Assembly (NCBI GenBank): GCA_947442505.1
Contig: CANEVR010000003.1
Location: 1-64,000 of the forward strand
From: Flavobacteriales bacterium
Lineage (GTDB): Bacteria > Bacteroidota > Bacteroidia > Flavobacteriales_D > Sanyastnellaceae
Length of the DNA stretch: 64,000 bases
Direction of reading: 5' to 3'
The position numbers and the translations under genes were made by a program. The stretch's first letter is position 1. Each line of letters starts with the position of its first letter. Shown in pieces: positions 1 through 64,000 of the stretch. Under the pieces are notes generated by a model that was given only the letters and a program-made list of their open reading frames with translations, had not been told where the DNA came from and did not search any database.

Positions 1-264
1 CAATATCTGTGCACTGTCACCGCACCATCCTTCAGTTATTACAAGAATCCTTTTGCTTATCGCTGCTGGCGCAACATCCGTGATGACTCCATGCTTATCA
101 ATCCTATTCATGCGCTGCTCATTCAAGATACTATAGGCCAATAAATCCGCGGACTGATTGGGCCCTGTAACCATTTCCTTGCCATGCAAATCGTGCATCA
201 ATGTCCTAAACTCCGCATAGGACAGGCCTTTGGCCCAATAATCCGTTAACCCTAAATGATTCAT
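1..264 (-). CDS. Thioredoxin-like protein, partial (N-terminal 88 residues)
   Basis: The gene starts with ATG at 264 and runs off the left edge of the window, so only the first 88 codons are present and no stop codon is seen. The visible part ends in a beta strand followed by EGWCGDSAQ, the WCGD active-site signature of a Bacteroidota thioredoxin-fold family whose members are mostly annotated as thioredoxin family proteins. The motif holds one cysteine where classical thioredoxins have CxxC, so classical disulfide reductase activity cannot be assumed. No signal peptide is visible, which suggests a cytoplasmic protein. It is divergent from the RRM gene at 397 and shares its upstream region. 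Confidence 0.7.
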   Translation of the reverse strand, partial: MNHLGLTDYWAKGLSYAEFRTLMHDLHGKEMVTGPNQSADLLAYSILNEQRMNRIDKHGVITDVAPAAISKRILVITEGWCGDSAQIL

Positions 265-321
265 GCTGCAAAAATGCAATGATTTAATCTTGTATTCCAA
301 ATCATTTTACGTAGAAAAAAC

Positions 322-351
322 TTGACATGATAAGTATTTCGATTATATTTG
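322..351 (+). promoter_or_regulatory. Bacteroidota sigma-70 type promoter for the RRM gene
   Basis: TTGACA at 322-327 is separated by 16 bases from TATATTTG at 344-351, a perfect match to the Bacteroidota -7 consensus TAnnTTTG. Transcription would start near 357, leaving a leader of about 40 AT-rich bases before the ATG at 397. The in-frame TTG at 349 lies inside the -7 box and cannot be the start codon. Confidence 0.75.
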
Positions 352-396
352 TTTATCCCTACACAAGTAGGTTTTAATTTTTTTAATTTTTATTAC

Positions 397-648
397 ATGA
401 ACATTTTTGTTTCAGGCTTACCCTTCAGCCTTACTAGAGAAGAGTTAGAAAGTGCATTTCAGGCTTTCGGTAATGTAACTAGCGCACGCATCATCAAAGA
501 TCGTGACACTGGTCGTTCACGTGGATTTGGTTTTGTAGAAATGGATAGCGATGACGCTGCTCATTCTGCCATCTCAGCATTGGATCAAAGCGAATTAAAA
601 GGTCGCCGTATCAATGTGAAAATTGCTGAAGAGCGTGCTTCAAGATAA
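397..648 (+). CDS. RNA-binding protein with a single RRM domain
   Basis: This 83-residue protein is one RNA recognition motif and little else. RNP2 is IFVSGL at residues 3-8 and RNP1 is RGFGFVEM at residues 42-49, both with the aromatic residues that stack on RNA bases. Short single-RRM proteins of this kind occur in cyanobacteria and Bacteroidota, where they bind RNA and are often cold- or stress-induced; the target RNA here is unknown. The start at 397 is chosen because the upstream in-frame codon lies inside the promoter box and because the RRM fold begins immediately. The gene stands alone, with its own promoter and a strong terminator. Confidence 0.9.
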   Translation: MNIFVSGLPFSLTREELESAFQAFGNVTSARIIKDRDTGRSRGFGFVEMDSDDAAHSAISALDQSELKGRRINVKIAEERASR

Positions 649-670
649 TACTTTACCAGTACAAATGAAA

Positions 671-698
671 AATCCGCTTTCGAGCGGATTTTTTTTTT
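671..698 (+). terminator. Rho-independent terminator after the RRM gene
   Basis: A perfect 8-bp stem (AATCCGCT at 671-678, AGCGGATT at 683-690) closes a TTCG tetraloop and runs straight into at least eight T. It separates the RRM gene from the convergent apaG, and the A-rich 5' flank could let it serve apaG weakly as well. Confidence 0.9.
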
Positions 699-722
699 GA
701 TTAAATTCAAATTAGATTTTAA

Positions 723-1109
723 TCAATTCATTACAAAAGGCACTTCCAAATGAAAATCTGGAACTTTTGCAATGAACAACTCCTTTGTTAAACCATGTTG
801 CATGGTGTAATACCCGGTCATTCGACCGCGTGGACTGCGCAAATCACAAGCTGAACTATAAACAAATGTTTCATTGGCCGCAATAAATGGCTGCTCCCCT
901 ACCACACCTGCACCTTCCACTTCTCTGCAATGTCCAGAAGAATCAAAAATATCCCAAAACCGACGGGTCAATTGAACAGGAAAATCATTGGTATTGGTGA
1001 TGCTTATCTCGTAAGAGAAAACGAAACTGTTCAGCACAGGACTTGAAATACCAGGCTCATACTTGGCCAAGACATCAATTTTCACACCTGCAGTGGTTAG
1101 CGTTAACAT
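723..1109 (-). CDS. apaG: ApaG domain protein
   Basis: The 128-residue product matches ApaG along its whole length. It has the family core with a conserved HCREVEGAGVVGEQP stretch, then SSACDLRSPRGRMTGYY, and ends in a short beta-rich tail. ApaG is a small fibronectin-III-like fold; in Enterobacteria its gene sits near apaH and affects cobalt resistance and magnesium efflux, but the biochemical role is unsettled. The ATG at 1109 is preferred over a TTG further upstream because family proteins begin a few residues before the TxGVKIxV strand seen here. It is divergent from the peptidase gene at 1229. Confidence 0.85.
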   Translation of the reverse strand: MLTLTTAGVKIDVLAKYEPGISSPVLNSFVFSYEISITNTNDFPVQLTRRFWDIFDSSGHCREVEGAGVVGEQPFIAANETFVYSSACDLRSPRGRMTGYYTMQHGLTKELFIAKVPDFHLEVPFVMN

Positions 1110-1228
1110 AAAAGCGAAGATAAAACATTTCCGCCACAACAATGTTGATAAGTCGCTGATTTATTTGAAAACCCCTCGTTTTCAGGTTGACTTACCTCTT
1201 TAATTTGCTCTCCATTATTAAACAAGTC

Positions 1229-3250
1229 ATGAAAAAATTTATTTTTCTATCCATTCTCACTTTTGCACTGTCCAGTGGATTTGCACAAGAGAAGCCACAT
1301 TCAGTATGTCAAGACAGCGATGAAGGCTTTGTATATGAAGCCGACCGCTTTGCTGACATTAGAATATTGCGGTACCGTATCCCATGCTTTGACCAGTTAA
1401 CGGCAAAGCAAAAATCATTGGTTTACTTTCTGACACAAGCCGGCTTGGCGGGTCGTGACATCATGTGGGCGCAAAATGGTGAGTATAACTTACCCATCAG
1501 AAATATTTGTGAAGCAATTTATAGAAGTTACCCTGGCAACAAGGATAACTCAGAGTGGAAGGCGTTCGAAACCTATCTCAAACAATTGTGGATGAGCAAT
1601 GGCATTCATCATCATTACTCAAACTTGAAACACCAGCCGCAGTTTTCAGAGAAATATTTTGATCAACTTTTAAATGAATCAAAAATTGATTGTCACGACG
1701 TCCATAAAAAAGTAATCTTTGATCCAACCATAGCCCCACGCAAAGTAGAGAAAGATGCCAGCAAAGGTTTGGTAGAAAACTCAGCTGTCAACTTTTATGG
1801 CAAAGGCATTACCACTGCGGAAGCCATTGCATTCTATGAAAGCAAAATCAAACCCGATGACAGAACACCACTGTCCTATGGAATCAACGCGGATTTAATC
1901 AAAGTAGATGGTAAAATCCAAGAAGAAGTCTATAAGGTTGGAGGAAAGTACGGTGAAGCATTAGAGCAGGTTGTGTATTGGTTGGAGAAAGCGGAGAAAG
2001 TGGCAGAAAATGATAAACAAGCAGTAGCATTGCGCAAGCTCATTTTGTTTTACAAAACAGGTGATCTTAAAGCTTGGGATGATTTCAATATTCAATGGGC
2101 CAGAGCAACGGAAGGAGACATCGATTTCATACATGGATTTGTAGAGGTATACAATGATCCTTTGGGCAATCGCGGTTCTTATGAAACCATAGTGGAGATC
2201 AATGATTTTGAAGCCAGTGCCCGCATGAAAAGCATGATGGATCACGCACAATGGTTTGAGGACAACAGCCCAACTGACAAGGCTTTTAAAAAAGACAAAG
2301 TAGTAGGGATAACCTATAAGGTTGTCAATGTTGCAGGTGAATCAGGTGATGCCAATCCGTCTACTCCCATCGGTGTAAACCTTCCCAATGCACAATGGAT
2401 TAGAACCATGTACGGTTCCAAGAGCGTTAGTTTGGGAAATATTGAAGATGCCAATAACAAGGCAGGTGGATCTGGCATTCTAAAGGAATTTGCTTATGAC
2501 GAAGAAGAAGTGGAAAGAGCTATAAAATTTGGTGAGGCCGCTGGAAAAATGCACACTGCCATGCACGAAGTGATTGGTCATGCCAGTGGTAAACTAAAGG
2601 ATGGGGTTGCTCCATCTTCACAAACTTTGAAAGAATATGCATCAACCATTGAAGAAGGCAGAGCCGATTTAGTAGCCTTGTATTATGTAATGGACCCCAA
2701 ATTGGTAGAATGGGGATTAATGCCAAGCATTGAGGTTGGAAAGGCTGAATATGACGGCTATTTCAGAAATGGTCTTTTGGTACAACTTCGCAGATTAAAA
2801 TTGGGAGAAGAAATCGAAGAAGCACACATGCGTAACCGAGCTTGGATCTGCAACTGGGTCATGGAGCAAGCTGCGCAAGAACCCAATCCATGTGTTCAAG
2901 TTGTTAGTCGAGACGGTAAAACGTATATTGAAATAACCAACTATGAACAAGTCAGAACGCTCTTTGCCCAACTGCTCAAAGAGGTGCAACGTATCACATC
3001 TGAAGGCGATTATACCGCAGCGCAAAAATTGGCAGACGGTTATGGAAAGAAAGTGAATGGCAAGATTCATCAAGAAGTTTTGGATCGTTCTGAAAAATTG
3101 AACATCCCTCCCTATAATGGATTTATGAATCCGGTACTTGTTCCTGTTAATGATGAAAATGGAAACATCAAAGATGTGCAAGTAACATACATGGATAGCT
3201 TTGCGAAGCAAATGCTGATGTATAGCGAGAAGTTTGGATTTTTGAAATAA
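1229..3250 (+). CDS. Dipeptidyl peptidase III (M49 family zinc peptidase), exported
   Basis: This 673-residue protein has the M49 zinc-site signature: HEVIGH with H446, E447 and H451, and a second motif EEGRAD beginning at E475, which supplies the third zinc ligand. DPP III enzymes remove dipeptides from the N-terminus of oligopeptides. The ATG at 1229 is preferred over an upstream start at 1187 because it gives a clean signal peptide (MKK, a hydrophobic stretch, then FAQ), implying export to the periplasm or cell surface. The gene is monocistronic and ends in a terminator shared with the convergent acetyltransferase gene. A role in scavenging peptides is inferred. Confidence 0.9.
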   Translation: MKKFIFLSILTFALSSGFAQEKPHSVCQDSDEGFVYEADRFADIRILRYRIPCFDQLTAKQKSLVYFLTQAGLAGRDIMWAQNGEYNLPIRNICEAIYRSYPGNKDNSEWKAFETYLKQLWMSNGIHHHYSNLKHQPQFSEKYFDQLLNESKIDCHDVHKKVIFDPTIAPRKVEKDASKGLVENSAVNFYGKGITTAEAIAFYESKIKPDDRTPLSYGINADLIKVDGKIQEEVYKVGGKYGEALEQVVYWLEKAEKVAENDKQAVALRKLILFYKTGDLKAWDDFNIQWARATEGDIDFIHGFVEVYNDPLGNRGSYETIVEINDFEASARMKSMMDHAQWFEDNSPTDKAFKKDKVVGITYKVVNVAGESGDANPSTPIGVNLPNAQWIRTMYGSKSVSLGNIEDANNKAGGSGILKEFAYDEEEVERAIKFGEAAGKMHTAMHEVIGHASGKLKDGVAPSSQTLKEYASTIEEGRADLVALYYVMDPKLVEWGLMPSIEVGKAEYDGYFRNGLLVQLRRLKLGEEIEEAHMRNRAWICNWVMEQAAQEPNPCVQVVSRDGKTYIEITNYEQVRTLFAQLLKEVQRITSEGDYTAAQKLADGYGKKVNGKIHQEVLDRSEKLNIPPYNGFMNPVLVPVNDENGNIKDVQVTYMDSFAKQMLMYSEKFGFLK

Positions 3251-3271
3251 TCAAAAAACAACTACAAAAAG

Positions 3272-3305
3272 AAGGGCTGATTCAAAAATGAATCAGCCTT
3301 TTTAT
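3272..3305. terminator. Shared terminator between convergent genes
   Basis: A 9-bp stem (GGCTGATTC at 3275-3283, GAATCAGCC at 3290-3298) with a six-base loop is flanked by A on the left and T on the right, so it can act in both directions. It lies between the M49 peptidase and the stop codon of the GNAT gene. Confidence 0.8.
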
Positions 3306-3742
3306 TTTATATCCTTAACCATCAGATAATGCGGTCCAATCAAGGGAATATCATAGACATCTGACTTGATCTGCCAACCACAACTCAAATAAAAAGGAAC
3401 AGCTATCTCTCTTGCATCGCACCAAAAGGTCATGCCCGGATACTCATTTTCTACATATTGCAAAAGCAATGTACTCACCCCCATTCTTCTGATTGACGGG
3501 TGAGCCGCCATGGCGCGCAATCGCAGCGGGTAATTCTGCCCATCTATAGTGCGGCCTTCAGACATTACTGTGCAGCAAGAAATCAATTCACCCCTTTCAT
3601 TTCTTGCTGAAAAATGTCTCGTATGCTCTTCAAAATCTTGCTCTAACAAACACTCCTCCAAGGCTTGTTTGTGCGGCCATAAAACCAAAAAGCGCAATGA
3701 ACGAAGGTCCATTGCGCTTTCTCTTTGAAAACTATAATTCAT
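3302..3742 (-). CDS. GNAT family N-acetyltransferase
   Basis: The 146-residue product carries the acetyl-CoA binding segment of GNAT enzymes: LRAMAAHP followed by the RRMGVSTLLLQYVE turn-helix, then a C-terminal FYLSCGW motif (usual form YxxxGF) near residues 122-128. The substrate cannot be told from sequence. It starts 7 bases after the sucC stop codon, so it is probably co-transcribed with sucC. A second in-frame ATG at 3712 would give a protein ten residues shorter, and the choice between them is uncertain. Confidence 0.8.
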   Translation of the reverse strand: MNYSFQRESAMDLRSLRFLVLWPHKQALEECLLEQDFEEHTRHFSARNERGELISCCTVMSEGRTIDGQNYPLRLRAMAAHPSIRRMGVSTLLLQYVENEYPGMTFWCDAREIAVPFYLSCGWQIKSDVYDIPLIGPHYLMVKDIK

Positions 3743-3749
3743 TTGTATT

Positions 3750-4961
3750 TTATGCCAATACTGCCTTTACTTTATCAGCAGCTTCTTGCAACGTAATAGC
3801 ACTATGTACTGCCAATCCGCTGTTGTCTATCAACTGCTTGGCTTCTTCAGCGTTGGTTCCTTGAAGACGCACAATAATTGGCACTTCAATATTTCCCATG
3901 TTCTTGTATGCATCTACAACTCCTTGCGCAACGCGATCACATCGAACGATTCCTCCAAAAATATTTACAAGAATTGCTTTCACAGCAGAATCACGTAAAA
4001 TCATTCTAAAAGCTGTTTCCACACGCTTGGCATCAGCTGTACCACCCACATCCAAGAAATTGGCAGGGTCTCCACCGCTCAACTTGATGATATCCATGGT
4101 GGCCATTGCCAAACCAGCTCCATTTACCATGCAACCCACATTGCCATCCAATTTAACGTAATTCAAACCTGCTGCGCCGGCCTCAACCTCAATGGGATCT
4201 TCCTCTGTTACATCGCGCATGGCCAAATAATCTGGATGACGGAACAATCCGTTTCCATCAAATGTTACTTTCGCGTCGACCGCAATGACTTTATCATCAG
4301 ATGTTTTCAAAACAGGATTGATTTCAAACATCGACGCATCACAACCCACATAGGCTGCATACAATGATTTAACAAACTTGCCCATTTGTTTGAAAGCTTC
4401 TCCACTCAAACCCAAATTGAATCCAATCTTTCTGGTTTGAAAATCAGTCACTCCTGTTAATGGATCGATGGTTTCTTTGAAAATACGCTCAGGTGTTTTC
4501 TCAGCAACCTCTTCAATGTTCATTCCACCATCTGGTGAATAAACAATAACATTGCGACCCTGTCCGCGATCCAAAAGGACTGACATATAAAATTCCTTCG
4601 GCTCACTTGATCCAGGTGCATACACATCCTCGGCAACAAATACCTTGCTGACTTTCTTTCCCTCAGCCTTGGTTTGCAATGTCACCAAATGTCCACCCAA
4701 AATTGCTTGGGCTTTCTCTGAAACCTCGTCAACACTTTTGGCCAAAACTACACCACGAGACCCTGTCTCGGTTACAGTTCCTTTACCTCTTCCACCAGCG
4801 TGGATTTGCGCCTTGACGACAAACCACCCTGTGCCAGTTTCTTCTTTTAATCTTACAGCAGCATCTTTTGCCTCTTCAGGCGTTTCTGCTACATATCCGC
4901 GCTGCACGGCAACACCGTACTTGGCCAAAATACTTTTTCCTTGATACTCGTGAATGTTCAT
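3750..4961 (-). CDS. sucC: Succinyl-CoA synthetase, beta subunit (ADP-forming)
   Basis: The 403-residue product begins [17 protein letters not shown] and has the ATP-grasp nucleotide-binding region with [13 protein letters not shown] around residues 50-63, the usual SucC length and domain order. Together with SucD it converts succinyl-CoA to succinate with formation of ATP in the citric acid cycle. sucD is not in this window, so the subunits are encoded apart. The gene is divergent from the LolD-like ATPase, with only about 54 bases between the starts. A TACCTTCG box at 4981-4988 on the minus strand is a plausible -7 element with a leader of about 19 bases. Confidence 0.95.
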
Positions 4962-5015
4962 GGTAATAAAATTACGCTTGCGAAGGTAAGGGAAATCCTG
5001 CTTTACTTTGCAATT

Positions 5016-5666
5016 GTGATTGAGATCAAAAATATTAGAAAATGCTACGGCCCTTTGGAAGTTCTGAAAGGTGTCAATTTCACCATTAACCAGGGAGAAA
5101 TCATGGCCATTGTCGGCGCTTCAGGGGCAGGAAAATCCACGCTACTGCAAATCCTGGGGACATTGGACAAGCCTGATCAAGGCGAAATCCTGTTCAATGG
5201 TCAATCCATTTTTAACCTGAAAAATCACGCGCTCAACGCTTTTAGAAACAAAGAAATTGGGTTTGTTTTTCAATTTCACAACCTACTGCCTGAATTTACG
5301 GCATTAGAAAATATCATGCTTCCAGCACTCATCAAAGGTGAAACGGGACTGCAAGCCAAAGAAAAAGCTTTGAAAATCATGACAAAACTCCATGTGGAGG
5401 AAAGAGCGCAACACAAGCCCAATGCTTTGTCTGGAGGTGAGCAGCAGCGCATGGCCGTGGCCCGAGCGCTAATGAACAATCCTGCGATTATCCTGGCAGA
5501 CGAACCGTCTGGAAATTTGGACAGCAAACATGCTGAAGAATTGCATCAACTATTCTTTGATTTGAGAAGTGAGTTCAATCAAACTTTTGTTATTGTGACC
5601 CACAATGAAAAATTGGCGGACCAAGCAGACCGCAAATTGACCATGATGGATGGTCGAATTCAATAA
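5016..5666 (+). CDS. lolD: ABC transporter ATP-binding protein, LolD type
   Basis: The 216-residue ATPase has Walker [10 protein letters not shown] (34-42), the signature [15 protein letters not shown], Walker B IILADEP and the switch histidine in VTHN. It belongs to the LolD/MacB branch, in which the ATPase works with a LolC/E-type permease to release lipoproteins from the inner membrane. No permease is adjacent, so assignment to lipoprotein sorting rests on family resemblance. The GTG at 5016 is chosen because the protein then begins [12 protein letters not shown], matching the family start; earlier codons would overlap the sucC promoter and coding start. Confidence 0.85.
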
Positions 5667-5693
5667 TTTTCACGCTTCCTTTTTTTATCTGAT

Positions 5694-5701
5694 TATCTTT
5701 G
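5694..5701 (+). promoter_or_regulatory. -7 promoter box four bases before the BatA start codon
   Basis: TATCTTTG matches TAnnTTTG exactly and ends four bases before the ATG at 5706. With initiation a few bases downstream of the box, the transcript would have essentially no leader. Confidence 0.55.
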
Positions 5702-5705
5702 AAGC

Positions 5706-7724
5706 ATGCAATTTTTGCGACCTGAAATGTTGTGGGGGCTCTTGGCCTTGTCCGTGCCGATAACAGTGCATTTGTTTAATTTTAAAAAGCAACGCATTGT
5801 TTACTTCCCTTTCACCTCTTTTCTCAAAGAAATTAAAGAAGAAACACAGCAACAATCCAAAATCAAACATTGGATCATTCTTCTGCTCCGATTACTAGCC
5901 ATTCTTGCCATTGTTTTTGCCTTTGCTCAACCCACATGGAATCAACAAACCAATGCCAGCGGCAAAAAAAACATAAGCATTTACATCGACAACAGCTTTA
6001 GCATGGAAAACCAAAAGGATGGTATCTCCCTTTTGGAAACCGCCAAAAACAAAGCCTTGGACATTGTCTTTGCGCATGGTGAAAATGACAACTTTCAAAT
6101 CATAGCCAATGAATTCTCAGGCATCCAACAGCACTTTGTAACAAAAGACAAAGCGCTAGACATTATTCAGAGTATCCAACCTTCACCGGTTTCAAGACCA
6201 TTGTCTGAAGTATTGGAACGACAGCAAGATTTGCTCAGTAAAAAAGCAGACTATCCCGGCGCCATTTACCACATTTCTGATTTTCAAAAAAGTCATCTGG
6301 ATCAATTTAAAATCCCGTCAAATTTCAATACACCATTGCGATGGGTCCCTGTTCAAAATGTATCCACAGACAATGTTTACATCGACTCCATTTATTTTGA
6401 AATACCCTACCACAGCCCCGAACAGGAAGAAATACTCCATATGGTTTTAAAAAATGCAGGAAACAATCCGGTGCAGAATCTACGTTGCGAATTCTCAGTA
6501 AACCAGCAAATCAAAGGCGTTACCACTGAAGAGCTGCAAGGGCAAGAGCAAAAAGAAATCCTTTTCAAATTTACCAGCAATGGTGATGGAATTCAAGAAT
6601 GTAAAATCAATATCAACGACCAACCCATTGTATTTGACAACAACTTTTATTTCACCTATTGGATTGAGAAAGAACGTCCCATTGGCATCATCGCAGATAA
6701 AACTTCCAATTCCAAAAGGGTTTTTCAAAATGATACCCACTACCCCATTTCTTTTCAGCAAAGCAGCAATGCCAATCTCAACAACTTAATCAATAGCCCC
6801 ATAATCATCCTTGAAAACCTTAACAATCCCTCAAGTGGTTGGGTGAGCAGCATCAAAGCCAAAGTAGAGGACGGTGGTACACTCATTGTCATTCCTCCCG
6901 TGCAAGAAAACAATGCTGCATGGTCCAACCTTTACGCTCAATTGAACATAGGGATGGGATTTGAATTTTCCAGTTCATCCGTTAAAGGTGACCACATCGA
7001 TTTTGACCATCCTCTCTTTAAAGGTGTTTTTAGCAAGGCTGATAATTTCCAACTTCCATCATCCAATGGACACCTCAATGGCAACTGGGATGCTGATGTG
7101 CAAGGTCTCGTTTATTATCCAGATGGAGCACCCATGTTATGGATTAAAAAAATAGGAAAAGGGCAAGTCTTCGGTTGGAATTTCAACACTGCTGAAAGCA
7201 ATGTGTTTCAACATAGTTTATTTCCCATCACCATGATTCGATGCGCTGAGTTATCCGGCAACCAGCAACCCCTGTATTTCACTTTGGGGCAAAACACCCC
7301 ATTCGTTATTCAAAATTTATCTCTGGGAAATGATGAACAAATCACATTGCAGCTGAATGACAGTAAGGATAAAATCTTACCATTGGTTAAAAGCAATAAT
7401 CGTCAAGTGTCCATTACCATTGGTCAGTACATCAATAAAAGTGGCATTTACAAAGCGATTCAAAACAACCAACCTTTCTACTCCATTGGTATTAATTACA
7501 ACCAAAATGAATCATCTCTTCAATTCTTCAACGACGCTGAATTGACCGATTTGATATCACAGAACGCTTGGACAGGAATTGAAGTGATCAACAGCGATGT
7601 AGAAAACATTGGTACCTACGTGAAGAAATTAGATGAAGGAAATGAAATTTGGTGGTACTTGATTATTGTAGCTTTAATCTTCCTATTCACTGAAAGCCTA
7701 TTAACCGGACTATGGAAAATGTAA
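5706..7724 (+). CDS. BatA/VWA domain membrane protein
   Basis: The 672-residue protein opens with the BatA N-terminal module: a hydrophobic helix (MLWGLLALSVPITVHLFNF), then a second transmembrane segment around residues 55-75. A von Willebrand A domain follows, with the metal-site motif DNSFSM (DxSxS intact), and a final membrane helix near the C-terminus (IWWYLIIVALIFLF). Such proteins are common in Bacteroidota, where related Bat proteins have been linked to stress or aerotolerance; the exact function is unknown. The gene overlaps the dihydroorotase homologue by 13 bases, so the two are probably translationally coupled. Confidence 0.85.
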   Translation: MQFLRPEMLWGLLALSVPITVHLFNFKKQRIVYFPFTSFLKEIKEETQQQSKIKHWIILLLRLLAILAIVFAFAQPTWNQQTNASGKKNISIYIDNSFSMENQKDGISLLETAKNKALDIVFAHGENDNFQIIANEFSGIQQHFVTKDKALDIIQSIQPSPVSRPLSEVLERQQDLLSKKADYPGAIYHISDFQKSHLDQFKIPSNFNTPLRWVPVQNVSTDNVYIDSIYFEIPYHSPEQEEILHMVLKNAGNNPVQNLRCEFSVNQQIKGVTTEELQGQEQKEILFKFTSNGDGIQECKININDQPIVFDNNFYFTYWIEKERPIGIIADKTSNSKRVFQNDTHYPISFQQSSNANLNNLINSPIIILENLNNPSSGWVSSIKAKVEDGGTLIVIPPVQENNAAWSNLYAQLNIGMGFEFSSSSVKGDHIDFDHPLFKGVFSKADNFQLPSSNGHLNGNWDADVQGLVYYPDGAPMLWIKKIGKGQVFGWNFNTAESNVFQHSLFPITMIRCAELSGNQQPLYFTLGQNTPFVIQNLSLGNDEQITLQLNDSKDKILPLVKSNNRQVSITIGQYINKSGIYKAIQNNQPFYSIGINYNQNESSLQFFNDAELTDLISQNAWTGIEVINSDVENIGTYVKKLDEGNEIWWYLIIVALIFLFTESLLTGLWKM

Positions 7725-8968
7725 AATCTGTTTTTATCAAAAACGCCAAAATTGTAGATGTTTCAAGCAAATGGAACGGCAAACAATTGGACATTATCAT
7801 TGATAAAGGAATCATTAAACAAATAGGGAAAAACCTCTTGGCTCCTAAAAATGCTGTAATCTATGATTACCCTGAAATGGTCATTAGCCCTGGTTTTTTT
7901 GATATGCAAACCCGCGTAGGGGAACCCGGAAATGAAATGGCTGAAACCTTTGAGACAGCATGTGCTGCGGCAGAGCAAGGTGGTTATACAGACCTATTGG
8001 TTTACCCATCGCACAATCCGCCTACTTGCCAAGCTGCTCAAATTTCCTATATCAAACAAAGTGGAAAAAGAGGGATAATTCTCTACCCCACCGGTTGTAT
8101 TTCAGAACAAATGAAAGGAAAGCAATTGGCAGAATTATTTGATATGACACAAGCTGGGGCAATGGCCTTCACGGACGACAAAGAACCCATGTCCACTGCC
8201 ATGATGATCAAAGCATTGGAATATGTCAACAGTTTTGGCGCGCTGCTCATGGTGTTCCCTTTGAACCATCAAGTTAATCCTGACGGATTAATGCACGAAG
8301 GAAAAACTTCCACATCCATGGGTACCAAAGGATTGAGCAATTTATCGGAATACATGCAAATTCAGCGGGATATTGAAATTCTGGGCTACACCGGTGGACG
8401 AATTCATTTCTCCAACATTTCCTGCGCGGAGAGCGTTGAACTCATTCGTAAAGCCAAGAAAAAAGGAATGAACGTTACTTGCGGCATTTCAGCCCATCAG
8501 CTCAGCTATCTTGACGAGGATTTGACATCCTTTCCTACCAACCTAAAAGTACTTCCACCTTTCCGATCACAGAGAGACAGAGATGCGCTAATCAAAGGTT
8601 TAATGGATGACACCATTGATGTGATTGTTAGTGACCATACCCCTGTGATTATAGAAGAAAAAAGCGTTGAGTTTGAGTTCGCTTCTTTCGGAATCAGCAC
8701 CCTACCAACAGCCTTCTCATGCATTTATACCGCATTGGAAGGGGACATGGAACTAAGTGCTATTCTGCACAAAATGACCATTGCACCGAGAGAGATTTTA
8801 GGCGTTAAATCACCGACCATTGAAGAAGACCAACCCGCCCGATTCACAATCATTTCAACTGCTGAAAATACGCAATGGAATAAAAAACAATGGGCAGCAA
8901 AATCCATCAACTCGCCATTCATTGGTGAAACTTTGAGAGGAAAAGTAATAGCTACCTTGATTCAATAA
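7712..8968 (+). CDS. Dihydroorotase homologue lacking metal ligands, probably non-catalytic
   Basis: The 418-residue protein has the amidohydrolase layout of type I dihydroorotase (PyrC), with recognisable blocks such as AFTDD (152-156), HFSNISCAESVELI and IVSDHTP. The metal-site residues are lost: the usual DxHxH reads D64-M-Q66-T-R68, the arginine before EPG is G70, the HxED block reads PLNHQV, and the later histidine is N235. Only the SDH aspartate D308 remains. It therefore cannot bind zinc normally and is unlikely to hydrolyse dihydroorotate. Inactive homologues (PyrC') are known as structural partners of aspartate transcarbamoylase in Pseudomonas. pyrB lies 2 kb away here on the other strand, but a partnership is only inference. 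Confidence 0.8.
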   Translation: MENVKSVFIKNAKIVDVSSKWNGKQLDIIIDKGIIKQIGKNLLAPKNAVIYDYPEMVISPGFFDMQTRVGEPGNEMAETFETACAAAEQGGYTDLLVYPSHNPPTCQAAQISYIKQSGKRGIILYPTGCISEQMKGKQLAELFDMTQAGAMAFTDDKEPMSTAMMIKALEYVNSFGALLMVFPLNHQVNPDGLMHEGKTSTSMGTKGLSNLSEYMQIQRDIEILGYTGGRIHFSNISCAESVELIRKAKKKGMNVTCGISAHQLSYLDEDLTSFPTNLKVLPPFRSQRDRDALIKGLMDDTIDVIVSDHTPVIIEEKSVEFEFASFGISTLPTAFSCIYTALEGDMELSAILHKMTIAPREILGVKSPTIEEDQPARFTIISTAENTQWNKKQWAAKSINSPFIGETLRGKVIATLIQ

Positions 8969-9878
8969 TTTCAATACTGTATTTCTTTCCCTCCTCGGCA
9001 CATTCTACCTGAGGAAAAATGCTACCTGCCTCAACTTCAAAAGCACTGAGATCTGAATATCTTGCGCTAAAGTGACCGAGAATTAATTTTTTAGCTTGAT
9101 AAAACGACGCCACTTCCGCAGCTTGTCGAGCAGTGCTATGATGGGTTTCTTTGGCGCGCTTGACATGATCTTCCAAAAAAGTAGCCTCGTGATACAACAA
9201 ATCCAAACCCATTAAATCAGCATCTGATATTTGCAAAGGCAATGTATCTGTACAGAAAAAATATTTTCTTTCTTGTTGTCTCGGACTACAAACTTCATTG
9301 GGATCTATCACTTTCCCGTCATCTCTGACGACCACTTTATCCTTTTTCAACACGAGCAATTCATCCAAGGTTAACTTATAAAACGGAATGAATGACTTGA
9401 TGATCTTTCTCTCCAAGGGTTTCTCGACAAACAGATATGCATTACACACCATACGATGCTTGACTGGAATGCTTTTCACTTTCAAAAAATCGTTCTCCCA
9501 AATCCATTCGCTGCTCTTTTTGGTCTCGACAAAATGAAGAGGAAAAGAGAGGTAAGTATCAGAAATTTTAAAGGTCAAAGACAACCATTCCTGAAGCTCT
9601 GGAGGACCCACTATGGTTAAATCCGCTGTCCTACCAAGGAGAGAGAAAGTACTTAATAAACCGATAAGTCCGTAAATATGATCCCCATGCAAATGCGAGA
9701 TAAAAATGACCTCAATGCGTTGCATTTTAATACCATACTGGCGCAATTGCATCTGTGTTCCTTCTCCGCAATCCAACAAGAAATAATGGTCACGAACGGA
9801 AACAATTTGGGCTGTGGGACGGAGACGCTGAGTTGGCGTCGCTGCTCCACAGCCCAATATGGTAATGTCAAAATTCAA
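8952..9878 (-). CDS. rnz: Ribonuclease Z
   Basis: The 308-residue protein has the metallo-beta-lactamase metal motif HLHGDH (62-67), an exosite-like insertion in the middle and the C-terminal GHFSARYSD motif typical of RNase Z. The enzyme cuts the 3' trailer from tRNA precursors. It most likely starts at TTG 9878, since this gives MNFDITILGCGAATPT, exactly the family N-terminus, and no in-frame ATG is close. That TTG abuts the TAA stop of the upstream gene with no bases between, suggesting coupled translation. Its 3' end overlaps the convergent dihydroorotase homologue by 17 bases. Confidence 0.93.
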   Translation of the reverse strand: MNFDITILGCGAATPTQRLRPTAQIVSVRDHYFLLDCGEGTQMQLRQYGIKMQRIEVIFISHLHGDHIYGLIGLLSTFSLLGRTADLTIVGPPELQEWLSLTFKISDTYLSFPLHFVETKKSSEWIWENDFLKVKSIPVKHRMVCNAYLFVEKPLERKIIKSFIPFYKLTLDELLVLKKDKVVVRDDGKVIDPNEVCSPRQQERKYFFCTDTLPLQISDADLMGLDLLYHEATFLEDHVKRAKETHHSTARQAAEVASFYQAKKLILGHFSARYSDLSAFEVEAGSIFPQVECAEEGKKYSIEIIESR

Positions 9879-10646
9879 TTAGTGCTGAACTACAACTCTC
9901 TTGGTTGATCGACTAGTTCCGTTTTGAACGCTATACAAATAAACGCCTTCCTCCCAATCTTGGGTATCCATCCACAAGGTGTTGAAACCTCTCTTTGAAG
10001 CAAATGATTTATTGTAAACCATACCTCCCAAGAGATTGTGAACTTCTACTTTCACCATTTCTGAAACAGGTGATTCAAAATTCAAATTGAAGCCATTGTT
10101 TGCTGGGTTGGGTTTTGCATTGCTCAATTCAAACTTCATGGCAGCATTTTCAATCACAGCAGTACCGTCAGTGATGGTAAGCGTATAACCTGCAAAAGCG
10201 TAATCCACAGGAACTGGAAATCCAAAAACCAATGCTGTAGCCACCACATTGATTTCAATATTGAATACGCCCAATTGGGTTGGAGTGCCTGACAATGTCG
10301 CACACTTTTGCTGGTTGGGTAAAAATGTGCAATTGGCAGGATTGCAAGCATGTGACAATCCCAAATTGCTGATGGGCAATCCGTTATTGTAAGTGATGCT
10401 TTCCAATGTTACGTTAGAAATGTTGTAACCAGCATAGGTAGGGTCAATCAGCCCCGCATCATTGGGAATCAAGAAGTACATGACTTGATTGTAAGGTTGG
10501 TTGATTACTCCGTCCGTTAAGCCAATTGCGGTATCAGGATAAACTCCATAAAGAGCTCCGCCAAAATCATACGCCAAAGGATCACATTGTGCTGTTGCTC
10601 CAAAAGACAACAATCCCATTAAAATTAAAGTGTAAAGTTTTCTCAT
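9879..10646 (-). CDS. Secreted protein with T9SS type A sorting domain
   Basis: The 255-residue protein begins with a signal peptide (MRKLYTLILMGLLSFGATAQ). Its central part has no recognised family and holds four or more cysteines around the LGLSHACNPANCTF and QQKCATLSGTP segments. The last 75 residues form a type IX secretion C-terminal domain: KPNPANNGFNLNF, then a VEVHNLLGGMVY strand and the closing GVYLYSV...STKRVVVQ. Such proteins cross the outer membrane and are often anchored at the surface. ATG 10646 is chosen over a TTG twelve bases upstream. The gene follows the STAS gene by 12 bases and abuts rnz. Confidence 0.88.
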   Translation of the reverse strand: MRKLYTLILMGLLSFGATAQCDPLAYDFGGALYGVYPDTAIGLTDGVINQPYNQVMYFLIPNDAGLIDPTYAGYNISNVTLESITYNNGLPISNLGLSHACNPANCTFLPNQQKCATLSGTPTQLGVFNIEINVVATALVFGFPVPVDYAFAGYTLTITDGTAVIENAAMKFELSNAKPNPANNGFNLNFESPVSEMVKVEVHNLLGGMVYNKSFASKRGFNTLWMDTQDWEEGVYLYSVQNGTSRSTKRVVVQH

Positions 10647-10658
10647 CTTGTTTAACAA

Positions 10659-11021
10659 TTATAATTCACGTTCTACTTCTTCCATATAAACCAAATCAAC
10701 GGCCTCATTGACTGTTGGGGTAATTTTCAACACCGTTTCCAATTGAGACAACGTAATCAGTTTTTTCACAGAATCTTGAAGACCCGTGATAACGCAAGAA
10801 CCATTTGCATCACGACACAAACGATTGGCCACCAAAATAGCTGAAAGACCACTGGAGTCAATGTAACGTGTAGAGGAAAGATCCAAAATAATATTTCTCA
10901 CTCCCGCCTTATTCTGAAGGACGATCTCACTCTTGAGCTCTGGAGCTTGAAGAGCATCTAGTTTTTCGACATTGGTGGAAATAATGACCAACTTGTCTTT
11001 GGGTTCAACAGCGAATTTCAT
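10659..11021 (-). CDS. STAS domain protein (anti-sigma factor antagonist type)
   Basis: This 120-residue protein is a single STAS domain like SpoIIAA or RsbV. The segment LDLSSTRYIDSSGLSAIL carries the conserved D-S-S-G-L turn, where the serine at 56 or 57 is the usual phosphorylation site. In known systems an anti-sigma kinase phosphorylates this serine and so controls a sigma factor; no kinase or sigma gene is adjacent, so the circuit is not identified. ATG 11021 gives the normal family start. Its own -7 box lies at 11037-11044. Confidence 0.88.
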   Translation of the reverse strand: MKFAVEPKDKLVIISTNVEKLDALQAPELKSEIVLQNKAGVRNIILDLSSTRYIDSSGLSAILVANRLCRDANGSCVITGLQDSVKKLITLSQLETVLKITPTVNEAVDLVYMEEVEREL

Positions 11022-11036
11022 TTGATGGTGTTTCCA

Positions 11037-11044
11037 CAAATATA
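11037..11044 (-). promoter_or_regulatory. -7 promoter box for the STAS gene
   Basis: Read on the minus strand this is TATATTTG, a perfect TAnnTTTG. It lies 15 bases upstream of the ATG at 11021. No clear -33 TTG was found at the usual distance. Confidence 0.55.
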
Positions 11045-11063
11045 ACGAGAATTTTCAAATTTC

Positions 11064-12008
11064 CTAACTGCGCTGAATTCCTTGCGCGAGTAGGTAAATC
11101 ACGGCCATTCTCACTGCTACCCCATTTTCTACTTGATCCAAAATGATGCTGTAGTCTCCGTCTGCCACTTCAGATGAAATCTCAACACCCCGATTAATTG
11201 GACCTGGGTGCATGACTACTATATCCTTATTGATTTTCTCAAGGCGATCTGCCGTCAAACCGTATTGCAAATGATACTCTCGCAATGATGGAAACAAACG
11301 AACGTCACCATCCTGTCGTTCCAATTGAATGCGCAACATGTTGGCAACATCGCACCAAGCCAAGGCTTTGTCAAAATTGTATTCTACTTCAACACCCAAT
11401 GAATGAATATGCTTGGGAATCATTGTACTTGGACCGCAGACCATCACCTTGGCTCCCATTTTCTGAAGGCAATCAATGTTGGAAAGGGCAACACGAGAGT
11501 GGGTAATATCGCCAACAATCAGTACTTTTTTATCCTTAAGACTGCCAAGTTTCTCACGAATGGAATAGGCATCCAACAAGGCTTGGGTTGGGTGCTCATG
11601 GGTTCCGTCACCTGCGTTGATAATGGGCACATCAATGTGTTGACTCAAGAATATGGCCGCACCGGGAGAAGCATGACGCATCACCACCATGTCCACTTTC
11701 ATGGCCAAAATATTGTTTACAGTATCCACCAATGTTTCTCCTTTCTTCACGCTAGAGGTAGCTGCGGAGAAATTGACTACATCAGCGCTCAAACGCTTTT
11801 GGGCCAACTCAAAACTCAATCGGGTTCTGGTGGAATTTTCGAAAAACAAATTCGCAACGGTTACATCACGCAAACTGGGAACCCGTTTGATGGGTCGCTG
11901 GAGCACTTCTTTGAACTCATCAGCGTGTTCAAAGATCAGTTGAATATCCTTGGCCGATAGATCCTTGATACCCAACAAATGTTTAGTAGAAAGTAGTTTT
12001 TCAGCCAT
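11064..12008 (-). CDS. pyrB: Aspartate carbamoyltransferase, catalytic subunit
   Basis: The 314-residue protein shows the carbamoyl-phosphate motif STRTR (59-63), HPTQ (139-142) and the C-terminal HPGP loop, all in the usual places. It condenses carbamoyl phosphate with aspartate, the first committed step of pyrimidine synthesis. The gene overlaps pyrR by 8 bases, giving a pyrR-pyrB operon of the kind in which PyrR regulates its own pathway. No pyrI is present. The length fits class B or C enzymes; class B types need a dihydroorotase-like partner, which makes the degenerate PyrC homologue at 7712 interesting. Confidence 0.96.
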   Translation of the reverse strand: MAEKLLSTKHLLGIKDLSAKDIQLIFEHADEFKEVLQRPIKRVPSLRDVTVANLFFENSTRTRLSFELAQKRLSADVVNFSAATSSVKKGETLVDTVNNILAMKVDMVVMRHASPGAAIFLSQHIDVPIINAGDGTHEHPTQALLDAYSIREKLGSLKDKKVLIVGDITHSRVALSNIDCLQKMGAKVMVCGPSTMIPKHIHSLGVEVEYNFDKALAWCDVANMLRIQLERQDGDVRLFPSLREYHLQYGLTADRLEKINKDIVVMHPGPINRGVEISSEVADGDYSIILDQVENGVAVRMAVIYLLAQGIQRS

Positions 12009-12555
12009 TATTTTCTTGTTGTAACAGTACTTGAGATTCCTTTTCTTTTTCAGACTTCCAAACCACCCTCACTTTTTGACCATCGTAATGATCAACACTT
12101 TTTCCAATCATCAACGGTTCAATGGGTAATTCTCTAGAAAACTTTCGGTTGATCAAAACCAACAAATCAATTTTCTCAGGACGACCATATTCCAGCAAAG
12201 CTTCAATACCGGCTCGGATGGTACGTCCGGTAAATAGCACATCATCTACCAACACCACCTTCTTTCCGTCCAAATGAACTGGAATTTTAGTGGTATGCGC
12301 AACCAACTGTTTGTTGCCTCTCCTAAAGTCGTCCCTGTAAAAGGTTGGGTCTACACATCCGTGAACAATTTGAATATCGGGGTGAATATTTCGCAATTCA
12401 TCGATAATGGCGGTTAGAAGATTGATTCCTCTGGGCTGCAAGCCAATGAGTACCGTATTTTCAAATGGATAATAATTTTCAGAAAGCTGAAGACACAATC
12501 GTTTGATGACCACACCCAATAGTCCTTCATCCAACAAAACCCGTTTCTTAGACAT
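12001..12555 (-). CDS. pyrR: PyrR: pyrimidine operon regulator / uracil phosphoribosyltransferase
   Basis: The 184-residue protein has the type I phosphoribosyltransferase PRPP loop VVLVDDVLFTGRT (100-112) and the PRG and FYRDDF segments characteristic of PyrR. PyrR proteins bind pyr mRNA to cause attenuation when UMP is high and have weak uracil phosphoribosyltransferase activity. Here the -7 box lies only four bases before the start codon, so the transcript seems to have no leader in which a classical PyrR attenuator could form, and regulation may differ from Bacillus. The gene overlaps pyrB. Confidence 0.92.
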   Translation of the reverse strand: MSKKRVLLDEGLLGVVIKRLCLQLSENYYPFENTVLIGLQPRGINLLTAIIDELRNIHPDIQIVHGCVDPTFYRDDFRRGNKQLVAHTTKIPVHLDGKKVVLVDDVLFTGRTIRAGIEALLEYGRPEKIDLLVLINRKFSRELPIEPLMIGKSVDHYDGQKVRVVWKSEKEKESQVLLQQENNG

Positions 12556-12559
12556 GGAA

Positions 12560-12567
12560 CAAATTTA
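12560..12567 (-). promoter_or_regulatory. -7 promoter box of the pyrR-pyrB operon
   Basis: On the minus strand the sequence is TAAATTTG, matching TAnnTTTG, with four bases (TTCC) between it and the ATG of pyrR. A leaderless or near-leaderless pyrR mRNA is inferred. Confidence 0.55.
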
Positions 12568-12578
12568 ATGCTTTCCTT

Positions 12579-12986
12579 TTATTCCGGAGAAATAAAATGC
12601 ATATCATCATGTTTGGATTGAATATCATTTTTCACAGCCCTAATGCGCAATGCCAAACGCAACAAGCTTTTTTCATCATGCTCCAACATCCATTGAGCAG
12701 CAGATTCGTCATTATCTGCGATTCGCGCAACCTTTTCTAGCAGAGCAAAATCAAACTTCACCAGCCACTGACAAGCTTGCTCGCGCCCCTCCGCGCATTC
12801 AACCAAGGCCATCAAATGCGGGAATTTATTGGTTAACAACCATTCTCTGGCTTCACGCTTGTGGTGCAGGGCAAAAACAAACAAAGCCAACTCAGGATAT
12901 CCATTGGACATCAACCAATCCCGGATCTCGTTGTTGCCCGTTATGGCCTCTGACCAGGCCAATATTATTTTCTCAGGATAAGCCAC
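12579..12986 (-). CDS. Small protein of four 25-residue W-L repeats, function unknown
   Basis: From the GTG at 12986 the product has 135 residues. Tryptophans fall at 24, 49, 74 and 99, exactly 25 apart, each followed by a hydrophobic residue (L, L, L, M). Every unit has the form xWL, seven or so polar residues, L, then an alanine-rich second half, which predicts two short helices per unit and a small alpha-solenoid. No signal peptide or membrane segment is seen. I do not recognise the family with certainty; it is probably a conserved Bacteroidota protein of unknown function. A longer TTG start at 13028 is possible. It ends 23 bases upstream of the pyrR start and is divergent from the DUF3078 gene. 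Confidence 0.7.
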   Translation of the reverse strand: MAYPEKIILAWSEAITGNNEIRDWLMSNGYPELALFVFALHHKREAREWLLTNKFPHLMALVECAEGREQACQWLVKFDFALLEKVARIADNDESAAQWMLEHDEKSLLRLALRIRAVKNDIQSKHDDMHFISPE

Positions 12987-13056
12987 TTGATAATTTTTTA
13001 CAAAATAAAAACAAATCCAATACAACAACCTTTATTTTGCGTTGAATTAGATTTCA

Positions 13057-14058
13057 ATGAAAAGAACAATTCTTTTTTCAATCATCATTATTTTGTCTTT
13101 TAAAACAAATGGCCAAATCATCCTTGGACCTGATGGTGAGAAATTAATCAAGAGTCCGTTTGAAGTTGTGGATCAAGGTTGGGAAGATCGAGGGGCTTTG
13201 TCCATTAACAGCACTCAAACATACCTTTCCCATTGGGCATCGGGCGGAAACAGTGCCTTTAATCTATCGGGATCTCTCAATTATGGAATCTTTTACAGAG
13301 ACAATAAGCACAGTTGGGACAATATCATCAACGCGGCCTATGGAAGATCTGTCATTGAATTGAATCAACCATCCGTCAAAACCGATGACAAATTGGATTT
13401 TACAACCAAGTACGGAAGAAGGGCCAAATACAATTGGAGTTATACCGCAATGTTCAATTTCAAAACCCAATTTGCAGGTGGATACATTTCAGGAAGTCGT
13501 GGCCTACCCGACTTGCAGAGAGGTAAAATATCCGATTGGCTTTCTCCCGCCTATTTCACAACTGCCATTGGAATGGACTATCTCCAACAACGAACAATTA
13601 CTTGCTTCATCTCTCCATTCACCGCAAAAGGCACCATAGTGAAAAATCAAACGTTGGCCGATATGGGCCAATTTGGAGTGAAGCCTGCAGTGAAAGATGG
13701 CAATGGCCAAATCATCCATCCGGGAGAAAATTTGAGGATGGAGTATGGTGCCTACATCCGAGTGGGACTCGCCAAATCATGGAAAGATCAGTACCGTTTG
13801 GATGCCAAACTGGAAATGTTCTCCAGCTACCTGAATAATCCTAAAAACATTGACTTCAACCTAGAAAGTGTTTTGGGATGTAAAATCAACAAATTCCTAG
13901 AATTTTCCGTAACCATGCAAATGATTTATGACGATGACGTCATTCTCATCAAACAAGCCGCTGGATTTAATGATAAAGGCATCGCCATACCAGAAATCAA
14001 GGGCCCTGGGCTTCAATTCAAGGAAGTTTTAGCCATTGGATTTCAATATTCTTTGTAA
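13057..14058 (+). CDS. DUF3078 outer-membrane beta-barrel protein
   Basis: The 333-residue protein has a signal peptide (MKRTILFSIIIILSFKTNGQ) and the DUF3078 hallmark LSHWASGGNSAFNLSG around residues 57-72. Alternating hydrophobic strands then run to a C-terminal aromatic end (IGFQYSL), as in outer-membrane barrels. The family is nearly confined to Bacteroidota and has no established function. Its stop codon overlaps the -33 part of the promoter for the ribosomal protein gene downstream. Confidence 0.88.
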   Translation: MKRTILFSIIIILSFKTNGQIILGPDGEKLIKSPFEVVDQGWEDRGALSINSTQTYLSHWASGGNSAFNLSGSLNYGIFYRDNKHSWDNIINAAYGRSVIELNQPSVKTDDKLDFTTKYGRRAKYNWSYTAMFNFKTQFAGGYISGSRGLPDLQRGKISDWLSPAYFTTAIGMDYLQQRTITCFISPFTAKGTIVKNQTLADMGQFGVKPAVKDGNGQIIHPGENLRMEYGAYIRVGLAKSWKDQYRLDAKLEMFSSYLNNPKNIDFNLESVLGCKINKFLEFSVTMQMIYDDDVILIKQAAGFNDKGIAIPEIKGPGLQFKEVLAIGFQYSL

Positions 14059-14082
14059 TTAAAAAGAATTTACCTATATTTG
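14052..14082 (+). promoter_or_regulatory. Promoter of the L31 gene
   Basis: TTTG at 14052-14055, 19 bases, then TATATTTG at 14075-14082: a textbook Bacteroidota promoter. It overlaps the end of the DUF3078 reading frame. The leader before ATG 14102 would be about 14 bases. Confidence 0.85.
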
Positions 14083-14101
14083 CATCCCAATTTTTAAGAA
14101 A

Positions 14102-14356
14102 ATGAAAGACGGAATACACCCAGAAAACTACCGCTTGGTTGTTTTTAAAGATATGTCAAACGAATATGCGTTTTTAGGCAAATCAACCATTAACACCAAA
14201 GAAACCATCCAATGGGAAGATGGCAATGAATACCCAGTTGTCAAATTGGAGATTTCTCACACTTCACATCCATTCTTTACTGGTAAAGTTACTTTAGTGG
14301 ATACTGCTGGACGTATTGACAAATACAACAGCCGCTTCTCTAAGTTTAAAAAATAA
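14102..14356 (+). CDS. rpmE2: Ribosomal protein bL31, type B
   Basis: The 84-residue protein begins MKDGIHPENYR and contains HTSHPFFTGK and RIDKYNSRFSKF, the hallmarks of L31 type B. It has no cysteines, so it is the zinc-free paralogue; in several bacteria this form replaces zinc-binding L31 under zinc limitation. No Zur-type operator was recognised, and in Bacteroidota the B form is often the only L31. The gene is monocistronic between a strong promoter and a terminator. Confidence 0.96.
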   Translation: MKDGIHPENYRLVVFKDMSNEYAFLGKSTINTKETIQWEDGNEYPVVKLEISHTSHPFFTGKVTLVDTAGRIDKYNSRFSKFKK

Positions 14357-14377
14357 ATTTGCGTTTTGCAAAGTTTC

Positions 14378-14402
14378 AAGGGGCTCAATGCCCCTTTTTT
14401 TG
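14378..14402. terminator. Terminator after the L31 gene
   Basis: The stem AAGGGGC (14378-14384) and GCCCCTT (14390-14396) with a five-base loop runs into a T-tract to 14401. The stop codon of the convergent xerD lies within the hairpin. Confidence 0.85.
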
Positions 14403-15290
14403 TTGATAGCGCGGGTGATACAAACCAATCTCTTCTCGCAACCGTTGTCGATCCAGGTGGGTGTATATTTCAGTTGTCGTGATGGATGCATGGCCCAACA
14501 TTTCTTGAACCGCCCTTAAATCTGCCCCCGCCTCCACCATATGCGACGCAAAAGAGTGTCTGAATGTATGGGGAGAAATGGATTTGTTTATTCCATTCTT
14601 AACTGCTTCTCGCTTAACCATATTCAGTATGGACATTCTACTCAAACGACTCCCCCGCTGATTCAAAAAGACGGTGTCTTGAAATCCATCTTTTACTATC
14701 TGGTGATTTCGCTCTCTTTCCATATAATAATTCACCCATTTGATTGCTGTGCTTCCTATGGGGACCAACCTTTCCTTATTGCCTTTTCCTAAAATCTTCA
14801 AATAGCCTTCAGAAAAAAAACAATTGGACAACTTCAATGTCAAAAGCTCCTCTACACGCAAACCGCAGCTGTACAACACTTCCAATATCGCTCTGTCACG
14901 ATGTCCCGCGGATGCAGACAAATCAACATGATCAAGCATTTGAAATACTTCCGACTGATTCAATACATCAGGCAAATACTTACCCAACTTGGGGCTATCA
15001 ATATTGAGCATGGGATTTTTAACCATGCCATTCTCCATGACCATAAAATCATAAAACGCCCTTAAGGCAGAAAGCAATCTGTTTTGAGAAGTAGCAGCAA
15101 TACCATGCTCAACGCAATACGCCAAGAAATCACGAACATGATCCTCTGTAGCATCGATGTCTTTGACACCATGATCCGATAGGTACTCCAACCATTTGGT
15201 TAGGTCAAATGCATAGGCATCTACGCTTTTCGGAGATAAGCCTCGCTCCAATCGGAGATACGTAATAAATGGTTTTAATTGATTTGACAT
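14385..15290 (-). CDS. xerD: Site-specific tyrosine recombinase XerD
   Basis: The 301-residue recombinase has an N-terminal SAM-like core-binding domain and a C-terminal catalytic domain with the full set of active residues: R145, K169, H241, R244, H267 and nucleophile Y276. The length and the motif HTFRHSFASHMVEAGADL fit XerD, which resolves chromosome dimers at dif. No mobile-element genes flank it, which favours the housekeeping role over a phage or transposon integrase. A dif site was not recognised in the window. Confidence 0.92.
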   Translation of the reverse strand: MSNQLKPFITYLRLERGLSPKSVDAYAFDLTKWLEYLSDHGVKDIDATEDHVRDFLAYCVEHGIAATSQNRLLSALRAFYDFMVMENGMVKNPMLNIDSPKLGKYLPDVLNQSEVFQMLDHVDLSASAGHRDRAILEVLYSCGLRVEELLTLKLSNCFFSEGYLKILGKGNKERLVPIGSTAIKWVNYYMERERNHQIVKDGFQDTVFLNQRGSRLSRMSILNMVKREAVKNGINKSISPHTFRHSFASHMVEAGADLRAVQEMLGHASITTTEIYTHLDRQRLREEIGLYHPRYQQKKGH

Positions 15291-15300
15291 AACCTTCTAT

Positions 15301-15331
15301 AAAAACGGAAACCCTCCACAAGGGAGGGTTT
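15301..15331 (-). terminator. Terminator hairpin between the SPOR-protein gene and xerD
   Basis: A perfect 9-bp stem (AAACCCTCC at 15309-15317, GGAGGGTTT at 15323-15331) has a five-base loop. On the minus strand it is followed by TTTCCGTTTTT-type sequence, so it would end transcripts coming from the gene at 15418. Confidence 0.7.
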
Positions 15332-15417
15332 TCAGACATCATTACCTAAACAAATTCTATATTAACCAAAGTACTTAGAGAAAGCCGTTGCTTTTCAAAA
15401 AGTATGCGTTCAATCTT

Positions 15418-16755
15418 TTACTGCACCCATTTTTGCTGGGTAATCATTAATGCTTCTTGCACCGTAATGCGGTTTCCATCTTGGTAAGCTGTTACAAATG
15501 GCCCTGGCAAATTGGGACATTCAGCCGTCAATGAAACCCTTTTATCACGGGCATCCTTGTAATCTGCATACTGTCCATGTGTCCATTTCATCCAACCTTC
15601 ATGATTCTCCACCTGACAGCTTCCTTCAAAACCAAACTTGTTCTTCCATTCTGCCTTACCAACACTGCGGTGATTGGCCAGAATCTGAACACGGTACTTT
15701 ACCCCGTTGCTCACGGAACCGTTTAATTTGGGTTCCTTATTTTTAACGGGAACATCTTTCAATCTTTCTTTTGGAGATACAACAGGATTGACAACGGGCT
15801 TGTTTTCCACAACCGCTTTGGACTGAGTTTCAATCTTTGGATTGGCCTCAGCAACGACATCCGTATTATTGGTTTCACTCTTCACCTCTTGCGTCTCCGC
15901 AGGCATAGGAACCGCTCTAGAACCCGCAAGTATGGGTATTTCCCGAGGTTGATTATCCACAACAAAACTCAACTTACCATCAATGGTCAATCCAGTCTCA
16001 GGTAGTGAATTGCATGTCAATTTGTATTTTATGGCAATCACTTCAGCTCCGGGAACTTCGAACCAAACATACTTAATGTTGGCTCCATCAACTGTTACAG
16101 TGGCGCCTCCATTTTGCATTTTGGAAATAACGCAACCATTACTGGCCCAATCTTGTAGTTTCAAAAAACCCTTTAAACCATTCAGTTTCACCAAAAGCTC
16201 TACTACAAAATCATCACCTACTTTATTGATGAAACGCTCGCAGGTAGGCAATTCATTGTTGGCATTCAATGTTGTTTTATAGGCATACGCCAACATTTCA
16301 TCTTGGGTAACCAACATTTCATTTTGCGTACTTCCTTCCTCCAAGTTGCTGGAAACAGCAATATCCTTTCTCTTGCTTTTATCAATGTAAGAGAATACTC
16401 CTGAGATCTCATTCAATCCGCCTTCAGCGCCATTCTTAACCAATTGATAGGTTATTTGAAATTGATCAACCTGAGGAAGACTCATCCAAACAAAACGAAT
16501 TTTTTGCTCAGAAAAAGTAAACGACGCACCCTTGGTTTCCATGGCACGAACAATGTATCCTTTTGGAATATTGATCTCTAACTTGGCAAATCCCTCTAGA
16601 CCCGCTTTATCAATTTTCACCTTTACGACACTCGTACCACTCTTGGTAAAAGCCATTGGGATCTCTTGCTTTACAGTAGGTTCATCCCAGTCCAAGCTCA
16701 GTAAGCTCATTAGGCTAATGGTCATAAGATGAAGTGTAATCAAGAGTATCCTCAT
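15418..16755 (-). CDS. Exported protein with two duplicated beta domains and a C-terminal SPOR domain
   Basis: The 445-residue protein has a signal peptide (MRILLITLHLMTISLMSLLS). Residues 40-128 and 181-268 are copies of one domain: GLEGFAKLEI pairs with GLKGFLKLQD, METKGASFTF with MQNGGATVTV, and KIRFVWMSLP with NIKYVWFEVP. A proline- and lysine-rich linker (275-350) leads to a SPOR-like domain at 353-432 (YRVQILANHR ... EGWMKWTHGQYADYKDA), a fold that binds denuded peptidoglycan glycan strands in cell-division proteins. A role at the cell wall is inferred; the duplicated domain is not recognised. ATG 16755 is used because longer versions would run into the divergent gene at 16847. Confidence 0.75.
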   Translation of the reverse strand: MRILLITLHLMTISLMSLLSLDWDEPTVKQEIPMAFTKSGTSVVKVKIDKAGLEGFAKLEINIPKGYIVRAMETKGASFTFSEQKIRFVWMSLPQVDQFQITYQLVKNGAEGGLNEISGVFSYIDKSKRKDIAVSSNLEEGSTQNEMLVTQDEMLAYAYKTTLNANNELPTCERFINKVGDDFVVELLVKLNGLKGFLKLQDWASNGCVISKMQNGGATVTVDGANIKYVWFEVPGAEVIAIKYKLTCNSLPETGLTIDGKLSFVVDNQPREIPILAGSRAVPMPAETQEVKSETNNTDVVAEANPKIETQSKAVVENKPVVNPVVSPKERLKDVPVKNKEPKLNGSVSNGVKYRVQILANHRSVGKAEWKNKFGFEGSCQVENHEGWMKWTHGQYADYKDARDKRVSLTAECPNLPGPFVTAYQDGNRITVQEALMITQQKWVQ

Positions 16756-16846
16756 GTTTATTCTTTTTGTCGAAACAAAAATGAAATTTGTTACCAACCC
16801 TTTTCGAATTTGTTTCAACATTTGCAAACAGCAAATTGTGAATTGA

Positions 16847-17431
16847 ATGAAAACCATTGTACAAAAAGTCAACGCCGTTAAGAGAGTATACGCCCAACTG
16901 GATAAGAGGATTGATGCTTTGCAAAAAGAGTCAGGATTGCATTGTCCTTCAGGTTGCGGACAATGCTGCAAGAAACCTGACATTGAATGCACACCTGTTG
17001 AGTTTTTGCCCATGGCCCTTGATTGGTTGGATGAAGGGGTGTTGTGGGAAAAATATGACGAGATCAAAAATCAAGAGTCTTCACTATGCTTTGTATACAG
17101 ACCCAACGTCACTTCATTTGGTGGACTTTGTAACAACTATCCCAATAGAGGTTTAATCTGTAGATTGTTTGGTTACTCTGCCCGCATCAACAAGGAAGGC
17201 CAAAAGGAGATGGTTACGTGTAAAATATTAAAAGAAGAACAGTCAACTGCCTTGGAATGGATTTCATCACATCCCAAATCCATGCCTGTCATGACCAACT
17301 ATTCCACCAAAATGGCCAGCATTGATTTGCAATTGAATACGTACATGCCCATCAATCAAGCCATCATTCAAGCCATTGAAACCGTTGGAGCTTACTATGC
17401 GTATCGCACCAGAAGAAAGCCTAAAAAGTAA
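16847..17431 (+). CDS. YkgJ family cysteine-cluster protein
   Basis: The 194-residue protein carries the YkgJ motif CPSGCGQCC with C33, C37, C40 and C41, then C48. Downstream are CNNYPNRGLICRLFGYSA and a later cysteine in VTCKI. The family (formerly UPF0153) is thought to bind zinc or an iron-sulfur cluster through these cysteines, but no activity is established. It starts divergently from the SPOR-protein gene, with 91 bases between the starts. Confidence 0.88.
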   Translation: MKTIVQKVNAVKRVYAQLDKRIDALQKESGLHCPSGCGQCCKKPDIECTPVEFLPMALDWLDEGVLWEKYDEIKNQESSLCFVYRPNVTSFGGLCNNYPNRGLICRLFGYSARINKEGQKEMVTCKILKEEQSTALEWISSHPKSMPVMTNYSTKMASIDLQLNTYMPINQAIIQAIETVGAYYAYRTRRKPKK

Positions 17432-17561
17432 AAGACCACCCCAATGAAAAGGTGGCCTTTAAACCTGCAAGGAAATATGATACCGGTTTTATCCGGCAAA
17501 CCAATGGTATGACGTCAGCATTCACGGAGGGTTGCCTTAGTCCCAACATCTCCCTGTTTTT
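17431..17561 (+). ncRNA. Unassigned structured stretch: possible 3' UTR or small RNA
   Basis: Three hairpins lie in a row after the YkgJ stop codon. The first pairs 17431-17440 with 17451-17460 with one mismatch. The second pairs ATACC-GGTTT (17480-17489) with AAACC and GGTAT (17498-17502, 17506-17510), broken by a three-base bulge. The third pairs GGAG and GTTG (17526-17534) with CAAC and CTCC (17544-17553) and runs into five T, so it resembles a terminator. No open frame fills the stretch and I match it to no known RNA family. It may simply be a structured 3' UTR. Confidence 0.35.
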
Positions 17562-17632
17562 CAAAAAAGCTTCTTAAAAAAAACATGTTAGTAATTGCGT
17601 TTCGTTCACAATCTCGGAGCGGAAAGGCGCGT

Positions 17633-17640
17633 TACTTTCG
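17633..17640 (+). promoter_or_regulatory. Probable -7 box of the SpoIID gene
   Basis: TACTTTCG matches TAnnTTTG at seven of eight positions and lies four bases before ATG 17645, the same arrangement as several other genes in the window. Confidence 0.4.
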
Positions 17641-17644
17641 TTAG

Positions 17645-18793
17645 ATGAAATTGCGCCATTTCCTGTCAACGACAATATTGATCGTGTTGATATCCTTCAA
17701 ACTCGTGGGGCAGGAAAAGGTGCGCATTGGCTTATTCACGAACAAAGAGATTCAAGAAATTCAATTTCTTGTTGATCAAGGTGGAGCGTTACTGCAAACA
17801 GAATCAGCATCCGTTATACTGACAGCAGGAACGAATGTTATACTAAAAAACAACGACGGTCTGGTTTCAGCCCATGCGGATACGATTCATTTCAACGCGA
17901 AAAAAATCACCCTTCAATCCACCAATATTGAAACGATTTTTCAAATTCAATTTTCTGCAAAAACCAGAAAACTCAAGTATGGCGAACAGCTTGAATTCCG
18001 CGTGATCAACAATAAGTTGGAGATTGTCAATGTCATGCCATTGGACACCTACATCTCAGGCGTAGTGGAAGCAGAGGGAGGGCCAAATCATGAACTGGAA
18101 TATTACAAATCGCAAGCGGTCATTAGCAGAACTTATTTATTGAGTCAATTTTACAAGCACATTGATGACGGCTACAACCTCTGCGACCAAACCCACTGTC
18201 AAGCATTCAATGGTCTGCCCAAGCATGAGCACATCATGACCAATGCCGCTGAGCAGACCAAAAGTCTGGTTATTGTTGATGAAAATGCCAATCTCATCAC
18301 ATCTGCTTTTCACTCCAACTGTGGAGGAAGAACCAATAGCTCTGAGTATGTTTGGACCCGCGCACTGCCCTATTGCAGGGAGACGGTTGATACGTTCTGC
18401 ATCAAAATGCCCAATAGCAATTGGGAAAAGAGAATTCCTGTCAATGATTGGAAAAGCTACTTGGCGAAAAAACGTCTTTCATCATCGGACAGTGCCAATT
18501 ATGCCTACTTCCCTGGTGAGAAAGAAAGGTTCTACAGAGAAGGACAGACCAGAGTCCCACTGGTGGACATGCGCAAAGATCTCAAACTGAAATCAACTTA
18601 TTTCTCGGCTTATCAGGAAGGAGATGAAATGGTATTGGTGGGGCAAGGTTTTGGTCATGGTGTAGGTCTTTGCCAAGAAGGGGCCATCCGACAAGCACAA
18701 CTGGGCGTCAACTTTGAGGACATCATTCACTTCTACTATTACAACGTTAAAATTATTCCCTACCAATACATTGCTTTTTTCAAGTTTGAATAG
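17645..18793 (+). CDS. SpoIID/LytB domain protein (probable peptidoglycan lytic transglycosylase)
   Basis: The 382-residue protein has a signal peptide (MKLRHFLSTTILIVLISFKLVGQ), a beta-rich N-terminal region, and the SpoIID core. The core has PLDTYISGVVEAEGG, SQAVISRTYLL, FHSNCGGRT and the C-terminal GQGFGHGVGLCQEGA motif. SpoIID proteins cut glycan strands stripped of stem peptides; homologues in non-sporulating bacteria take part in cell-wall turnover or division. The E of VVEAEGG is the likely catalytic acid by family comparison. The SPOR protein at 15418, also predicted to recognise denuded glycans, lies nearby on the other strand. Confidence 0.9.
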   Translation: MKLRHFLSTTILIVLISFKLVGQEKVRIGLFTNKEIQEIQFLVDQGGALLQTESASVILTAGTNVILKNNDGLVSAHADTIHFNAKKITLQSTNIETIFQIQFSAKTRKLKYGEQLEFRVINNKLEIVNVMPLDTYISGVVEAEGGPNHELEYYKSQAVISRTYLLSQFYKHIDDGYNLCDQTHCQAFNGLPKHEHIMTNAAEQTKSLVIVDENANLITSAFHSNCGGRTNSSEYVWTRALPYCRETVDTFCIKMPNSNWEKRIPVNDWKSYLAKKRLSSSDSANYAYFPGEKERFYREGQTRVPLVDMRKDLKLKSTYFSAYQEGDEMVLVGQGFGHGVGLCQEGAIRQAQLGVNFEDIIHFYYYNVKIIPYQYIAFFKFE

Positions 18794-18827
18794 GCAATAA
18801 TTCAGGGAAATATGCGTAATTCGCAAC

Positions 18828-20312
18828 GTGAATAAAACAGTATTGGCTCTCCTATTTTCAATCATTGCTTTGTTGCTATTGGGCATGACGTCCTCTTGTA
18901 AAAAAAACATTGAGGTAGACAGCACTGGTGAATTGACATATAGTACTGATACCGTTTTTTTTGATACCGTTTTCACCACCATTGGAAGCGTTACCAAGAC
19001 CTTCAAAATTTACAATCCCAATAACGGTGTTGTTAAAATTGACAACATTCAACTCAGAGGTGGCTCAGCATCGCATTTCAGGATTGCTACAGATGGTGAC
19101 AATGGCATCGCTTTCAGTGATGTCGAAATTCTCCCTGGCGATAGTCTTTTCCTTTTTGCTGAAGTTACAGTGGACCCCAATGACGATTTCTTCCCTTTCA
19201 TCGTTGAAGACTTTGTTGACATACAATATAACGGAAAAAATGAGAGCATTTACCTCGCTGCCTTTGGACAGAACGCCCATTTTCACGGTGGACCCGATGC
19301 TTTGACTACGGTTGGATGCAATGAAGTATGGAACAATGACTTGCCTCATGTGGTGTATGGTGTGTTGGAAGTAGAACCTGGCTGTCAACTCACCATCAAT
19401 CCTGGCACCCAAGTTTACATGCACAAAGGAGCGGGAATATTGATCAACGAAGGAGAATTGCATGTGCAAGGGGAATTGGGCAACGAGGTAGTGTTCCAAG
19501 GGGATCGTTTGGACGCAGATTATACGGATTTACCGGGACAGTGGGGAACAGAAATCGATTTTCAAATCACCAGCAATCAAGGACCTGATATTTACACCCT
19601 TTCACGCGGTGGCATTTGGATTTATCAAAGCACTGGCTCCTCCATAGATTACGCGATTTTAAAAAATGGCAATACCGGTATCCAAGTGGACACTACAGGT
19701 ACAAACAACTTTGCGTTGACCATCACCAACACCAAAATTGACAACATGGCTGGTGTTGGACTTTGGGGACAAGGGGCACACATCAAAGGACGAAATTTAT
19801 TGATCACCAATTGTGCTGAAGGTTGCGCTTACTTCTCCATTGGAGGCAAATACGAAATGGACAATTGCACCTTTGCCAACTATTGGAGTGGAAGCACACG
19901 CACCGCACCAACCGTGGCGCTCAACAATTATTACAAAGACGTTAATCAAGTCATTCAAGTTCGTCCCGTCTACAACACCATTTTCACCAATTGCATCATG
20001 TATGGCAACAGTGCCGACCTCAATGACTTTAATGAATTGGTAGTAGACCTAGAATATCCGGAATTACAAGACTATATGTTCCGCTATTGTTTGATTGATT
20101 ACGATGGGGCCACCTCAGACGTTGCCCATTGGGACAACAACATCAACCAACAAGTTCCTGATTTTTGCGACGCCAACGATGGCAATTTCAAGATCAATCA
20201 AAACAGTACACGCATGATGGGCGGTCCATTTGGAGGAGGGCTCACAGATATCTTGCAACAAGAGACCGGATCTTGGAAAGGCTGCTATGATTACACCGGC
20301 AGTTGCGATTAA
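18828..20312 (+). CDS. Lipoprotein with right-handed beta-helix
   Basis: The 494-residue product starts at GTG 18828 and has a lipoprotein signal ending TSSC (cysteine within the first 25 residues). Residues 40-140 look like an immunoglobulin-like beta domain (SVTKTFKIYNPNNGVVKI). The rest has repeated short strands with N, G and D turns (LTINPGTQVYMHKGAGILINEGEL, SGSTRTAPTVAL), typical of a parallel beta-helix. Bacteroidota carry many such surface lipoproteins; substrate and function are not known. It follows the SpoIID gene by 34 bases and may be co-transcribed. Confidence 0.78.
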   Translation: MNKTVLALLFSIIALLLLGMTSSCKKNIEVDSTGELTYSTDTVFFDTVFTTIGSVTKTFKIYNPNNGVVKIDNIQLRGGSASHFRIATDGDNGIAFSDVEILPGDSLFLFAEVTVDPNDDFFPFIVEDFVDIQYNGKNESIYLAAFGQNAHFHGGPDALTTVGCNEVWNNDLPHVVYGVLEVEPGCQLTINPGTQVYMHKGAGILINEGELHVQGELGNEVVFQGDRLDADYTDLPGQWGTEIDFQITSNQGPDIYTLSRGGIWIYQSTGSSIDYAILKNGNTGIQVDTTGTNNFALTITNTKIDNMAGVGLWGQGAHIKGRNLLITNCAEGCAYFSIGGKYEMDNCTFANYWSGSTRTAPTVALNNYYKDVNQVIQVRPVYNTIFTNCIMYGNSADLNDFNELVVDLEYPELQDYMFRYCLIDYDGATSDVAHWDNNINQQVPDFCDANDGNFKINQNSTRMMGGPFGGGLTDILQQETGSWKGCYDYTGSCD

Positions 20313-20363
20313 CAGGAATCTATTATCTTTGAACGAAACCGAAAACACAGAAACACAACAACG

Positions 20364-21026
20364 ATGGAGCACTTTGATATTGACTTACAGCGCAAATGGG
20401 AGTATGAGAATGGATTTTATTTGAGTTGTGAAAATGGTCGCATGGGCAAGTTGCTCAATCAACTGGAGATATACAAGCAGATACTCAATCTTCCTGGCGA
20501 TGTGGTCGAGTTTGGAGTTTTCAAAGGTGCCTCATTGGTTCGGTTAATGACCTTTCGTTATTTATTGGAAAACGATTTCACCCGAAAGGTCATTGGCTTT
20601 GACATGTTTGGCAAATTCCCGGACAATGTCAAATTTGAGGAGGATAAAAAGTTTGTAAAAAACTTTGAAACCGATGGCGGATGGGGCATTCATGAAGAGC
20701 GCTTGCATGCCTTATTGAAGAACAAAGGATTTCAGAATTACGAACTGGTTCAGGGGGACATCCTTGAAACGCTGCCAAAATATGTGGAGAACAATCCAGC
20801 GCAAAAGATAGCCTTGTTGCACATTGACGTGGATGTGTATGAGCCCACCATGGAAATCTTGGAAAGGTTGTGGGACAAGGTGGTACAGGGAGGTATTGTG
20901 ATGTTGGATGATTACAGTTCTCGCTACGGAGAAACCGTTGCGGTGGACGAGTTTTTCAAGGATAAAAATGTATCCATTCAAAAACCACCATTCAACTTTA
21001 TTCCGGCCTACATCGTCAAAGGGTAG
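20364..21026 (+). CDS. TylF/MycF family class I methyltransferase
   Basis: The 220-residue protein has the SAM-binding motif VVEFGVFKGAS and the metal-site segment LLHIDVDVYEPT, with later LDDYSSRYGETVAVDEFF, as in the TylF/MycF family. Characterised members O-methylate sugars on macrolides or glycans using magnesium, with the aspartates of DVDVY and DD as ligands. No antibiotic gene cluster is present, so a role in modifying a surface glycan is only a guess. It follows the beta-helix lipoprotein by 51 bases. Confidence 0.8.
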   Translation: MEHFDIDLQRKWEYENGFYLSCENGRMGKLLNQLEIYKQILNLPGDVVEFGVFKGASLVRLMTFRYLLENDFTRKVIGFDMFGKFPDNVKFEEDKKFVKNFETDGGWGIHEERLHALLKNKGFQNYELVQGDILETLPKYVENNPAQKIALLHIDVDVYEPTMEILERLWDKVVQGGIVMLDDYSSRYGETVAVDEFFKDKNVSIQKPPFNFIPAYIVKG

Positions 21027-21033
21027 TTGACAT

Positions 21034-21543
21034 TTAAATCAACGCCACCAGTTGCTCGATTTGGTCTTTGAATCGGCCCTGTAAATTTCCTTCGTCATCC
21101 CAGGCATCCTGTATAGCACTCAATTTGGGTTTGAAATAATGCGTGTGCATTTTGACATAATGAAAAATACCCGTTAAGTGCTCTTGCCCGCGAAGGTTTC
21201 CAGCGGCACCGGAAGACACGCCAACGATATAGGCCATTTTATCTTGCCATACTTTTTGAGGGATGGCATCAATCACCAATTTGAGTATGCCTGGAAAAGA
21301 ACCGTTGTATTCTGGAACAACAAAAACAAGTTGCTGGATGGGCGCCACAAAAGTATCAATGGCATTTTGGAACGCAGCAGAACGATTGCCATAGGTTTCA
21401 GAGAATGCGATATCAAGGGGCAGATCATTAAAATCCCACACTTGAATCGCCTTACCTGAGGCCAAAGCGCGCTGTTCAATCTCTCTCCCCACTCGCCCAC
21501 TGGCGCTGTCTTTTCTGTTGGTTGCTATGATAATGGTTGTCAT
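21034..21543 (-). CDS. NAD(P)H-dependent FMN reductase family protein
   Basis: The 169-residue protein has the flavodoxin-like fold of NADPH-dependent FMN reductases: an N-terminal strand MTTIIIATNRKDSASGRVG with the phosphate loop, and the FMN-contact segment VVPEYNGSFPGILKLVID. It probably reduces FMN, quinones or azo compounds with NAD(P)H. ATG 21543 is chosen since it gives the family N-terminus. A TACTTTCG box at 21549-21556 (minus strand) ends five bases upstream. It faces the methyltransferase gene with a 7-base gap. Confidence 0.85.
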   Translation of the reverse strand: MTTIIIATNRKDSASGRVGREIEQRALASGKAIQVWDFNDLPLDIAFSETYGNRSAAFQNAIDTFVAPIQQLVFVVPEYNGSFPGILKLVIDAIPQKVWQDKMAYIVGVSSGAAGNLRGQEHLTGIFHYVKMHTHYFKPKLSAIQDAWDDEGNLQGRFKDQIEQLVALI

Positions 21544-21700
21544 GGGTGCGAAAGTAAGGGAAATTGGGTTAGACAGATTGGGGAGGCGTCTCGTAATGAG
21601 CCATACATCTAAATTTGAACCCGGACAAACAGAAAAAAACAACAGTTAAACTAAAAACTTTTTTAGGACGGGGCACACTTCGTGGCAGAATGGGAGATTT

Positions 21701-21765
21701 CCCCTCCTACTCGAGCAACGCGAGAGAAAGGAGGGGTGTCCAGACAGCGCTTGCGCTCGTCTGGA
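21701..21765. repeat. REP-like pair of palindromes
   Basis: CCCCTCCT (21701-21708) pairs with AGGAGGGG (21729-21736) around an inner CTCG/CGAG stem. Three bases later TCCAGACAGCGC (21739-21750) pairs with GCGCT and GTCTGGA (21753-21765), with one bulged C. GC-rich paired hairpins of this kind resemble REP elements mobilised by REP-associated tyrosine transposases. Only one copy is in the window, so repetition in the genome is not shown. Confidence 0.5.
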
Positions 21766-21903
21766 TGGGGTGGTCTTTATGTGCACCTTATATGTTTCTT
21801 TTTTGGTCACCTGATTCGATGCTAGGAACGGTAAATTAAAAAAATCGTGAATTAGCCTGCAAATTGAATATGCAAGATGGCCATATTCCACAAATATCTC
21901 TGA

Positions 21904-21950
21904 TATAACGGAAATATTTCCATTAATTTTTCTATTATAACCGAAATATT
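21904..21950 (+). promoter_or_regulatory. Operator-like direct repeats upstream of the ATPase gene
   Basis: TATAACGGAAATATT (21904-21918) is repeated as TATAACCGAAATATT (21936-21950), 14 of 15 bases identical and 32 bases apart, about three helical turns. The first copy also contains the palindrome GGAAATATTTCC (21910-21921). They end two bases before the -7 box, a good position for a repressor site. Confidence 0.5.
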
Positions 21951-21952
21951 AA

Positions 21953-21960
21953 TACATTTG
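21953..21960 (+). promoter_or_regulatory. -7 promoter box of the ATPase gene
   Basis: TACATTTG fits TAnnTTTG exactly and ends four bases before ATG 21965. Confidence 0.55.
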
Positions 21961-21964
21961 AATC

Positions 21965-23101
21965 ATGGAGCCTTTGAAACGAAATGCCCAAACCATTCTA
22001 GAAAAATGGATAGGAAAACGTAAAGTAATTGTTCTCACTGGCGCACGTCAAGTGGGAAAAACCACATTACTTAAAATGATGTTTCATCAAATAGATGATA
22101 CCCTTTGGCTCAATGCGGACGAAAGTCCGGTGAGAGATCGTTTGAGCAATCAGAGCGTAGAAAACTTGAAGGGTGTTGTAGGGAAATACAAATGGGTGGT
22201 CATCGATGAGATTCAGAGAATTGCCAACGCAGGATTATTGCTTAAAATATTGGCTGATCATTTTCAAAATACGCAATTTTTTGTAACGGGTTCCTCAGCC
22301 TTAGACATTGCCGACAATATTTTTGAACCGCTCACCGGAAGACATTTGTTGTTTCATTTGCACCCGCTGATGATGGGGGAAATGTATCCCAAATTGAGTT
22401 CATTTGAGATTGAACAAAAATGTAATTTTCATTTGGTCCATGGCTGCTATCCCGACGTGTACAATCATCCTGATGATGCTGCTGTACTGCTCAAAAATCT
22501 AGCTTCACAATATCTCTACAAAGACGTCTTGGCTTGGAAAGACATCAGAAAACCACAACTGCTTGAAAAATTACTTCAACTGTTGGCGCACCAAGCAGGG
22601 TCCCAAGTTTCTTATGCAGAACTTGCCGGGCAGTTGCACATCAAATCTGAAACAGTAGAAAGTTATATTGATTTACTTGAAAAATCATTTGTGGTATTCC
22701 GATTATCCGCTATGAGCAATAACCCACGAAAAGAGGTCAGTAAAATGAGCAAGATCTTTTTTTGGGACAATGGTATCCGCAATGCGGTGATCGAAAATTT
22801 CAATGACATCAGCAACCGAAATGATATTGGCATATTATGGGAAAACTTTGTCGTGAGTGAACGAAAAAAATGGCTCGCTTGGAATAGGCCACATATAAAA
22901 AGTTATTTCTGGCGCAATTACAATCAAAGTGAGGTGGACTATGTAGAACAGGACGGTAAAATAATCCATGCCTATGAAATCAAATGGAACAGTCAAAAAA
23001 AACACAATGTGAGCAGAGCTTTCATGAATGCATATCCTGATGCTTCCGTCCAAATTATTACACCAAGGAATATTTCGGATTTTTTAAGCGGTGACCTTTA
23101 A
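21965..23101 (+). CDS. AAA family ATPase with DUF4143 domain
   Basis: The 378-residue protein has Walker A GARQVGKT (26-33), Walker B VVIDEIQ (D81, E82) and sensor-like VTGSSA near residue 115. The DUF4143 region follows (SYAELAGQLHIKSETVESYIDLLEKSFVVFRL) and a C-terminal EVDYVEQDG...AYEIKW segment that resembles a PD-(D/E)xK nuclease core. These orphan ATPases are scattered across bacteria and archaea, often in variable gene content, with no settled function. Composition, the palindromes before it and repeats after it suggest acquisition by transfer. Confidence 0.85.
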   Translation: MEPLKRNAQTILEKWIGKRKVIVLTGARQVGKTTLLKMMFHQIDDTLWLNADESPVRDRLSNQSVENLKGVVGKYKWVVIDEIQRIANAGLLLKILADHFQNTQFFVTGSSALDIADNIFEPLTGRHLLFHLHPLMMGEMYPKLSSFEIEQKCNFHLVHGCYPDVYNHPDDAAVLLKNLASQYLYKDVLAWKDIRKPQLLEKLLQLLAHQAGSQVSYAELAGQLHIKSETVESYIDLLEKSFVVFRLSAMSNNPRKEVSKMSKIFFWDNGIRNAVIENFNDISNRNDIGILWENFVVSERKKWLAWNRPHIKSYFWRNYNQSEVDYVEQDGKIIHAYEIKWNSQKKHNVSRAFMNAYPDASVQIITPRNISDFLSGDL

Positions 23102-23150
23102 GTACAGGGGTTTTCGATGAGAATTAAATCGTCAGAAAAAGAAACAAGCC

Positions 23151-23207
23151 AGTAATCAGTAACCAGCACCAATTACTCGTTACTCGTTACTGATTACTTA
23201 TTACTCT
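23151..23207. repeat. Inverted repeat merging into TTACTnn heptamer repeats
   Basis: AGTAATCAGTAAC (23151-23163) is exactly complementary to GTTACTGATTACT (23186-23198). Overlapping the second arm, five consecutive heptamers TTACTCG, TTACTCG, TTACTGA, TTACTTA and TTACTCT fill 23173-23207. Both arms are therefore variants of one 7-base unit on opposite strands. Confidence 0.8.
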
Positions 23208-23345
23208 TGCCTCCCCTCCGTGAAACACTACCCCATCCCACCCTCTCTCACTTTGTAACCCACACTGTTTTCAACAAAGAGCGATGCGCTACACTTTATT
23301 TATCAGCACTTTACACAGTTATGAACAATTACAGATTTCATTTCG

Positions 23346-23427
23346 TGTGTATAACTTGGACGTGGAACAGCGTAGGTTTCCGAAGAAAAAAAACGAAATT
23401 CGCATGAACGTGAAACGCACGTGAAAC
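23346..23427. promoter_or_regulatory. Candidate ParB half-sites and a DnaA-like box before parA
   Basis: ACGTGAAAC occurs at 23408-23416 and again at 23419-23427, 11 bases apart (one helical turn); the second is part of CACGTGAAACA, the right 11 bases of the parS consensus. A weaker ACGTGGAAC lies at 23360-23368. TTATACACA, a relaxed DnaA box, lies on the minus strand at 23346-23354. These could serve autoregulation of the par operon. Confidence 0.4.
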
Positions 23428-23449
23428 AAAAAAAATTAAGCGAGAAAGA

Positions 23450-24262
23450 ATGGGTAAAATCATTACCGTAGCCAATCAAAAAGGGGGTGTTGGAAAAACA
23501 ACTTCAGCCATCAATCTGGCCGCCTGTTTTGGTGTTTTAGAATACAAGACCCTATTGGTGGATGCCGATCCACAGGCCAATGCTACATCCGGCGTGGGCA
23601 TTGATCCCAAAGATGTCAAAACCAGCATCTATGAGTGCTTGGTGAATGATGTTCATCCCAGAGAAATCATTATCCCTACCGAAAATCCAAACCTTGACCT
23701 CATCCCTGCTCACATCGACCTTGTGGGTGCGGAGATTGAATTGATCAGCTTGGAAAAAAGAGAATACCAAATGCGCGCCGCCTTGGAAAAGGTGAAAGAC
23801 GATTATGATTTTATCATCGTTGACTGTTCCCCATCGCTTGGTTTGGTTACTGTAAACGCCTTGTCGGCATCTGACAGCGTGATTATCCCTGTGCAATGTG
23901 AATACTTTGCATTGGAAGGTTTGGGTAAACTTTTGAATACAATCAAAATCGTTCAACAAAAACTCAATCCTGAATTGTCCATCGAGGGCATTTTGTTGAC
24001 CATGTACGATACCCGTTTGCGCCTAAGCAACCAAGTATTGGAAGAAGTAAAAGTGCATTTCCAAGAATTGGTTTTTGACACCGTGATCCACCGCAATACC
24101 ACTTTGGGTGAAGCGCCAAGCTTTGGTCAAACCATCATCATGCACGATGCGAGCTGCAAAGGTTCCATCAATTATTTGAACTTGGCGAGAGAGATTCTTC
24201 AAAAGAATGACATGACCAAAATGAAGGGAGAGGATAAATACATAGACGTAGACAATGGCTAA
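23450..24262 (+). CDS. parA: Chromosome partitioning ATPase ParA (Soj)
   Basis: The 270-residue protein begins MGKIITVANQKGGVGKTTSA with the deviant Walker motif KGGVGKTT (11-18). It continues with LLVDADPQANAT and VDCSPSLG, the full signature of chromosomal ParA/Soj without an N-terminal DNA-binding extension. It binds DNA non-specifically in its ATP form and moves ParB-bound origin regions. It overlaps parB by 8 bases and is the first gene of a six-gene operon. Confidence 0.97.
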   Translation: MGKIITVANQKGGVGKTTSAINLAACFGVLEYKTLLVDADPQANATSGVGIDPKDVKTSIYECLVNDVHPREIIIPTENPNLDLIPAHIDLVGAEIELISLEKREYQMRAALEKVKDDYDFIIVDCSPSLGLVTVNALSASDSVIIPVQCEYFALEGLGKLLNTIKIVQQKLNPELSIEGILLTMYDTRLRLSNQVLEEVKVHFQELVFDTVIHRNTTLGEAPSFGQTIIMHDASCKGSINYLNLAREILQKNDMTKMKGEDKYIDVDNG

Positions 24263-25187
24263 GAAACAAGCATTAGGTCGTGGATTGAGCGCATTGCTCG
24301 AGAACGCAGGAAGTATAGTTAAAGATAAAAACGAAACCAAAGTGGCAGTTGCGGTTCAGCCAGAACCAGCTGTAGAATTAAAAGACAACGAGACCATCGG
24401 CCACATTGCCGGTGACATTTCGCTTATCTCAGTGGCTTGGATAGAAGCCAACCCCTTCCAACCCCGTCAGGAATTCTCTCCAGATGCCTTGATTGACTTG
24501 GCGCAGAGTATTCGTGAATTGGGATTGATTCAACCCATCACGGTTAGAAAAATATCTGCCAAGAAATACCAAATCATCAGTGGTGAACGCCGCTTCCGCG
24601 CCTCTCAAATGGCCGGATTGGAAGAAGTTCCTGTGTATGTTCGCGCGGCGGATGATCAAGGCATGTTGGAGATGGCCTTGGTTGAAAACATCCAACGTGA
24701 GAACCTGAATGCAATAGAAGTTGCCATCTCTTTCAAACGATTGATGGAGGAATGCAGCCTAACCACAGAAGCATTGGCAGAGCGTGTAGGTAAAGACAGA
24801 ACAACAGTAACCAACTATGTTCGTCTTCTCAAATTACCACCCGATATTCAAATGGGCATCATTGAAAAGCGCATCTCCATGGGACATGCACGCGCTTTAA
24901 TCAATATCCCAGAGTCCAAACAATTGAACATCTACAAGACCATCCTTGAAAAGGACTTGAGTGTCCGAAAAGTGGAAGAATTGGCCAAGGAAGATGATGT
25001 TCCAAAATTATTCCGCCCAGCCAAAGTTATTCTTCCTGTAGAGTTTCAAAAAATGCAAGCCGAATTGCGCTTGAAATATGGAAAAAGAGCCAAGGTGCAA
25101 CGCGCCGATAGCGGTGTGGGCAAGTTGGAAATTCCGTTCAATAATGATGATGATTTGCAACGCATTATCGATTTATTGGGATTGTGA
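24255..25187 (+). CDS. parB: Chromosome partitioning protein ParB (Spo0J)
   Basis: The 310-residue protein has an N-terminal ParA-contact segment (KKQALGRGLSALL) and the ParB/Srx nucleotide-binding domain with GERRFRASQMAGL (box II), which in ParB proteins binds and hydrolyses CTP. A helix-turn-helix (TTEALAERVGKDRTTVTNYVRLLKLP) contacts parS, and a C-terminal dimerisation segment follows. It loads at parS sites and recruits SMC. Its stop codon overlaps the GTG of the next gene in GTGA. Confidence 0.97.
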   Translation: MAKKQALGRGLSALLENAGSIVKDKNETKVAVAVQPEPAVELKDNETIGHIAGDISLISVAWIEANPFQPRQEFSPDALIDLAQSIRELGLIQPITVRKISAKKYQIISGERRFRASQMAGLEEVPVYVRAADDQGMLEMALVENIQRENLNAIEVAISFKRLMEECSLTTEALAERVGKDRTTVTNYVRLLKLPPDIQMGIIEKRISMGHARALINIPESKQLNIYKTILEKDLSVRKVEELAKEDDVPKLFRPAKVILPVEFQKMQAELRLKYGKRAKVQRADSGVGKLEIPFNNDDDLQRIIDLLGL

Positions 25188-25738
25188 GACTCTCACTCAT
25201 CATAGCTTTCCTTTTTCCAATTTGTCTTTTAGGACAAAGTGACATTGACTCCACTTCCGCGGAAAACAAGGATCAAAGAACTTTCCGTGACAAATGGAAC
25301 GAACAACCTTCACCATTGAAGGCAACTGTGTTTTCAGCTGTGATTCCTGGTGCCGGTCAGGTGTACAACAAAAAGTATTGGAAGGCCCCAATAGTCTGGG
25401 CCGCCATTGGAACTTGCGTCTATTTTATTGGACGCAATGGTTCAGAGTACAGATACTACAAGGCAGAATACATCAAAGCTGCAGATACCGACCCCTTGAC
25501 ACAAAGTGAGTTTACCGCAGATCAAATCAAGCCGGTCATGGACACCTACCGCCAATGGTTGGACATGAGCTACTTCAGTTTATTGGGTGTCTATGCTTTG
25601 CAAATCATCGATGCGCATGTGGATGCTCATTTGTCATCTTTTGACATCAGTCGCGATTTGAGTTTGCATTGGTCGCCGGTTCGTATTCAGCAGCCTGGAC
25701 AATCCAAACTTGGATTATCTTTATCGCTACAATTTTAA
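25184..25738 (+). CDS. DUF5683 protein
   Basis: The 184-residue protein starts at GTG 25184, inside the parB stop, and has a signal peptide (MRLSLIIAFLFPICLLGQ). The core SAVIPGAGQVYNKKYWKAPIVW is the conserved glycine- and aromatic-rich helix hairpin of DUF5683, followed by a second hydrophobic helix (YFSLLGVYALQIIDAHVDAHL). The function is unknown. Its place between parB and dapB in one operon appears typical for Flavobacteria and relatives. Confidence 0.85.
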   Translation: MRLSLIIAFLFPICLLGQSDIDSTSAENKDQRTFRDKWNEQPSPLKATVFSAVIPGAGQVYNKKYWKAPIVWAAIGTCVYFIGRNGSEYRYYKAEYIKAADTDPLTQSEFTADQIKPVMDTYRQWLDMSYFSLLGVYALQIIDAHVDAHLSSFDISRDLSLHWSPVRIQQPGQSKLGLSLSLQF

Positions 25739-25741
25739 AAC

Positions 25742-26461
25742 ATGCGAGTAGCCATTTTGGGATATGGTAAAATGGGCAAAGCCATTGAACCCATTCTTAT
25801 CGAACGAGGACATGAGATTGTTCTAAAAGTCAACAGCGAAAACCCGCTTAAATCTTCGGATTTGAATGGTGTTGATGTTGCCATAGAAGTCAGTCGTCCT
25901 GATTTGGCGATGTTCCATATTGAACAATGCATGTCCGCCAAAGTTCCCATCGTGGTAGGAACAACAGGTTGGTATCAGCATTTGGCAGAAATAAAAACCA
26001 AGGTTGAAAATGATGGATTGCATCTTTTGTACGCCACTAATTTTTCAATCGGGGTGCACATGGTATTTGCCCTGAATCAAATCTTGGCCAAATGGATGAA
26101 TCAATATCCTAACTATACACCCAGCATTGAAGAGATTCACCACACAGCCAAACTGGACGCCCCGTCTGGCACAGGCATCACATTGGCTGAAGGAATATTG
26201 GACAACCTAGATCGAAAGGACCATTGGGTCAACCGACTGAGCGAAACAGAAAGTGAATTGGCTTTAACTTCTATTAGAGAAGAAAATGTTCCTGGCACGC
26301 ACACCGTTTCGTATGTTAGCGGTGTGGATACCATTGAATTGAAACACATTGCACACAACCGAAATGGATTTGCTCTTGGGGCTGTTCAAGCTGCCGAGTG
26401 GCTCATTAAAAATCCAGGTATTCACAGCATGCAAGAATTTTTAAACTTTACAACGATATGA
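25742..26461 (+). CDS. dapB: 4-hydroxy-tetrahydrodipicolinate reductase
   Basis: The 239-residue protein has the Rossmann loop LGYGKMGK at the N-terminus and the DapB signature EIHHTAKLDAPSGT in the catalytic domain, where the histidine pair and lysine act in catalysis. It reduces the cyclic aspartate-semialdehyde/pyruvate product in the lysine and diaminopimelate pathway, which supplies peptidoglycan. It is slightly shorter than the E. coli enzyme, as is common in Bacteroidota. It overlaps lepB by four bases (ATGA). Confidence 0.95.
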   Translation: MRVAILGYGKMGKAIEPILIERGHEIVLKVNSENPLKSSDLNGVDVAIEVSRPDLAMFHIEQCMSAKVPIVVGTTGWYQHLAEIKTKVENDGLHLLYATNFSIGVHMVFALNQILAKWMNQYPNYTPSIEEIHHTAKLDAPSGTGITLAEGILDNLDRKDHWVNRLSETESELALTSIREENVPGTHTVSYVSGVDTIELKHIAHNRNGFALGAVQAAEWLIKNPGIHSMQEFLNFTTI

Positions 26462-28122
26462 CCATCGGACTTCCTGAGTTGCTTTTTTTCATACTCATCG
26501 TCATTTACTGCATTACCCTTCCTAAAATATTGGCCCGAGCAGGTCAAAAATCTTGGATGGCCTACTTCCCTATTTTGCAATTTTTCCCATGGATGAAAGC
26601 CATCCAACGCCCTTGGTATTGGGCGTTGTTGATGTTGGTTCCAGGAGTGAATTTCATCATGATGGTGATTGCGCAAGTTGAATTGGGAATTGTCTTCAAT
26701 CAGCGCAGTGTCAAAGAACAGTGGATGTTTGGCGCCTTGCCTTGGTGGCGTTTGATACAACTTGCCTTTAAACAAGAAAACATTGAATATGTAGGTCCTA
26801 GGTCATGGGAAGGAAAGAAAAAAACATTCGCACGTGAATGGAGTGAAGCGTTATTGTTTGCTGTTGTTGCAGCTACAGTGATCCGCAGCTTCTTTCTAGA
26901 GGCCTTCACCATCCCTACGCCATCTATGGAAAAGAGCATGTTGGTGGGCGATTATTTGTTTGTCAGCAAATTCTCTTACGGAACTAAGTTGCCTCAAACA
27001 CCCATGAGCGTGCCATTCATGCACAATGCACTTCCATTCAGTGGAATGCCCAATAGCTATTTGGAATGGTTTACACTGCCCTACTACAGACTTCCTGGTA
27101 TTGGAAAAGTAGAACGATTCGACCCTGTGGTTTTTAATTTCCCCCACGGTGACACCATCTTGGTTGATCCCTATTATGCCGGACATGATTACTATGGTAT
27201 TTTGAGACAAGAGGCCATGTTCATGGCACAAGGATTTGACAACTATGCCAAAGATCCTGAGAAGTTCGAAGCATTGGCCAGAAAGAACTTTACAGAAAAG
27301 AAGGTTTGTGTTTCTTGTGCCGCACAAAAAGGTTTGAGAAAGGCTATGCCCATTGGAGGACTGCGTTACCGCCCCATGGATAAAAAAGAAAACTACATCA
27401 AGCGTTGCATTGGATTGCCTGGAGAAGAGATTAAAATCAAACACCGTCAAGTATTCATCAATGGACAAGCTGTTGAAAATCCGGAAGGATTGATGTTCAA
27501 CTATGAATTCTTATTGAAGAATCCTGCCTACGCTAATCGCATTCAAAGCAAGTACAGCATCAATATTGATGATTTAAACAATGTACCCGACTCATTGGGA
27601 CAACCTACCAGTGTTTTCACTTGTCCGCTTACTCAGGAAGTATACAATGAATTAAAAAACAATCCTGAAGTAGTTTGGATTGAAGCTCAGGATGAGGTTT
27701 TCAATCGCAACCCTCCCGGAACTTTGTTCCCCAACAGCTTGAATCCCGCATTCGAAAATTGGACGGTGGACAATTACGGTCCTGTTGTCATTCCTGCCAA
27801 AGGAATGAGCATTCCCATGAATGCATTGAACTATGAAATGTACCAAAGGGTGATTCGCGTTTATGAAGGGCATGACTTCACCCAGCAAGGAAATGACTAT
27901 TATTTGGATGGTCAAAAAGTTACCCAGTACACATTTGAAAGTGATTACTATTGGATGATGGGAGACAATCGCCACCACAGTGCAGACAGTCGTTTCTGGG
28001 GTTTTGTTCCGGAAAATCATGTGGTTGGAAAAGCTGTATTTACTTGGTTCTCCAAGGCTGACCCCAATTACCAAGGTCACAGCAAAATCAGATGGGACAG
28101 AATGTTTAAACTGGTGAATTGA
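26458..28122 (+). CDS. lepB: Signal peptidase I, long Bacteroidota form
   Basis: The 554-residue enzyme is about twice the usual size. An N-terminal DUF5684-like region has two hydrophobic helices (residues 1-80), followed by a third membrane segment before the catalytic part. The serine is S156 in TIPTPSMEKSM and the general-base lysine is K315 in YIKRCIGLPGEEIKI; the last box is GDNRHHSADSRFWGF. Serine and lysine are 159 residues apart, against 55 in E. coli (S90, K145), because of a large insertion that includes CVSC (C284, C287). The enzyme removes signal peptides at the periplasmic face of the inner membrane. Confidence 0.93.
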   Translation: MTIGLPELLFFILIVIYCITLPKILARAGQKSWMAYFPILQFFPWMKAIQRPWYWALLMLVPGVNFIMMVIAQVELGIVFNQRSVKEQWMFGALPWWRLIQLAFKQENIEYVGPRSWEGKKKTFAREWSEALLFAVVAATVIRSFFLEAFTIPTPSMEKSMLVGDYLFVSKFSYGTKLPQTPMSVPFMHNALPFSGMPNSYLEWFTLPYYRLPGIGKVERFDPVVFNFPHGDTILVDPYYAGHDYYGILRQEAMFMAQGFDNYAKDPEKFEALARKNFTEKKVCVSCAAQKGLRKAMPIGGLRYRPMDKKENYIKRCIGLPGEEIKIKHRQVFINGQAVENPEGLMFNYEFLLKNPAYANRIQSKYSINIDDLNNVPDSLGQPTSVFTCPLTQEVYNELKNNPEVVWIEAQDEVFNRNPPGTLFPNSLNPAFENWTVDNYGPVVIPAKGMSIPMNALNYEMYQRVIRVYEGHDFTQQGNDYYLDGQKVTQYTFESDYYWMMGDNRHHSADSRFWGFVPENHVVGKAVFTWFSKADPNYQGHSKIRWDRMFKLVN

Positions 28123-28125
28123 TCG

Positions 28126-28746
28126 ATGTACGCCGTTCCCACTTTTCTTTTCCCTCCGATATCTTATTGTCTTTTTTTACACCAGGCACATCCTCAAAAG
28201 GATGTGCTTTCTTTTTACCACAAACAAAGTCCGCGAAATCATTTCGAAATCCTAAATGCCAATGGAAGGCAAAAAATCACTTTTGGCATAAAGAGCAACC
28301 AAGGAATAAAAACGCCTTTGCAGGATGTCTATTTGGATGATGGAGATTGGGCTCGATCAGCCATTCGGTCCATTCAATCCGCTTATGGAAAGAGTGCTTT
28401 TTACTTTTTCTATCAGCACGAATTGGAAGACATGATGACTACCTTTCCTCAACAAAAACTGGTTGATGTGCACCAAACCATTCACCAATGGCTTCAACGC
28501 TATGGAATGGTTCCTGCATGGCCTCAAAACGATGAGGAATCGCAAATCATTCCAATAGAAAAAAAATGGGAGATATCATCTCCCATCTCTTCGTATCATC
28601 AAGTTTTTCAGGATCGCTTTGCGTTCCAAAATGATTTAAGCATTTTGGATTTGATGTTTAACCTAGGGCCTGAAGCCAAAAGTTATTTGGCTCATCATCC
28701 CCTCGTTATGCCTGTCCTTGAGGACCGCCAAAATGCATCGGCATGA
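28126..28746 (+). CDS. WbqC-like family protein
   Basis: The 206-residue protein matches the WbqC family pattern: an early Y(C)LF segment, NHFEILNANGRQKITFGI and a C-terminal SILDLMFNLGPEAKSYL. WbqC-type genes occur in polysaccharide clusters and also, as here, behind lepB in Bacteroidota; the activity is not established. It starts three bases after the lepB stop and ends inside the convergent DUF3467 gene, overlapping it by 41 bases. Confidence 0.8.
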   Translation: MYAVPTFLFPPISYCLFLHQAHPQKDVLSFYHKQSPRNHFEILNANGRQKITFGIKSNQGIKTPLQDVYLDDGDWARSAIRSIQSAYGKSAFYFFYQHELEDMMTTFPQQKLVDVHQTIHQWLQRYGMVPAWPQNDEESQIIPIEKKWEISSPISSYHQVFQDRFAFQNDLSILDLMFNLGPEAKSYLAHHPLVMPVLEDRQNASA

Positions 28747-29020
28747 TGGGATCTTGTCCCAATGTCTCCTGAATCTTTCCGTGTTGTGATTCAAACTTTT
28801 GAATGTTATCTGCCAATGCACGCTGCAAGCGTTTGGCATGTTGAGGTGTCAATACGATTCTAGACACCACCTTTGCCTTAGGAACGCCTGGCATCATTCT
28901 GATAAAATCGACGATAAACTCTGCTGGAGAGTGAGTAATTACAGCCAAATTGGAGTATTTACCTTCTGACATTTCTTCGCTCAATTCGATGTTGAGTCCT
29001 TCATCTTTTTGTTGTGCCAT
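28706..29020 (-). CDS. DUF3467 protein
   Basis: The 104-residue acidic protein matches DUF3467. It has NIELSEEMSEGKYSNLAVITHSPAEFIVDF near the start, a middle segment VVSRIVLTPQHAKRLQRAL and a flexible glycine-rich tail. The function is unknown. It starts one base after the yjjG stop codon and is the last gene of the lipA operon. The overlap of 41 bases with the WbqC-like gene is the longest convergent overlap here. Confidence 0.85.
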   Translation of the reverse strand: MAQQKDEGLNIELSEEMSEGKYSNLAVITHSPAEFIVDFIRMMPGVPKAKVVSRIVLTPQHAKRLQRALADNIQKFESQHGKIQETLGQDPIMPMHFGGPQGQA

Positions 29021-29021
29021 G

Positions 29022-29711
29022 TTACAATATATTTTTTAATTCAATTAATTCAGTAATGGTAAAAGTAGGATGAACATTGTGTCGGTGGTCATCGAGCTTT
29101 AAAAAAACTTGATCCATCCCCACTCCCCTTGCGCCTAGGATATCTGCATCCCAATCGTCTCCAATCATCAAACTCTCTTCAGCAGAAGTTCCCGCCAATT
29201 CAAAAGCATAATGGAATATCTTGGGATTTGGCTTTCGAACGCCAACATCTTCGCTATTGATATTGTGAACAAAAAAGGGTGTCAGTCCACTGCCATCCAT
29301 CTTAATGCCTTGAATTTCCTTGAAGCCATTGGTGATGATGTGCATCGTGTACTTGCCATCTAAGTAATTCAAAATATCTAAAGCACCTGGAATAACATGC
29401 GGTTGACGGGGGCATTGCTCAACAAATGCTGCAGCAAATTGCTCCATCCATTCGGCGTTGTATGCAAAGCCAATGTCGTCCATGGACCTTGAGAATCTTG
29501 CGGTACGCAACTCCTCTTTGGTCATCGAACCCTCTCTGTACATGGCCCATACCCTTGCATTGTGTTTCAAATAGGCTTTATTGAAACTTTCAAACAAAGC
29601 CTCATCAATTTCAAATTGCACAAACATTTGACGCAATGTGAGTTCCGCATTTCTGTGAATATCCCATAGCGTGCCATCCAAGTCGAAAAAAAGATGTTTG
29701 TATTTACTCAT
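29022..29711 (-). CDS. yjjG: YjjG-type HAD nucleotidase
   Basis: The 229-residue HAD hydrolase has DLDGTL near the start (nucleophile and acid aspartates), the threonine motif IITNG, a lysine in RKPNP and the metal motif GDDWDADI. A helical cap lies between motifs I and II. Length and spacing fit YjjG, which dephosphorylates non-canonical pyrimidine nucleotides and keeps them out of DNA. It overlaps the GAPDH gene by 8 bases. Confidence 0.87.
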   Translation of the reverse strand: MSKYKHLFFDLDGTLWDIHRNAELTLRQMFVQFEIDEALFESFNKAYLKHNARVWAMYREGSMTKEELRTARFSRSMDDIGFAYNAEWMEQFAAAFVEQCPRQPHVIPGALDILNYLDGKYTMHIITNGFKEIQGIKMDGSGLTPFFVHNINSEDVGVRKPNPKIFHYAFELAGTSAEESLMIGDDWDADILGARGVGMDQVFLKLDDHRHNVHPTFTITELIELKNIL

Positions 29712-30717
29712 TAATTTTGCATTTTAACACAACGTCACACAAGCGGTGACTATAACCCACTTCGTTGTCATACCATCCCACAACCTTGACCATATTGCCG
29801 ATGACAGAGGTAAGACCGGCGTCATAAACGCAACTGTGTGCATTGCCAATGACATCACATGACACAATAGGATCCTCCGTATATTCCACAATTCCAGCCC
29901 ATCTGGATTGGGCAGCTTTGGCAAATAGGTCATTGATTTCATCCGTGGGCAGTGGTCGTTTCACGATACTAGTAATATCCGTCAATGAACCATCCGGCAC
30001 TGGGACACGCATTCCGCAGCCTCCCATTTGATCGGAAAGATGCGGGAAGATTCTGGTCAGAGCCTTTGCCGCTCCTGTTGTTGTTGGCACTATGCTTTGC
30101 ACCGCAGCCCTTCCCCGACGCCAATCTTTGTGCGGGGCATCATGCAAACGCTGATCTCCAGTATAAGAATGAACTGTAGTGATGGAGCAACTTTCTATTT
30201 GACAATGTTCGTCGATCAATTGAATCATGTGCGCTGCACTGTTGGTGGTGCAAGATGCACAACTAATGATATTGGATTCATTGATCACTTCATCATTGAT
30301 TCCCAAAACTACCATGGGGATATCGTCAGTCTCTGAAGGAGCCGACAAAATCACCTTGCGAACTCCAGGTGTTAAATGCAAACTCAACTCATCATAACTT
30401 TTAAACAGACCAGTTGACTCAATTACAACATCCACTTCCCATTGTGACCAATCAATTTGCTCGCCTGGTGTGGGCTTTTGTACATAATGTGTTTGCGCCG
30501 CGTTAGCCGACCAGCCGTCCGTTGTGCGCTCTATTTCATTCTTTAATGACCCATGAATACTATCATATTTCAACAAATGAAACATGGTAGAAACATCATA
30601 TAAATCAACAACTGCAACAATTTGAATATTTGGGTAATTCAAAGCCGCTCTATACACCCCTCTTCCAATCCTTCCGAAACCGTGGATACCGACTCTTATT
30701 AAATTATTGTCCTTCAT
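29704..30717 (-). CDS. gap: Glyceraldehyde-3-phosphate dehydrogenase, divergent type
   Basis: The 337-residue enzyme has the Rossmann loop GFGRIGR, the catalytic cysteine C156 in ASCTTN, H183 in TTVHSYTGDQ and the RRGRAAVQSIVPTTTGAAKA and NEVGYSHR segments. It departs from the usual form at several places: GIHGFGR instead of GINGFGR, VVDLYD instead of VNDLTD, and NAHSCVYDA where serines are usual. It may be a second GAPDH with a different cofactor or direction preference; the active site itself is complete. The start overlaps the lipA stop by one base (TAATG). Confidence 0.92.
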   Translation of the reverse strand: MKDNNLIRVGIHGFGRIGRGVYRAALNYPNIQIVAVVDLYDVSTMFHLLKYDSIHGSLKNEIERTTDGWSANAAQTHYVQKPTPGEQIDWSQWEVDVVIESTGLFKSYDELSLHLTPGVRKVILSAPSETDDIPMVVLGINDEVINESNIISCASCTTNSAAHMIQLIDEHCQIESCSITTVHSYTGDQRLHDAPHKDWRRGRAAVQSIVPTTTGAAKALTRIFPHLSDQMGGCGMRVPVPDGSLTDITSIVKRPLPTDEINDLFAKAAQSRWAGIVEYTEDPIVSCDVIGNAHSCVYDAGLTSVIGNMVKVVGWYDNEVGYSHRLCDVVLKCKINE

Positions 30718-31577
30718 TACAACATGTGCTTTTCAGCATGATAAGAAGAACGAACCAAAGGACCACTCTCCACATGTCGGAATCCCATTTGTTTTCCCAA
30801 AGTCTCATACTCTGCAAAGCGCTCTGGCGTAATAAATTCTGCTACTGGCAAATGCTTGGGAGTTGGCTGTAAATATTGACCCAAGGTAATGACATCTAGA
30901 CCCACGGATCTCAGATCTTCCATGGTCTCTAAAACTTCTTGATGAGATTCGCCTAGACCCAACATCACACCACTTTTGGTGCGCATACCACCTTGCTTCA
31001 AACGGCGAAGCACCTCAAGGCTTCTGTCATATTTGGCTTGGATTCTGACTTGCTTGGTCAATCTCCTCACGGTCTCTAAATTGTGAGAGACTATCTCAGG
31101 AGCTACGTCTATGATGCGTTGTAGATTTTCCCATTTTCCTGCAAAGTCAGGAATCAAGGTTTCCATGGTAACCCCTGGAGCCTTTCTGCGCACGGCCTCA
31201 ACGGTCTGCACCCAAATCTCTGAACCGCCGTCGAGAAGATCATCGCGATCAACCGAAGTAATAACGGCATGTTTCACCTTCATCAAAAAAATGGATTCTG
31301 CAACGTGCTCTGGTTCGTGTGGATCGACGTTTAAAGGTCTGCCGGTAGCTACTGCACAAAACCCGCAAGATCTTGTACAAATGTTGCCTAGGATCATAAA
31401 CGTTGCCGTTCCTTCTCCCCAACATTCGCCCATATTGGGACAATTCCCACTTTCACAAATGGTGTGCAACTTGTGCTCGGTAACAAGTCCCCGAACCATT
31501 TTATAATTTTCTCCAGTAGGCAATTTCACTCTCAACCACTTGGGTTTTGGAACACGGCCTGTTGTCAACTCACTCAT
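30717..31577 (-). CDS. lipA: Lipoyl synthase
   Basis: The 286-residue radical SAM enzyme has both iron-sulfur cysteine sets: the auxiliary cluster [12 protein letters not shown] (C41, C46, C52) and the radical [11 protein letters not shown] (C67, C71, C74). It inserts two sulfur atoms into octanoyl groups on lipoyl domains, the cofactor of 2-oxoacid dehydrogenases whose E3 subunit gene (lpd) is at 52763. It overlaps both neighbours by a few bases in the same operon. Confidence 0.97.
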
Positions 31578-32356
31578 TTCTTGTTGTATTTTGAACCAAA
31601 AAAGAATCGCGTATAGATGGCAGGGAAAATGAAATGATTCCTTGCTCGGTCATTGTATCGATTCAATATTTCTTGTGACATGATTTCTATTCGCTTGGGG
31701 TAAACATCCGCTGTTGCGCCAATCTCAACCCCTCTGATGCCATTTTCTGAAGGACTGTATTCAAATCGCAACGCGAATTTGAAAAACAATCCCAGACGGA
31801 CTTTTGTTTCATTCAATCCTGTAAGATTGGAAGATCTTCCATAAATATTATCGGTATAATGCTCGTTGGGATTGAATTTCTCAGATCGCACTTGATAACG
31901 ACCAAGGACAGTAGATGCGTACAAAATCTGCAAATAAACAGGCTTCACAAACGCTATTGAAGGGCCCACTTGCCACAGGCGATCAATTTGAACGCCACTC
32001 TTCCGCAACTTTTCCGCAAACTCTTTGTTCTGACCAACTCCCAAACGGAGCACAAAAAGGCTGTTCATCTTTCCGTAGTAATATGCCCGCGCCTGGGGAT
32101 CTTGAAAATAGGACTTGACCTCCTTTTCATGACGATAAAAATGCAAGTCGGCACTGTATTTCCAAAATGTGTAGGCGTCCTTGCCCTTGGCATAAACATC
32201 GCCACCTAATCCCCAACCATTGGATTGAAACGTCAAAGCATAAGAACGCTCACGGTCATGCAAAATGTTTCGCGGCACGCCATCATCCGTCACTTGAGCA
32301 GTGCTCAGTACACACATGGCTAACATGCCTAAAAAAAAGATCCCGGCTTTTTTCAT
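31574..32356 (-). CDS. Outer-membrane beta-barrel-like protein, first gene of the lipA operon
   Basis: The 260-residue protein has a signal peptide ([21 protein letters not shown]). Many alternating strands follow, with aromatic girdle residues ([40 protein letters not shown]), which predicts an outer-membrane barrel. I know no named family for it; homologues next to lipA seem common in Bacteroidota, and the function is unknown. ATG 32356 is used rather than a GTG six bases upstream. It overlaps lipA by four bases (ATGA). Confidence 0.75.
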
Positions 32357-32361
32357 TCCCA

Positions 32362-32369
32362 CAAAGATA
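32362..32369 (-). promoter_or_regulatory. -7 promoter box of the lipA operon
   Basis: On the minus strand this is TATCTTTG, a perfect TAnnTTTG, five bases before ATG 32356. It lies back to back with the OsmC promoter at 32381. Confidence 0.6.
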
Positions 32370-32380
32370 CATCTTCATCG

Positions 32381-32388
32381 TAACTTTG
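32381..32388 (+). promoter_or_regulatory. -7 promoter box of the OsmC gene
   Basis: TAACTTTG fits TAnnTTTG. Initiation a few bases later gives a leader of about 17 bases before ATG 32411. The two divergent -7 boxes are only 11 bases apart, so the promoters probably compete. Confidence 0.6.
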
Positions 32389-32410
32389 TTTTTGAACAAA
32401 TCAGAATAAA

Positions 32411-32830
32411 ATGCACAGCATAGAAGTACAGTATTTGGGTGAATTGCGTTGCAAAGGATTGCATCTAAAGAGCAACAGCACCATCCTTTCCGATGCACCA
32501 ATAGACAATCATGGAAGAGGTGAAGCTTTCTCTCCAACAGATCTAACCTGCACTTCATTGGCCATGTGCATGATGACCATCATGGGTATTACGGCAGAAG
32601 AAAAGAATATTGCCCTTCAAAATGTCTCGGCTCGTGTCACCAAGCACATGGGAGCAGAACCCAGAAGAATTGTAGGAATAGGGATTGAGATGATTGGGAA
32701 TTGGGACAAACTCTCAGAACGTGAGTTATCTATAATAAAAAATGCCGCGAACACATGCCCTGTGGCTAAGAGCATACATCCCGACATTCAAGTTCAAACT
32801 TTTTGGGTAAACTACCCTTCAATTACTTGA
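32411..32830 (+). CDS. OsmC family protein
   Basis: The 139-residue protein shows the OsmC layout: an N-terminal beta sheet, FSPTDLTCTSLAMCMMTIMGI on the central helix with the first redox cysteine, and NTCPVAKSIHPDI with the second. These paired cysteines reduce organic hydroperoxides in OsmC/Ohr enzymes. The sequence is closer to the general OsmC group than to Ohr. Its 3' end overlaps a tiny convergent lipoprotein gene by 8 bases. Confidence 0.9.
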   Translation: MHSIEVQYLGELRCKGLHLKSNSTILSDAPIDNHGRGEAFSPTDLTCTSLAMCMMTIMGITAEEKNIALQNVSARVTKHMGAEPRRIVGIGIEMIGNWDKLSERELSIIKNAANTCPVAKSIHPDIQVQTFWVNYPSIT

Positions 32831-32942
32831 TTGGAGCGCTTACAGCAGCTTTATCATAAGCGGCACACTTGGGGTGCTTTGAAACACAAGCAGCAGCGGT
32901 TAATGATAAAATCACTAAGCAGAATAATAATTTCTTGTTCAT
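32823..32942 (-). CDS. Tiny lipoprotein, 39 residues
   Basis: From ATG 32942 the product has 39 residues: a lipoprotein signal (MNKKLLFCLVILSLTAAAC) ending in a lipobox cysteine, then 20 residues with the pattern KHPKCAAYDKA. The mature part is only about 21 residues. A perfect -7 box lies 18 bases upstream, supporting a real gene. Small lipoproteins with a CxxKxxxCxxY type tail occur in Flavobacteria; the function is unknown. Confidence 0.72.
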   Translation of the reverse strand: MNKKLLFCLVILSLTAAACVSKHPKCAAYDKAAVSAPIK

Positions 32943-32960
32943 GATCGTTGAATTTGATGA

Positions 32961-32968
32961 CAAATATA
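32961..32968 (-). promoter_or_regulatory. -7 promoter box of the tiny lipoprotein gene
   Basis: Minus-strand TATATTTG, a perfect TAnnTTTG match, 18 bases upstream of ATG 32942. It lies just before the start of the oppositely oriented barrel gene at 32974. Confidence 0.55.
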
Positions 32969-32973
32969 AAACA

Positions 32974-34353
32974 ATGATTGTTGTTCGCCTCACTTTGACG
33001 TTTCTTTTATTAACACCATTATTGGCCCACTCCAAGTTGATTGAAGTCACTGACTCAATACCACGTCAATACCTGATGCTAAAGGGCTTGGACACATTGT
33101 TTATTGGAAATCAACCTGCAGAAATTTCCGAATGGTCCATCAATCATTTACAACCCTATTGGAAACAAGGATATGCATTGGCGCGATGGGAGTTGCAACC
33201 TGAACCCACCAGTGATCAGCGCATTGTCTACCATTTTATCCAAGACCACCTCATTACCAAAGGAAAAATCACTGGTTGGAATGCCGCAATCATGGATGAG
33301 TCACTTGCTCCGCTTGTATTGGATTGGAAAAAAGGGAAACTCCTGAACCATGCGCCACGCAATCCATTTGCCAACAATTATGGGATTCAAATCACCAAAA
33401 CCGAACTGTTTTTTGAAGATAGCATTGCCCAATTGAAGGTCAGTATTGGTCCTTCAGACAATCAATACTTTGATGGATTATTGGGTCTTCAACAGATCGA
33501 AAACAAGTCAGTCATGGTTGGTGATTTTAAAATGAATTGGGTCAATGCATTGAAAAAAGGTGAGTCCTTTTTCCTGCGTTGGCAGAGACAAGACATTTCG
33601 ACCCAAAGATTAGAGCTCAATGCCCAAATACCTTTCATCTTTCATCGTGCTTTTGGATGGACCAATTACTTTGACTTTTATAGAAAGAAAGACCAAGTTT
33701 TTCAAACACAGCTAAAATCACAATTGCTGTTTCACCTTCAAAATCAACAAACTTGGTCAACCGGAGTTGAACTAAAAAACAACCAAAGTTTAAGACTTGG
33801 AGACCAATTGTATAGTCAACATCAATTGTGGGTAAACACATGGAAAGACCGAGACCTGATGTTGGAGTTTGCTGCTGGCCGAAGAAAAGTAACACAAACC
33901 GTAGCGGATTCACTTGTGAAAAAAAACCAGAAACTGTATCGCTGGGAGGGACATTGGATACATGGATGGATGCAGAGATCATGGGTGCTGAATATGCAGT
34001 TGCACAGCTTAGGTTACTATACTCCGCAATTGGAACTGGCTGAAATGCTTCGCATAGGTGGACCCAGAAACATCAGAGGCTTCAACACTGAATCCATTTT
34101 TGTCAAACAATGGCATGGCTTTCAAAGTGAGTGGGGATATCAAATGACCAATGTCTTGACCTACTTATTCATTGACGGCGGCGTTGGTCAGAACATCACC
34201 ATTCGAAACTATCATCAGTCATATGGTTTGGGCACCAAGATTAACAGGAAAGACATCTTGTTGTCATTGGAATACGGGTGGGGAATTTTCCCTCAACAAA
34301 CCATTGATTTCCGACAAGGTGTTTTACACATTGGGTTTAACCAAAGATTTTAA
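32974..34353 (+). CDS. Omp85/BamA-superfamily outer-membrane protein
   Basis: The 459-residue protein has a signal peptide (MIVVRLTLTFLLLTPLLAHS), a short periplasmic region large enough for one or two POTRA-like units, and a C-terminal barrel. The barrel contains LRIGGPRNIRGFNTESIF, the Omp85 RGF motif that projects into the pore. It is much shorter than BamA and could be a TamA-like or lipid/protein-export relative; sequence alone does not settle this. ATG 32974 gives the only reasonable signal peptide. The GWxTD lipoprotein gene follows with its own promoter. Confidence 0.75.
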   Translation: MIVVRLTLTFLLLTPLLAHSKLIEVTDSIPRQYLMLKGLDTLFIGNQPAEISEWSINHLQPYWKQGYALARWELQPEPTSDQRIVYHFIQDHLITKGKITGWNAAIMDESLAPLVLDWKKGKLLNHAPRNPFANNYGIQITKTELFFEDSIAQLKVSIGPSDNQYFDGLLGLQQIENKSVMVGDFKMNWVNALKKGESFFLRWQRQDISTQRLELNAQIPFIFHRAFGWTNYFDFYRKKDQVFQTQLKSQLLFHLQNQQTWSTGVELKNNQSLRLGDQLYSQHQLWVNTWKDRDLMLEFAAGRRKVTQTVADSLVKKNQKLYRWEGHWIHGWMQRSWVLNMQLHSLGYYTPQLELAEMLRIGGPRNIRGFNTESIFVKQWHGFQSEWGYQMTNVLTYLFIDGGVGQNITIRNYHQSYGLGTKINRKDILLSLEYGWGIFPQQTIDFRQGVLHIGFNQRF

Positions 34354-34368
34354 GCGACAATGATGTTG

Positions 34369-34376
34369 TACATTTG
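34369..34376 (+). promoter_or_regulatory. -7 promoter box of the GWxTD gene
   Basis: TACATTTG fits TAnnTTTG exactly, five bases before ATG 34382. It would drive the GWxTD - rlmB - rlmD operon. Confidence 0.55.
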
Positions 34377-34381
34377 AGGCA

Positions 34382-35563
34382 ATGATTGCAAAGGGGAACA
34401 TTTTTCTGATGTTTTTGGGTTGCTGTTTGACATGGATGTCTTGTCAAACAGTACAACTTTCAGCATCCAAAGATATCACAAGTCCCAAAAGGTACAATTG
34501 GCATCAAAGGCAAATACACCCCAGCTTTGGCGTGGTTGATCGTGACTCCGTTAAAGGAACAGAGATAGAAATTCTATTCAATGCAGCAGAATTCACGACT
34601 GATTTGCCCACATTTTTAGAATTCAATGCACATGTACTTGTAAATGATAGCGTTGTATTGTACCAAAAGAGATTTCAAATTTCAGGGCTTCCCCCGGCAG
34701 CAAAGGGTAATTGGAGTGGAAAGGTTCAAATCCCCAAAGAAGTGCAACACCTTCAAGATGTTGTTTTGAAATTTGGCCCCAATGGATTGGCTGATCAATT
34801 TTACTTGAATTGGCCACTGGGCGTTGACGGTTGGCAAGCCAATCATTATTTGCAAACCAACATATTGGAAGCAGGAAGCATGCTCCATCGTTCGGGTTCA
34901 GGAAAAACCATTTTTGCTCCCATGACAGATAAACTCCCTTCTCCGCCCTTCTCAACCAACGCGCCATTTGTGCCAGAAACTTTTGAAATACTATCGATTG
35001 ATAGTGTAGAAACAAAAGTTGGAGCCTACATATTTGCCAAAGACAGCATTTCTTCTGATTTGGAAATCATATACGCCATGGACGCCAATCTGCACCCCCA
35101 ATTTCCTGAGTGGGTTACCACCAGTGAAATGGCAGGACCTATGCGTTATTTGTGCTCAAAAGAAGAGTTTGATAAAATATCCAAGTCAACAGATGGCCCC
35201 GAAAATGCGATGGAAAAATTCTGGATTCAATCCGCTGGTGGCAGAGAAAAAGCGCGCAACCTCATTAGAACTTATTACCAAAGGGTTTGGGATGCCAACC
35301 ATCATTTTACCAGTTATGCGGAAGGATGGAAAACCGATCGAGGCATGATTTATCTTGTATTTGGACATCCTGAAAAAATTGAATTAGAAAACAATCTTGA
35401 AATCTGGTCATACACCTTGGAAACGGGGCAATTGCAATTTGCATTTGAACCAAAACAACATCCAATCTGGGGCGAGATATTTATTTTAAAAAGAAACGAG
35501 CAATACCGTCCGCATTGGGAATTTCAAGTTTCTCAATGGCGACAAGGGAGAATTTTCAAATGA
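34382..35563 (+). CDS. GWxTD domain protein, probable lipoprotein
   Basis: The 393-residue protein has a hydrophobic N-terminus ending WMSC, a plausible lipoprotein cleavage site. Beta-rich middle regions follow, and then a C-terminal GWxTD domain with EGWKTDRGMIYLVFGHPEKIE near residue 320. The preceding WIQSAGGREKARNLIRTYYQRVWDAN helix is also typical. The GWxTD domain is found in Bacteroidota and Acidobacteria and has no proven function. The stop codon overlaps the rlmB start (ATGA). Confidence 0.85.
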   Translation: MIAKGNIFLMFLGCCLTWMSCQTVQLSASKDITSPKRYNWHQRQIHPSFGVVDRDSVKGTEIEILFNAAEFTTDLPTFLEFNAHVLVNDSVVLYQKRFQISGLPPAAKGNWSGKVQIPKEVQHLQDVVLKFGPNGLADQFYLNWPLGVDGWQANHYLQTNILEAGSMLHRSGSGKTIFAPMTDKLPSPPFSTNAPFVPETFEILSIDSVETKVGAYIFAKDSISSDLEIIYAMDANLHPQFPEWVTTSEMAGPMRYLCSKEEFDKISKSTDGPENAMEKFWIQSAGGREKARNLIRTYYQRVWDANHHFTSYAEGWKTDRGMIYLVFGHPEKIELENNLEIWSYTLETGQLQFAFEPKQHPIWGEIFILKRNEQYRPHWEFQVSQWRQGRIFK

Positions 35564-36324
35564 AACATCAAGGACCAAAAAACAACAATGCGCTCATCAT
35601 TGGCTTTCACGCTATAGAAGCAGCAATAGAATCCGGAAAGCAGGTAGAGAAAGTACTTATCCAACGCGGCCTAAAAGGCGAGTTGTTTCAAAAGACAATA
35701 GGATTAATTCAGGAAAACAACATTCCTTTTCAATACGTACCCATTGAAAAATTACAACGCATTTCCACCAAGAATCACCAAGGCATAATAGGATTTCTTT
35801 CTCCTGTTACTTTTGGCAACCTGGAAGAAATTGTCAGTCAAGTTTTTGAAAATGGAGAAACTCCATTGCTTTTATTGCTGGACAGTTTAACAGATGTAAG
35901 AAATGTTGGGGCCATTGCCCGCACTGCTGAATGTATGGGCGCGCATGCCATTATTTTAACTGAATCTGGCAGTGCACCCATCAATGAAGATGCAGTAAAA
36001 ACCAGTGCCGGAGCATTGATGTATTTGCCTGTATGTAAAACAAAAATGGCAGCAGATGCGATATTTATTTTACAAAGCATGGGAGTAAAATGCATTGCCG
36101 CCACAGAAAAAGGGAATGTGTTTCCGGAACAATGCAACATGGCTTTACCCCTGTGTATCGTCATGGGTAATGAAGAAAAAGGGCTCTCTAGGGCGGCGTT
36201 AAAATCCGTTGAAGATTTGGTCAATATCCCCATGACAGGAAAAACCACTTCCTTGAACGTATCGGTTGCTGCAGGAATGCTCATATATGAAGCCGCAAAA
36301 CAAAGAAGAGTTGGACATGAGTAA
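35560..36324 (+). CDS. rlmB: TrmH family RNA 2'-O-methyltransferase (RlmB type)
   Basis: The 254-residue SPOUT enzyme has an N-terminal substrate-binding domain (IIGFHAIEAAIESGKQVEKV) and the three SPOUT motifs: LDSLTDVRNVGAIARTAECMG with the conserved N and R, IVMGNEEKGLS, and IPMTGKTTSLNVSVAAGMLIYE. RlmB methylates the ribose of G2251 in 23S rRNA. Exact target assignment is by overall similarity. ATG 35560 overlaps the upstream stop and the 3' end overlaps rlmD by 8 bases. Confidence 0.9.
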   Translation: MKHQGPKNNNALIIGFHAIEAAIESGKQVEKVLIQRGLKGELFQKTIGLIQENNIPFQYVPIEKLQRISTKNHQGIIGFLSPVTFGNLEEIVSQVFENGETPLLLLLDSLTDVRNVGAIARTAECMGAHAIILTESGSAPINEDAVKTSAGALMYLPVCKTKMAADAIFILQSMGVKCIAATEKGNVFPEQCNMALPLCIVMGNEEKGLSRAALKSVEDLVNIPMTGKTTSLNVSVAAGMLIYEAAKQRRVGHE

Positions 36325-37783
36325 GAAAATCAATCCAAAACTTTTGCCTTTCAAAAAAGGAGATATACTAGAAGTTGAAATCGATGAAATGGCTTTCGGA
36401 GGCAATGGAATTGTCTGGACCGAATTACCTGATGGAAGAGTTCCCATTTTTATCGAGAACGCCATCAAAGGCCAGACGAGACAAGTCCAAATCACCAAAA
36501 TAGATCGACGACACATTGAGGCCAGGGACATTGCACTTTTGCATCCCTCGCCCAATGAAATTGAAATACCTTATCAAGCGATTCCAGGTGCACCTTACGC
36601 CACATTGCCTTACGACGAACAACAAGCATTTAAACAAAATGAGGTATTGCAATTGTTGAATCGCATTGGCAAAATAGATGCGGAACCGCGATTTGACACT
36701 TACTTGGCATCGCCATCCTTGTGGCATTATCGCAACAAGATGGAATACAGTTTTTCTGTCATTCGATGGGACAAAGAAAAAAATGATACTGTTGATGATT
36801 TTGCTTTAGGATTCAAGAAAAAAGGGACCTGGTGGATCGTGGAGCCCCTCCACAAAGATTCAGGATTACTTGATGCCGATCTTGAAGGCAATTTGAAAAG
36901 GATAGAAGATTGGTGTATTAAAAGTCAACTTCCAGCTTGGCATCCTCCACAAAGACACGGTTTTTATCGCTACTTGGTAGCTAGAAAAAGCTATCTGCAA
37001 GACCAAATCTTGTTGAACTTGGTGACCACTGATGACGGCCTAGAAAATTTTGATGCTCAAGGTTGGGTAAGTCTCCTGCAAGAGATACTCGGCGACCGAT
37101 TAGCCGGTGTGATTCACACCATCAACAATGATACGGGGGACCGTGTAGATCCATTGAATGGGGAACACCGCATACTCTTTGGAAGGGATAAAATCACGGA
37201 AGACATTTTGGGATTGCAGTTTGAAATCAGCATGAAAAGCTTTTTTCAAACCAACCCCAAGAGTGCAGAACGACTATATGCTAAAGCGATTGATTATGTG
37301 AAAGAAGTGGGCCAATCGGGAACTATCTTGGATTTGTTCTGCGGAACGGGCACCATCTCTCAGCTGCTTAAAAAGGCTGGATTCAATGAGGTCATAGGAG
37401 TGGATATCGAACCCAAGGCCATAGAAAATGCCAAGGAAAATGCCGCTCGAAACAACATTGATAACATTACTTTCTTTGCCACTGATGTTGGGAAATTTTT
37501 ATTGGAACAACCCCAATACCACAATCAACTTCAGGTATTGATGATGGACCCCCCTCGTGCAGGAATAGCACCAAAGACATTGCGCAAGGTCATTGACTTA
37601 AATGCCAACTACATCGTTTACATTTCTTGCAATCCAGCCACATTTGCAAGGGATACGGAAACCTTAGAGGCCAACGGTTACACTTTGGAAAAATGGAGTT
37701 TGATTGACCAATTTCCCCATACCTCACATGTTGAGGTCTTGGGAAGGTTTAAGCGATTGGAAACTACTGGAACGCCTGATTAG
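36317..37783 (+). CDS. rlmD: 23S rRNA (uracil-C5)-methyltransferase, RlmD/RumA family, without Fe-S cysteines
   Basis: The 488-residue protein has an N-terminal TRAM domain (KGDILEVEIDEMAFGGNGI), a central domain, and a SAM-dependent domain with ILDLFCGTGTISQLL, MDPPRAG and the catalytic cysteine C438 in ISCNPATFARD. In RumA the segment after HPSP holds four cysteines (CxxxxxCGGC and one later) that bind a 4Fe-4S cluster. Here residues 82-103 read EIEIPYQAIPGAPYATLPYD with no cysteine, so the cluster is absent. The enzyme probably still makes m5U in 23S rRNA, but specificity (1939 or 747) cannot be told. Confidence 0.88.
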   Translation: MSKKINPKLLPFKKGDILEVEIDEMAFGGNGIVWTELPDGRVPIFIENAIKGQTRQVQITKIDRRHIEARDIALLHPSPNEIEIPYQAIPGAPYATLPYDEQQAFKQNEVLQLLNRIGKIDAEPRFDTYLASPSLWHYRNKMEYSFSVIRWDKEKNDTVDDFALGFKKKGTWWIVEPLHKDSGLLDADLEGNLKRIEDWCIKSQLPAWHPPQRHGFYRYLVARKSYLQDQILLNLVTTDDGLENFDAQGWVSLLQEILGDRLAGVIHTINNDTGDRVDPLNGEHRILFGRDKITEDILGLQFEISMKSFFQTNPKSAERLYAKAIDYVKEVGQSGTILDLFCGTGTISQLLKKAGFNEVIGVDIEPKAIENAKENAARNNIDNITFFATDVGKFLLEQPQYHNQLQVLMMDPPRAGIAPKTLRKVIDLNANYIVYISCNPATFARDTETLEANGYTLEKWSLIDQFPHTSHVEVLGRFKRLETTGTPD

Positions 37784-39606
37784 TGGTACTTTTTACCACT
37801 AATCACCCACCGACCTTGACACCAATCCACACATTCAAACGTATTGCCTTGCTTGATTGTCTGCAACCATGCTCGATCCGGGATTACTTCGCCATCCACC
37901 GTACAATAAAATGTTGGATTGGTTTTAACACCCAAAGCGCTTTCTGAAGATTTCCAATACGTGGCTTTACGCGCACCAGAGGAAACAACACAATAATCCA
38001 TCGCGTTCAAAGATGTGGAAGGCTGATAATCTGATGTCTGTTTGTTCCATGTGTAATACATCCAGCGGTCATTAGGCCCTAAAACACGCCAATCCACAAT
38101 ACCATCCAAATTATAATCCTCCATTTCTAACCAGCCCAAGATGGGAACTCTTGGTTGATATTTTTTAATCATCTGCGCATAAGTAAAATCGATAGTTGTA
38201 TAATAATGCAATCCATCACTACTCCAATCTGATAGCGCAAAACGATCTTTCTCCCATGGATTCAAGCGAGGAAAATACACATCCTCAATTCCATCCCTAT
38301 TGAAATCTTTGACAATGAAAAAGTCTCGGTGCATTCCAATTTCTTCAGAAACATTTCCCTGAATAAAATGCTCATAGATCAACGCTCCGTCTGACAGCTG
38401 TTTAATCTTCAACTTTTGTGCATATAAACCCAATGATGATTCCAAAATAATTTGATCAGATTCATCAGTGGCCCACAATTCAAAGATGAAACCATCCGTG
38501 ACCATGCGAAAATCTTCTTTTTTATTCTTCGCAATGGCATTGTTAACGGGCGGAGATAAATCCGTACGACTAACTTTTCTCGTCTTCCAATTGGCTCCTT
38601 TGAGCATCACATCCACCTTTGCGATGGGAGCGGTTTTGGGAAATCCGTATTCGTGGTAATGTCCCCTTACTTCTTGCTGAACATAGTCTATCGTGACATC
38701 ACTCAAATCTGAAATACTCAATTTCAAAAACCTTCCTTTCTCTTTATTGAAAGCAAAATAATCATTCCCTTGTTGTGCATAGCCATTCTTTGGAACAATC
38801 AAATCTGGCAATCCATCAAAGTTGACATCTCTAATTTCGGGGTGTCTAAATACGGCGCTTTTTGGATCGCTGTATCGTTCTCCCTGAATACTAAAAATCC
38901 GTTTTTCTGTTGCTGCATCCAAAATGGTATACCATGTCTGAATATCTCTTTGATGTTTGGAATCAAATCGATTGGCAAGACTGGATTCTTGAACACTTTC
39001 TGTCCAAAACCAAATTTTCTCAAACATCCATCCATTGCGTTCCACCACACGCCGTTCTATCCATTTGTCTTTTGAAACAACTTCACCATCGAGATTCATG
39101 GGCATATCTGTCCACATGGAGAAAAGCAGGGCTTCACTTTTCTTCATCTCAACATTGAGCACTTGGTGTTTGGTAAAATCAATCTGACGTAAAAAGCCAT
39201 GATTGATATCCCACTGAAACAATTGATTGGGCTCTATCAACTGAGTCTCTGATTTCCATTGGTATGTTTCTCGATTTGAAGTATCCTCTATTGCTAAGTA
39301 CAACGACCGATAGATCAAGGGAAGGTTTGAAATCTGGTAAAGGTTTCCTGACTTATGTGCTGGGAAAATAGGCTTTTGCATACCTTGAGAGCATGGTTCT
39401 ATTCGCGTATTACCAAAAGAACGGCCACTTGGGTCTACAATGGAAAATGACAATTGATCAACCCATCGACCAGGCTCAACACTCTTGGGAATAATCTCAA
39501 GAAAAACAACTCCACATGATTCAGTAACCTGACTCCATGCGCTTAAACTCAAAAATGAAACAAATAAAAATGCAACTGCCGCTGATATGGACTTACCTCG
39601 AAACAT
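37780..39606 (-). CDS. Exported protein with FG-GAP/VCBS-like repeats
   Basis: The 608-residue protein has a signal peptide (MFRGKSISAAVAFLFVSFLSLSAWSQ). Three segments, DVNFDGLPDLIV, DFNRDGIEDVYF and DYNLDGIVDW, carry the DxNxDGxxD calcium-loop pattern seen in FG-GAP/VCBS beta-propeller repeats. Spacing between them is irregular, so a complete propeller is not certain. No T9SS domain is visible at the C-terminus, which ends CVDWCQGRWVISGKKYH. It overlaps rlmD by 4 bases and follows the DoxX remnant directly. Confidence 0.75.
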   Translation of the reverse strand: MFRGKSISAAVAFLFVSFLSLSAWSQVTESCGVVFLEIIPKSVEPGRWVDQLSFSIVDPSGRSFGNTRIEPCSQGMQKPIFPAHKSGNLYQISNLPLIYRSLYLAIEDTSNRETYQWKSETQLIEPNQLFQWDINHGFLRQIDFTKHQVLNVEMKKSEALLFSMWTDMPMNLDGEVVSKDKWIERRVVERNGWMFEKIWFWTESVQESSLANRFDSKHQRDIQTWYTILDAATEKRIFSIQGERYSDPKSAVFRHPEIRDVNFDGLPDLIVPKNGYAQQGNDYFAFNKEKGRFLKLSISDLSDVTIDYVQQEVRGHYHEYGFPKTAPIAKVDVMLKGANWKTRKVSRTDLSPPVNNAIAKNKKEDFRMVTDGFIFELWATDESDQIILESSLGLYAQKLKIKQLSDGALIYEHFIQGNVSEEIGMHRDFFIVKDFNRDGIEDVYFPRLNPWEKDRFALSDWSSDGLHYYTTIDFTYAQMIKKYQPRVPILGWLEMEDYNLDGIVDWRVLGPNDRWMYYTWNKQTSDYQPSTSLNAMDYCVVSSGARKATYWKSSESALGVKTNPTFYCTVDGEVIPDRAWLQTIKQGNTFECVDWCQGRWVISGKKYH

Positions 39607-39612
39607 AGACAA

Positions 39613-39735
39613 TTAAAGTTCAAAGCGCACTTCCGCCTCTGGCATTTGTATCAAATGAAAAATCACTCCTGAAAGCACTCCGAAAGAAATCCAAATGGTG
39701 GAGATCCAAAAAGTGATTTTCTCTGCTTTCGTCAT
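39613..39735 (-). pseudogene. N-terminal remnant of a DoxX-like membrane protein (or 40-residue membrane peptide)
   Basis: The 40-residue product contains MTKAEKITFWISTIWISFGV and one transmembrane helix, and matches the first 40 residues of DoxX-like proteins, which normally continue with an LGYP motif and three more helices. Here a TAA stop follows FEL, and the next gene starts four bases later. A truncation by deletion is likely. A functional one-helix peptide cannot be excluded. Confidence 0.5.
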
Positions 39736-39774
39736 GCTAAAATTTTACAGCGTGAAGATAATGGTCTTGGATTC

Positions 39775-39807
39775 AAAAAAAAAAGACTCCATCATATTGA
39801 TGAAGCC
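39775..39807 (-). terminator. Terminator of the peroxiredoxin gene
   Basis: On the minus strand GGCTTCATC (39807-39799) pairs with GATGGAGTC (39793-39785), with G-T wobbles and a five-base loop, followed by about ten T (39784-39775). Confidence 0.85.
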
Positions 39808-39830
39808 TATTCATGAAAAATAACAAAATA

Positions 39831-40463
39831 TTAATGAGCGGCCAAGTAGCTGGCTACCCCGTCATGGTTGGCTTTCATACCATCCTTACCTTTGGTCCAG
39901 TTTGCTGGGCAAACCTCTCCGTTTTCTTCAAAGAATTGCAAAGCATCAACCATACGCAATGCCTCGTCCACATTTCTTCCCAATGGGAAGTTGTTGATCA
40001 AAGCATGTTGCACGGTACCTGATTTGTCAATCAAAAACAATCCGCGGAAGGCAATCATTGGACCATTGGCTACCAAAGCACCATTGTCATCATAAGTGTA
40101 CTCACCAGCCAAAACGCCGTAGGCATCAGAGATGGTTTTAGAAGTATCAGCAACGATGGGATAAGCAATTCCTTTGATACCACCTTGAGCTTTCTCCATT
40201 TGCAACCAACCCCAGTGACTCTCTTCAGTGTCAGTAGAACAAGCCACTACAGCGACATTGCGATCATGAAAATCCTGCAAACGCTCTTGAAAAGCATGCA
40301 ATTCTGTTGGGCAAACAAAGGTGAAATCTTTTGGGTAAAAGAAAAATACCACAGCTTGCTTTCCGATATATTGATCCAATGAAAAATCACTTACGATTGT
40401 TCCGCCATTGGTAACGGCTCCGGCCTTGAATGAAGGCGCTTTTTTTCCGACGATAGATGCCAT
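39831..40463 (-). CDS. Typical 2-Cys peroxiredoxin
   Basis: The 210-residue protein has the peroxidatic cysteine C51 in FTFVCPTE and the resolving cysteine C185 in GEVCPANW, the arrangement of typical dimeric 2-Cys peroxiredoxins (AhpC/Prx1). It reduces hydrogen peroxide and organic peroxides using thioredoxin or AhpF; no ahpF is adjacent. ATG 40463 gives the family start. Flanking promoter and terminator show it is monocistronic. Confidence 0.94.
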   Translation of the reverse strand: MASIVGKKAPSFKAGAVTNGGTIVSDFSLDQYIGKQAVVFFFYPKDFTFVCPTELHAFQERLQDFHDRNVAVVACSTDTEESHWGWLQMEKAQGGIKGIAYPIVADTSKTISDAYGVLAGEYTYDDNGALVANGPMIAFRGLFLIDKSGTVQHALINNFPLGRNVDEALRMVDALQFFEENGEVCPANWTKGKDGMKANHDGVASYLAAH

Positions 40464-40482
40464 ATTAAAATTTTTGTTTTGG

Positions 40483-40490
40483 CAAAAGTA
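40483..40490 (-). promoter_or_regulatory. -7 promoter box of the peroxiredoxin gene
   Basis: Minus-strand TACTTTTG fits TAnnTTTG; a TTTG lies 15 bases further upstream, rather close for a -33 element. The leader would be about 14 bases. Confidence 0.55.
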
Positions 40491-40557
40491 ACATTTCGAT
40501 TCCAACAAAGTTTAAACACATGTGAAGTTTTGATTTTTTCACGTCACCTTTGCACAC

Positions 40558-41259
40558 ATGAAAAACATCATCATCACCGGAGGGAGCTCAGGCATTGGGG
40601 CTGCCACTGCACAAATCCTCATTGAGAAAGGCCATCGTGTTCATTTAATGGGCCGAAATCAAGAAAAGCTAGAAGCCATTGCGCTTTCTTTTCCTGGTTC
40701 GTGCTCATTTACCGTTGGTGATGTTCGGATTGTTGCTGATTGTCAAAGAACCTTCGAAGATGCCAAAACACAAATGGGCTCAGTTGATGTTTTGATTAAC
40801 AATGCTGGCCTTGGTATTTTTGACCCTTTGACCCAAGCCAAACTAGAAGATTGGCATGAGCAGGTGGATACCAATATCAAAGGTGTGCTAAATATGATTC
40901 ATTTTTCCTTGAGTGAAATCATCAGCCGAAAAGGACATATCATCAATTTGGGATCTGTTGCTAGTCATCACGTATTCCCCAATTCTGGCATATACTGCGC
41001 GACCAAACACGCTGTTTTGGCCATTGGTGAAAGTCTAAAAGTAGAACACGGTAAGCAAATCAGAATTACTACGATTTGTCCCGGTGCTGTGAACACACCA
41101 TTTATTCATGCCACAAAAAATGAAGATCTGTTGAAAGAGTACGTCCCCAACTTTGAAAAAGGATTGAATCCAAAAGACATTGCTGCTCAAATGGCGCATG
41201 TCATTGAAGCTCCCGAGGGAATAAACATCAGTGAAATCATCATTCGCCCTGGTGTCTAA
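40558..41259 (+). CDS. Short-chain dehydrogenase/reductase (SDR)
   Basis: The 233-residue protein has the classical SDR motifs: nucleotide loop TGGSSGIG (8-15 region), NNAG, a serine in LGSVAS and the catalytic YCATK. The R after the second strand (MGRNQEK) suggests NADP preference. The substrate is unknown. The gene is divergent from the peroxiredoxin gene, with CACCTTTG five bases before the ATG as a possible -7 box, and overlaps the MobA-like gene by 20 bases at its 3' end. Confidence 0.92.
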   Translation: MKNIIITGGSSGIGAATAQILIEKGHRVHLMGRNQEKLEAIALSFPGSCSFTVGDVRIVADCQRTFEDAKTQMGSVDVLINNAGLGIFDPLTQAKLEDWHEQVDTNIKGVLNMIHFSLSEIISRKGHIINLGSVASHHVFPNSGIYCATKHAVLAIGESLKVEHGKQIRITTICPGAVNTPFIHATKNEDLLKEYVPNFEKGLNPKDIAAQMAHVIEAPEGINISEIIIRPGV

Positions 41260-42286
41260 GCCAATGGGCTTTTTCCTCTGGCGTATTGATATTTTTATAC
41301 CACATAGCATCAGCATCCCTGATGCTTTTTGTTTTCAATACACCCAATAATTTTCGGGGACATTGACTTTGTGCCAACCAAGAAAAGACTTCTCCTTTTG
41401 CATGAGATTCCCAAATGGCGGCCAATGGTTCATGCCATTGTTTTTCTTCGTTCCAAAATGCCGTAGCCATGGACGGTGCATGTCGGTGTGAAATGAGATG
41501 TTGCAGGCCTTCGGCTTTCATTCCAGGCATATCACAAGCGATAACTAGCCACGAAGTAGTAGGATGTTGACTCATCGCAGATGCCACAGCACCCAAAGGA
41601 CCAATGTTTCCGAATTGATCCAAAACCACTTCTCTGCCAGATGAAATAAAAAAATCTTTTTGTTCTTCACGACAACTAAAGTGAACAGTAATTTTCAAGC
41701 TGTGGCAAATCTTCTCCAGATATTCCCATTGCGGCATACCGTGATAAGACAATTCCATTTTTGGAAATCCCATGCGTTCACTTTTCCCTCCAACCAAAAT
41801 CAAAGCTTGCAGTTCCGGTAGTTTAATTTGTGCCGCTATCCAAGCATTCAATGACTCTTTATCGTTTGGATCAATGCAAACTGCATGACTAAGATCTAAA
41901 CCCCAATCCAAAAGATGATTTGGGAAACCGTTCTTGGCAATGACCAAAGTGATATTGGTCAATTGCCCTTTGCGTTTTTCCAATGAAGGATATTTGGATG
42001 CATCATCAATGATGATTTGTTGCGAAGCTGAAAAATGATTGCCGTTCACCCAATAATAATCCGAAAAAGGCAAACGATGCGTATGTGAATGGAGACTGCT
42101 TCCTCCTACTGAAAATGTTATGGAATACGCAGAAGTCATTTCTTGATGCGCGGCATCGACATAAACAGCCGGCACCAAGGACATGGACTGAAATGTATCG
42201 ACCCATCTCTTCACTTCTTCACAAGTGGTACCGAACAATGCCCAAGACTTGGCCTTTTTAGGGAAAACCAATTGATCCGCCGTCAT
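41240..42286 (-). CDS. MobA-like nucleotidyltransferase with an extra N-terminal domain
   Basis: The 348-residue protein has a C-terminal MobA-type domain starting near residue 163 with LILVGGKSERMGFPKMEL (the GG-x-SxRMGxxK loop), a later CDMPG metal-site motif and a total length about twice that of MobA. Residues 1-160 form a separate domain (SVGGSSLHSHTHRLPF, YYWVNGNHFSASQQIII) related to N-terminal parts of Bacteroidota MobA proteins, not otherwise recognised. MobA adds GMP to molybdopterin. ATG 42286 lies one base after the moaC stop, so the two genes are coupled. Confidence 0.8.
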   Translation of the reverse strand: MTADQLVFPKKAKSWALFGTTCEEVKRWVDTFQSMSLVPAVYVDAAHQEMTSAYSITFSVGGSSLHSHTHRLPFSDYYWVNGNHFSASQQIIIDDASKYPSLEKRKGQLTNITLVIAKNGFPNHLLDWGLDLSHAVCIDPNDKESLNAWIAAQIKLPELQALILVGGKSERMGFPKMELSYHGMPQWEYLEKICHSLKITVHFSCREEQKDFFISSGREVVLDQFGNIGPLGAVASAMSQHPTTSWLVIACDMPGMKAEGLQHLISHRHAPSMATAFWNEEKQWHEPLAAIWESHAKGEVFSWLAQSQCPRKLLGVLKTKSIRDADAMWYKNINTPEEKAHWLRHQGE

Positions 42287-42287
42287 T

Positions 42288-42761
42288 TCAAATGTGGTAA
42301 TCGTTTTTACCTCCTGACTTTGACAACAATTGAATAGGGCCAATTTCGATGTCATGCGCCAAAGCTTTGCACATGTCATATACGGTCAGCGCAGCAACAG
42401 AAACTGCGGTTAGCGCTTCCATTTCCACTCCTGTCTGTCCCATGCATTTAACCTGAGAAATAATTTCAAGCTCATTGTCCTTAAAAGAAAAATGAATGTC
42501 CACTCCACTAATCATCAATGGGTGACACAAAGGAATAATTTGAGGTGTGAGTTTGGCCCCCTGAATTCCAGCGATGCGGGCTACCTCCAAAATGGCACCT
42601 TTTTTTACTTGCCAATTCTCAGCCTTTAATTGTTCAAATACAGCCAAAGGAAAGCGAACCTTGGCCAAGGCTGAGGCCATTCTTAGATTAACTTCTTTGC
42701 CTGAAACATCCACCATTCTTGATTCTCCCGAGTCATTGATATGGGACAGTGTTTTTTCCAT
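42288..42761 (-). CDS. moaC: Cyclic pyranopterin monophosphate synthase MoaC
   Basis: The 157-residue protein begins MEKTLSHINDSGESRMVDVSGKEV and contains KKGAILEVARIAGIQGAKLTPQIIPLCHPL and QTGVEMEALTAVSVAALTVYDMCKA, conserved along the whole family. With MoaA it converts GTP to cyclic pyranopterin monophosphate in molybdenum cofactor synthesis. ATG 42761 gives the normal length; a longer version would run toward the divergent gene. No other mo genes are in the window apart from the MobA-like gene after it. Confidence 0.95.
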   Translation of the reverse strand: MEKTLSHINDSGESRMVDVSGKEVNLRMASALAKVRFPLAVFEQLKAENWQVKKGAILEVARIAGIQGAKLTPQIIPLCHPLMISGVDIHFSFKDNELEIISQVKCMGQTGVEMEALTAVSVAALTVYDMCKALAHDIEIGPIQLLSKSGGKNDYHI

Positions 42762-42850
42762 GGTCCAAAGATATTCATCCACCATTTGGTGTGGGCAAAA
42801 GAATTGAGAATGACAATGTTTTGCAACATTTAGCCCCATATTTGTGTCTC

Positions 42851-45592
42851 ATGCTCAGAATGAAACCCAATTCCATTTTTTTAAGGAACACCACCCTGTT
42901 GCTTTTGCTCTCACTTATTGGGATTTTTCGCTCATATGCTACCCACATTTATGGAGGGGATCTTGTTTATCAGCATCTGGGAAACAACGTATATCAAGTT
43001 ACACTCACCGTATACAGGGACTGCGACCCCAGCACCAATGTCAATGGAACTGGATTTGACCCTATCGTTTCTATTGGTGTTTTCACAGGAGGCAACAACA
43101 GTTTTGTTCAAGAGTTATCCATTCCTCTTTCCAATTCAGATATTGAAACATTGGATTTGGCATTGCAGAATCCTTGCTTCACGGTTCCACCCAACGTTTG
43201 TGTAGAACGGGCCGTTTATCAGGCAAATGTTACTTTGCCCTTTAGTTCCGATGGTTACATTTTGACCTACCAAAGATGTTGTCGCAATCTGAGCATTGAC
43301 AACTTGAATCAATCTCAACAGAATCTGTCGGGCATGACGCTCACTACGCAAGTTCCTGGAACCAGCCTGATAACGGTTCAAAATTCAAGTCCCTCATTTG
43401 TTTCTACTCCCCCTACTGCGTTGTGTTTAAATGCACCTTTCATTTATTCCTCTGAGGCCGTAGATCCCGATGGGGACCAGCTGGTTTATTCTTTCTGCAC
43501 CCCACTGGATGGAGCAGATCAAAACAACCCCGCTCCTGCACCACCGTCAGGTCCACCTTATAACAACAATACATGGGCCGCAGGATTCTCTGCCAATTAC
43601 CCCATCGCATCCAATCCCGCTTTTCAAATCAACCCAGCAACAGGACTTGTTACAGGAACCGCGACACAAATTGGAACCTATGCCTTGGCCATTTGTGTTC
43701 AAGAATTCAGAAACGGTGTATTGATCAACACCATCCGACGTGACTACCAATTCAATGTCAATATGTGTAATCCCAATACAGGAGCAAATCCTGGTATTGC
43801 TGATACAGGAAATGGTCAACAGACTGATTTTTGTAGCGGTTTGGAAGTTGGCTTTGTGAACAATAGTATTAATGCTGATTCATACCATTGGGACTTTGGA
43901 GTTCCTTCTCTGACCAACGACACCAGCAATGTTTTTGAGCCCACATTCATTTACAATGATCCTGGTGTTTATACCGTCACTCTAGTTACCAACCCTGGCT
44001 GGGAATGCGCCGATACCGCAACTGTGGTGTATACGGCTATTGAAACATTCACTCCGGATATTCAACCACCTGTTGTCACCTGCGTTGATGATGAAGTGCT
44101 TTATTCCTTTGATCATGGATTGGTTTCTGGACTTTTCCCAGGAGGAGTAACGTTTGAATGGACCATCGACAACAATACCTCAACTGTTTTTTCTACGAAT
44201 GAATATCCCAATGAAATTTATCTGGATTCCAATTTAACAACTTACACCATTGGCTTAAGCATCGACAATGCAGGTTGTATTGGAACACAAAATTTTACTT
44301 TTGACAATATTCCTGAGCCCATTGCCATCATTGACCCTCAAACAGATCCCTGCGGAGGTTTTACGATTAATTTCACCCAATCTTCTCAGAATTCATCTGG
44401 CTTCTTGTGGGACTTTGGCGCTCCCAATTCGCCCATCAGCATGGATCCAGCTACGTTTTACAATTACCCCAGTACAGGTAATTTCAATGTCATGTTGATT
44501 GCGAGCGCTCCATCAACTTGTCCAGATACAGCCTACGCAACAGTGAGCGTTTTTGACGATTTGGATCCCGATTTTATCAATCCCGGACCTGTTTGCTTCA
44601 ATGGACATAATCTCTCTTTCTCAGCATTGGGTTGGACACAATCCAATGCCGTGATTGATTGGAACTTTGGAACTTCAGCCAGCATTGTTTCTTCCAACAA
44701 CATTACCACGAACGGAGTTCAATACCCCAGTCCTGCTTACTACCCTGTAACTTTAACGATCAGTGAAAATGGATGCACAGAAAGCATTACAAAAGATGTT
44801 TGGGTAGTACAAGATCCAGAAGTCAATTTCACCGTTCTACCCCCAGATGGTTGCCCTGGCACCTATGTGAAATTTGATGCGACAGCCACTGCAGAAACAC
44901 CCGTATTTTTCATTTGGAATTTGGGAGATGATATTACTTCGACCCAACCAGACCCCCTACAACTGTATGAAAATCCTGGAACATACAATGTCAGCATGCA
45001 CGCTTACACCACCTCTGGTTGCGTAGCTGATATTCATATCAATTTGAATGATGCCGTCACCATTCATCCCGCTCCAACAAGTGGATTTATTGTACAACCA
45101 GACATCATCACCATCGATGATCCGACTGTTTACGTTATTGACTCGACAGGAACGGGGGTAACCTGCATCTATCAGTTTAGTGACGGCGGCAGCTTTGAAG
45201 GATTTCAAGGGAATTATACTTTTTCGGAATTCGGCAGACAATCCATTACCCAAATCATCACCAATGAATTTGGATGTACCTCAACGGCAACTGGCTTTAT
45301 CAACATTGGCGGTACTGTTTTCTTCTTGCCCAACAGCTTCACGCCTGATTCTGACGGTATCAATGATGCATGGCTTCCCTCTGCCATTGGAGTTGCTGAA
45401 TACAATGTCAGGATTTACGACCGTTGGGGTGAGTTGTTCTTTGAATCAAATGATGTCAAAGAACCTTGGCAAGGAAACAAAAGAGGTAGTCAGTATTTCG
45501 TTCAAGATGGCATCTACAACTACATCGTCACCTACCAAGATTTGATTGGGAAAACCACTCAATTGAAAGGCAATATTATCATCGCTAGATAA
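42851..45592 (+). CDS. Large PKD-type surface protein with T9SS type B (gliding-associated) C-terminal domain
   Basis: The 913-residue protein has a signal peptide (LRNTTLLLLLSLIGIFRSYA) and then the THIYGGDLVYQ opening typical of these giant Bacteroidota proteins. PKD-like domains follow, with phrases such as YHWDFGVPS, FLWDFGAPN and FIWNLGDD. The last 85 residues, from FLPNSFTPDSDGINDAW to NIIIAR, form the gliding motility-associated C-terminal domain that directs type IX secretion. An ATG at 42860 is an alternative start. CATATTTG at 42837-42844 is a likely -7 box six bases before ATG 42851. A role in adhesion is inferred. Confidence 0.88.
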   Translation: MLRMKPNSIFLRNTTLLLLLSLIGIFRSYATHIYGGDLVYQHLGNNVYQVTLTVYRDCDPSTNVNGTGFDPIVSIGVFTGGNNSFVQELSIPLSNSDIETLDLALQNPCFTVPPNVCVERAVYQANVTLPFSSDGYILTYQRCCRNLSIDNLNQSQQNLSGMTLTTQVPGTSLITVQNSSPSFVSTPPTALCLNAPFIYSSEAVDPDGDQLVYSFCTPLDGADQNNPAPAPPSGPPYNNNTWAAGFSANYPIASNPAFQINPATGLVTGTATQIGTYALAICVQEFRNGVLINTIRRDYQFNVNMCNPNTGANPGIADTGNGQQTDFCSGLEVGFVNNSINADSYHWDFGVPSLTNDTSNVFEPTFIYNDPGVYTVTLVTNPGWECADTATVVYTAIETFTPDIQPPVVTCVDDEVLYSFDHGLVSGLFPGGVTFEWTIDNNTSTVFSTNEYPNEIYLDSNLTTYTIGLSIDNAGCIGTQNFTFDNIPEPIAIIDPQTDPCGGFTINFTQSSQNSSGFLWDFGAPNSPISMDPATFYNYPSTGNFNVMLIASAPSTCPDTAYATVSVFDDLDPDFINPGPVCFNGHNLSFSALGWTQSNAVIDWNFGTSASIVSSNNITTNGVQYPSPAYYPVTLTISENGCTESITKDVWVVQDPEVNFTVLPPDGCPGTYVKFDATATAETPVFFIWNLGDDITSTQPDPLQLYENPGTYNVSMHAYTTSGCVADIHINLNDAVTIHPAPTSGFIVQPDIITIDDPTVYVIDSTGTGVTCIYQFSDGGSFEGFQGNYTFSEFGRQSITQIITNEFGCTSTATGFINIGGTVFFLPNSFTPDSDGINDAWLPSAIGVAEYNVRIYDRWGELFFESNDVKEPWQGNKRGSQYFVQDGIYNYIVTYQDLIGKTTQLKGNIIIAR

Positions 45593-45605
45593 GACGTCCC
45601 TTTTG

Positions 45606-45613
45606 TACCTTTG
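45606..45613 (+). promoter_or_regulatory. -7 promoter box of ffh
   Basis: TACCTTTG fits TAnnTTTG exactly. It lies 21 bases before ATG 45635, giving a leader of about 16 bases. Confidence 0.55.
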
Positions 45614-45634
45614 GGGCTCATTTAGAATTACCCC

Positions 45635-46972
45635 ATGTTTGAACAATTAACGGATAAGTTTGACAGAGCCTTTAAGATTTTAAAAGGCCAAGGAAAAATC
45701 ACTGAAATCAATGTTGCTGAGACATTGAAAGAAGTGCGCAGAGCATTATTGGATGCCGACGTCAACTTTAAAACTGCCAAAGAATTTACAGAGCGTGTCA
45801 AAGAGGCAGCACTTGGTCAAAATGTATTGACTGCGGTTTCTCCAGGTCAACTGTTGGTGAAAATCACCCATGACGAGTTGAAAGACTTGATGGGTGGCGA
45901 GCACACGGATATCCAATACCAAGGCAATCCTGGAATTATATTGATGAGTGGTCTTCAGGGTTCAGGTAAAACTACCTTCTCTGGAAAATTGGCCCATTAC
46001 CTCAAAACAAAAAAAGGTAAAAATCCACTTTTGGTTGCTTGCGATATATACCGACCTGCGGCGATTGACCAGTTGCATGTGGTGGGTGAAGGAATTGGTG
46101 TTGAGGTATTCAGCGACAGGGGTAACAACAACGCAGTAGACATTGCAGAGAAAGCCATCGCTTATGCCAAGCAAAAAGGATTCAACGTAGTCATCGTCGA
46201 TACTGCCGGTCGCTTGGCAGTGGACGAGGAGATGATGCAAGAAATTGAGCGTGTCAAAGCCGCATTGAAGCCAACAGAGACCTTGTTTGTCGTGGATTCC
46301 ATGACTGGTCAAGATGCTATCAACACAGCCAAAACTTTCCATGATCGATTGGCATTTGATGGTGTCGTATTGACCAAGCTAGACGGTGACACACGAGGTG
46401 GAGCGGCTTTGAGCATTCGTGCAGAAGTTTCCAAACCCATTAAATTCATTGGTACTGGTGAGAAAATGGACGCATTGGATGTGTTCTATCCCGAACGTAT
46501 GGCCAGTAGAATCTTGGGCATGGGTGACGTGGTCTCATTGGTTGAACGTGCACAGGAACAATTTGATGAAGAGCAAGCCAAGAAATTAGAAAAGCGCATC
46601 AAGAAAGATCAATTTGATTTCAACGATTTCTTGGAACAGATTGGTCAAATCAAAAAAATGGGTAGCATGAAGGATCTTTTGGGCATGGTACCAGGTATGT
46701 CCAAATTAAAGGATGTTGACATCAATGAGGATGCCTTCAAACACATAGAGGCCATCATCCAATCCATGACGCCACTAGAGAGACAGCAACCCAGTGTTAT
46801 CAACCCAACCAGAAAAACACGCATCGCAAACGGTTCAGGAAGATCCGTTGATGAGGTGAATAAATTGATCAAGCAGTTTGATCAAATGAAAACGATGATG
46901 AAGATGATGACCAACAAAACCCAAATGGCCCAGATGATGAAGCAAATGGGCGGTATGCGTGGTAAAATGTAA
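45635..46972 (+). CDS. ffh: Signal recognition particle protein Ffh
   Basis: The 445-residue GTPase has an N-terminal helical bundle, the P-loop GLQGSGKTT (106-114), [11 protein letters not shown] and [12 protein letters not shown] motifs, and a methionine-rich M domain that ends [15 protein letters not shown]. It binds the SRP RNA and signal sequences of nascent membrane and exported proteins and docks with FtsY. No SRP RNA gene was found in the window. It starts 42 bases after the surface-protein gene and precedes purC by 14 bases. Confidence 0.97.
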
Positions 46973-46986
46973 AACAACTTCACAAG

Positions 46987-47913
46987 ATGAATTTCGCCAA
47001 CACCCAAAACATATACCACGGTAAGGTCAGAGATGTTTACACCATGCCCAATGATCTATTGGTGATGGTGGCTTCCAACAGAATCAGTGCATTTGATGTC
47101 ATCCTGCCAAGACCCATTCCCAATAAAGGTCAAGTCCTGAATCAAATTGCAGAAAAAATGTTGGATGCAACATCTGATATCTGTCCCAATTGGAAACTAG
47201 CTTCGCCACATCCTTACGTTACCATTGGCAAAAATTGCATTCCCTTCAAAGTGGAAATGGTCGTTCGTGGATACCTCACCGGTCACGCTTGGAGAACTTA
47301 TCAAAGTGGATTGAGAACTCTTTGCGGCGTAACCCTACCGGAAGGCATGAATGAAAATGATGCCTTTCCGCATCCCATTATCACTCCCACTACCAAGGCG
47401 TCGGAAGGTCATGATGAAGACATATCACGAGCGCAAATCATAGCGCAAGGAATTGTCAGCGAGGATCATTATCTTGAATTGGAAAGATACACCCTAGCGC
47501 TCTATCAGAGAGGCGTTGAAATTGCCGCAAAACAAGGTTTGATTTTAGTAGACACCAAATATGAATTTGGCTTATCTAACAACGTGATTACTTTGATGGA
47601 TGAAATTCACACACCAGATTCTTCTCGTTATTTCTACGCAGACGGTTATCACGAAAGACAACAAAACAAGTTGCCTCAAAAACAGTTGAGCAAAGAGTTT
47701 GTGAGAGAGTGGCTCATTGCCAACGACTTTATGGGCAAAGAAGGACAAGAGGTTCCAACCATGACCGATGAATGGATTTCCACCATCCGTGATCGCTACA
47801 TCGAATTGTTTGAAACGATAACAGGAGGCGATTTCCAGCCCGTCAACTTTGATGAAACGGAAATTGAAAGAACCGTGAATCAATGGCTATCCGTTGGCCT
47901 AGATTCCAAATAA
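46987..47913 (+). CDS. purC: Phosphoribosylaminoimidazole-succinocarboxamide synthase
   Basis: The 308-residue protein shows SAICAR synthetase features: GKVRDVYTM near the start, [32 protein letters not shown] and LVDTKYEFG. It is the longer type (around 300 residues) also found in yeast and many Bacteroidota. It joins aspartate to CAIR with ATP in purine synthesis. Its last 34 bases overlap the convergent SRPBCC-like gene. Confidence 0.96.
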
Positions 47914-48446
47914 GATTTCAATTGTTCCAAATTCTCATTGTTCCAATCATCCCAATGATGGGCATTTCCCGTTAGCCAAATGGCCCCGCGGAAATACCAT
48001 GGAATTTCACCTTGCTTGAGTGTACAACTCACTACTGCAAATCCTTTTTCATCCTCCGACAAAAGAAACTCAATCTCAGCGTCCGGTTCCTGAATCTCAC
48101 TTACAGACCGCTGAATTTGGATCATCTCTACCGAATCCAAAGACGCATATATGGCCTTAATCTCCATGGATTGAGACATCCCGTTGTGGTAAAAAACAAC
48201 ACCATGCTTGGCCATCATAGGCTCACCTATTATCTTAAACTGTGCAGAATCGCCCAAATCCCAATCCTTGAACCACATCTTCCACTCATTAAAATCAGAC
48301 AAGGCCCAAGCCAATTTCTGATTACTGCACCTGATTTTGATGCTTTGTGTTGACTCATATCTGTCCGGCCCAAGAAAACACAATGCTGCATACACCATCA
48401 AAAACATGATGATGACCCAGGCGTATGTTTTCTTCAATGAACTCAT
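47880..48446 (-). CDS. Membrane-anchored SRPBCC-like protein
   Basis: The 188-residue protein has one N-terminal transmembrane helix ([17 protein letters not shown]). A domain follows with the pattern of polyketide cyclase/SRPBCC proteins in Bacteroidota: [18 protein letters not shown] after the first strand, and a C-terminal helix with [19 protein letters not shown]. The ligand is unknown. It overlaps the upstream phosphorylase gene by four bases (ATGA) and overlaps purC at the 3' end. Confidence 0.7.
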
Positions 48447-49252
48447 AATCTTTCAATCAATGTTTGATACAGCAGTGTAAGCGCAGGTTCAGCCAGTTTG
48501 GCGGTTTGAATAATTTCTTCTATAGATACAGGACTTAATTTCTTTGGATCACATTCATCGGTTAAAACCGAAATACAACAACAAGGCAATCCCATGTGGT
48601 TGCAGGCAATTACCTCAGGAACTGTGCTCATTCCCACTGCATCACCCCCTATCATTCTCAAAAAACGGTATTCTGCCCTGGTCTCCAAATTGGGTCCTGG
48701 CACAGAAACATAAACCCCTTCTTGGATGGAAATGCCCTTCTCAGCCGCAATGTCTTTAATCAAGCCGTTCAAATGATAAGCGTATGGTTGTGACATGTCA
48801 GGGAATCGGGGACCCAATTCTTCCGCATTCTCACCGCGCAGTGGATTCTCTGTCTGCAGATTGATGTGATCATCAATGAGCATCAAATTTCCTTTTTTAA
48901 AGTCGGGATTCAAAGCCCCGGCAGCATTGCTCAGCAACATGTACTTTACGCCCAACATTTTCATTACACGCACAGGGTGAACCACCTGTTGCATGGAGTA
49001 TCCTTCATAATGGTGAAATCGTCCTTGGCATGCCAACACTTTCTTTCCACCCAAAGTGCCATAAATTAATTTTCCAAAATGGAACTCAACCGTTGCAATG
49101 GGGAAATGAGGTATCACACTGTAATGGAATTCCTTCTCCACCTCAATATGCTGGGCCAAACCATGCAATCCTGTTCCTAGGATAATACCTACTTCAGCTG
49201 AATCAATCCCTCTTGCCTTCAACCATTCTACACTTTCTAAAATCTCTTCCAT
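48443..49252 (-). CDS. punA: Purine-nucleoside phosphorylase (trimeric type)
   Basis: The 269-residue enzyme has the PNP phosphate loop region IILGTGLHGLA, GRFHHYEGY, LSNAAGALNP, the active-site GPNLETRAEYRF and MSTVPEVIACNHMG. It splits inosine and guanosine with phosphate for purine salvage. Trimeric PNPs of this length prefer 6-oxopurines. It is the first gene of a two-gene operon and is divergent from the gene at 49330. Confidence 0.94.
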   Translation of the reverse strand: MEEILESVEWLKARGIDSAEVGIILGTGLHGLAQHIEVEKEFHYSVIPHFPIATVEFHFGKLIYGTLGGKKVLACQGRFHHYEGYSMQQVVHPVRVMKMLGVKYMLLSNAAGALNPDFKKGNLMLIDDHINLQTENPLRGENAEELGPRFPDMSQPYAYHLNGLIKDIAAEKGISIQEGVYVSVPGPNLETRAEYRFLRMIGGDAVGMSTVPEVIACNHMGLPCCCISVLTDECDPKKLSPVSIEEIIQTAKLAEPALTLLYQTLIERL

Positions 49253-49317
49253 GGTGTTAATTTACACAATTTAAGTAAAGTTGATAAATCTCTGTGAAAA
49301 TAGCAACATAAAAAATC

Positions 49318-49325
49318 TATTTTTG
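49318..49325 (+). promoter_or_regulatory. -7 promoter box of the gene at 49330
   Basis: TATTTTTG fits TAnnTTTG and ends four bases before the ATG, with TGTG 21 bases upstream as a weak -33 element. Confidence 0.5.
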
Positions 49326-49329
49326 TTTC

Positions 49330-49947
49330 ATGCGTATTTATCACATTCTTTTATTGGCCATCTTCAGTTTGGCATTGAACAACCAATCTCAAGGTCAAAA
49401 AAAAATTGGAGAGAATGCGGTTCAAATTACCGGAGCATGTTTGGTTAGCGACTCTCTCTATCCCGCGCCGTATGTGAGCATTTTCAGAAACAGGGATCAC
49501 CGTGGTACATATTCCAATCGCGATGGATATTTTACCATTCCAGCTTTAGAAGGAGATACGCTCACCTTTTTCTGCACTGGTCTGAAGGCTTCCATCTTTG
49601 TAGTACCTGTCACCGATGAGCACCAAATGCAGGTGGTACAGGTTATGGAAATTGAAGCCATCGAACTATCACCACTTTATATCTTGCCCTACCCCGCGCC
49701 ACATGAATTGAAAAGAGAGATTTTGGCATTGGATCTTCCAGGAGATGGTCACCAATTGTTCAAAAGAGATGAGGTCTCCTTGGCCTCATTTGATGGGATG
49801 AACGATTTCTCAAGCATGGCCTATGAAAACGCTTCCACCATACTCACAGCCCGTTATAGCAATGGATTTGTATCTGGCGGTAATATTCTTTCCAACGATG
49901 CCTGGAGATCCTTTATCGGAGGCTTCAGACCGAAACGAAAAAATTGA
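49330..49947 (+). CDS. Exported protein with a carboxypeptidase-regulatory-like domain
   Basis: The 205-residue protein has a signal peptide (MRIYHILLLAIFSLALNNQSQGQ) and then a beta-sandwich like the N-terminal domain of TonB receptors: VQITGACLVSDSLYPAPYVSIF, NRDGYFTIPALEGDTLTF. The second half is unrecognised and ends in a basic tail. It lies 55 bases before the TonB receptor gene, suggesting that the two act together; its role is unknown. Confidence 0.75.
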   Translation: MRIYHILLLAIFSLALNNQSQGQKKIGENAVQITGACLVSDSLYPAPYVSIFRNRDHRGTYSNRDGYFTIPALEGDTLTFFCTGLKASIFVVPVTDEHQMQVVQVMEIEAIELSPLYILPYPAPHELKREILALDLPGDGHQLFKRDEVSLASFDGMNDFSSMAYENASTILTARYSNGFVSGGNILSNDAWRSFIGGFRPKRKN

Positions 49948-50002
49948 TATAATAAATTTCATTATTTCCGTTACTAATCGGTTCCCGAATTAAATTTAGA
50001 GC

Positions 50003-52573
50003 GTGAAGTATTTTATTGGTTTCTTCTTTTTCTTAATGTCACTGACCAATTGGTCGCAAAATGCCACCTTGAAAGGTATTGTGGTCAATACTTCTGGAGA
50101 GGGCATTCCTGGTGTTACCCTCATCCAAAAAGACAACTTAAAAAATGGAACTGTGACGGATGCTTATGGCAAGTTCACCCTTTTTATTCCTGCTGAATTG
50201 GACATCACTGTTTCTGTTAAAGGCATTGGCAGCGAACCCAAGGAGACCATTTTCAATCTGCGCTCAGGTGAAATCAAAGAAGTTGAGATCATGTATGACG
50301 GCTCTGTCATGAACAAAGGACTTGAGGTCGTTGACAAACGAAATCAGGAAAATCAAATCATCACCATCTCCACCAAGCTGCCCACCAAGCTACCCACTAT
50401 CAATCAAGGCATCGAAGCCTACTTGATTCAAGCTCCTGTAAACTTCCCATCTGAGTTGAGTTCTAGTTTCAATGTGCGAGGTGGAAGCTTTGATGAAAAT
50501 CTTATTTATGTCAATGATATTCAAGTGTACCGTCCTTTTTTGGTGCGCGCAGGTCAGCAAGAAGGTCTGAGTTTTCCCAATCCCGATATGGTGCGCAAAG
50601 TGGAATTCAGCGCTGGTGGTTTTCAAGCCAAATTTGGTGACAAGATGAGCTCTGTGTTGGACATTCAATATGCTCGACCCGATTCTTTCTCCGGCAACTT
50701 TCAAATTGGCCTTTTGGGCGGGCAGTTGCAATTGATGGACATTTCTAAAAATAAAAAATGGACCTACAACACTGGATTTAGATACCGTGATTATTCCTAC
50801 ATCCTCAACAGCATGGATGTCTCTGGCGACTACCAGCCCCGTTTTATGGATTGGCAGAACTATATTACCTGGCGTCCAATGGGCAATTATGGCCCGTTAG
50901 AATTCAGTTGGCTCACCAATTTATCTTCCAATCAATACCAATTTCAACCAGCGACACGTCAAACAGACGCCGGTAACATCAATGAGGCCATTCGACTTAC
51001 CGTATATTTTGAAGGACAAGAAAAAACACAATTCCGTACTTCCTTCAATGCGTTTAGCGCGAGATACAATCCCAGTGAGTCTTCACAAATCCGTCTAACA
51101 TTGAGCGCCTTTCAAACGGCAGAGTCCGAACATTTTGACATTTTAGGCGCCTATCGCTTGGACGAATTGGATCGTGATTTGGGCTCTGATGAGTTTGGGG
51201 AAGTACTCCGAAACAGAGGTGTTGGAGCCTTTCTCAATCACGGAAGAAACGATCTGAATGCGCAAGTTTACCAAGCTGCTTTGAAAGGATTCAAAGAGTG
51301 GGAAAAAGAAAGGCACTTGCTCCATTGGGGAATGGATGCTTCGACTGAATTCATAGAGGACCAACTCAATGAATGGACGATGATTGATAGTGCTGGTTAT
51401 GCAGCCAGCCGACCCAATGACAGTATTGGCTATACCAATCCTGACCTTCAAAATCAACAGTTCATTGCTTTTCAGGATCGAATCAAATCATTCAATTCCG
51501 TTCGCTCTCAGCGCTACTCAGCCTACATTCAGGACAGTTGGCGCCACGAATGGGGAGATGGAGACGCCTTCTCCATCACGGCAGGGCTGCGCGGAAACCA
51601 TTGGAGTTTTTCTAATCAAACGGTTGGTGGTCCCAGAATGAATTTGTCTTATACGCCAACATGGTTGGGGACCAGGAAAAATGGAGAAGACCAAGACACC
51701 GTCCGAAAAGACATGGTCATTACAGCTGCTTGGGGATACTATTATCAACCACCTTTTTACCGTGAAATGCGTAATTTCCAGGGTGCAGTGAATCCGGAAA
51801 TAAGAGCTCAAAAAAGTATCCATTATATCCTCGGGACCAACTTCGTTTTTCGCTCATGGAAACGTCCCTTCAAATTCACCGGTGAATTATATTACAAAAA
51901 ATTTGAACAATTGATTCCCTATGAAATCGAAAATGTTCGTCAACGGTATTACGCCACCAACAATGCTATTGGCTATGCCTACGGTGCAGATGCGATGGTC
52001 AACGGGGAATTCATTCCTGGCGTGCAGTCTTGGATCAGAGCCTCCTACTTGAAAACAGAGGAGGACATTCTAAATGATTACTACTATATCAATTTAAACG
52101 AAAACGGTGACACTATCTACAATGGGTTTACAATAGATAATGTAATTGATACTTCAATACTTCAAACACCTGGATACATCCCAAGACCGACGGACCAGCG
52201 TTTCAGCTTCTCCCTGTTGTTCATGGATGAAATGCCACGCAATCCCAAGTACAAAGCAACGGTAAATATGTTTTTCTCTACCGGTGTTCCCTATGGTCCT
52301 CCAGGCGGAGAGCGCTATCTGGATGTTTTGCGCACCCGATCCTACTTCAGAACAGACATCGGTTTCTCACGAGATTTGTTCACCACCAAAAAGAAAAATG
52401 GCTCCGCTCGTTTTATCAAAAGCGGAACCATTTCCTTGGAAGTATTCAATTTATTGGGTGTGAATAACATCATCAATCACCAGTGGATAGAGGATGTGAA
52501 TGGCAGAATGTATGGCATTCCCACTTACCTCACTGGACGCAGAATCAACCTGCGTTGGGCCATGAGTTTTTAG
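50003..52573 (+). CDS. TonB-dependent outer-membrane receptor
   Basis: The 856-residue protein starts at GTG 50003 with a signal peptide (MKYFIGFFFFLMSLTNWSQ). A carboxypeptidase-like beta domain follows (ATLKGIVVNTSGEGIPGVTL), then the plug domain (FNVRGGSFDENLIYVNDIQVYRPF) and a 22-strand-type barrel ending ITLRW-like TGRRINLRWAMSF. Such receptors import ligands using TonB energy; no SusD partner is present, so a sugar-utilisation pair is unlikely and the ligand is unknown. TAAATTTA four bases before the GTG resembles a -7 box. Confidence 0.9.
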   Translation: MKYFIGFFFFLMSLTNWSQNATLKGIVVNTSGEGIPGVTLIQKDNLKNGTVTDAYGKFTLFIPAELDITVSVKGIGSEPKETIFNLRSGEIKEVEIMYDGSVMNKGLEVVDKRNQENQIITISTKLPTKLPTINQGIEAYLIQAPVNFPSELSSSFNVRGGSFDENLIYVNDIQVYRPFLVRAGQQEGLSFPNPDMVRKVEFSAGGFQAKFGDKMSSVLDIQYARPDSFSGNFQIGLLGGQLQLMDISKNKKWTYNTGFRYRDYSYILNSMDVSGDYQPRFMDWQNYITWRPMGNYGPLEFSWLTNLSSNQYQFQPATRQTDAGNINEAIRLTVYFEGQEKTQFRTSFNAFSARYNPSESSQIRLTLSAFQTAESEHFDILGAYRLDELDRDLGSDEFGEVLRNRGVGAFLNHGRNDLNAQVYQAALKGFKEWEKERHLLHWGMDASTEFIEDQLNEWTMIDSAGYAASRPNDSIGYTNPDLQNQQFIAFQDRIKSFNSVRSQRYSAYIQDSWRHEWGDGDAFSITAGLRGNHWSFSNQTVGGPRMNLSYTPTWLGTRKNGEDQDTVRKDMVITAAWGYYYQPPFYREMRNFQGAVNPEIRAQKSIHYILGTNFVFRSWKRPFKFTGELYYKKFEQLIPYEIENVRQRYYATNNAIGYAYGADAMVNGEFIPGVQSWIRASYLKTEEDILNDYYYINLNENGDTIYNGFTIDNVIDTSILQTPGYIPRPTDQRFSFSLLFMDEMPRNPKYKATVNMFFSTGVPYGPPGGERYLDVLRTRSYFRTDIGFSRDLFTTKKKNGSARFIKSGTISLEVFNLLGVNNIINHQWIEDVNGRMYGIPTYLTGRRINLRWAMSF

Positions 52574-52731
52574 GGCAATACCACTAGATTGTACACTTTT
52601 TCATCCGACTCATTTCCCGATTGGTCAATGGCCATGACTGAAAACCCAAACAAACAAGCGCCAAAATAACAGCGGTTCAGAGATGAAATAACGGCGTTCT
52701 TTTCGCGTCTCAATGGCAACTTGTTTTGGGA
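52570..52731 (-). pseudogene. Possible 3' remnant of a fibronectin-like coding sequence
   Basis: Between the receptor and lpd the minus strand has a 53-codon open frame with no plausible start, bounded upstream by a stop at 52732-52734. It ends AIDQSGNESDEKVYNLVVLP, which looks like the last strand of a fibronectin type III domain, and its stop overlaps the receptor stop tail to tail. This suggests a gene fragment left after deletion. Confidence 0.4.
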
Positions 52732-52747
52732 TTAATACTTATCTTCG
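52721..52747 (+). promoter_or_regulatory. Probable promoter of lpd
   Basis: TTG at 52721-52723, a 16-base gap, then TATCTTCG at 52740-52747, seven of eight matches to TAnnTTTG. The leader before ATG 52763 would be about 10 bases. Confidence 0.4.
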
Positions 52748-52762
52748 CCAAAAATTCAAAGT

Positions 52763-54151
52763 ATGCAATTTGACGTTATTGTATTGGGAAGTGGTCCTGG
52801 TGGTTATGTAACCGCCATTCGTGCCAGCCAATTGGGATTAAAGACAGCTATCATCGAGCGCGAAGCGCTTGGAGGAATCTGTTTGAATTGGGGTTGTATC
52901 CCTACCAAAGCACTTTTAAAAAGTGCCAATGTGTTTGAATATATCCAACATGCCAATGATTATGGCATTCAAGTATCTGATGCCAAACATGATTTTGATG
53001 CTGTTGTGAAAAGAAGTCGTGGCGTTGCTGAAGGCATGAGCAAGGGTGTTCAATTTTTGATGAAAAAGAATAAGATTGAAGTCATCATGGGCACCGGAAA
53101 AGTAATGGCCGGAAAGAAAGTTCAAGTTACCACCGCTGATGGTAAAGTTTCTGAAATCTCCGCCAACAACATCATCATTGCAACAGGAGGAAGATCCAGG
53201 GAGTTGCCCAATTTAAAACAAGACGGCAAAAAAATCATCGGATACCGCGAAGCAATGACATTGCCTGAGCAACCCAAGAGTATGGTGATTGTTGGTAGCG
53301 GAGCAATTGGAGTTGAGTTCGCTTATTTCTACAATACCATGGGTACCAAAGTAACCATCGTTGAGTACATGCCCAACATTGTCCCCGTAGAAGATGAAGA
53401 TGTTTCTAAAGCTTTGTCTAAGACTTTTAAATCAAAAGGAATTGACATATTAAACAACGCCGAAGTTACAGGAGTTGATACAGCTGGAAAAGGGTGTAAA
53501 GTAAAAGTGAAGACAGCAGATGGAGAGCAAATCATTGAAGCGGATATCGTTTTGAGCGCTGTTGGTGTTGTTGCCAATATTGAGAACATCGGTCTTGAGC
53601 AGGTTGGTATCGTAACAGATAAAGGTAAAATTGTTGTAGACAAATTTTACCAAACCAACATTCCTGGTTACTACGCCATCGGAGATTGTGTACCTGGTCA
53701 ATCCCTGGCCCACGTCGCTTCAGCTGAAGGAATTATTTGTGTAGAAAAAATTGCAGGACACCACCCTGAAGCTTTGGATTACAACAACATTCCTGGCTGT
53801 ACCTATTGCAGTCCTGAGATTGCCAGTGTTGGCTATACAGAAAAAGCAGCCAAAGCAGCTGGATATGAATTGAAAATTGGAAAATTCCCTTTCAGTGCAT
53901 CCGGAAAAGCTTCTGCTGGTGGAACCAAAGATGGATTTATCAAATTGATTTTTGATGCCAAATACGGCGAATTGTTGGGCGCTCATTTGATTGGTGCCAA
54001 TGTTACTGAAATGATTGCAGAATGTGTTGCTCTTCGCAAATTAGAAGCAACAGGAGAAGCCATCATTAAAACAGTTCATCCGCATCCAACAATGAGCGAA
54101 GCCATCATGGAAGCGGCAGCTGCAGCTTACGGCGAGGTCATCCACTTGTAA
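52763..54151 (+). CDS. lpd: Dihydrolipoyl dehydrogenase
   Basis: The 462-residue flavoprotein has the FAD loop GSGPGGY, the redox pair C40 and C45 in GGICLNWGCIPTK, the NAD loop IVGSGAIGVEFAYF and the C-terminal catalytic HPHPTMSE. It reoxidises dihydrolipoamide in 2-oxoacid dehydrogenase complexes. No E1 or E2 genes are adjacent, which fits an E3 shared by several complexes. It is followed 9 bases later by a phosphoribosyltransferase gene. Confidence 0.96.
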   Translation: MQFDVIVLGSGPGGYVTAIRASQLGLKTAIIEREALGGICLNWGCIPTKALLKSANVFEYIQHANDYGIQVSDAKHDFDAVVKRSRGVAEGMSKGVQFLMKKNKIEVIMGTGKVMAGKKVQVTTADGKVSEISANNIIIATGGRSRELPNLKQDGKKIIGYREAMTLPEQPKSMVIVGSGAIGVEFAYFYNTMGTKVTIVEYMPNIVPVEDEDVSKALSKTFKSKGIDILNNAEVTGVDTAGKGCKVKVKTADGEQIIEADIVLSAVGVVANIENIGLEQVGIVTDKGKIVVDKFYQTNIPGYYAIGDCVPGQSLAHVASAEGIICVEKIAGHHPEALDYNNIPGCTYCSPEIASVGYTEKAAKAAGYELKIGKFPFSASGKASAGGTKDGFIKLIFDAKYGELLGAHLIGANVTEMIAECVALRKLEATGEAIIKTVHPHPTMSEAIMEAAAAAYGEVIHL

Positions 54152-54160
54152 TATAAGACA

Positions 54161-54673
54161 ATGGAACAATCACTCATACTCAATGGTCAGCAAGTAGAGC
54201 AGAAATTATTGCGCATGTCGCAAGAATTGATTGAACTGCATTACGGAACCCAACATGAAGTGATTTTTATCGGAATTAAAGAAATGGGGTTTGAGATTGC
54301 TCAAACCCTGTTTCATTTTTTCAAATCCAATACAGACATTCCCTGTCGACTGGAAAGTATTCAGTTCGAAAAAAGGAAATCCAAAGCCAATTTTCAGTTC
54401 AGCGGCAGCACCCAACAATTGAAAAAGAAATCCATCGTTGTTGTTGATGACGTCATCAACTCGGGCTTAACCTTGCTTCATGCTACCCATTTCATTTTGG
54501 AAGCTGAACCCAGCAGAATCTCTGTGGCTACATTGGTGAATAGAGAACACCGCACTTTCCCCATTTTTGTCAATGTTGTTGGGTTAACCCTTTCCACCAA
54601 CTTAAAAGAGCACGTCAGCGTTGTTAAAAAAGACAACCAATTTGAAGCCTACCTCGGCAACAAAATAAGTTAG
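54161..54673 (+). CDS. Phosphoribosyltransferase domain protein (PyrR-like)
   Basis: The 170-residue protein has the PRPP loop IVVVDDVINSGLTL (about 91-104) and an N-terminal LSLxNGQQVEQKLLRMSQEL helix as in PyrR and hypoxanthine-guanine-type enzymes. It is distinct from the pyrR at 12001. A base cannot be assigned. It probably shares a transcript with lpd and overlaps the convergent corA by four bases. Confidence 0.8.
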   Translation: MEQSLILNGQQVEQKLLRMSQELIELHYGTQHEVIFIGIKEMGFEIAQTLFHFFKSNTDIPCRLESIQFEKRKSKANFQFSGSTQQLKKKSIVVVDDVINSGLTLLHATHFILEAEPSRISVATLVNREHRTFPIFVNVVGLTLSTNLKEHVSVVKKDNQFEAYLGNKIS

Positions 54674-55704
54674 ATCCATCGGTTCTTCTTAAACCATCTC
54701 AACTGCAAAAGTGTTAAGATGGCCATTACTCCCCATGTGAGATAATATCCATTGGTCCATTTTAATTCTGGCATGTTCTCAAAGTTCATCCCATAGACAC
54801 CAACGATGAATGTCATAGGGACAAATATGGTTGTAATGATGGTCAACAATCGCATCACCTGATTGGTCTTGTCTGAAGACATGGCATGATACAGATCCAA
54901 ACTATTGGAAACAATTTCCCTTTGAAATTGAATTTGATCACCTACAAACAGCATGTGGTCGTGTAGATCAATAAAATATTTCCGAATGCCTGTTTCTTTG
55001 TCCTTGCTCAACAAACTAGTAATCTCTTTGGTGGGATCTGTCGCCAACTTGAAATCAAACAACTCTCTTCTGATTTTGAGCAAGGCTTTCAATTGATGCT
55101 GTTGAATTTGTTTGGTCAGCATGCTCTCGATGAGCTCAATGCGCTTGGCCAAATTTTCGGTAGCCAACAAATAATCATCCACCAGCGTATCCAACATCAA
55201 ATAGGCCAAGTAAAAACTATTGGATTGACGAATCTTCCCAATACCAGCCTCCAATTTCTGACGCAAAGCATGAAACGAATCTCCATTCTGTTCTTGAAAT
55301 CCAATAACCACATTATTCATGATTAAAATAGAAAACTGTTCGAGGACAAGCGGCAAATCAGGCTTGATATCCAATGCCTTCATGCAAGCAAAATGGTAAT
55401 ACTCATTCACTTCCAACTTGGGCCTTGAGCGTGTGTTCATGATGTCCTCCAGCGTCAATTGATCAATATTGAAAAAACGACCGATAGCAGAAATCAATTG
55501 GGGTTCATGGATACCATCGATTGTAATCCATGCCTTTTCCTTTTTCAATTGAAAATGATTCCAATTGAAAGACAAATCCAGTTGTTCTTTAATGCAACCC
55601 GTTTCATCATAGTGATATACCATAATTCCAGGTGTCTGATGCCGCTCAGAGCCAATGTAAACAAGCGACCCTGGGTCCAATCCACGTTTTGAAGTCGTAT
55701 TCAT
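54670..55704 (-). CDS. corA: CorA family magnesium/cobalt transporter
   Basis: The 344-residue protein has a long cytoplasmic helical domain and two C-terminal transmembrane helices. The pore signature YGMNF is in FIVGVYGMNFENMPELKW, and the protein ends with a basic tail. CorA pentamers let magnesium (and cobalt or nickel) into the cell. ATG 55704 lies 90 bases from the divergent arginine decarboxylase gene. Confidence 0.95.
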   Translation of the reverse strand: MNTTSKRGLDPGSLVYIGSERHQTPGIMVYHYDETGCIKEQLDLSFNWNHFQLKKEKAWITIDGIHEPQLISAIGRFFNIDQLTLEDIMNTRSRPKLEVNEYYHFACMKALDIKPDLPLVLEQFSILIMNNVVIGFQEQNGDSFHALRQKLEAGIGKIRQSNSFYLAYLMLDTLVDDYLLATENLAKRIELIESMLTKQIQQHQLKALLKIRRELFDFKLATDPTKEITSLLSKDKETGIRKYFIDLHDHMLFVGDQIQFQREIVSNSLDLYHAMSSDKTNQVMRLLTIITTIFVPMTFIVGVYGMNFENMPELKWTNGYYLTWGVMAILTLLQLRWFKKNRWI

Positions 55705-55794
55705 GAGCCACGAAGATAATCAACCCCAATTCTTGCCCATTTTTTTCAATTGTAAATTTCAAAATACCCTATTTTCGCTTTACCTAATTTTGAC

Positions 55795-57192
55795 ATGAAA
55801 ACAAAGTACATTGACTTTGTTGAACAACAGTTCAACTGGCCGCAAGAAGAATTTCGTCTGGAAAACGAACAACTTGAATTTCACAACATTCCGCTCATGG
55901 AGTTGGTGAAAAAATATGGCACTCCATTAAAGTTTACTTATCTGCCTAAAATATCAGACAATATTCAGCGTGCCAAGAAGTGGTTCAATAATGCACGAAC
56001 CGAACTGAATTATGAAGGTGAGTATCATTATTGTTACTGTACCAAAAGTTCGCACTTCCGTCATGTCCTAGAGGAGGTGTTAAAAAACAACGTTCATCTG
56101 GAAACGTCTTCTGCCTATGATATTGATTTGATCAAGCGATTGGCCACAATGAAAAAATTACAGAAGACCCAGTGGATCATTTGCAACGGTTTCAAAAAGG
56201 AAGAATACGTTGATCGTATTTTGGACTTGAGGGCTGATGGTTATGAAAACATCATGCCTGTCATTGACAACAGCTATGAATTAGAAAAATTCAAGCAACG
56301 CTCTGAAGTACCGCTAAAAGTGGGAATTCGGATTGCCTCTGAGGAAGAACCCAAGTTTGAGTTTTACACCTCTCGTTTGGGTATTGGGTACAAATATGTC
56401 AAAAAGTTCTATCAAAAATATCTGGCTGATGATGAAAAGTTGGAATTGAAAATGCTTCACTTTTTCATCAACAGCGGAATAAAGGACACGGCCTATTATT
56501 GGAATGAATTAAACAAATGTCTCAAGGTATATTGTGAGCTTAAGCAAGTTTGCCCTTCATTGGACAGTTTGAATATTGGCGGAGGGTTTCCCATCAAAAC
56601 CTCATTGGCCTTTGAATTTGATTACCAATACATGGTAACCGAGATTCTCAATCAAGTCAAACAAGCCTGCGAATACGCTGAAATTCCAGTACCACATATC
56701 TACACAGAGTTTGGTTCATTTACTGTTGGAGAATCCGGAGGAGCGCTGTTCAAAATCCTACACCAAAAGGATCAAAACGACCGTGAAAAATGGAACATGA
56801 TTGATTCGTCTTTTATGACAACTTTGCCAGACACATGGGCCATCAATCGTCGTTTTATCATGCTCCCTTTGAACAATTGGAAAGAAAATTATGAGCGTGT
56901 TTTCCTAGGCGGATTGACTTGCGACAGCGATGACTATTACAATTCTGAGCAGCATGTCAATGCGATATACATGCCCAAATTTTATCCCGATCAAGATCAG
57001 TACATCGGCTTCTTCAATACCGGTGCCTATCAAGAAACCTTGGGAGGGTTTGGCGGTATACACCATTGCTTGGTTCCATCTCCAAGACATATTTTAATTG
57101 AGAAAGACGCAAAAGGAAAATTAAAATACCGTGAATTCAGCCATGAGCAAAGGCCAAAAGAGGTATTGGAAATTTTAGGATACTACGATTGA
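55795..57192 (+). CDS. speA: Arginine decarboxylase, short Bacteroidota type
   Basis: The 465-residue enzyme is an alanine-racemase-fold decarboxylase. The PLP lysine is K84 in YCTKSSHF; the LNIGGGFP phosphate-binding loop and TEFGSFTVGESG follow, and CDSDDYY (substrate-side cysteine and aspartates) lies near the end. It is much shorter than the biosynthetic E. coli SpeA (about 660 residues) and lacks its insert, but this length is usual in Bacteroidota. It makes agmatine for polyamines. TAATTTTG two bases before the ATG, or TATTTTCG at 55770-55777 with TTG 17 bases upstream, may be the promoter. Confidence 0.88.
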   Translation: MKTKYIDFVEQQFNWPQEEFRLENEQLEFHNIPLMELVKKYGTPLKFTYLPKISDNIQRAKKWFNNARTELNYEGEYHYCYCTKSSHFRHVLEEVLKNNVHLETSSAYDIDLIKRLATMKKLQKTQWIICNGFKKEEYVDRILDLRADGYENIMPVIDNSYELEKFKQRSEVPLKVGIRIASEEEPKFEFYTSRLGIGYKYVKKFYQKYLADDEKLELKMLHFFINSGIKDTAYYWNELNKCLKVYCELKQVCPSLDSLNIGGGFPIKTSLAFEFDYQYMVTEILNQVKQACEYAEIPVPHIYTEFGSFTVGESGGALFKILHQKDQNDREKWNMIDSSFMTTLPDTWAINRRFIMLPLNNWKENYERVFLGGLTCDSDDYYNSEQHVNAIYMPKFYPDQDQYIGFFNTGAYQETLGGFGGIHHCLVPSPRHILIEKDAKGKLKYREFSHEQRPKEVLEILGYYD

Positions 57193-58037
57193 TGCAACGA
57201 AATCATTTTTTCAAATTGGTGCTCTATGTATTGAGTCTGGGCATATTGTTGCTCCTGAAGCCCGCCTACACTCAAATCACAGGATACATACACATACCTA
57301 AACTTTTTGAACACACCCTTTTCAGGGTAATGGTTGGTTTCCTTATTGTAGAGGCCAGTAAGCAAGTCATCTTGCTCACCTACAAGCCCGACGATCCCAA
57401 AAGAAAAAAAGACAACTTTACCATTGGTATCAATCACATTTCCAAAATCATTTATGGCGTGCTCGTGACTGCCATTGTTATGTCATTGTTGAACATCTCC
57501 ATCAAAGAAGCCCTCACTACCCTATCCTTATTGGCAGCCGCATTGGTGGTCATGACCAAAGATTACATTGCCAATGTCATCAATGGGATGTACATCACCT
57601 TCACCAAATTGGTCAACATTGGAGACCACGTGGCCATTGGGAATTCGAGAGGCAAAATTTTGGACATCACCCTAACCAATGTTCATTTGCTCAGTGAAGA
57701 TGATGACATTATTTATATACCCAACAACAAAGTATTCAGTGAGGAAATCATCAACTACACCCGCAGGGACTTAAAAAAATCATACATCGATTTTCAAATC
57801 AATCCATATGTGATTTCAGATATATCCGAACTGGAAAAAATACTTTGGAATGAAATCTCCTTGCTACATGTCGAGATTATTGATGGAAGCTTTTCTGTAA
57901 AAACCGTTCTTATAAAGGTAGACGCAATAGATTGCAAGGTCCATTACATCCTTAAAGACCCCTTGAATAGGGAGGTAGATAATCAAATCAAACGCATATT
58001 AAAAAGAAAAATAGTGACCTTAATCAATCCTCGATAA
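57192..58037 (+). CDS. MscS-type mechanosensitive channel
   Basis: The 281-residue protein has three or four N-terminal membrane helices. The MscS pore helix and beta domain follow: LSLLAAALVVMTKDYIANVINGMYITFTKLVNIGD, then ILDITLTNVHL and IYIPNNKVFSEEIINYTR. MscS channels open under membrane tension and release solutes. The ATG overlaps the speA stop by one base (TGATG), so the two are co-translated; the functional link to polyamine synthesis is not known. Confidence 0.88.
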   Translation: MQRNHFFKLVLYVLSLGILLLLKPAYTQITGYIHIPKLFEHTLFRVMVGFLIVEASKQVILLTYKPDDPKRKKDNFTIGINHISKIIYGVLVTAIVMSLLNISIKEALTTLSLLAAALVVMTKDYIANVINGMYITFTKLVNIGDHVAIGNSRGKILDITLTNVHLLSEDDDIIYIPNNKVFSEEIINYTRRDLKKSYIDFQINPYVISDISELEKILWNEISLLHVEIIDGSFSVKTVLIKVDAIDCKVHYILKDPLNREVDNQIKRILKRKIVTLINPR

Positions 58038-58087
58038 ACCACATTTTTCATTGCACATTTTTTTTTTGAAAATTCATCAAAGTTTTT

Positions 58088-58117
58088 TTTGAGTTTACCC
58101 GAACGTGTCCATATTTG
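58088..58117 (+). promoter_or_regulatory. Promoter of the deoxyhypusine-synthase-like gene
   Basis: TTTG at 58088-58091, an 18-base gap, then CATATTTG at 58110-58117 (seven of eight matches). The leader is about 28 bases. Confidence 0.5.
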
Positions 58118-58150
58118 CGCAGAAATTCAAATGTCAAAATCAAAAACGAA

Positions 58151-59128
58151 ATGAGTAAATTCACCAGCATCCGAGACTTCATGGAATCACAGTATTTGCA
58201 CTTCAATGCAGCTACTGTAGTGGATGCAGCCAAGGGCTATGAAACGCACCTTACTGAAGGCGGAAAAATGATGATCACCCTTGCAGGAGCTATGTCCACC
58301 GCTGAGTTGGGCATCAGTTTGGCAGAGATGATTCGTCAAGGCAAGGTGGATATCATTTCATGTACTGGTGCCAATTTGGAAGAAGACCTCATGAATTTGG
58401 TGGCGCATGACCATTACCGCAGGGTTCCAAACTACCGTGACCTTACTCCTCAAGATGAGTGGGATTTATTGGAGCAAGGTTTGAATCGCGTAACGGATAC
58501 TTGTATTCCTGAAGAAGAAGCATTTAGAAGATTGCAAAAGCATGTACATGCATTGTGGAAAAATGCCGATGAAAAAGGTGAGCGTTTTTTCCCTCATGAA
58601 TTCATGTACAAGATGATACTTAGTGGTGTTTTAGAACAATATTACCAAATTGATCCCAAGAACTCTTGGATGATTGCCGCCGCAGAACGCAATCTTCCTA
58701 TTATTGTTCCAGGATGGGAAGACAGTACCATGGGAAATATTTTTGCCAGTTATTGCATCAAAGGCGAACTCAAACCCACCACCATGAAAAGTGGCATTGA
58801 ATACATGATGTGGTTGGCCAATTGGTACACCCAGAATTGTGCTGGTAAAGGAATTGGATTTTTTCAAATTGGTGGTGGTATCGCAGGTGACTTCCCCATT
58901 TGCGTCGTTCCGATGTTGTACCAAGACATGGAAATGCATGACGTTCCTTTCTGGTCTTACTTCTGCCAAATTTCAGATAGCACCACGAGCTATGGCTCAT
59001 ACTCAGGAGCTGTTCCAAATGAAAAAATCACTTGGGGAAAACTGGACATCAACACCCCTAAATTTGTCATTGAAAGCGATGCAACCATTGTGGCTCCGTT
59101 GATCTTTGCCTGGTTATTAAATCAATAA
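58151..59128 (+). CDS. Deoxyhypusine synthase family protein
   Basis: The 325-residue protein matches deoxyhypusine synthase throughout, including the NAD site region MITLAGAMSTAELG, CTGANLEEDL, FQIGGGIAGDFP and the enamine lysine K297 in ITWGKL. Bacteria have no hypusinated eIF5A, so the true reaction must differ. Some bacterial relatives make homospermidine from putrescine and spermidine-type donors. Its place behind speA supports a role in polyamine synthesis, but the product is not established. ATG 58151 gives the family start. Confidence 0.85.
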   Translation: MSKFTSIRDFMESQYLHFNAATVVDAAKGYETHLTEGGKMMITLAGAMSTAELGISLAEMIRQGKVDIISCTGANLEEDLMNLVAHDHYRRVPNYRDLTPQDEWDLLEQGLNRVTDTCIPEEEAFRRLQKHVHALWKNADEKGERFFPHEFMYKMILSGVLEQYYQIDPKNSWMIAAAERNLPIIVPGWEDSTMGNIFASYCIKGELKPTTMKSGIEYMMWLANWYTQNCAGKGIGFFQIGGGIAGDFPICVVPMLYQDMEMHDVPFWSYFCQISDSTTSYGSYSGAVPNEKITWGKLDINTPKFVIESDATIVAPLIFAWLLNQ

Positions 59129-59151
59129 ATTAAGTTTGTTAGAATAGCGAT

Positions 59152-59505
59152 ATGAAGCGTATTATCAAAGATTACAAGAACATTTCACAAGAACATGCTG
59201 ATTTGATTGCTGAGTCTTATCCCAATGGTTTTGAAAATGAGAATTTGGTTTCTTTTACAACTCCAAAAGGTGAATTTATCAAAGCACTAGAAATCAGAAC
59301 TGAAGACACCATTTACTTGTTTAAAATAGACAAGAATATGGAAGTTGCTGGAGATGATGAAGGCAATGATACCGCGGGGATGCCAGTCGGAGATTTCGAC
59401 AACTTCAAGGGAGATTCCGATTCTGATGACGACGACGATGATGACGATGATGACAATGCCGACAACAATGACGATGACGGAGATGACGACAGAGAAGATG
59501 ATTAA
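59152..59505 (+). CDS. Small protein with a poly-aspartate tail
   Basis: The 117-residue protein has a compact N-terminal domain of about 62 residues (DYKNISQEHADLIAESYPNGF, ALEIRTEDTIYLFKIDKN), while the last 35 or so residues are almost all D, N and E, including a run of ten D. The tail could bind cations or mimic DNA. The domain is a conserved Bacteroidota type with no known function, in my judgement. It begins 23 bases after the deoxyhypusine-synthase-like gene and ends before a strong terminator. Confidence 0.75.
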   Translation: MKRIIKDYKNISQEHADLIAESYPNGFENENLVSFTTPKGEFIKALEIRTEDTIYLFKIDKNMEVAGDDEGNDTAGMPVGDFDNFKGDSDSDDDDDDDDDDNADNNDDDGDDDREDD

Positions 59506-59510
59506 GTTTC

Positions 59511-59538
59511 AAAAGGCTGTTAACAACAGCCTTTTTTT
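59511..59538 (+). terminator. Terminator after the poly-aspartate protein gene
   Basis: AAAAGGCTGTT (59511-59521) pairs perfectly with AACAGCCTTTT (59525-59535) around a three-base loop and runs into further T. Confidence 0.9.
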
Positions 59539-59592
59539 ATTGCTGACAAACAACCCATTTGAATAAATATAGTCTTACTTAAAAAAAATTTT

Positions 59593-60741
59593 ATGCCCAA
59601 GTTTCTTCTCATCATCATCGCCTTGTTTCCTTTGACCTTGTCTGCGCAAGACAATTGTGTTGACTCTAGTCTAATCAACCCTGAAACCCTTTGCCCCATG
59701 ATATGGATGCCCGTCTGCGGATGTGATGGCAATACGTACAGCAATGATTGCGAAGCGCTAAATATTGGCGGGGTAACCGCGTGGTCTGATGGAGAATGTC
59801 AAGGAGGAACAGGTTGTATTGACCCGTCATTGATTGACATCAACATGGGATGTCTAACAGTCTGGATGCCCGTGTGCGGTTGTGATGGTAATACTTACGG
59901 CAATGATTGTGAAGCCACCTATTATGGTGGAGTAACTTCATGGACCGATGGAGAATGTCCGGTTGTGGATACCATTGAGTGCATGATTCTTCCCGCGAAC
60001 GTAGATTTCGGACTTTGTGCAATGGCACTGGGTGTCGCTATGACGGACAGCGGATGCGTCTTTATTTCTGGCTGCAGTTCTATGGGTAGCGACGGTTTTG
60101 ATTACGCTGGATATTTCTACAATAGTGAATGGGAATGTAATTCTGCTTGCTTAGAGGATACGGTTGTCACATTGCCCTGCGTTGTGGATAGCTTATTTAA
60201 TTTTGCTGTAGACTGCATTGGCGATTATATCCCGGTTTGTGGTTGCGATGAAGTAACCTACTTGAACGAATGCGTTGCCGTCAACTACCATGGTATTTCG
60301 AGTTACATGCCTGGTCCTTGCCATGCCTTTTGCAATCCAATTCCAACAGGAATAACTTTTGGTGAATGTGACATGGTATTGGGAATCGTAGCCACTGATT
60401 CAGGTTGCTTTACCTTAAGTGGCTGCAGCAGCATAGGAAGCGATGGATTGGATTATGCAGGATACTTTTATGACTTGATGCAAGAATGTGAAACTGCTTG
60501 TGGAGGAGCATCTATTGGATCCATTGAACAAAATTTAGTTTACCCCAATCCTACCAAAGACTTTATTCAGCTTGACAGAAACTACCAATCTATTCAAGTG
60601 GTTAACCCACTGGGACAGGTGGTTTTAAAAGACAACAACACAAAGTTGATCAACTTATCTGCCCTACCTGCAGGCATTTACCACCTTGGACTGCGAAATG
60701 ACTCAATTGAGAAATTTGTCAAAGTAATCAAAGAAAACTAG
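59593..60741 (+). CDS. Secreted Kazal-type inhibitor-like protein with T9SS type A domain
   Basis: The 382-residue protein has a signal peptide (MPKFLLIIIALFPLTLSAQ). Kazal-like domains lie at 22-69, 75-122 and 196-243, each with WMPVCGCDGNTY or a variant (YIPVCGCDEVTY). Two copies of another six-cysteine unit lie at 130-186 and 247-303, sharing SDGxDYAGYFY and a closing CxxxC that recalls Kunitz domains. The last 70 residues (YPNPTKDF, LSALPAGIYHL, KFVKVI) form a type IX sorting domain. Kazal domains block serine proteases, so a surface-displayed inhibitor is inferred. Its end overlaps the WcaJ-type gene by four bases. Confidence 0.85.
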   Translation: MPKFLLIIIALFPLTLSAQDNCVDSSLINPETLCPMIWMPVCGCDGNTYSNDCEALNIGGVTAWSDGECQGGTGCIDPSLIDINMGCLTVWMPVCGCDGNTYGNDCEATYYGGVTSWTDGECPVVDTIECMILPANVDFGLCAMALGVAMTDSGCVFISGCSSMGSDGFDYAGYFYNSEWECNSACLEDTVVTLPCVVDSLFNFAVDCIGDYIPVCGCDEVTYLNECVAVNYHGISSYMPGPCHAFCNPIPTGITFGECDMVLGIVATDSGCFTLSGCSSIGSDGLDYAGYFYDLMQECETACGGASIGSIEQNLVYPNPTKDFIQLDRNYQSIQVVNPLGQVVLKDNNTKLINLSALPAGIYHLGLRNDSIEKFVKVIKEN

Positions 60742-62156
60742 TAGGCTTTTTCCTCACCCATGAGCATATTCCAGATTGTTTTAATAACAATCCTTATGTC
60801 CAAGGTAAGAGACCAATTTTCCACATACCAAATGTCCGCTTCTACGCGTTGTTCCATTTGAATCAATTCCTTGGTCTCTCCTCTAAGACCATTGACCTGA
60901 GCCCAACCTGTAATACCCGGCTTAGCCAAGTGGCGAACCAAAAATTTACTGACCCTCTGGCTATACTCTTCCGTATGCTTGAGCATATGCGGTCTTGGGC
61001 CAACGACAGACATCTCACCCTTCAGTACATTCCAAAATTGGGGTAGCTCATCCAAATTGGAACGCCGCAAAAAACCGCCAATTTTGGTAAGCCGAGGATC
61101 ATCCTTTGTGGCTTGCAAAGCATCCGCTTCGTCATTCACACGCATAGTCCTAAACTTATAACACAAAAAAGAACGACCATCCTCACCTGTGCGTAACTGC
61201 TTAAAAAAAATAGGCCCCTTCGAACCAAATTTAATCAAGATCAACAAAATGGGCAACAAAATGGGCATTAATGACAACAAAACCAACATTGAAAATACAA
61301 CATCAAACGACCTTTTCAATGCGCGATTAATAGGACGTTGTAATGGCTCACTGCGTAGACTAACCAAAGGCATCAATCGAAACATATCGATAATGGGCTT
61401 CCTTCCCAATAGTGTTGATCCAAAATAAGGAATGAATTTCACACGGATCAAATTGTTCTCGCAATACTGAACAATGTCCTTTAACAATGGATGCTCCAAA
61501 GGTGTCAATTGCCAATACACCTCATGCACGTCATTGTTCACCAAATAATCCTTTAAACCCGCTAAGAATCCCAAGTCAGTGCAGCCTAGATGAACCATTC
61601 TTTGTCTTCCAGCAGGATCATCTTCACTAAAAAAACCCAATACCCTAAAACCCAATGTGATATCATCACGCATCGTTTTAAACAAATACTGCACAGAATT
61701 GTCATCACCCACAAGCACTACTCTTCTGAAGTTGTAACCCTTGGAGCGATACCAAGAAAAGAAAGTCTGAAAAATCCAACGAAAAAAAATAAAGAATACA
61801 AAGCTGGTTACGATATAATACAAAACCCAAAGACGAGCAATGGTATCTAAATTAAGCGTGAATAAAAACAAAAAAACAGTAGCTGAATAAATGAAATGAT
61901 ACCCTGTTAATTTTCTCAACATTTCTTCAAATGACTCACCGCGCAAAAAAGTATAAGCCTTGTGATAAAAAGCGATGACTACCCAAATAAAATTGACTAA
62001 AAACCAAAGTTCTGAGTCTTGCTCACCTGGCCACCAATTGACATTTCCAAACCGAAAAAAATGAGAAAGAAAAAAAACAACATTCACCACTACCAAATCT
62101 GCAGCAACACCTATTAAAGGCAGATACTTTGAATATCCAAATTTAGCTCCACTCAT
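60738..62156 (-). CDS. WcaJ-type undecaprenyl-phosphate sugar transferase
   Basis: The 472-residue membrane enzyme has four N-terminal transmembrane helices, a soluble nucleotide-binding-like middle (VVLVGDDNSVQYLFKTM), a fifth hydrophobic segment (LVLLSLMPILLPILLILI) and the C-terminal sugar transferase. The transferase has KRSFDVVFS, YKFRTMRV, RRSNLDELPQFWNVLKGEMSVVGPRP and KPGITGWAQVNGLRG. It places the first sugar phosphate on the lipid carrier for polysaccharide synthesis. ATG 62156 is used, with CATCTTTG six bases upstream as a possible -7 box. It follows wecB in the same direction. Confidence 0.92.
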   Translation of the reverse strand: MSGAKFGYSKYLPLIGVAADLVVVNVVFFLSHFFRFGNVNWWPGEQDSELWFLVNFIWVVIAFYHKAYTFLRGESFEEMLRKLTGYHFIYSATVFLFLFTLNLDTIARLWVLYYIVTSFVFFIFFRWIFQTFFSWYRSKGYNFRRVVLVGDDNSVQYLFKTMRDDITLGFRVLGFFSEDDPAGRQRMVHLGCTDLGFLAGLKDYLVNNDVHEVYWQLTPLEHPLLKDIVQYCENNLIRVKFIPYFGSTLLGRKPIIDMFRLMPLVSLRSEPLQRPINRALKRSFDVVFSMLVLLSLMPILLPILLILIKFGSKGPIFFKQLRTGEDGRSFLCYKFRTMRVNDEADALQATKDDPRLTKIGGFLRRSNLDELPQFWNVLKGEMSVVGPRPHMLKHTEEYSQRVSKFLVRHLAKPGITGWAQVNGLRGETKELIQMEQRVEADIWYVENWSLTLDIRIVIKTIWNMLMGEEKAY

Positions 62157-62188
62157 CTCGGGCAAAGATGAGGAAAGTTTTTATCAAT

Positions 62189-63286
62189 TCAAAAAGGACT
62201 GCGGGATATCAAGTCCTGAACAATGCGCTCAGCTGACTGCCCATCCCAAAGTTTGGGAATACTTGAACTTTTCCAATTGCCCTGTAGCAATTCTCTGAGG
62301 TGTTTGGATAGCATGTTAAAATCATCACCAATGAGAACATTGGTTCCAACAGAGCAAGTCTCTGGTCTTTCAGTTGTCGATCGCAAAGTCATACAAGGCA
62401 CACCCAAATAGGTTGCCTCTTCTGTTATACCTCCAGAATCCGTTATGACTCCTTTGGCATTTTTCAATAAATACATGAACTCGAGATATCCCAATGGATC
62501 TACCAATCGGATATTCTTGGGGACGTTAATCCCGGCCAATTGCATGTTCTTTTGCGTTCTTGGGTGGACTGGAAATATCACAGGCCATGACTCAGTTTCC
62601 CGCGCAATCACATCTATTTTTTGTTGAAACAAAATGGGATTATCCACATTGGAGGGCCTATGCAGGGTTAGCAACAAATAGTTTTGATGAGACAAAGATT
62701 CCTCATTCCAAAATATGGGTGGAACCAATCGATCCAAATTTTCCACCAATGTGTCTACCATTGTATTGCCCACAAAAACTATTTTGTCATCATCCACCCC
62801 TTCCATAACCAATTGTCTTGACGCCTCTTCTGTTGTTGTATAATACAAATCGCAAATGCTGTCGACAACTATTCTATTTACTTCTTCTGGCATAGAACGG
62901 TCATAGGAACGAATACCAGCTTCAACGTGTGCCACTTTGATGTTCAATTTCACTGCAGCCAAAGTGCAAGCCATTGTAGACGTTACATCACCTACCACAA
63001 TGACGCAATCAGGGTGATTGGACAAAAGTTCTTGTTCAAACTTGGCCATAATAGCGGCTGTTTGTTCGGCTTGTGTCCCACCTCCCGCCTCCAAATTGCC
63101 ATGAGGCGCCGGAATATTCAATTGCTCAAAAAAAGCACCAGACATGATTGCGTCATAATGCTGTCCAGTGTGAATCAGTCGAAAATGGATATCCACGCCC
63201 GCGTCTTGCTGCCGTTGAATGGCATGAATGATGGGCGCAACCTTCATGAAATTGGGGCGGGCACCGGCAACGATTGTGAGTTTCAT
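62189..63286 (-). CDS. wecB: UDP-N-acetylglucosamine 2-epimerase (non-hydrolysing)
   Basis: The 365-residue enzyme shows AGARPNFMKVAP at the N-terminus, HVEAGIRSYDRSMPEEVNR with the conserved acid residues, TLHRPSNVDNP and DSGGITEEATYLGVP. It interconverts UDP-GlcNAc and UDP-ManNAc for surface glycans. It lies upstream of the WcaJ-type gene with 32 bases between them, so the two are probably one transcript. Confidence 0.95.
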   Translation of the reverse strand: MKLTIVAGARPNFMKVAPIIHAIQRQQDAGVDIHFRLIHTGQHYDAIMSGAFFEQLNIPAPHGNLEAGGGTQAEQTAAIMAKFEQELLSNHPDCVIVVGDVTSTMACTLAAVKLNIKVAHVEAGIRSYDRSMPEEVNRIVVDSICDLYYTTTEEASRQLVMEGVDDDKIVFVGNTMVDTLVENLDRLVPPIFWNEESLSHQNYLLLTLHRPSNVDNPILFQQKIDVIARETESWPVIFPVHPRTQKNMQLAGINVPKNIRLVDPLGYLEFMYLLKNAKGVITDSGGITEEATYLGVPCMTLRSTTERPETCSVGTNVLIGDDFNMLSKHLRELLQGNWKSSSIPKLWDGQSAERIVQDLISRSPF

Positions 63287-63520
63287 TCTTATGATGACTA
63301 ACTAATATTTATTGATACAAAAATGAACCGAAATCACGAATAATAAAATCACGATGTATGAAAGCTTAAAATTTCACCAAACAAATTACCGCTTTATACT
63401 CACATAAACAATCTACACAGCCCTCCTTAAAACCAAAAATGGATAGTGTTACTGAAAAAACATTTTTAATCACGGTAATTGCTACAAATCTGAACAAACT
63501 ATAGTTGCACTTTGCTGGCT

Positions 63521-64000
63521 TTAACCATGCAAAGACTTGAGCATCGCATCTTCGAATAATCTCAAATATTCAATTGCAATCTTCTCCCAACCAAAATTAA
63601 GGGCAACTTGCTGACGGTTGCCATTTTGAATTTCCAACCGTCTTTCTTCAGAAATTCCAAATGACATTATTTCAGACACTTCTTCTGGATTCTCAAAATA
63701 AATTCCATTCCCTTGAAGAATAGAACGATTAAAAACATTACGATGAGCGCAAACAACAGAACCACATGCCATAGCTTCAAGCAAAGATGGATTGGTTCCA
63801 CCTACTGTATGCCCATGAAAATACAAATGACAATAGATGCGCAATTGATTAATGACCTGAGAATCATAGATTCCTCCGAGAAATCGAATTCCATTGGAAG
63901 ACTGATATTTTCTTTTCAGGTATTCGCCATACTTGGTGAGATGATTTCCAACAATTAAAATAGGGCGGCGATCGCCAGACAATACATAGCCGTCCAAGAT
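63521..64000 (-). CDS. Glycosyltransferase (GT-B, family 4 type), partial
   Basis: Only the C-terminal 159 residues are inside the window; the frame is still open at the right edge. The visible part is the donor-binding half of a GT-B enzyme: PILIVGNHLTKYGEYLK, a GGIYDSQVINQLRIYCHLYFHGH turn, and VGGTNPSLLEAMACG, with the glutamate that binds the nucleotide sugar. The HGH-xxGGTNPSLLEAM form is frequent in rhamnosyltransferase-like proteins of surface polysaccharide clusters. It is separated from wecB by 234 AT-rich bases in which no gene was found. Confidence 0.88.
   Translation of the reverse strand: MLDGYVLSGDRRPILIVGNHLTKYGEYLKRKYQSSNGIRFLGGIYDSQVINQLRIYCHLYFHGHTVGGTNPSLLEAMACGSVVCAHRNVFNRSILQGNGIYFENPEEVSEIMSFGISEERRLEIQNGNRQQVALNFGWEKIAIEYLRLFEDAMLKSLHG

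Follow-up and report, generated by a model that had tools for sequence, protein, structure and literature searches.

A short gene upstream of pyrR in a Flavobacteriales bacterium encodes a predicted alpha-solenoid protein with a 25-residue unit

We analyzed a stretch of 64,000 nucleotides from a Flavobacteriales bacterium (GenBank assembly GCA_947442505.1, contig CANEVR010000003.1, positions 1 to 64,000; hereafter the window) that contains a 135-amino acid reading frame at 12579-12986 on the minus strand. The frame starts with GTG at 12984-12986 and stops at 12579-12581. The same GTG start was found in close relatives, and more distant ones begin with an ATG, positioned identically or a few residues further upstream. 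On the same strand, both in the window and in relatives of its genus, pyrR follows the gene after 23 bp, and pyrB is also located downstream in the genus. Its divergent neighbour on the plus strand (13057-14058) encodes a DUF3078 protein, and several other genera have similar genes in the vicinity of the repeat gene. No Rfam family was found in the window. The features of the repeat gene, with residue numbers counted from the GTG start and conservation scored in 51 homologues, are as follows.

12579-12986, minus strand: gene for the 135-amino acid repeat protein, GTG start, stop codon included, identified as an open reading frame and by conservation
12897-12971, minus strand: unit 1, residues 6-30 (KIILAWSEAITGNNEIRDWLMSNGY), predicted helices 5-15 and 19-27, with W11 and W24
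12822-12896, minus strand: unit 2, residues 31-55 (PELALFVFALHHKREAREWLLTNKF), predicted helices 31-40 and 44-52, with invariant E32 and W49, and R47 in 49 of 51
12747-12821, minus strand: unit 3, residues 56-80 (PHLMALVECAEGREQACQWLVKFDF), predicted helices 56-65 and 69-77, with invariant E66 and W74, and H57 in 48 of 51
12672-12746, minus strand: unit 4, residues 81-105 (ALLEKVARIADNDESAAQWMLEHDE), predicted helices 81-90 and 94-102, with D91 in 47 of 51 and W99 in 41 of 51
12606-12671, minus strand: half unit and capping helix, residues 106-127, predicted as one helix, with invariant K119
12582-12605, minus strand: C-terminal tail, residues 128-135 (DMHFISPE), a lower-confidence coil with D128 and H130 invariant in 51 of 51

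The reading frame is a genuine gene on which purifying selection acts strongly. Compared with two same-genus relatives, it differs at 14/3/51 and 13/5/58 sites by codon position, with a dN of 0.06, a dS of 1.3-1.8 and a dN/dS of about 0.04. The product is a 16-kDa protein with a pI of 5.5, and neither a signal peptide nor a membrane helix was apparent in its sequence. Frames of about 500 amino acids in some relatives were considered as fusion proteins and rejected; they are upstream extensions of the frame, with an ATG at the usual place.

The repeat protein has tryptophans at positions 11, 24, 49, 74 and 99, the last four spaced exactly 25 residues apart. Self-similarity of the sequence peaked at a lag of 25 (mean BLOSUM62 score 0.64), with lag 50 as the runner-up. 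The best-lag scores of 5,000 shuffled sequences averaged -0.54 (standard deviation 0.11) with a maximum of 0.04; none reached 0.64, placing the peak about ten standard deviations above the shuffles and bearing out the tryptophan spacing reported in an earlier note on this DNA. The best lag over the 51 homologues was again 25 (0.42), followed by lag 50. The earlier note had described four exact repeats, and this holds for the spacing and not for the letters, with identity at only 24 of 110 positions at lag 25. The spaced tryptophans are retained in most homologues (W24 in 50 of 51, W49 and W74 in all 51), W99 being the most variable. The period differs from the 34 residues of TPR and the 33 of ankyrin units, as had been pointed out. 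The unit number was constant in 51 of 51 homologues, with a core of 124-126 residues in every one.

We searched for relatives of the protein in a set of 60 related genomes, 46 of them of good quality. The gene was found in 55 of the 60 and in 45 of the 46 good-quality genomes, as a single copy nearly everywhere. A relative was present in 63 of 197 genomes sampled across the class when the profile of the protein was used, and in 65 with the profile of a sister branch. In a separate, evenly drawn set of 296 genomes from across the phylum only three had a relative, and the family is therefore restricted to part of this class. No relatives were found on phages, plasmids or viral contigs. We rejected a mobile-element or phage origin on this result; the PHROGs and PADLOC matches were fragments at chance level.

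The branch that contains the window protein (A1) comprised 51 sequences, 36-89% identical to it, with an N-terminal Y-P-x-K-x-x-x-A-W-x-E-A motif and a C-terminal N-N-D-x-H motif. The sister branch (A2) occurs in other families of the class and is about 23-41% identical in aligned stretches; its C-termini vary, and a genome sometimes carries two or three copies, including a tandem pair. Homology between A1 and A2 is clear from profile comparison (27% identity, hhalign E of 8e-28, 122 columns aligned), and the two make up the halves of a single branch with good support (SH-aLRT 98). None of the genomes in the class sample carried both, as expected of lineage-specific orthologues.

AlphaFold2, with the 51 homologues as input, predicted an alpha-solenoid for the repeat protein with a pLDDT of 93.6 and a pTM of 0.86. 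The model has nine helices (5-15, 19-27, 31-40, 44-52, 56-65, 69-77, 81-90, 94-102 and 106-127) that alternate strictly, the predicted unit pairing a helix of 10 residues with one of 9, with turns of 3 residues between helices. The model contains four full units, the number given in the earlier note, and a fifth A-helix that continues into a C-terminal cap. Branch A2 was folded separately from 23 other sequences (pLDDT 93.5), and its helix boundaries matched those of A1 residue for residue up to position 102. The repeat protein is thus strongly predicted to be an alpha-solenoid with a 25-residue unit; the structure prediction supports the earlier reading of the fold, and no non-repetitive fold was predicted.

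The best E-values in Foldseek searches of the PDB with the two branch models were 1.6 and 1.2, the A2 model being likewise without a match, and the TM-scores among the matches listed were 0.39 or lower. Against viral models nothing was convincing (best E 1.1). Because Foldseek can miss matches among all-helical repeats, the absence of a matching solved structure from the PDB is likely rather than proven. Searches of Pfam, NCBIfam (A1 only), PHROG, PADLOC and PDB sequences gave no match beyond chance for either branch, the best PDB sequence match by profile having an E of 0.098; weak matches to Ish1, SAM_3, UBA_7 and TQXA in Pfam and NCBIfam were set aside as scattered short stretches under the cut-offs. 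That the protein belongs to no named family, as had been suspected, is consistent with all of these searches.

We compared the protein with the known classes of helical repeat. The helix pairs of TPR and HEAT repeats are antiparallel and stacked, as in our model, but their units span at least 34 residues and have longer helices compared with the period of 25 here; no profile or fold match to either was found, and the Pfam scan returned no TPR match. The leucine-rich repeat variant (LRV, PF01816) has a similar unit length, its Pfam model having 26 positions. Alpha and 3-10 helices alternate in LRV, whereas both helices of the repeat-protein unit are alpha in the predicted model, each of 9-10 residues. 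The LRV model had no match in the whole genome.

Ankyrin units (e.g. PF13637) are likewise built as helix-turn-helix with the two helices in a similar register, but they have 33 residues, a beta-hairpin and a TPLH motif, compared to 25 residues, 3-residue turns and no strands here. It would be possible to derive one from the other if a degenerate ankyrin-repeat protein had lost the eight-residue beta-hairpin from every unit, which would shorten 33 residues to 25. When the unit was placed without gaps on an ankyrin consensus, the structurally equivalent position scored best, but its score (-2.2) was no better than that of shuffles (-2.8, standard deviation 3.7). Pfam Ank_4 was among the weak matches of 4 of the 51 members (best E 0.0093), but these fall under the curated cut-off and are at chance level for 51 scans, and the window protein itself had no ankyrin match in Pfam. 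No ankyrin chain appeared among the PDB fold matches listed, and ankyrin models in the viral library were found only at E above 1, making an ankyrin origin quite improbable.

The nearest kind is DUF4116 (Pfam PF13475), which has a 25-residue alpha-alpha unit and has also been modelled as an alpha-solenoid (PMC8078820). A 588-amino acid DUF4116 protein with many units 25 residues apart is encoded in the same genome (L144:906-2669, minus strand; contig C1, about 26905-28668), and DUF4116 matches were found in only 4 of the 60 related genomes. The identical period and the presence of this protein in the genome would fit a DUF4116-class protein that is short and has diverged. The DUF4116 protein is, however, an array of many units whose sequence (e.g. 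LEFASEELQADKEVVLEAVKQNG) is unlike that of the repeat protein. Comparison by hhalign gave E-values of only 0.61 and 0.25 over just 12-14 columns, and the unit profiles gave p-values of only 0.04 and 0.013 in a register that sets A helices against B helices. Pfam detected no DUF4116 in the repeat protein, and it was not among the matches listed in the DUF4116 search of the genome. We consider membership highly improbable, and on these profile comparisons there appears to be no convincing relation between the two. Nothing relevant on 25-residue bacterial solenoids was found in the literature beyond the DUF4116 model. The family, which comes from part of Bacteroidota, is without a name, while the 25-residue period alone is not unprecedented, DUF4116 being already in Pfam.

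The position next to pyrR that the earlier note had pointed out holds for the window and close relatives, but genomes of other genera have no pyrR neighbour. We therefore rejected a link to pyrimidine control, the adjacency being limited to same-genus relatives. In several other genera an M16 peptidase gene adjoins the repeat gene or a DUF3078 gene lies nearby, and elsewhere the neighbours are unrelated. The variation of the neighbours suggests that the repeat gene behaves as an autonomous unit.

The surroundings of A2 were also recorded. A gene for a TonB-dependent receptor of about 840 amino acids precedes the A2 gene in several families, either directly or one gene away (L192, L195, L196, L199, L202, L203), and a conserved protein of 75-81 amino acids without Pfam match is often encoded directly after the A2 gene. 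The A2 genes of L189 and L197 follow genes for SPFH/Band_7_1 and zinc-ribbon-like proteins, and L189 carries a tandem pair of A2 copies. This neighbourhood hints at a link with the cell envelope. The C-termini of two A2 proteins (L201:5529-6014 and L204:6476-7012) are glycine-rich tails with GGGKW or GAGGLW as the last residues, similar to the tails of TPM-domain proteins.

The conserved polar positions of the repeat protein vary from unit to unit and are therefore not explained by the repeat itself. The constant unit number, unlike that of open-ended arrays, suggests a defined binding surface. No enzyme-family match was found for the protein. Given the constant unit number, the unit-specific polar residues and the lack of a catalytic signature, we infer a small alpha-solenoid, soluble and cytosolic, whose size is fixed at four and a half units of 25 residues and which acts as a non-enzymatic docking module for one conserved partner, a reading to which we assign a probability of about 0.6. 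The Trp-Leu ladder in the B helices would form a hydrophobic spine between the units, and a surface marked by E32, R47, H57, E66, D91 and K119, together with the invariant C-terminal Asp-x-His tail, would hold the partner, which may be one conserved protein, peptide or other ligand. A point against docking is that the neighbours differ between families and point to no partner.

Alternatively, a catalytic or metal site might be formed by the conserved D, E, H, R and K residues, or these might be joined in structural salt bridges. If the protein were an enzyme or bound a metal, with E32, H57, E66, D91, K119, D128 and H130 forming a site as in the HEAT-repeat deoxyhypusine hydroxylase, this would account for the invariance of D128 and H130 in a poorly ordered tail and for the same place being taken by E66 and D91 in successive units. 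However, no enzyme family is similar, most of these residues differ in A2, whose C-terminus differs as well, and among the Foldseek matches listed deoxyhypusine hydroxylase reached no better than E 3.7, with a TM-score of 0.29. We regard a catalytic or metal-binding role as unlikely and favour the docking module.

We tentatively propose, at somewhat less than even odds, that the family may constitute a new alpha-solenoid subclass whose regular unit, very short with helices of 9 and 10 residues and turns of 3, is absent from the PDB, and that it has a core role in the cytosol as a regulator or adaptor restricted to part of Bacteroidota. The 16-kDa size, high predicted order and regular 25-residue unit make the protein a convenient target for crystallography, and it is a possible compact scaffold for repeat-protein design. 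A single-copy gene present in nearly all genomes of the order, under strong selection and with a confidently predicted fold without a PDB match, highlights the repeat protein as a good candidate for an overlooked core function.
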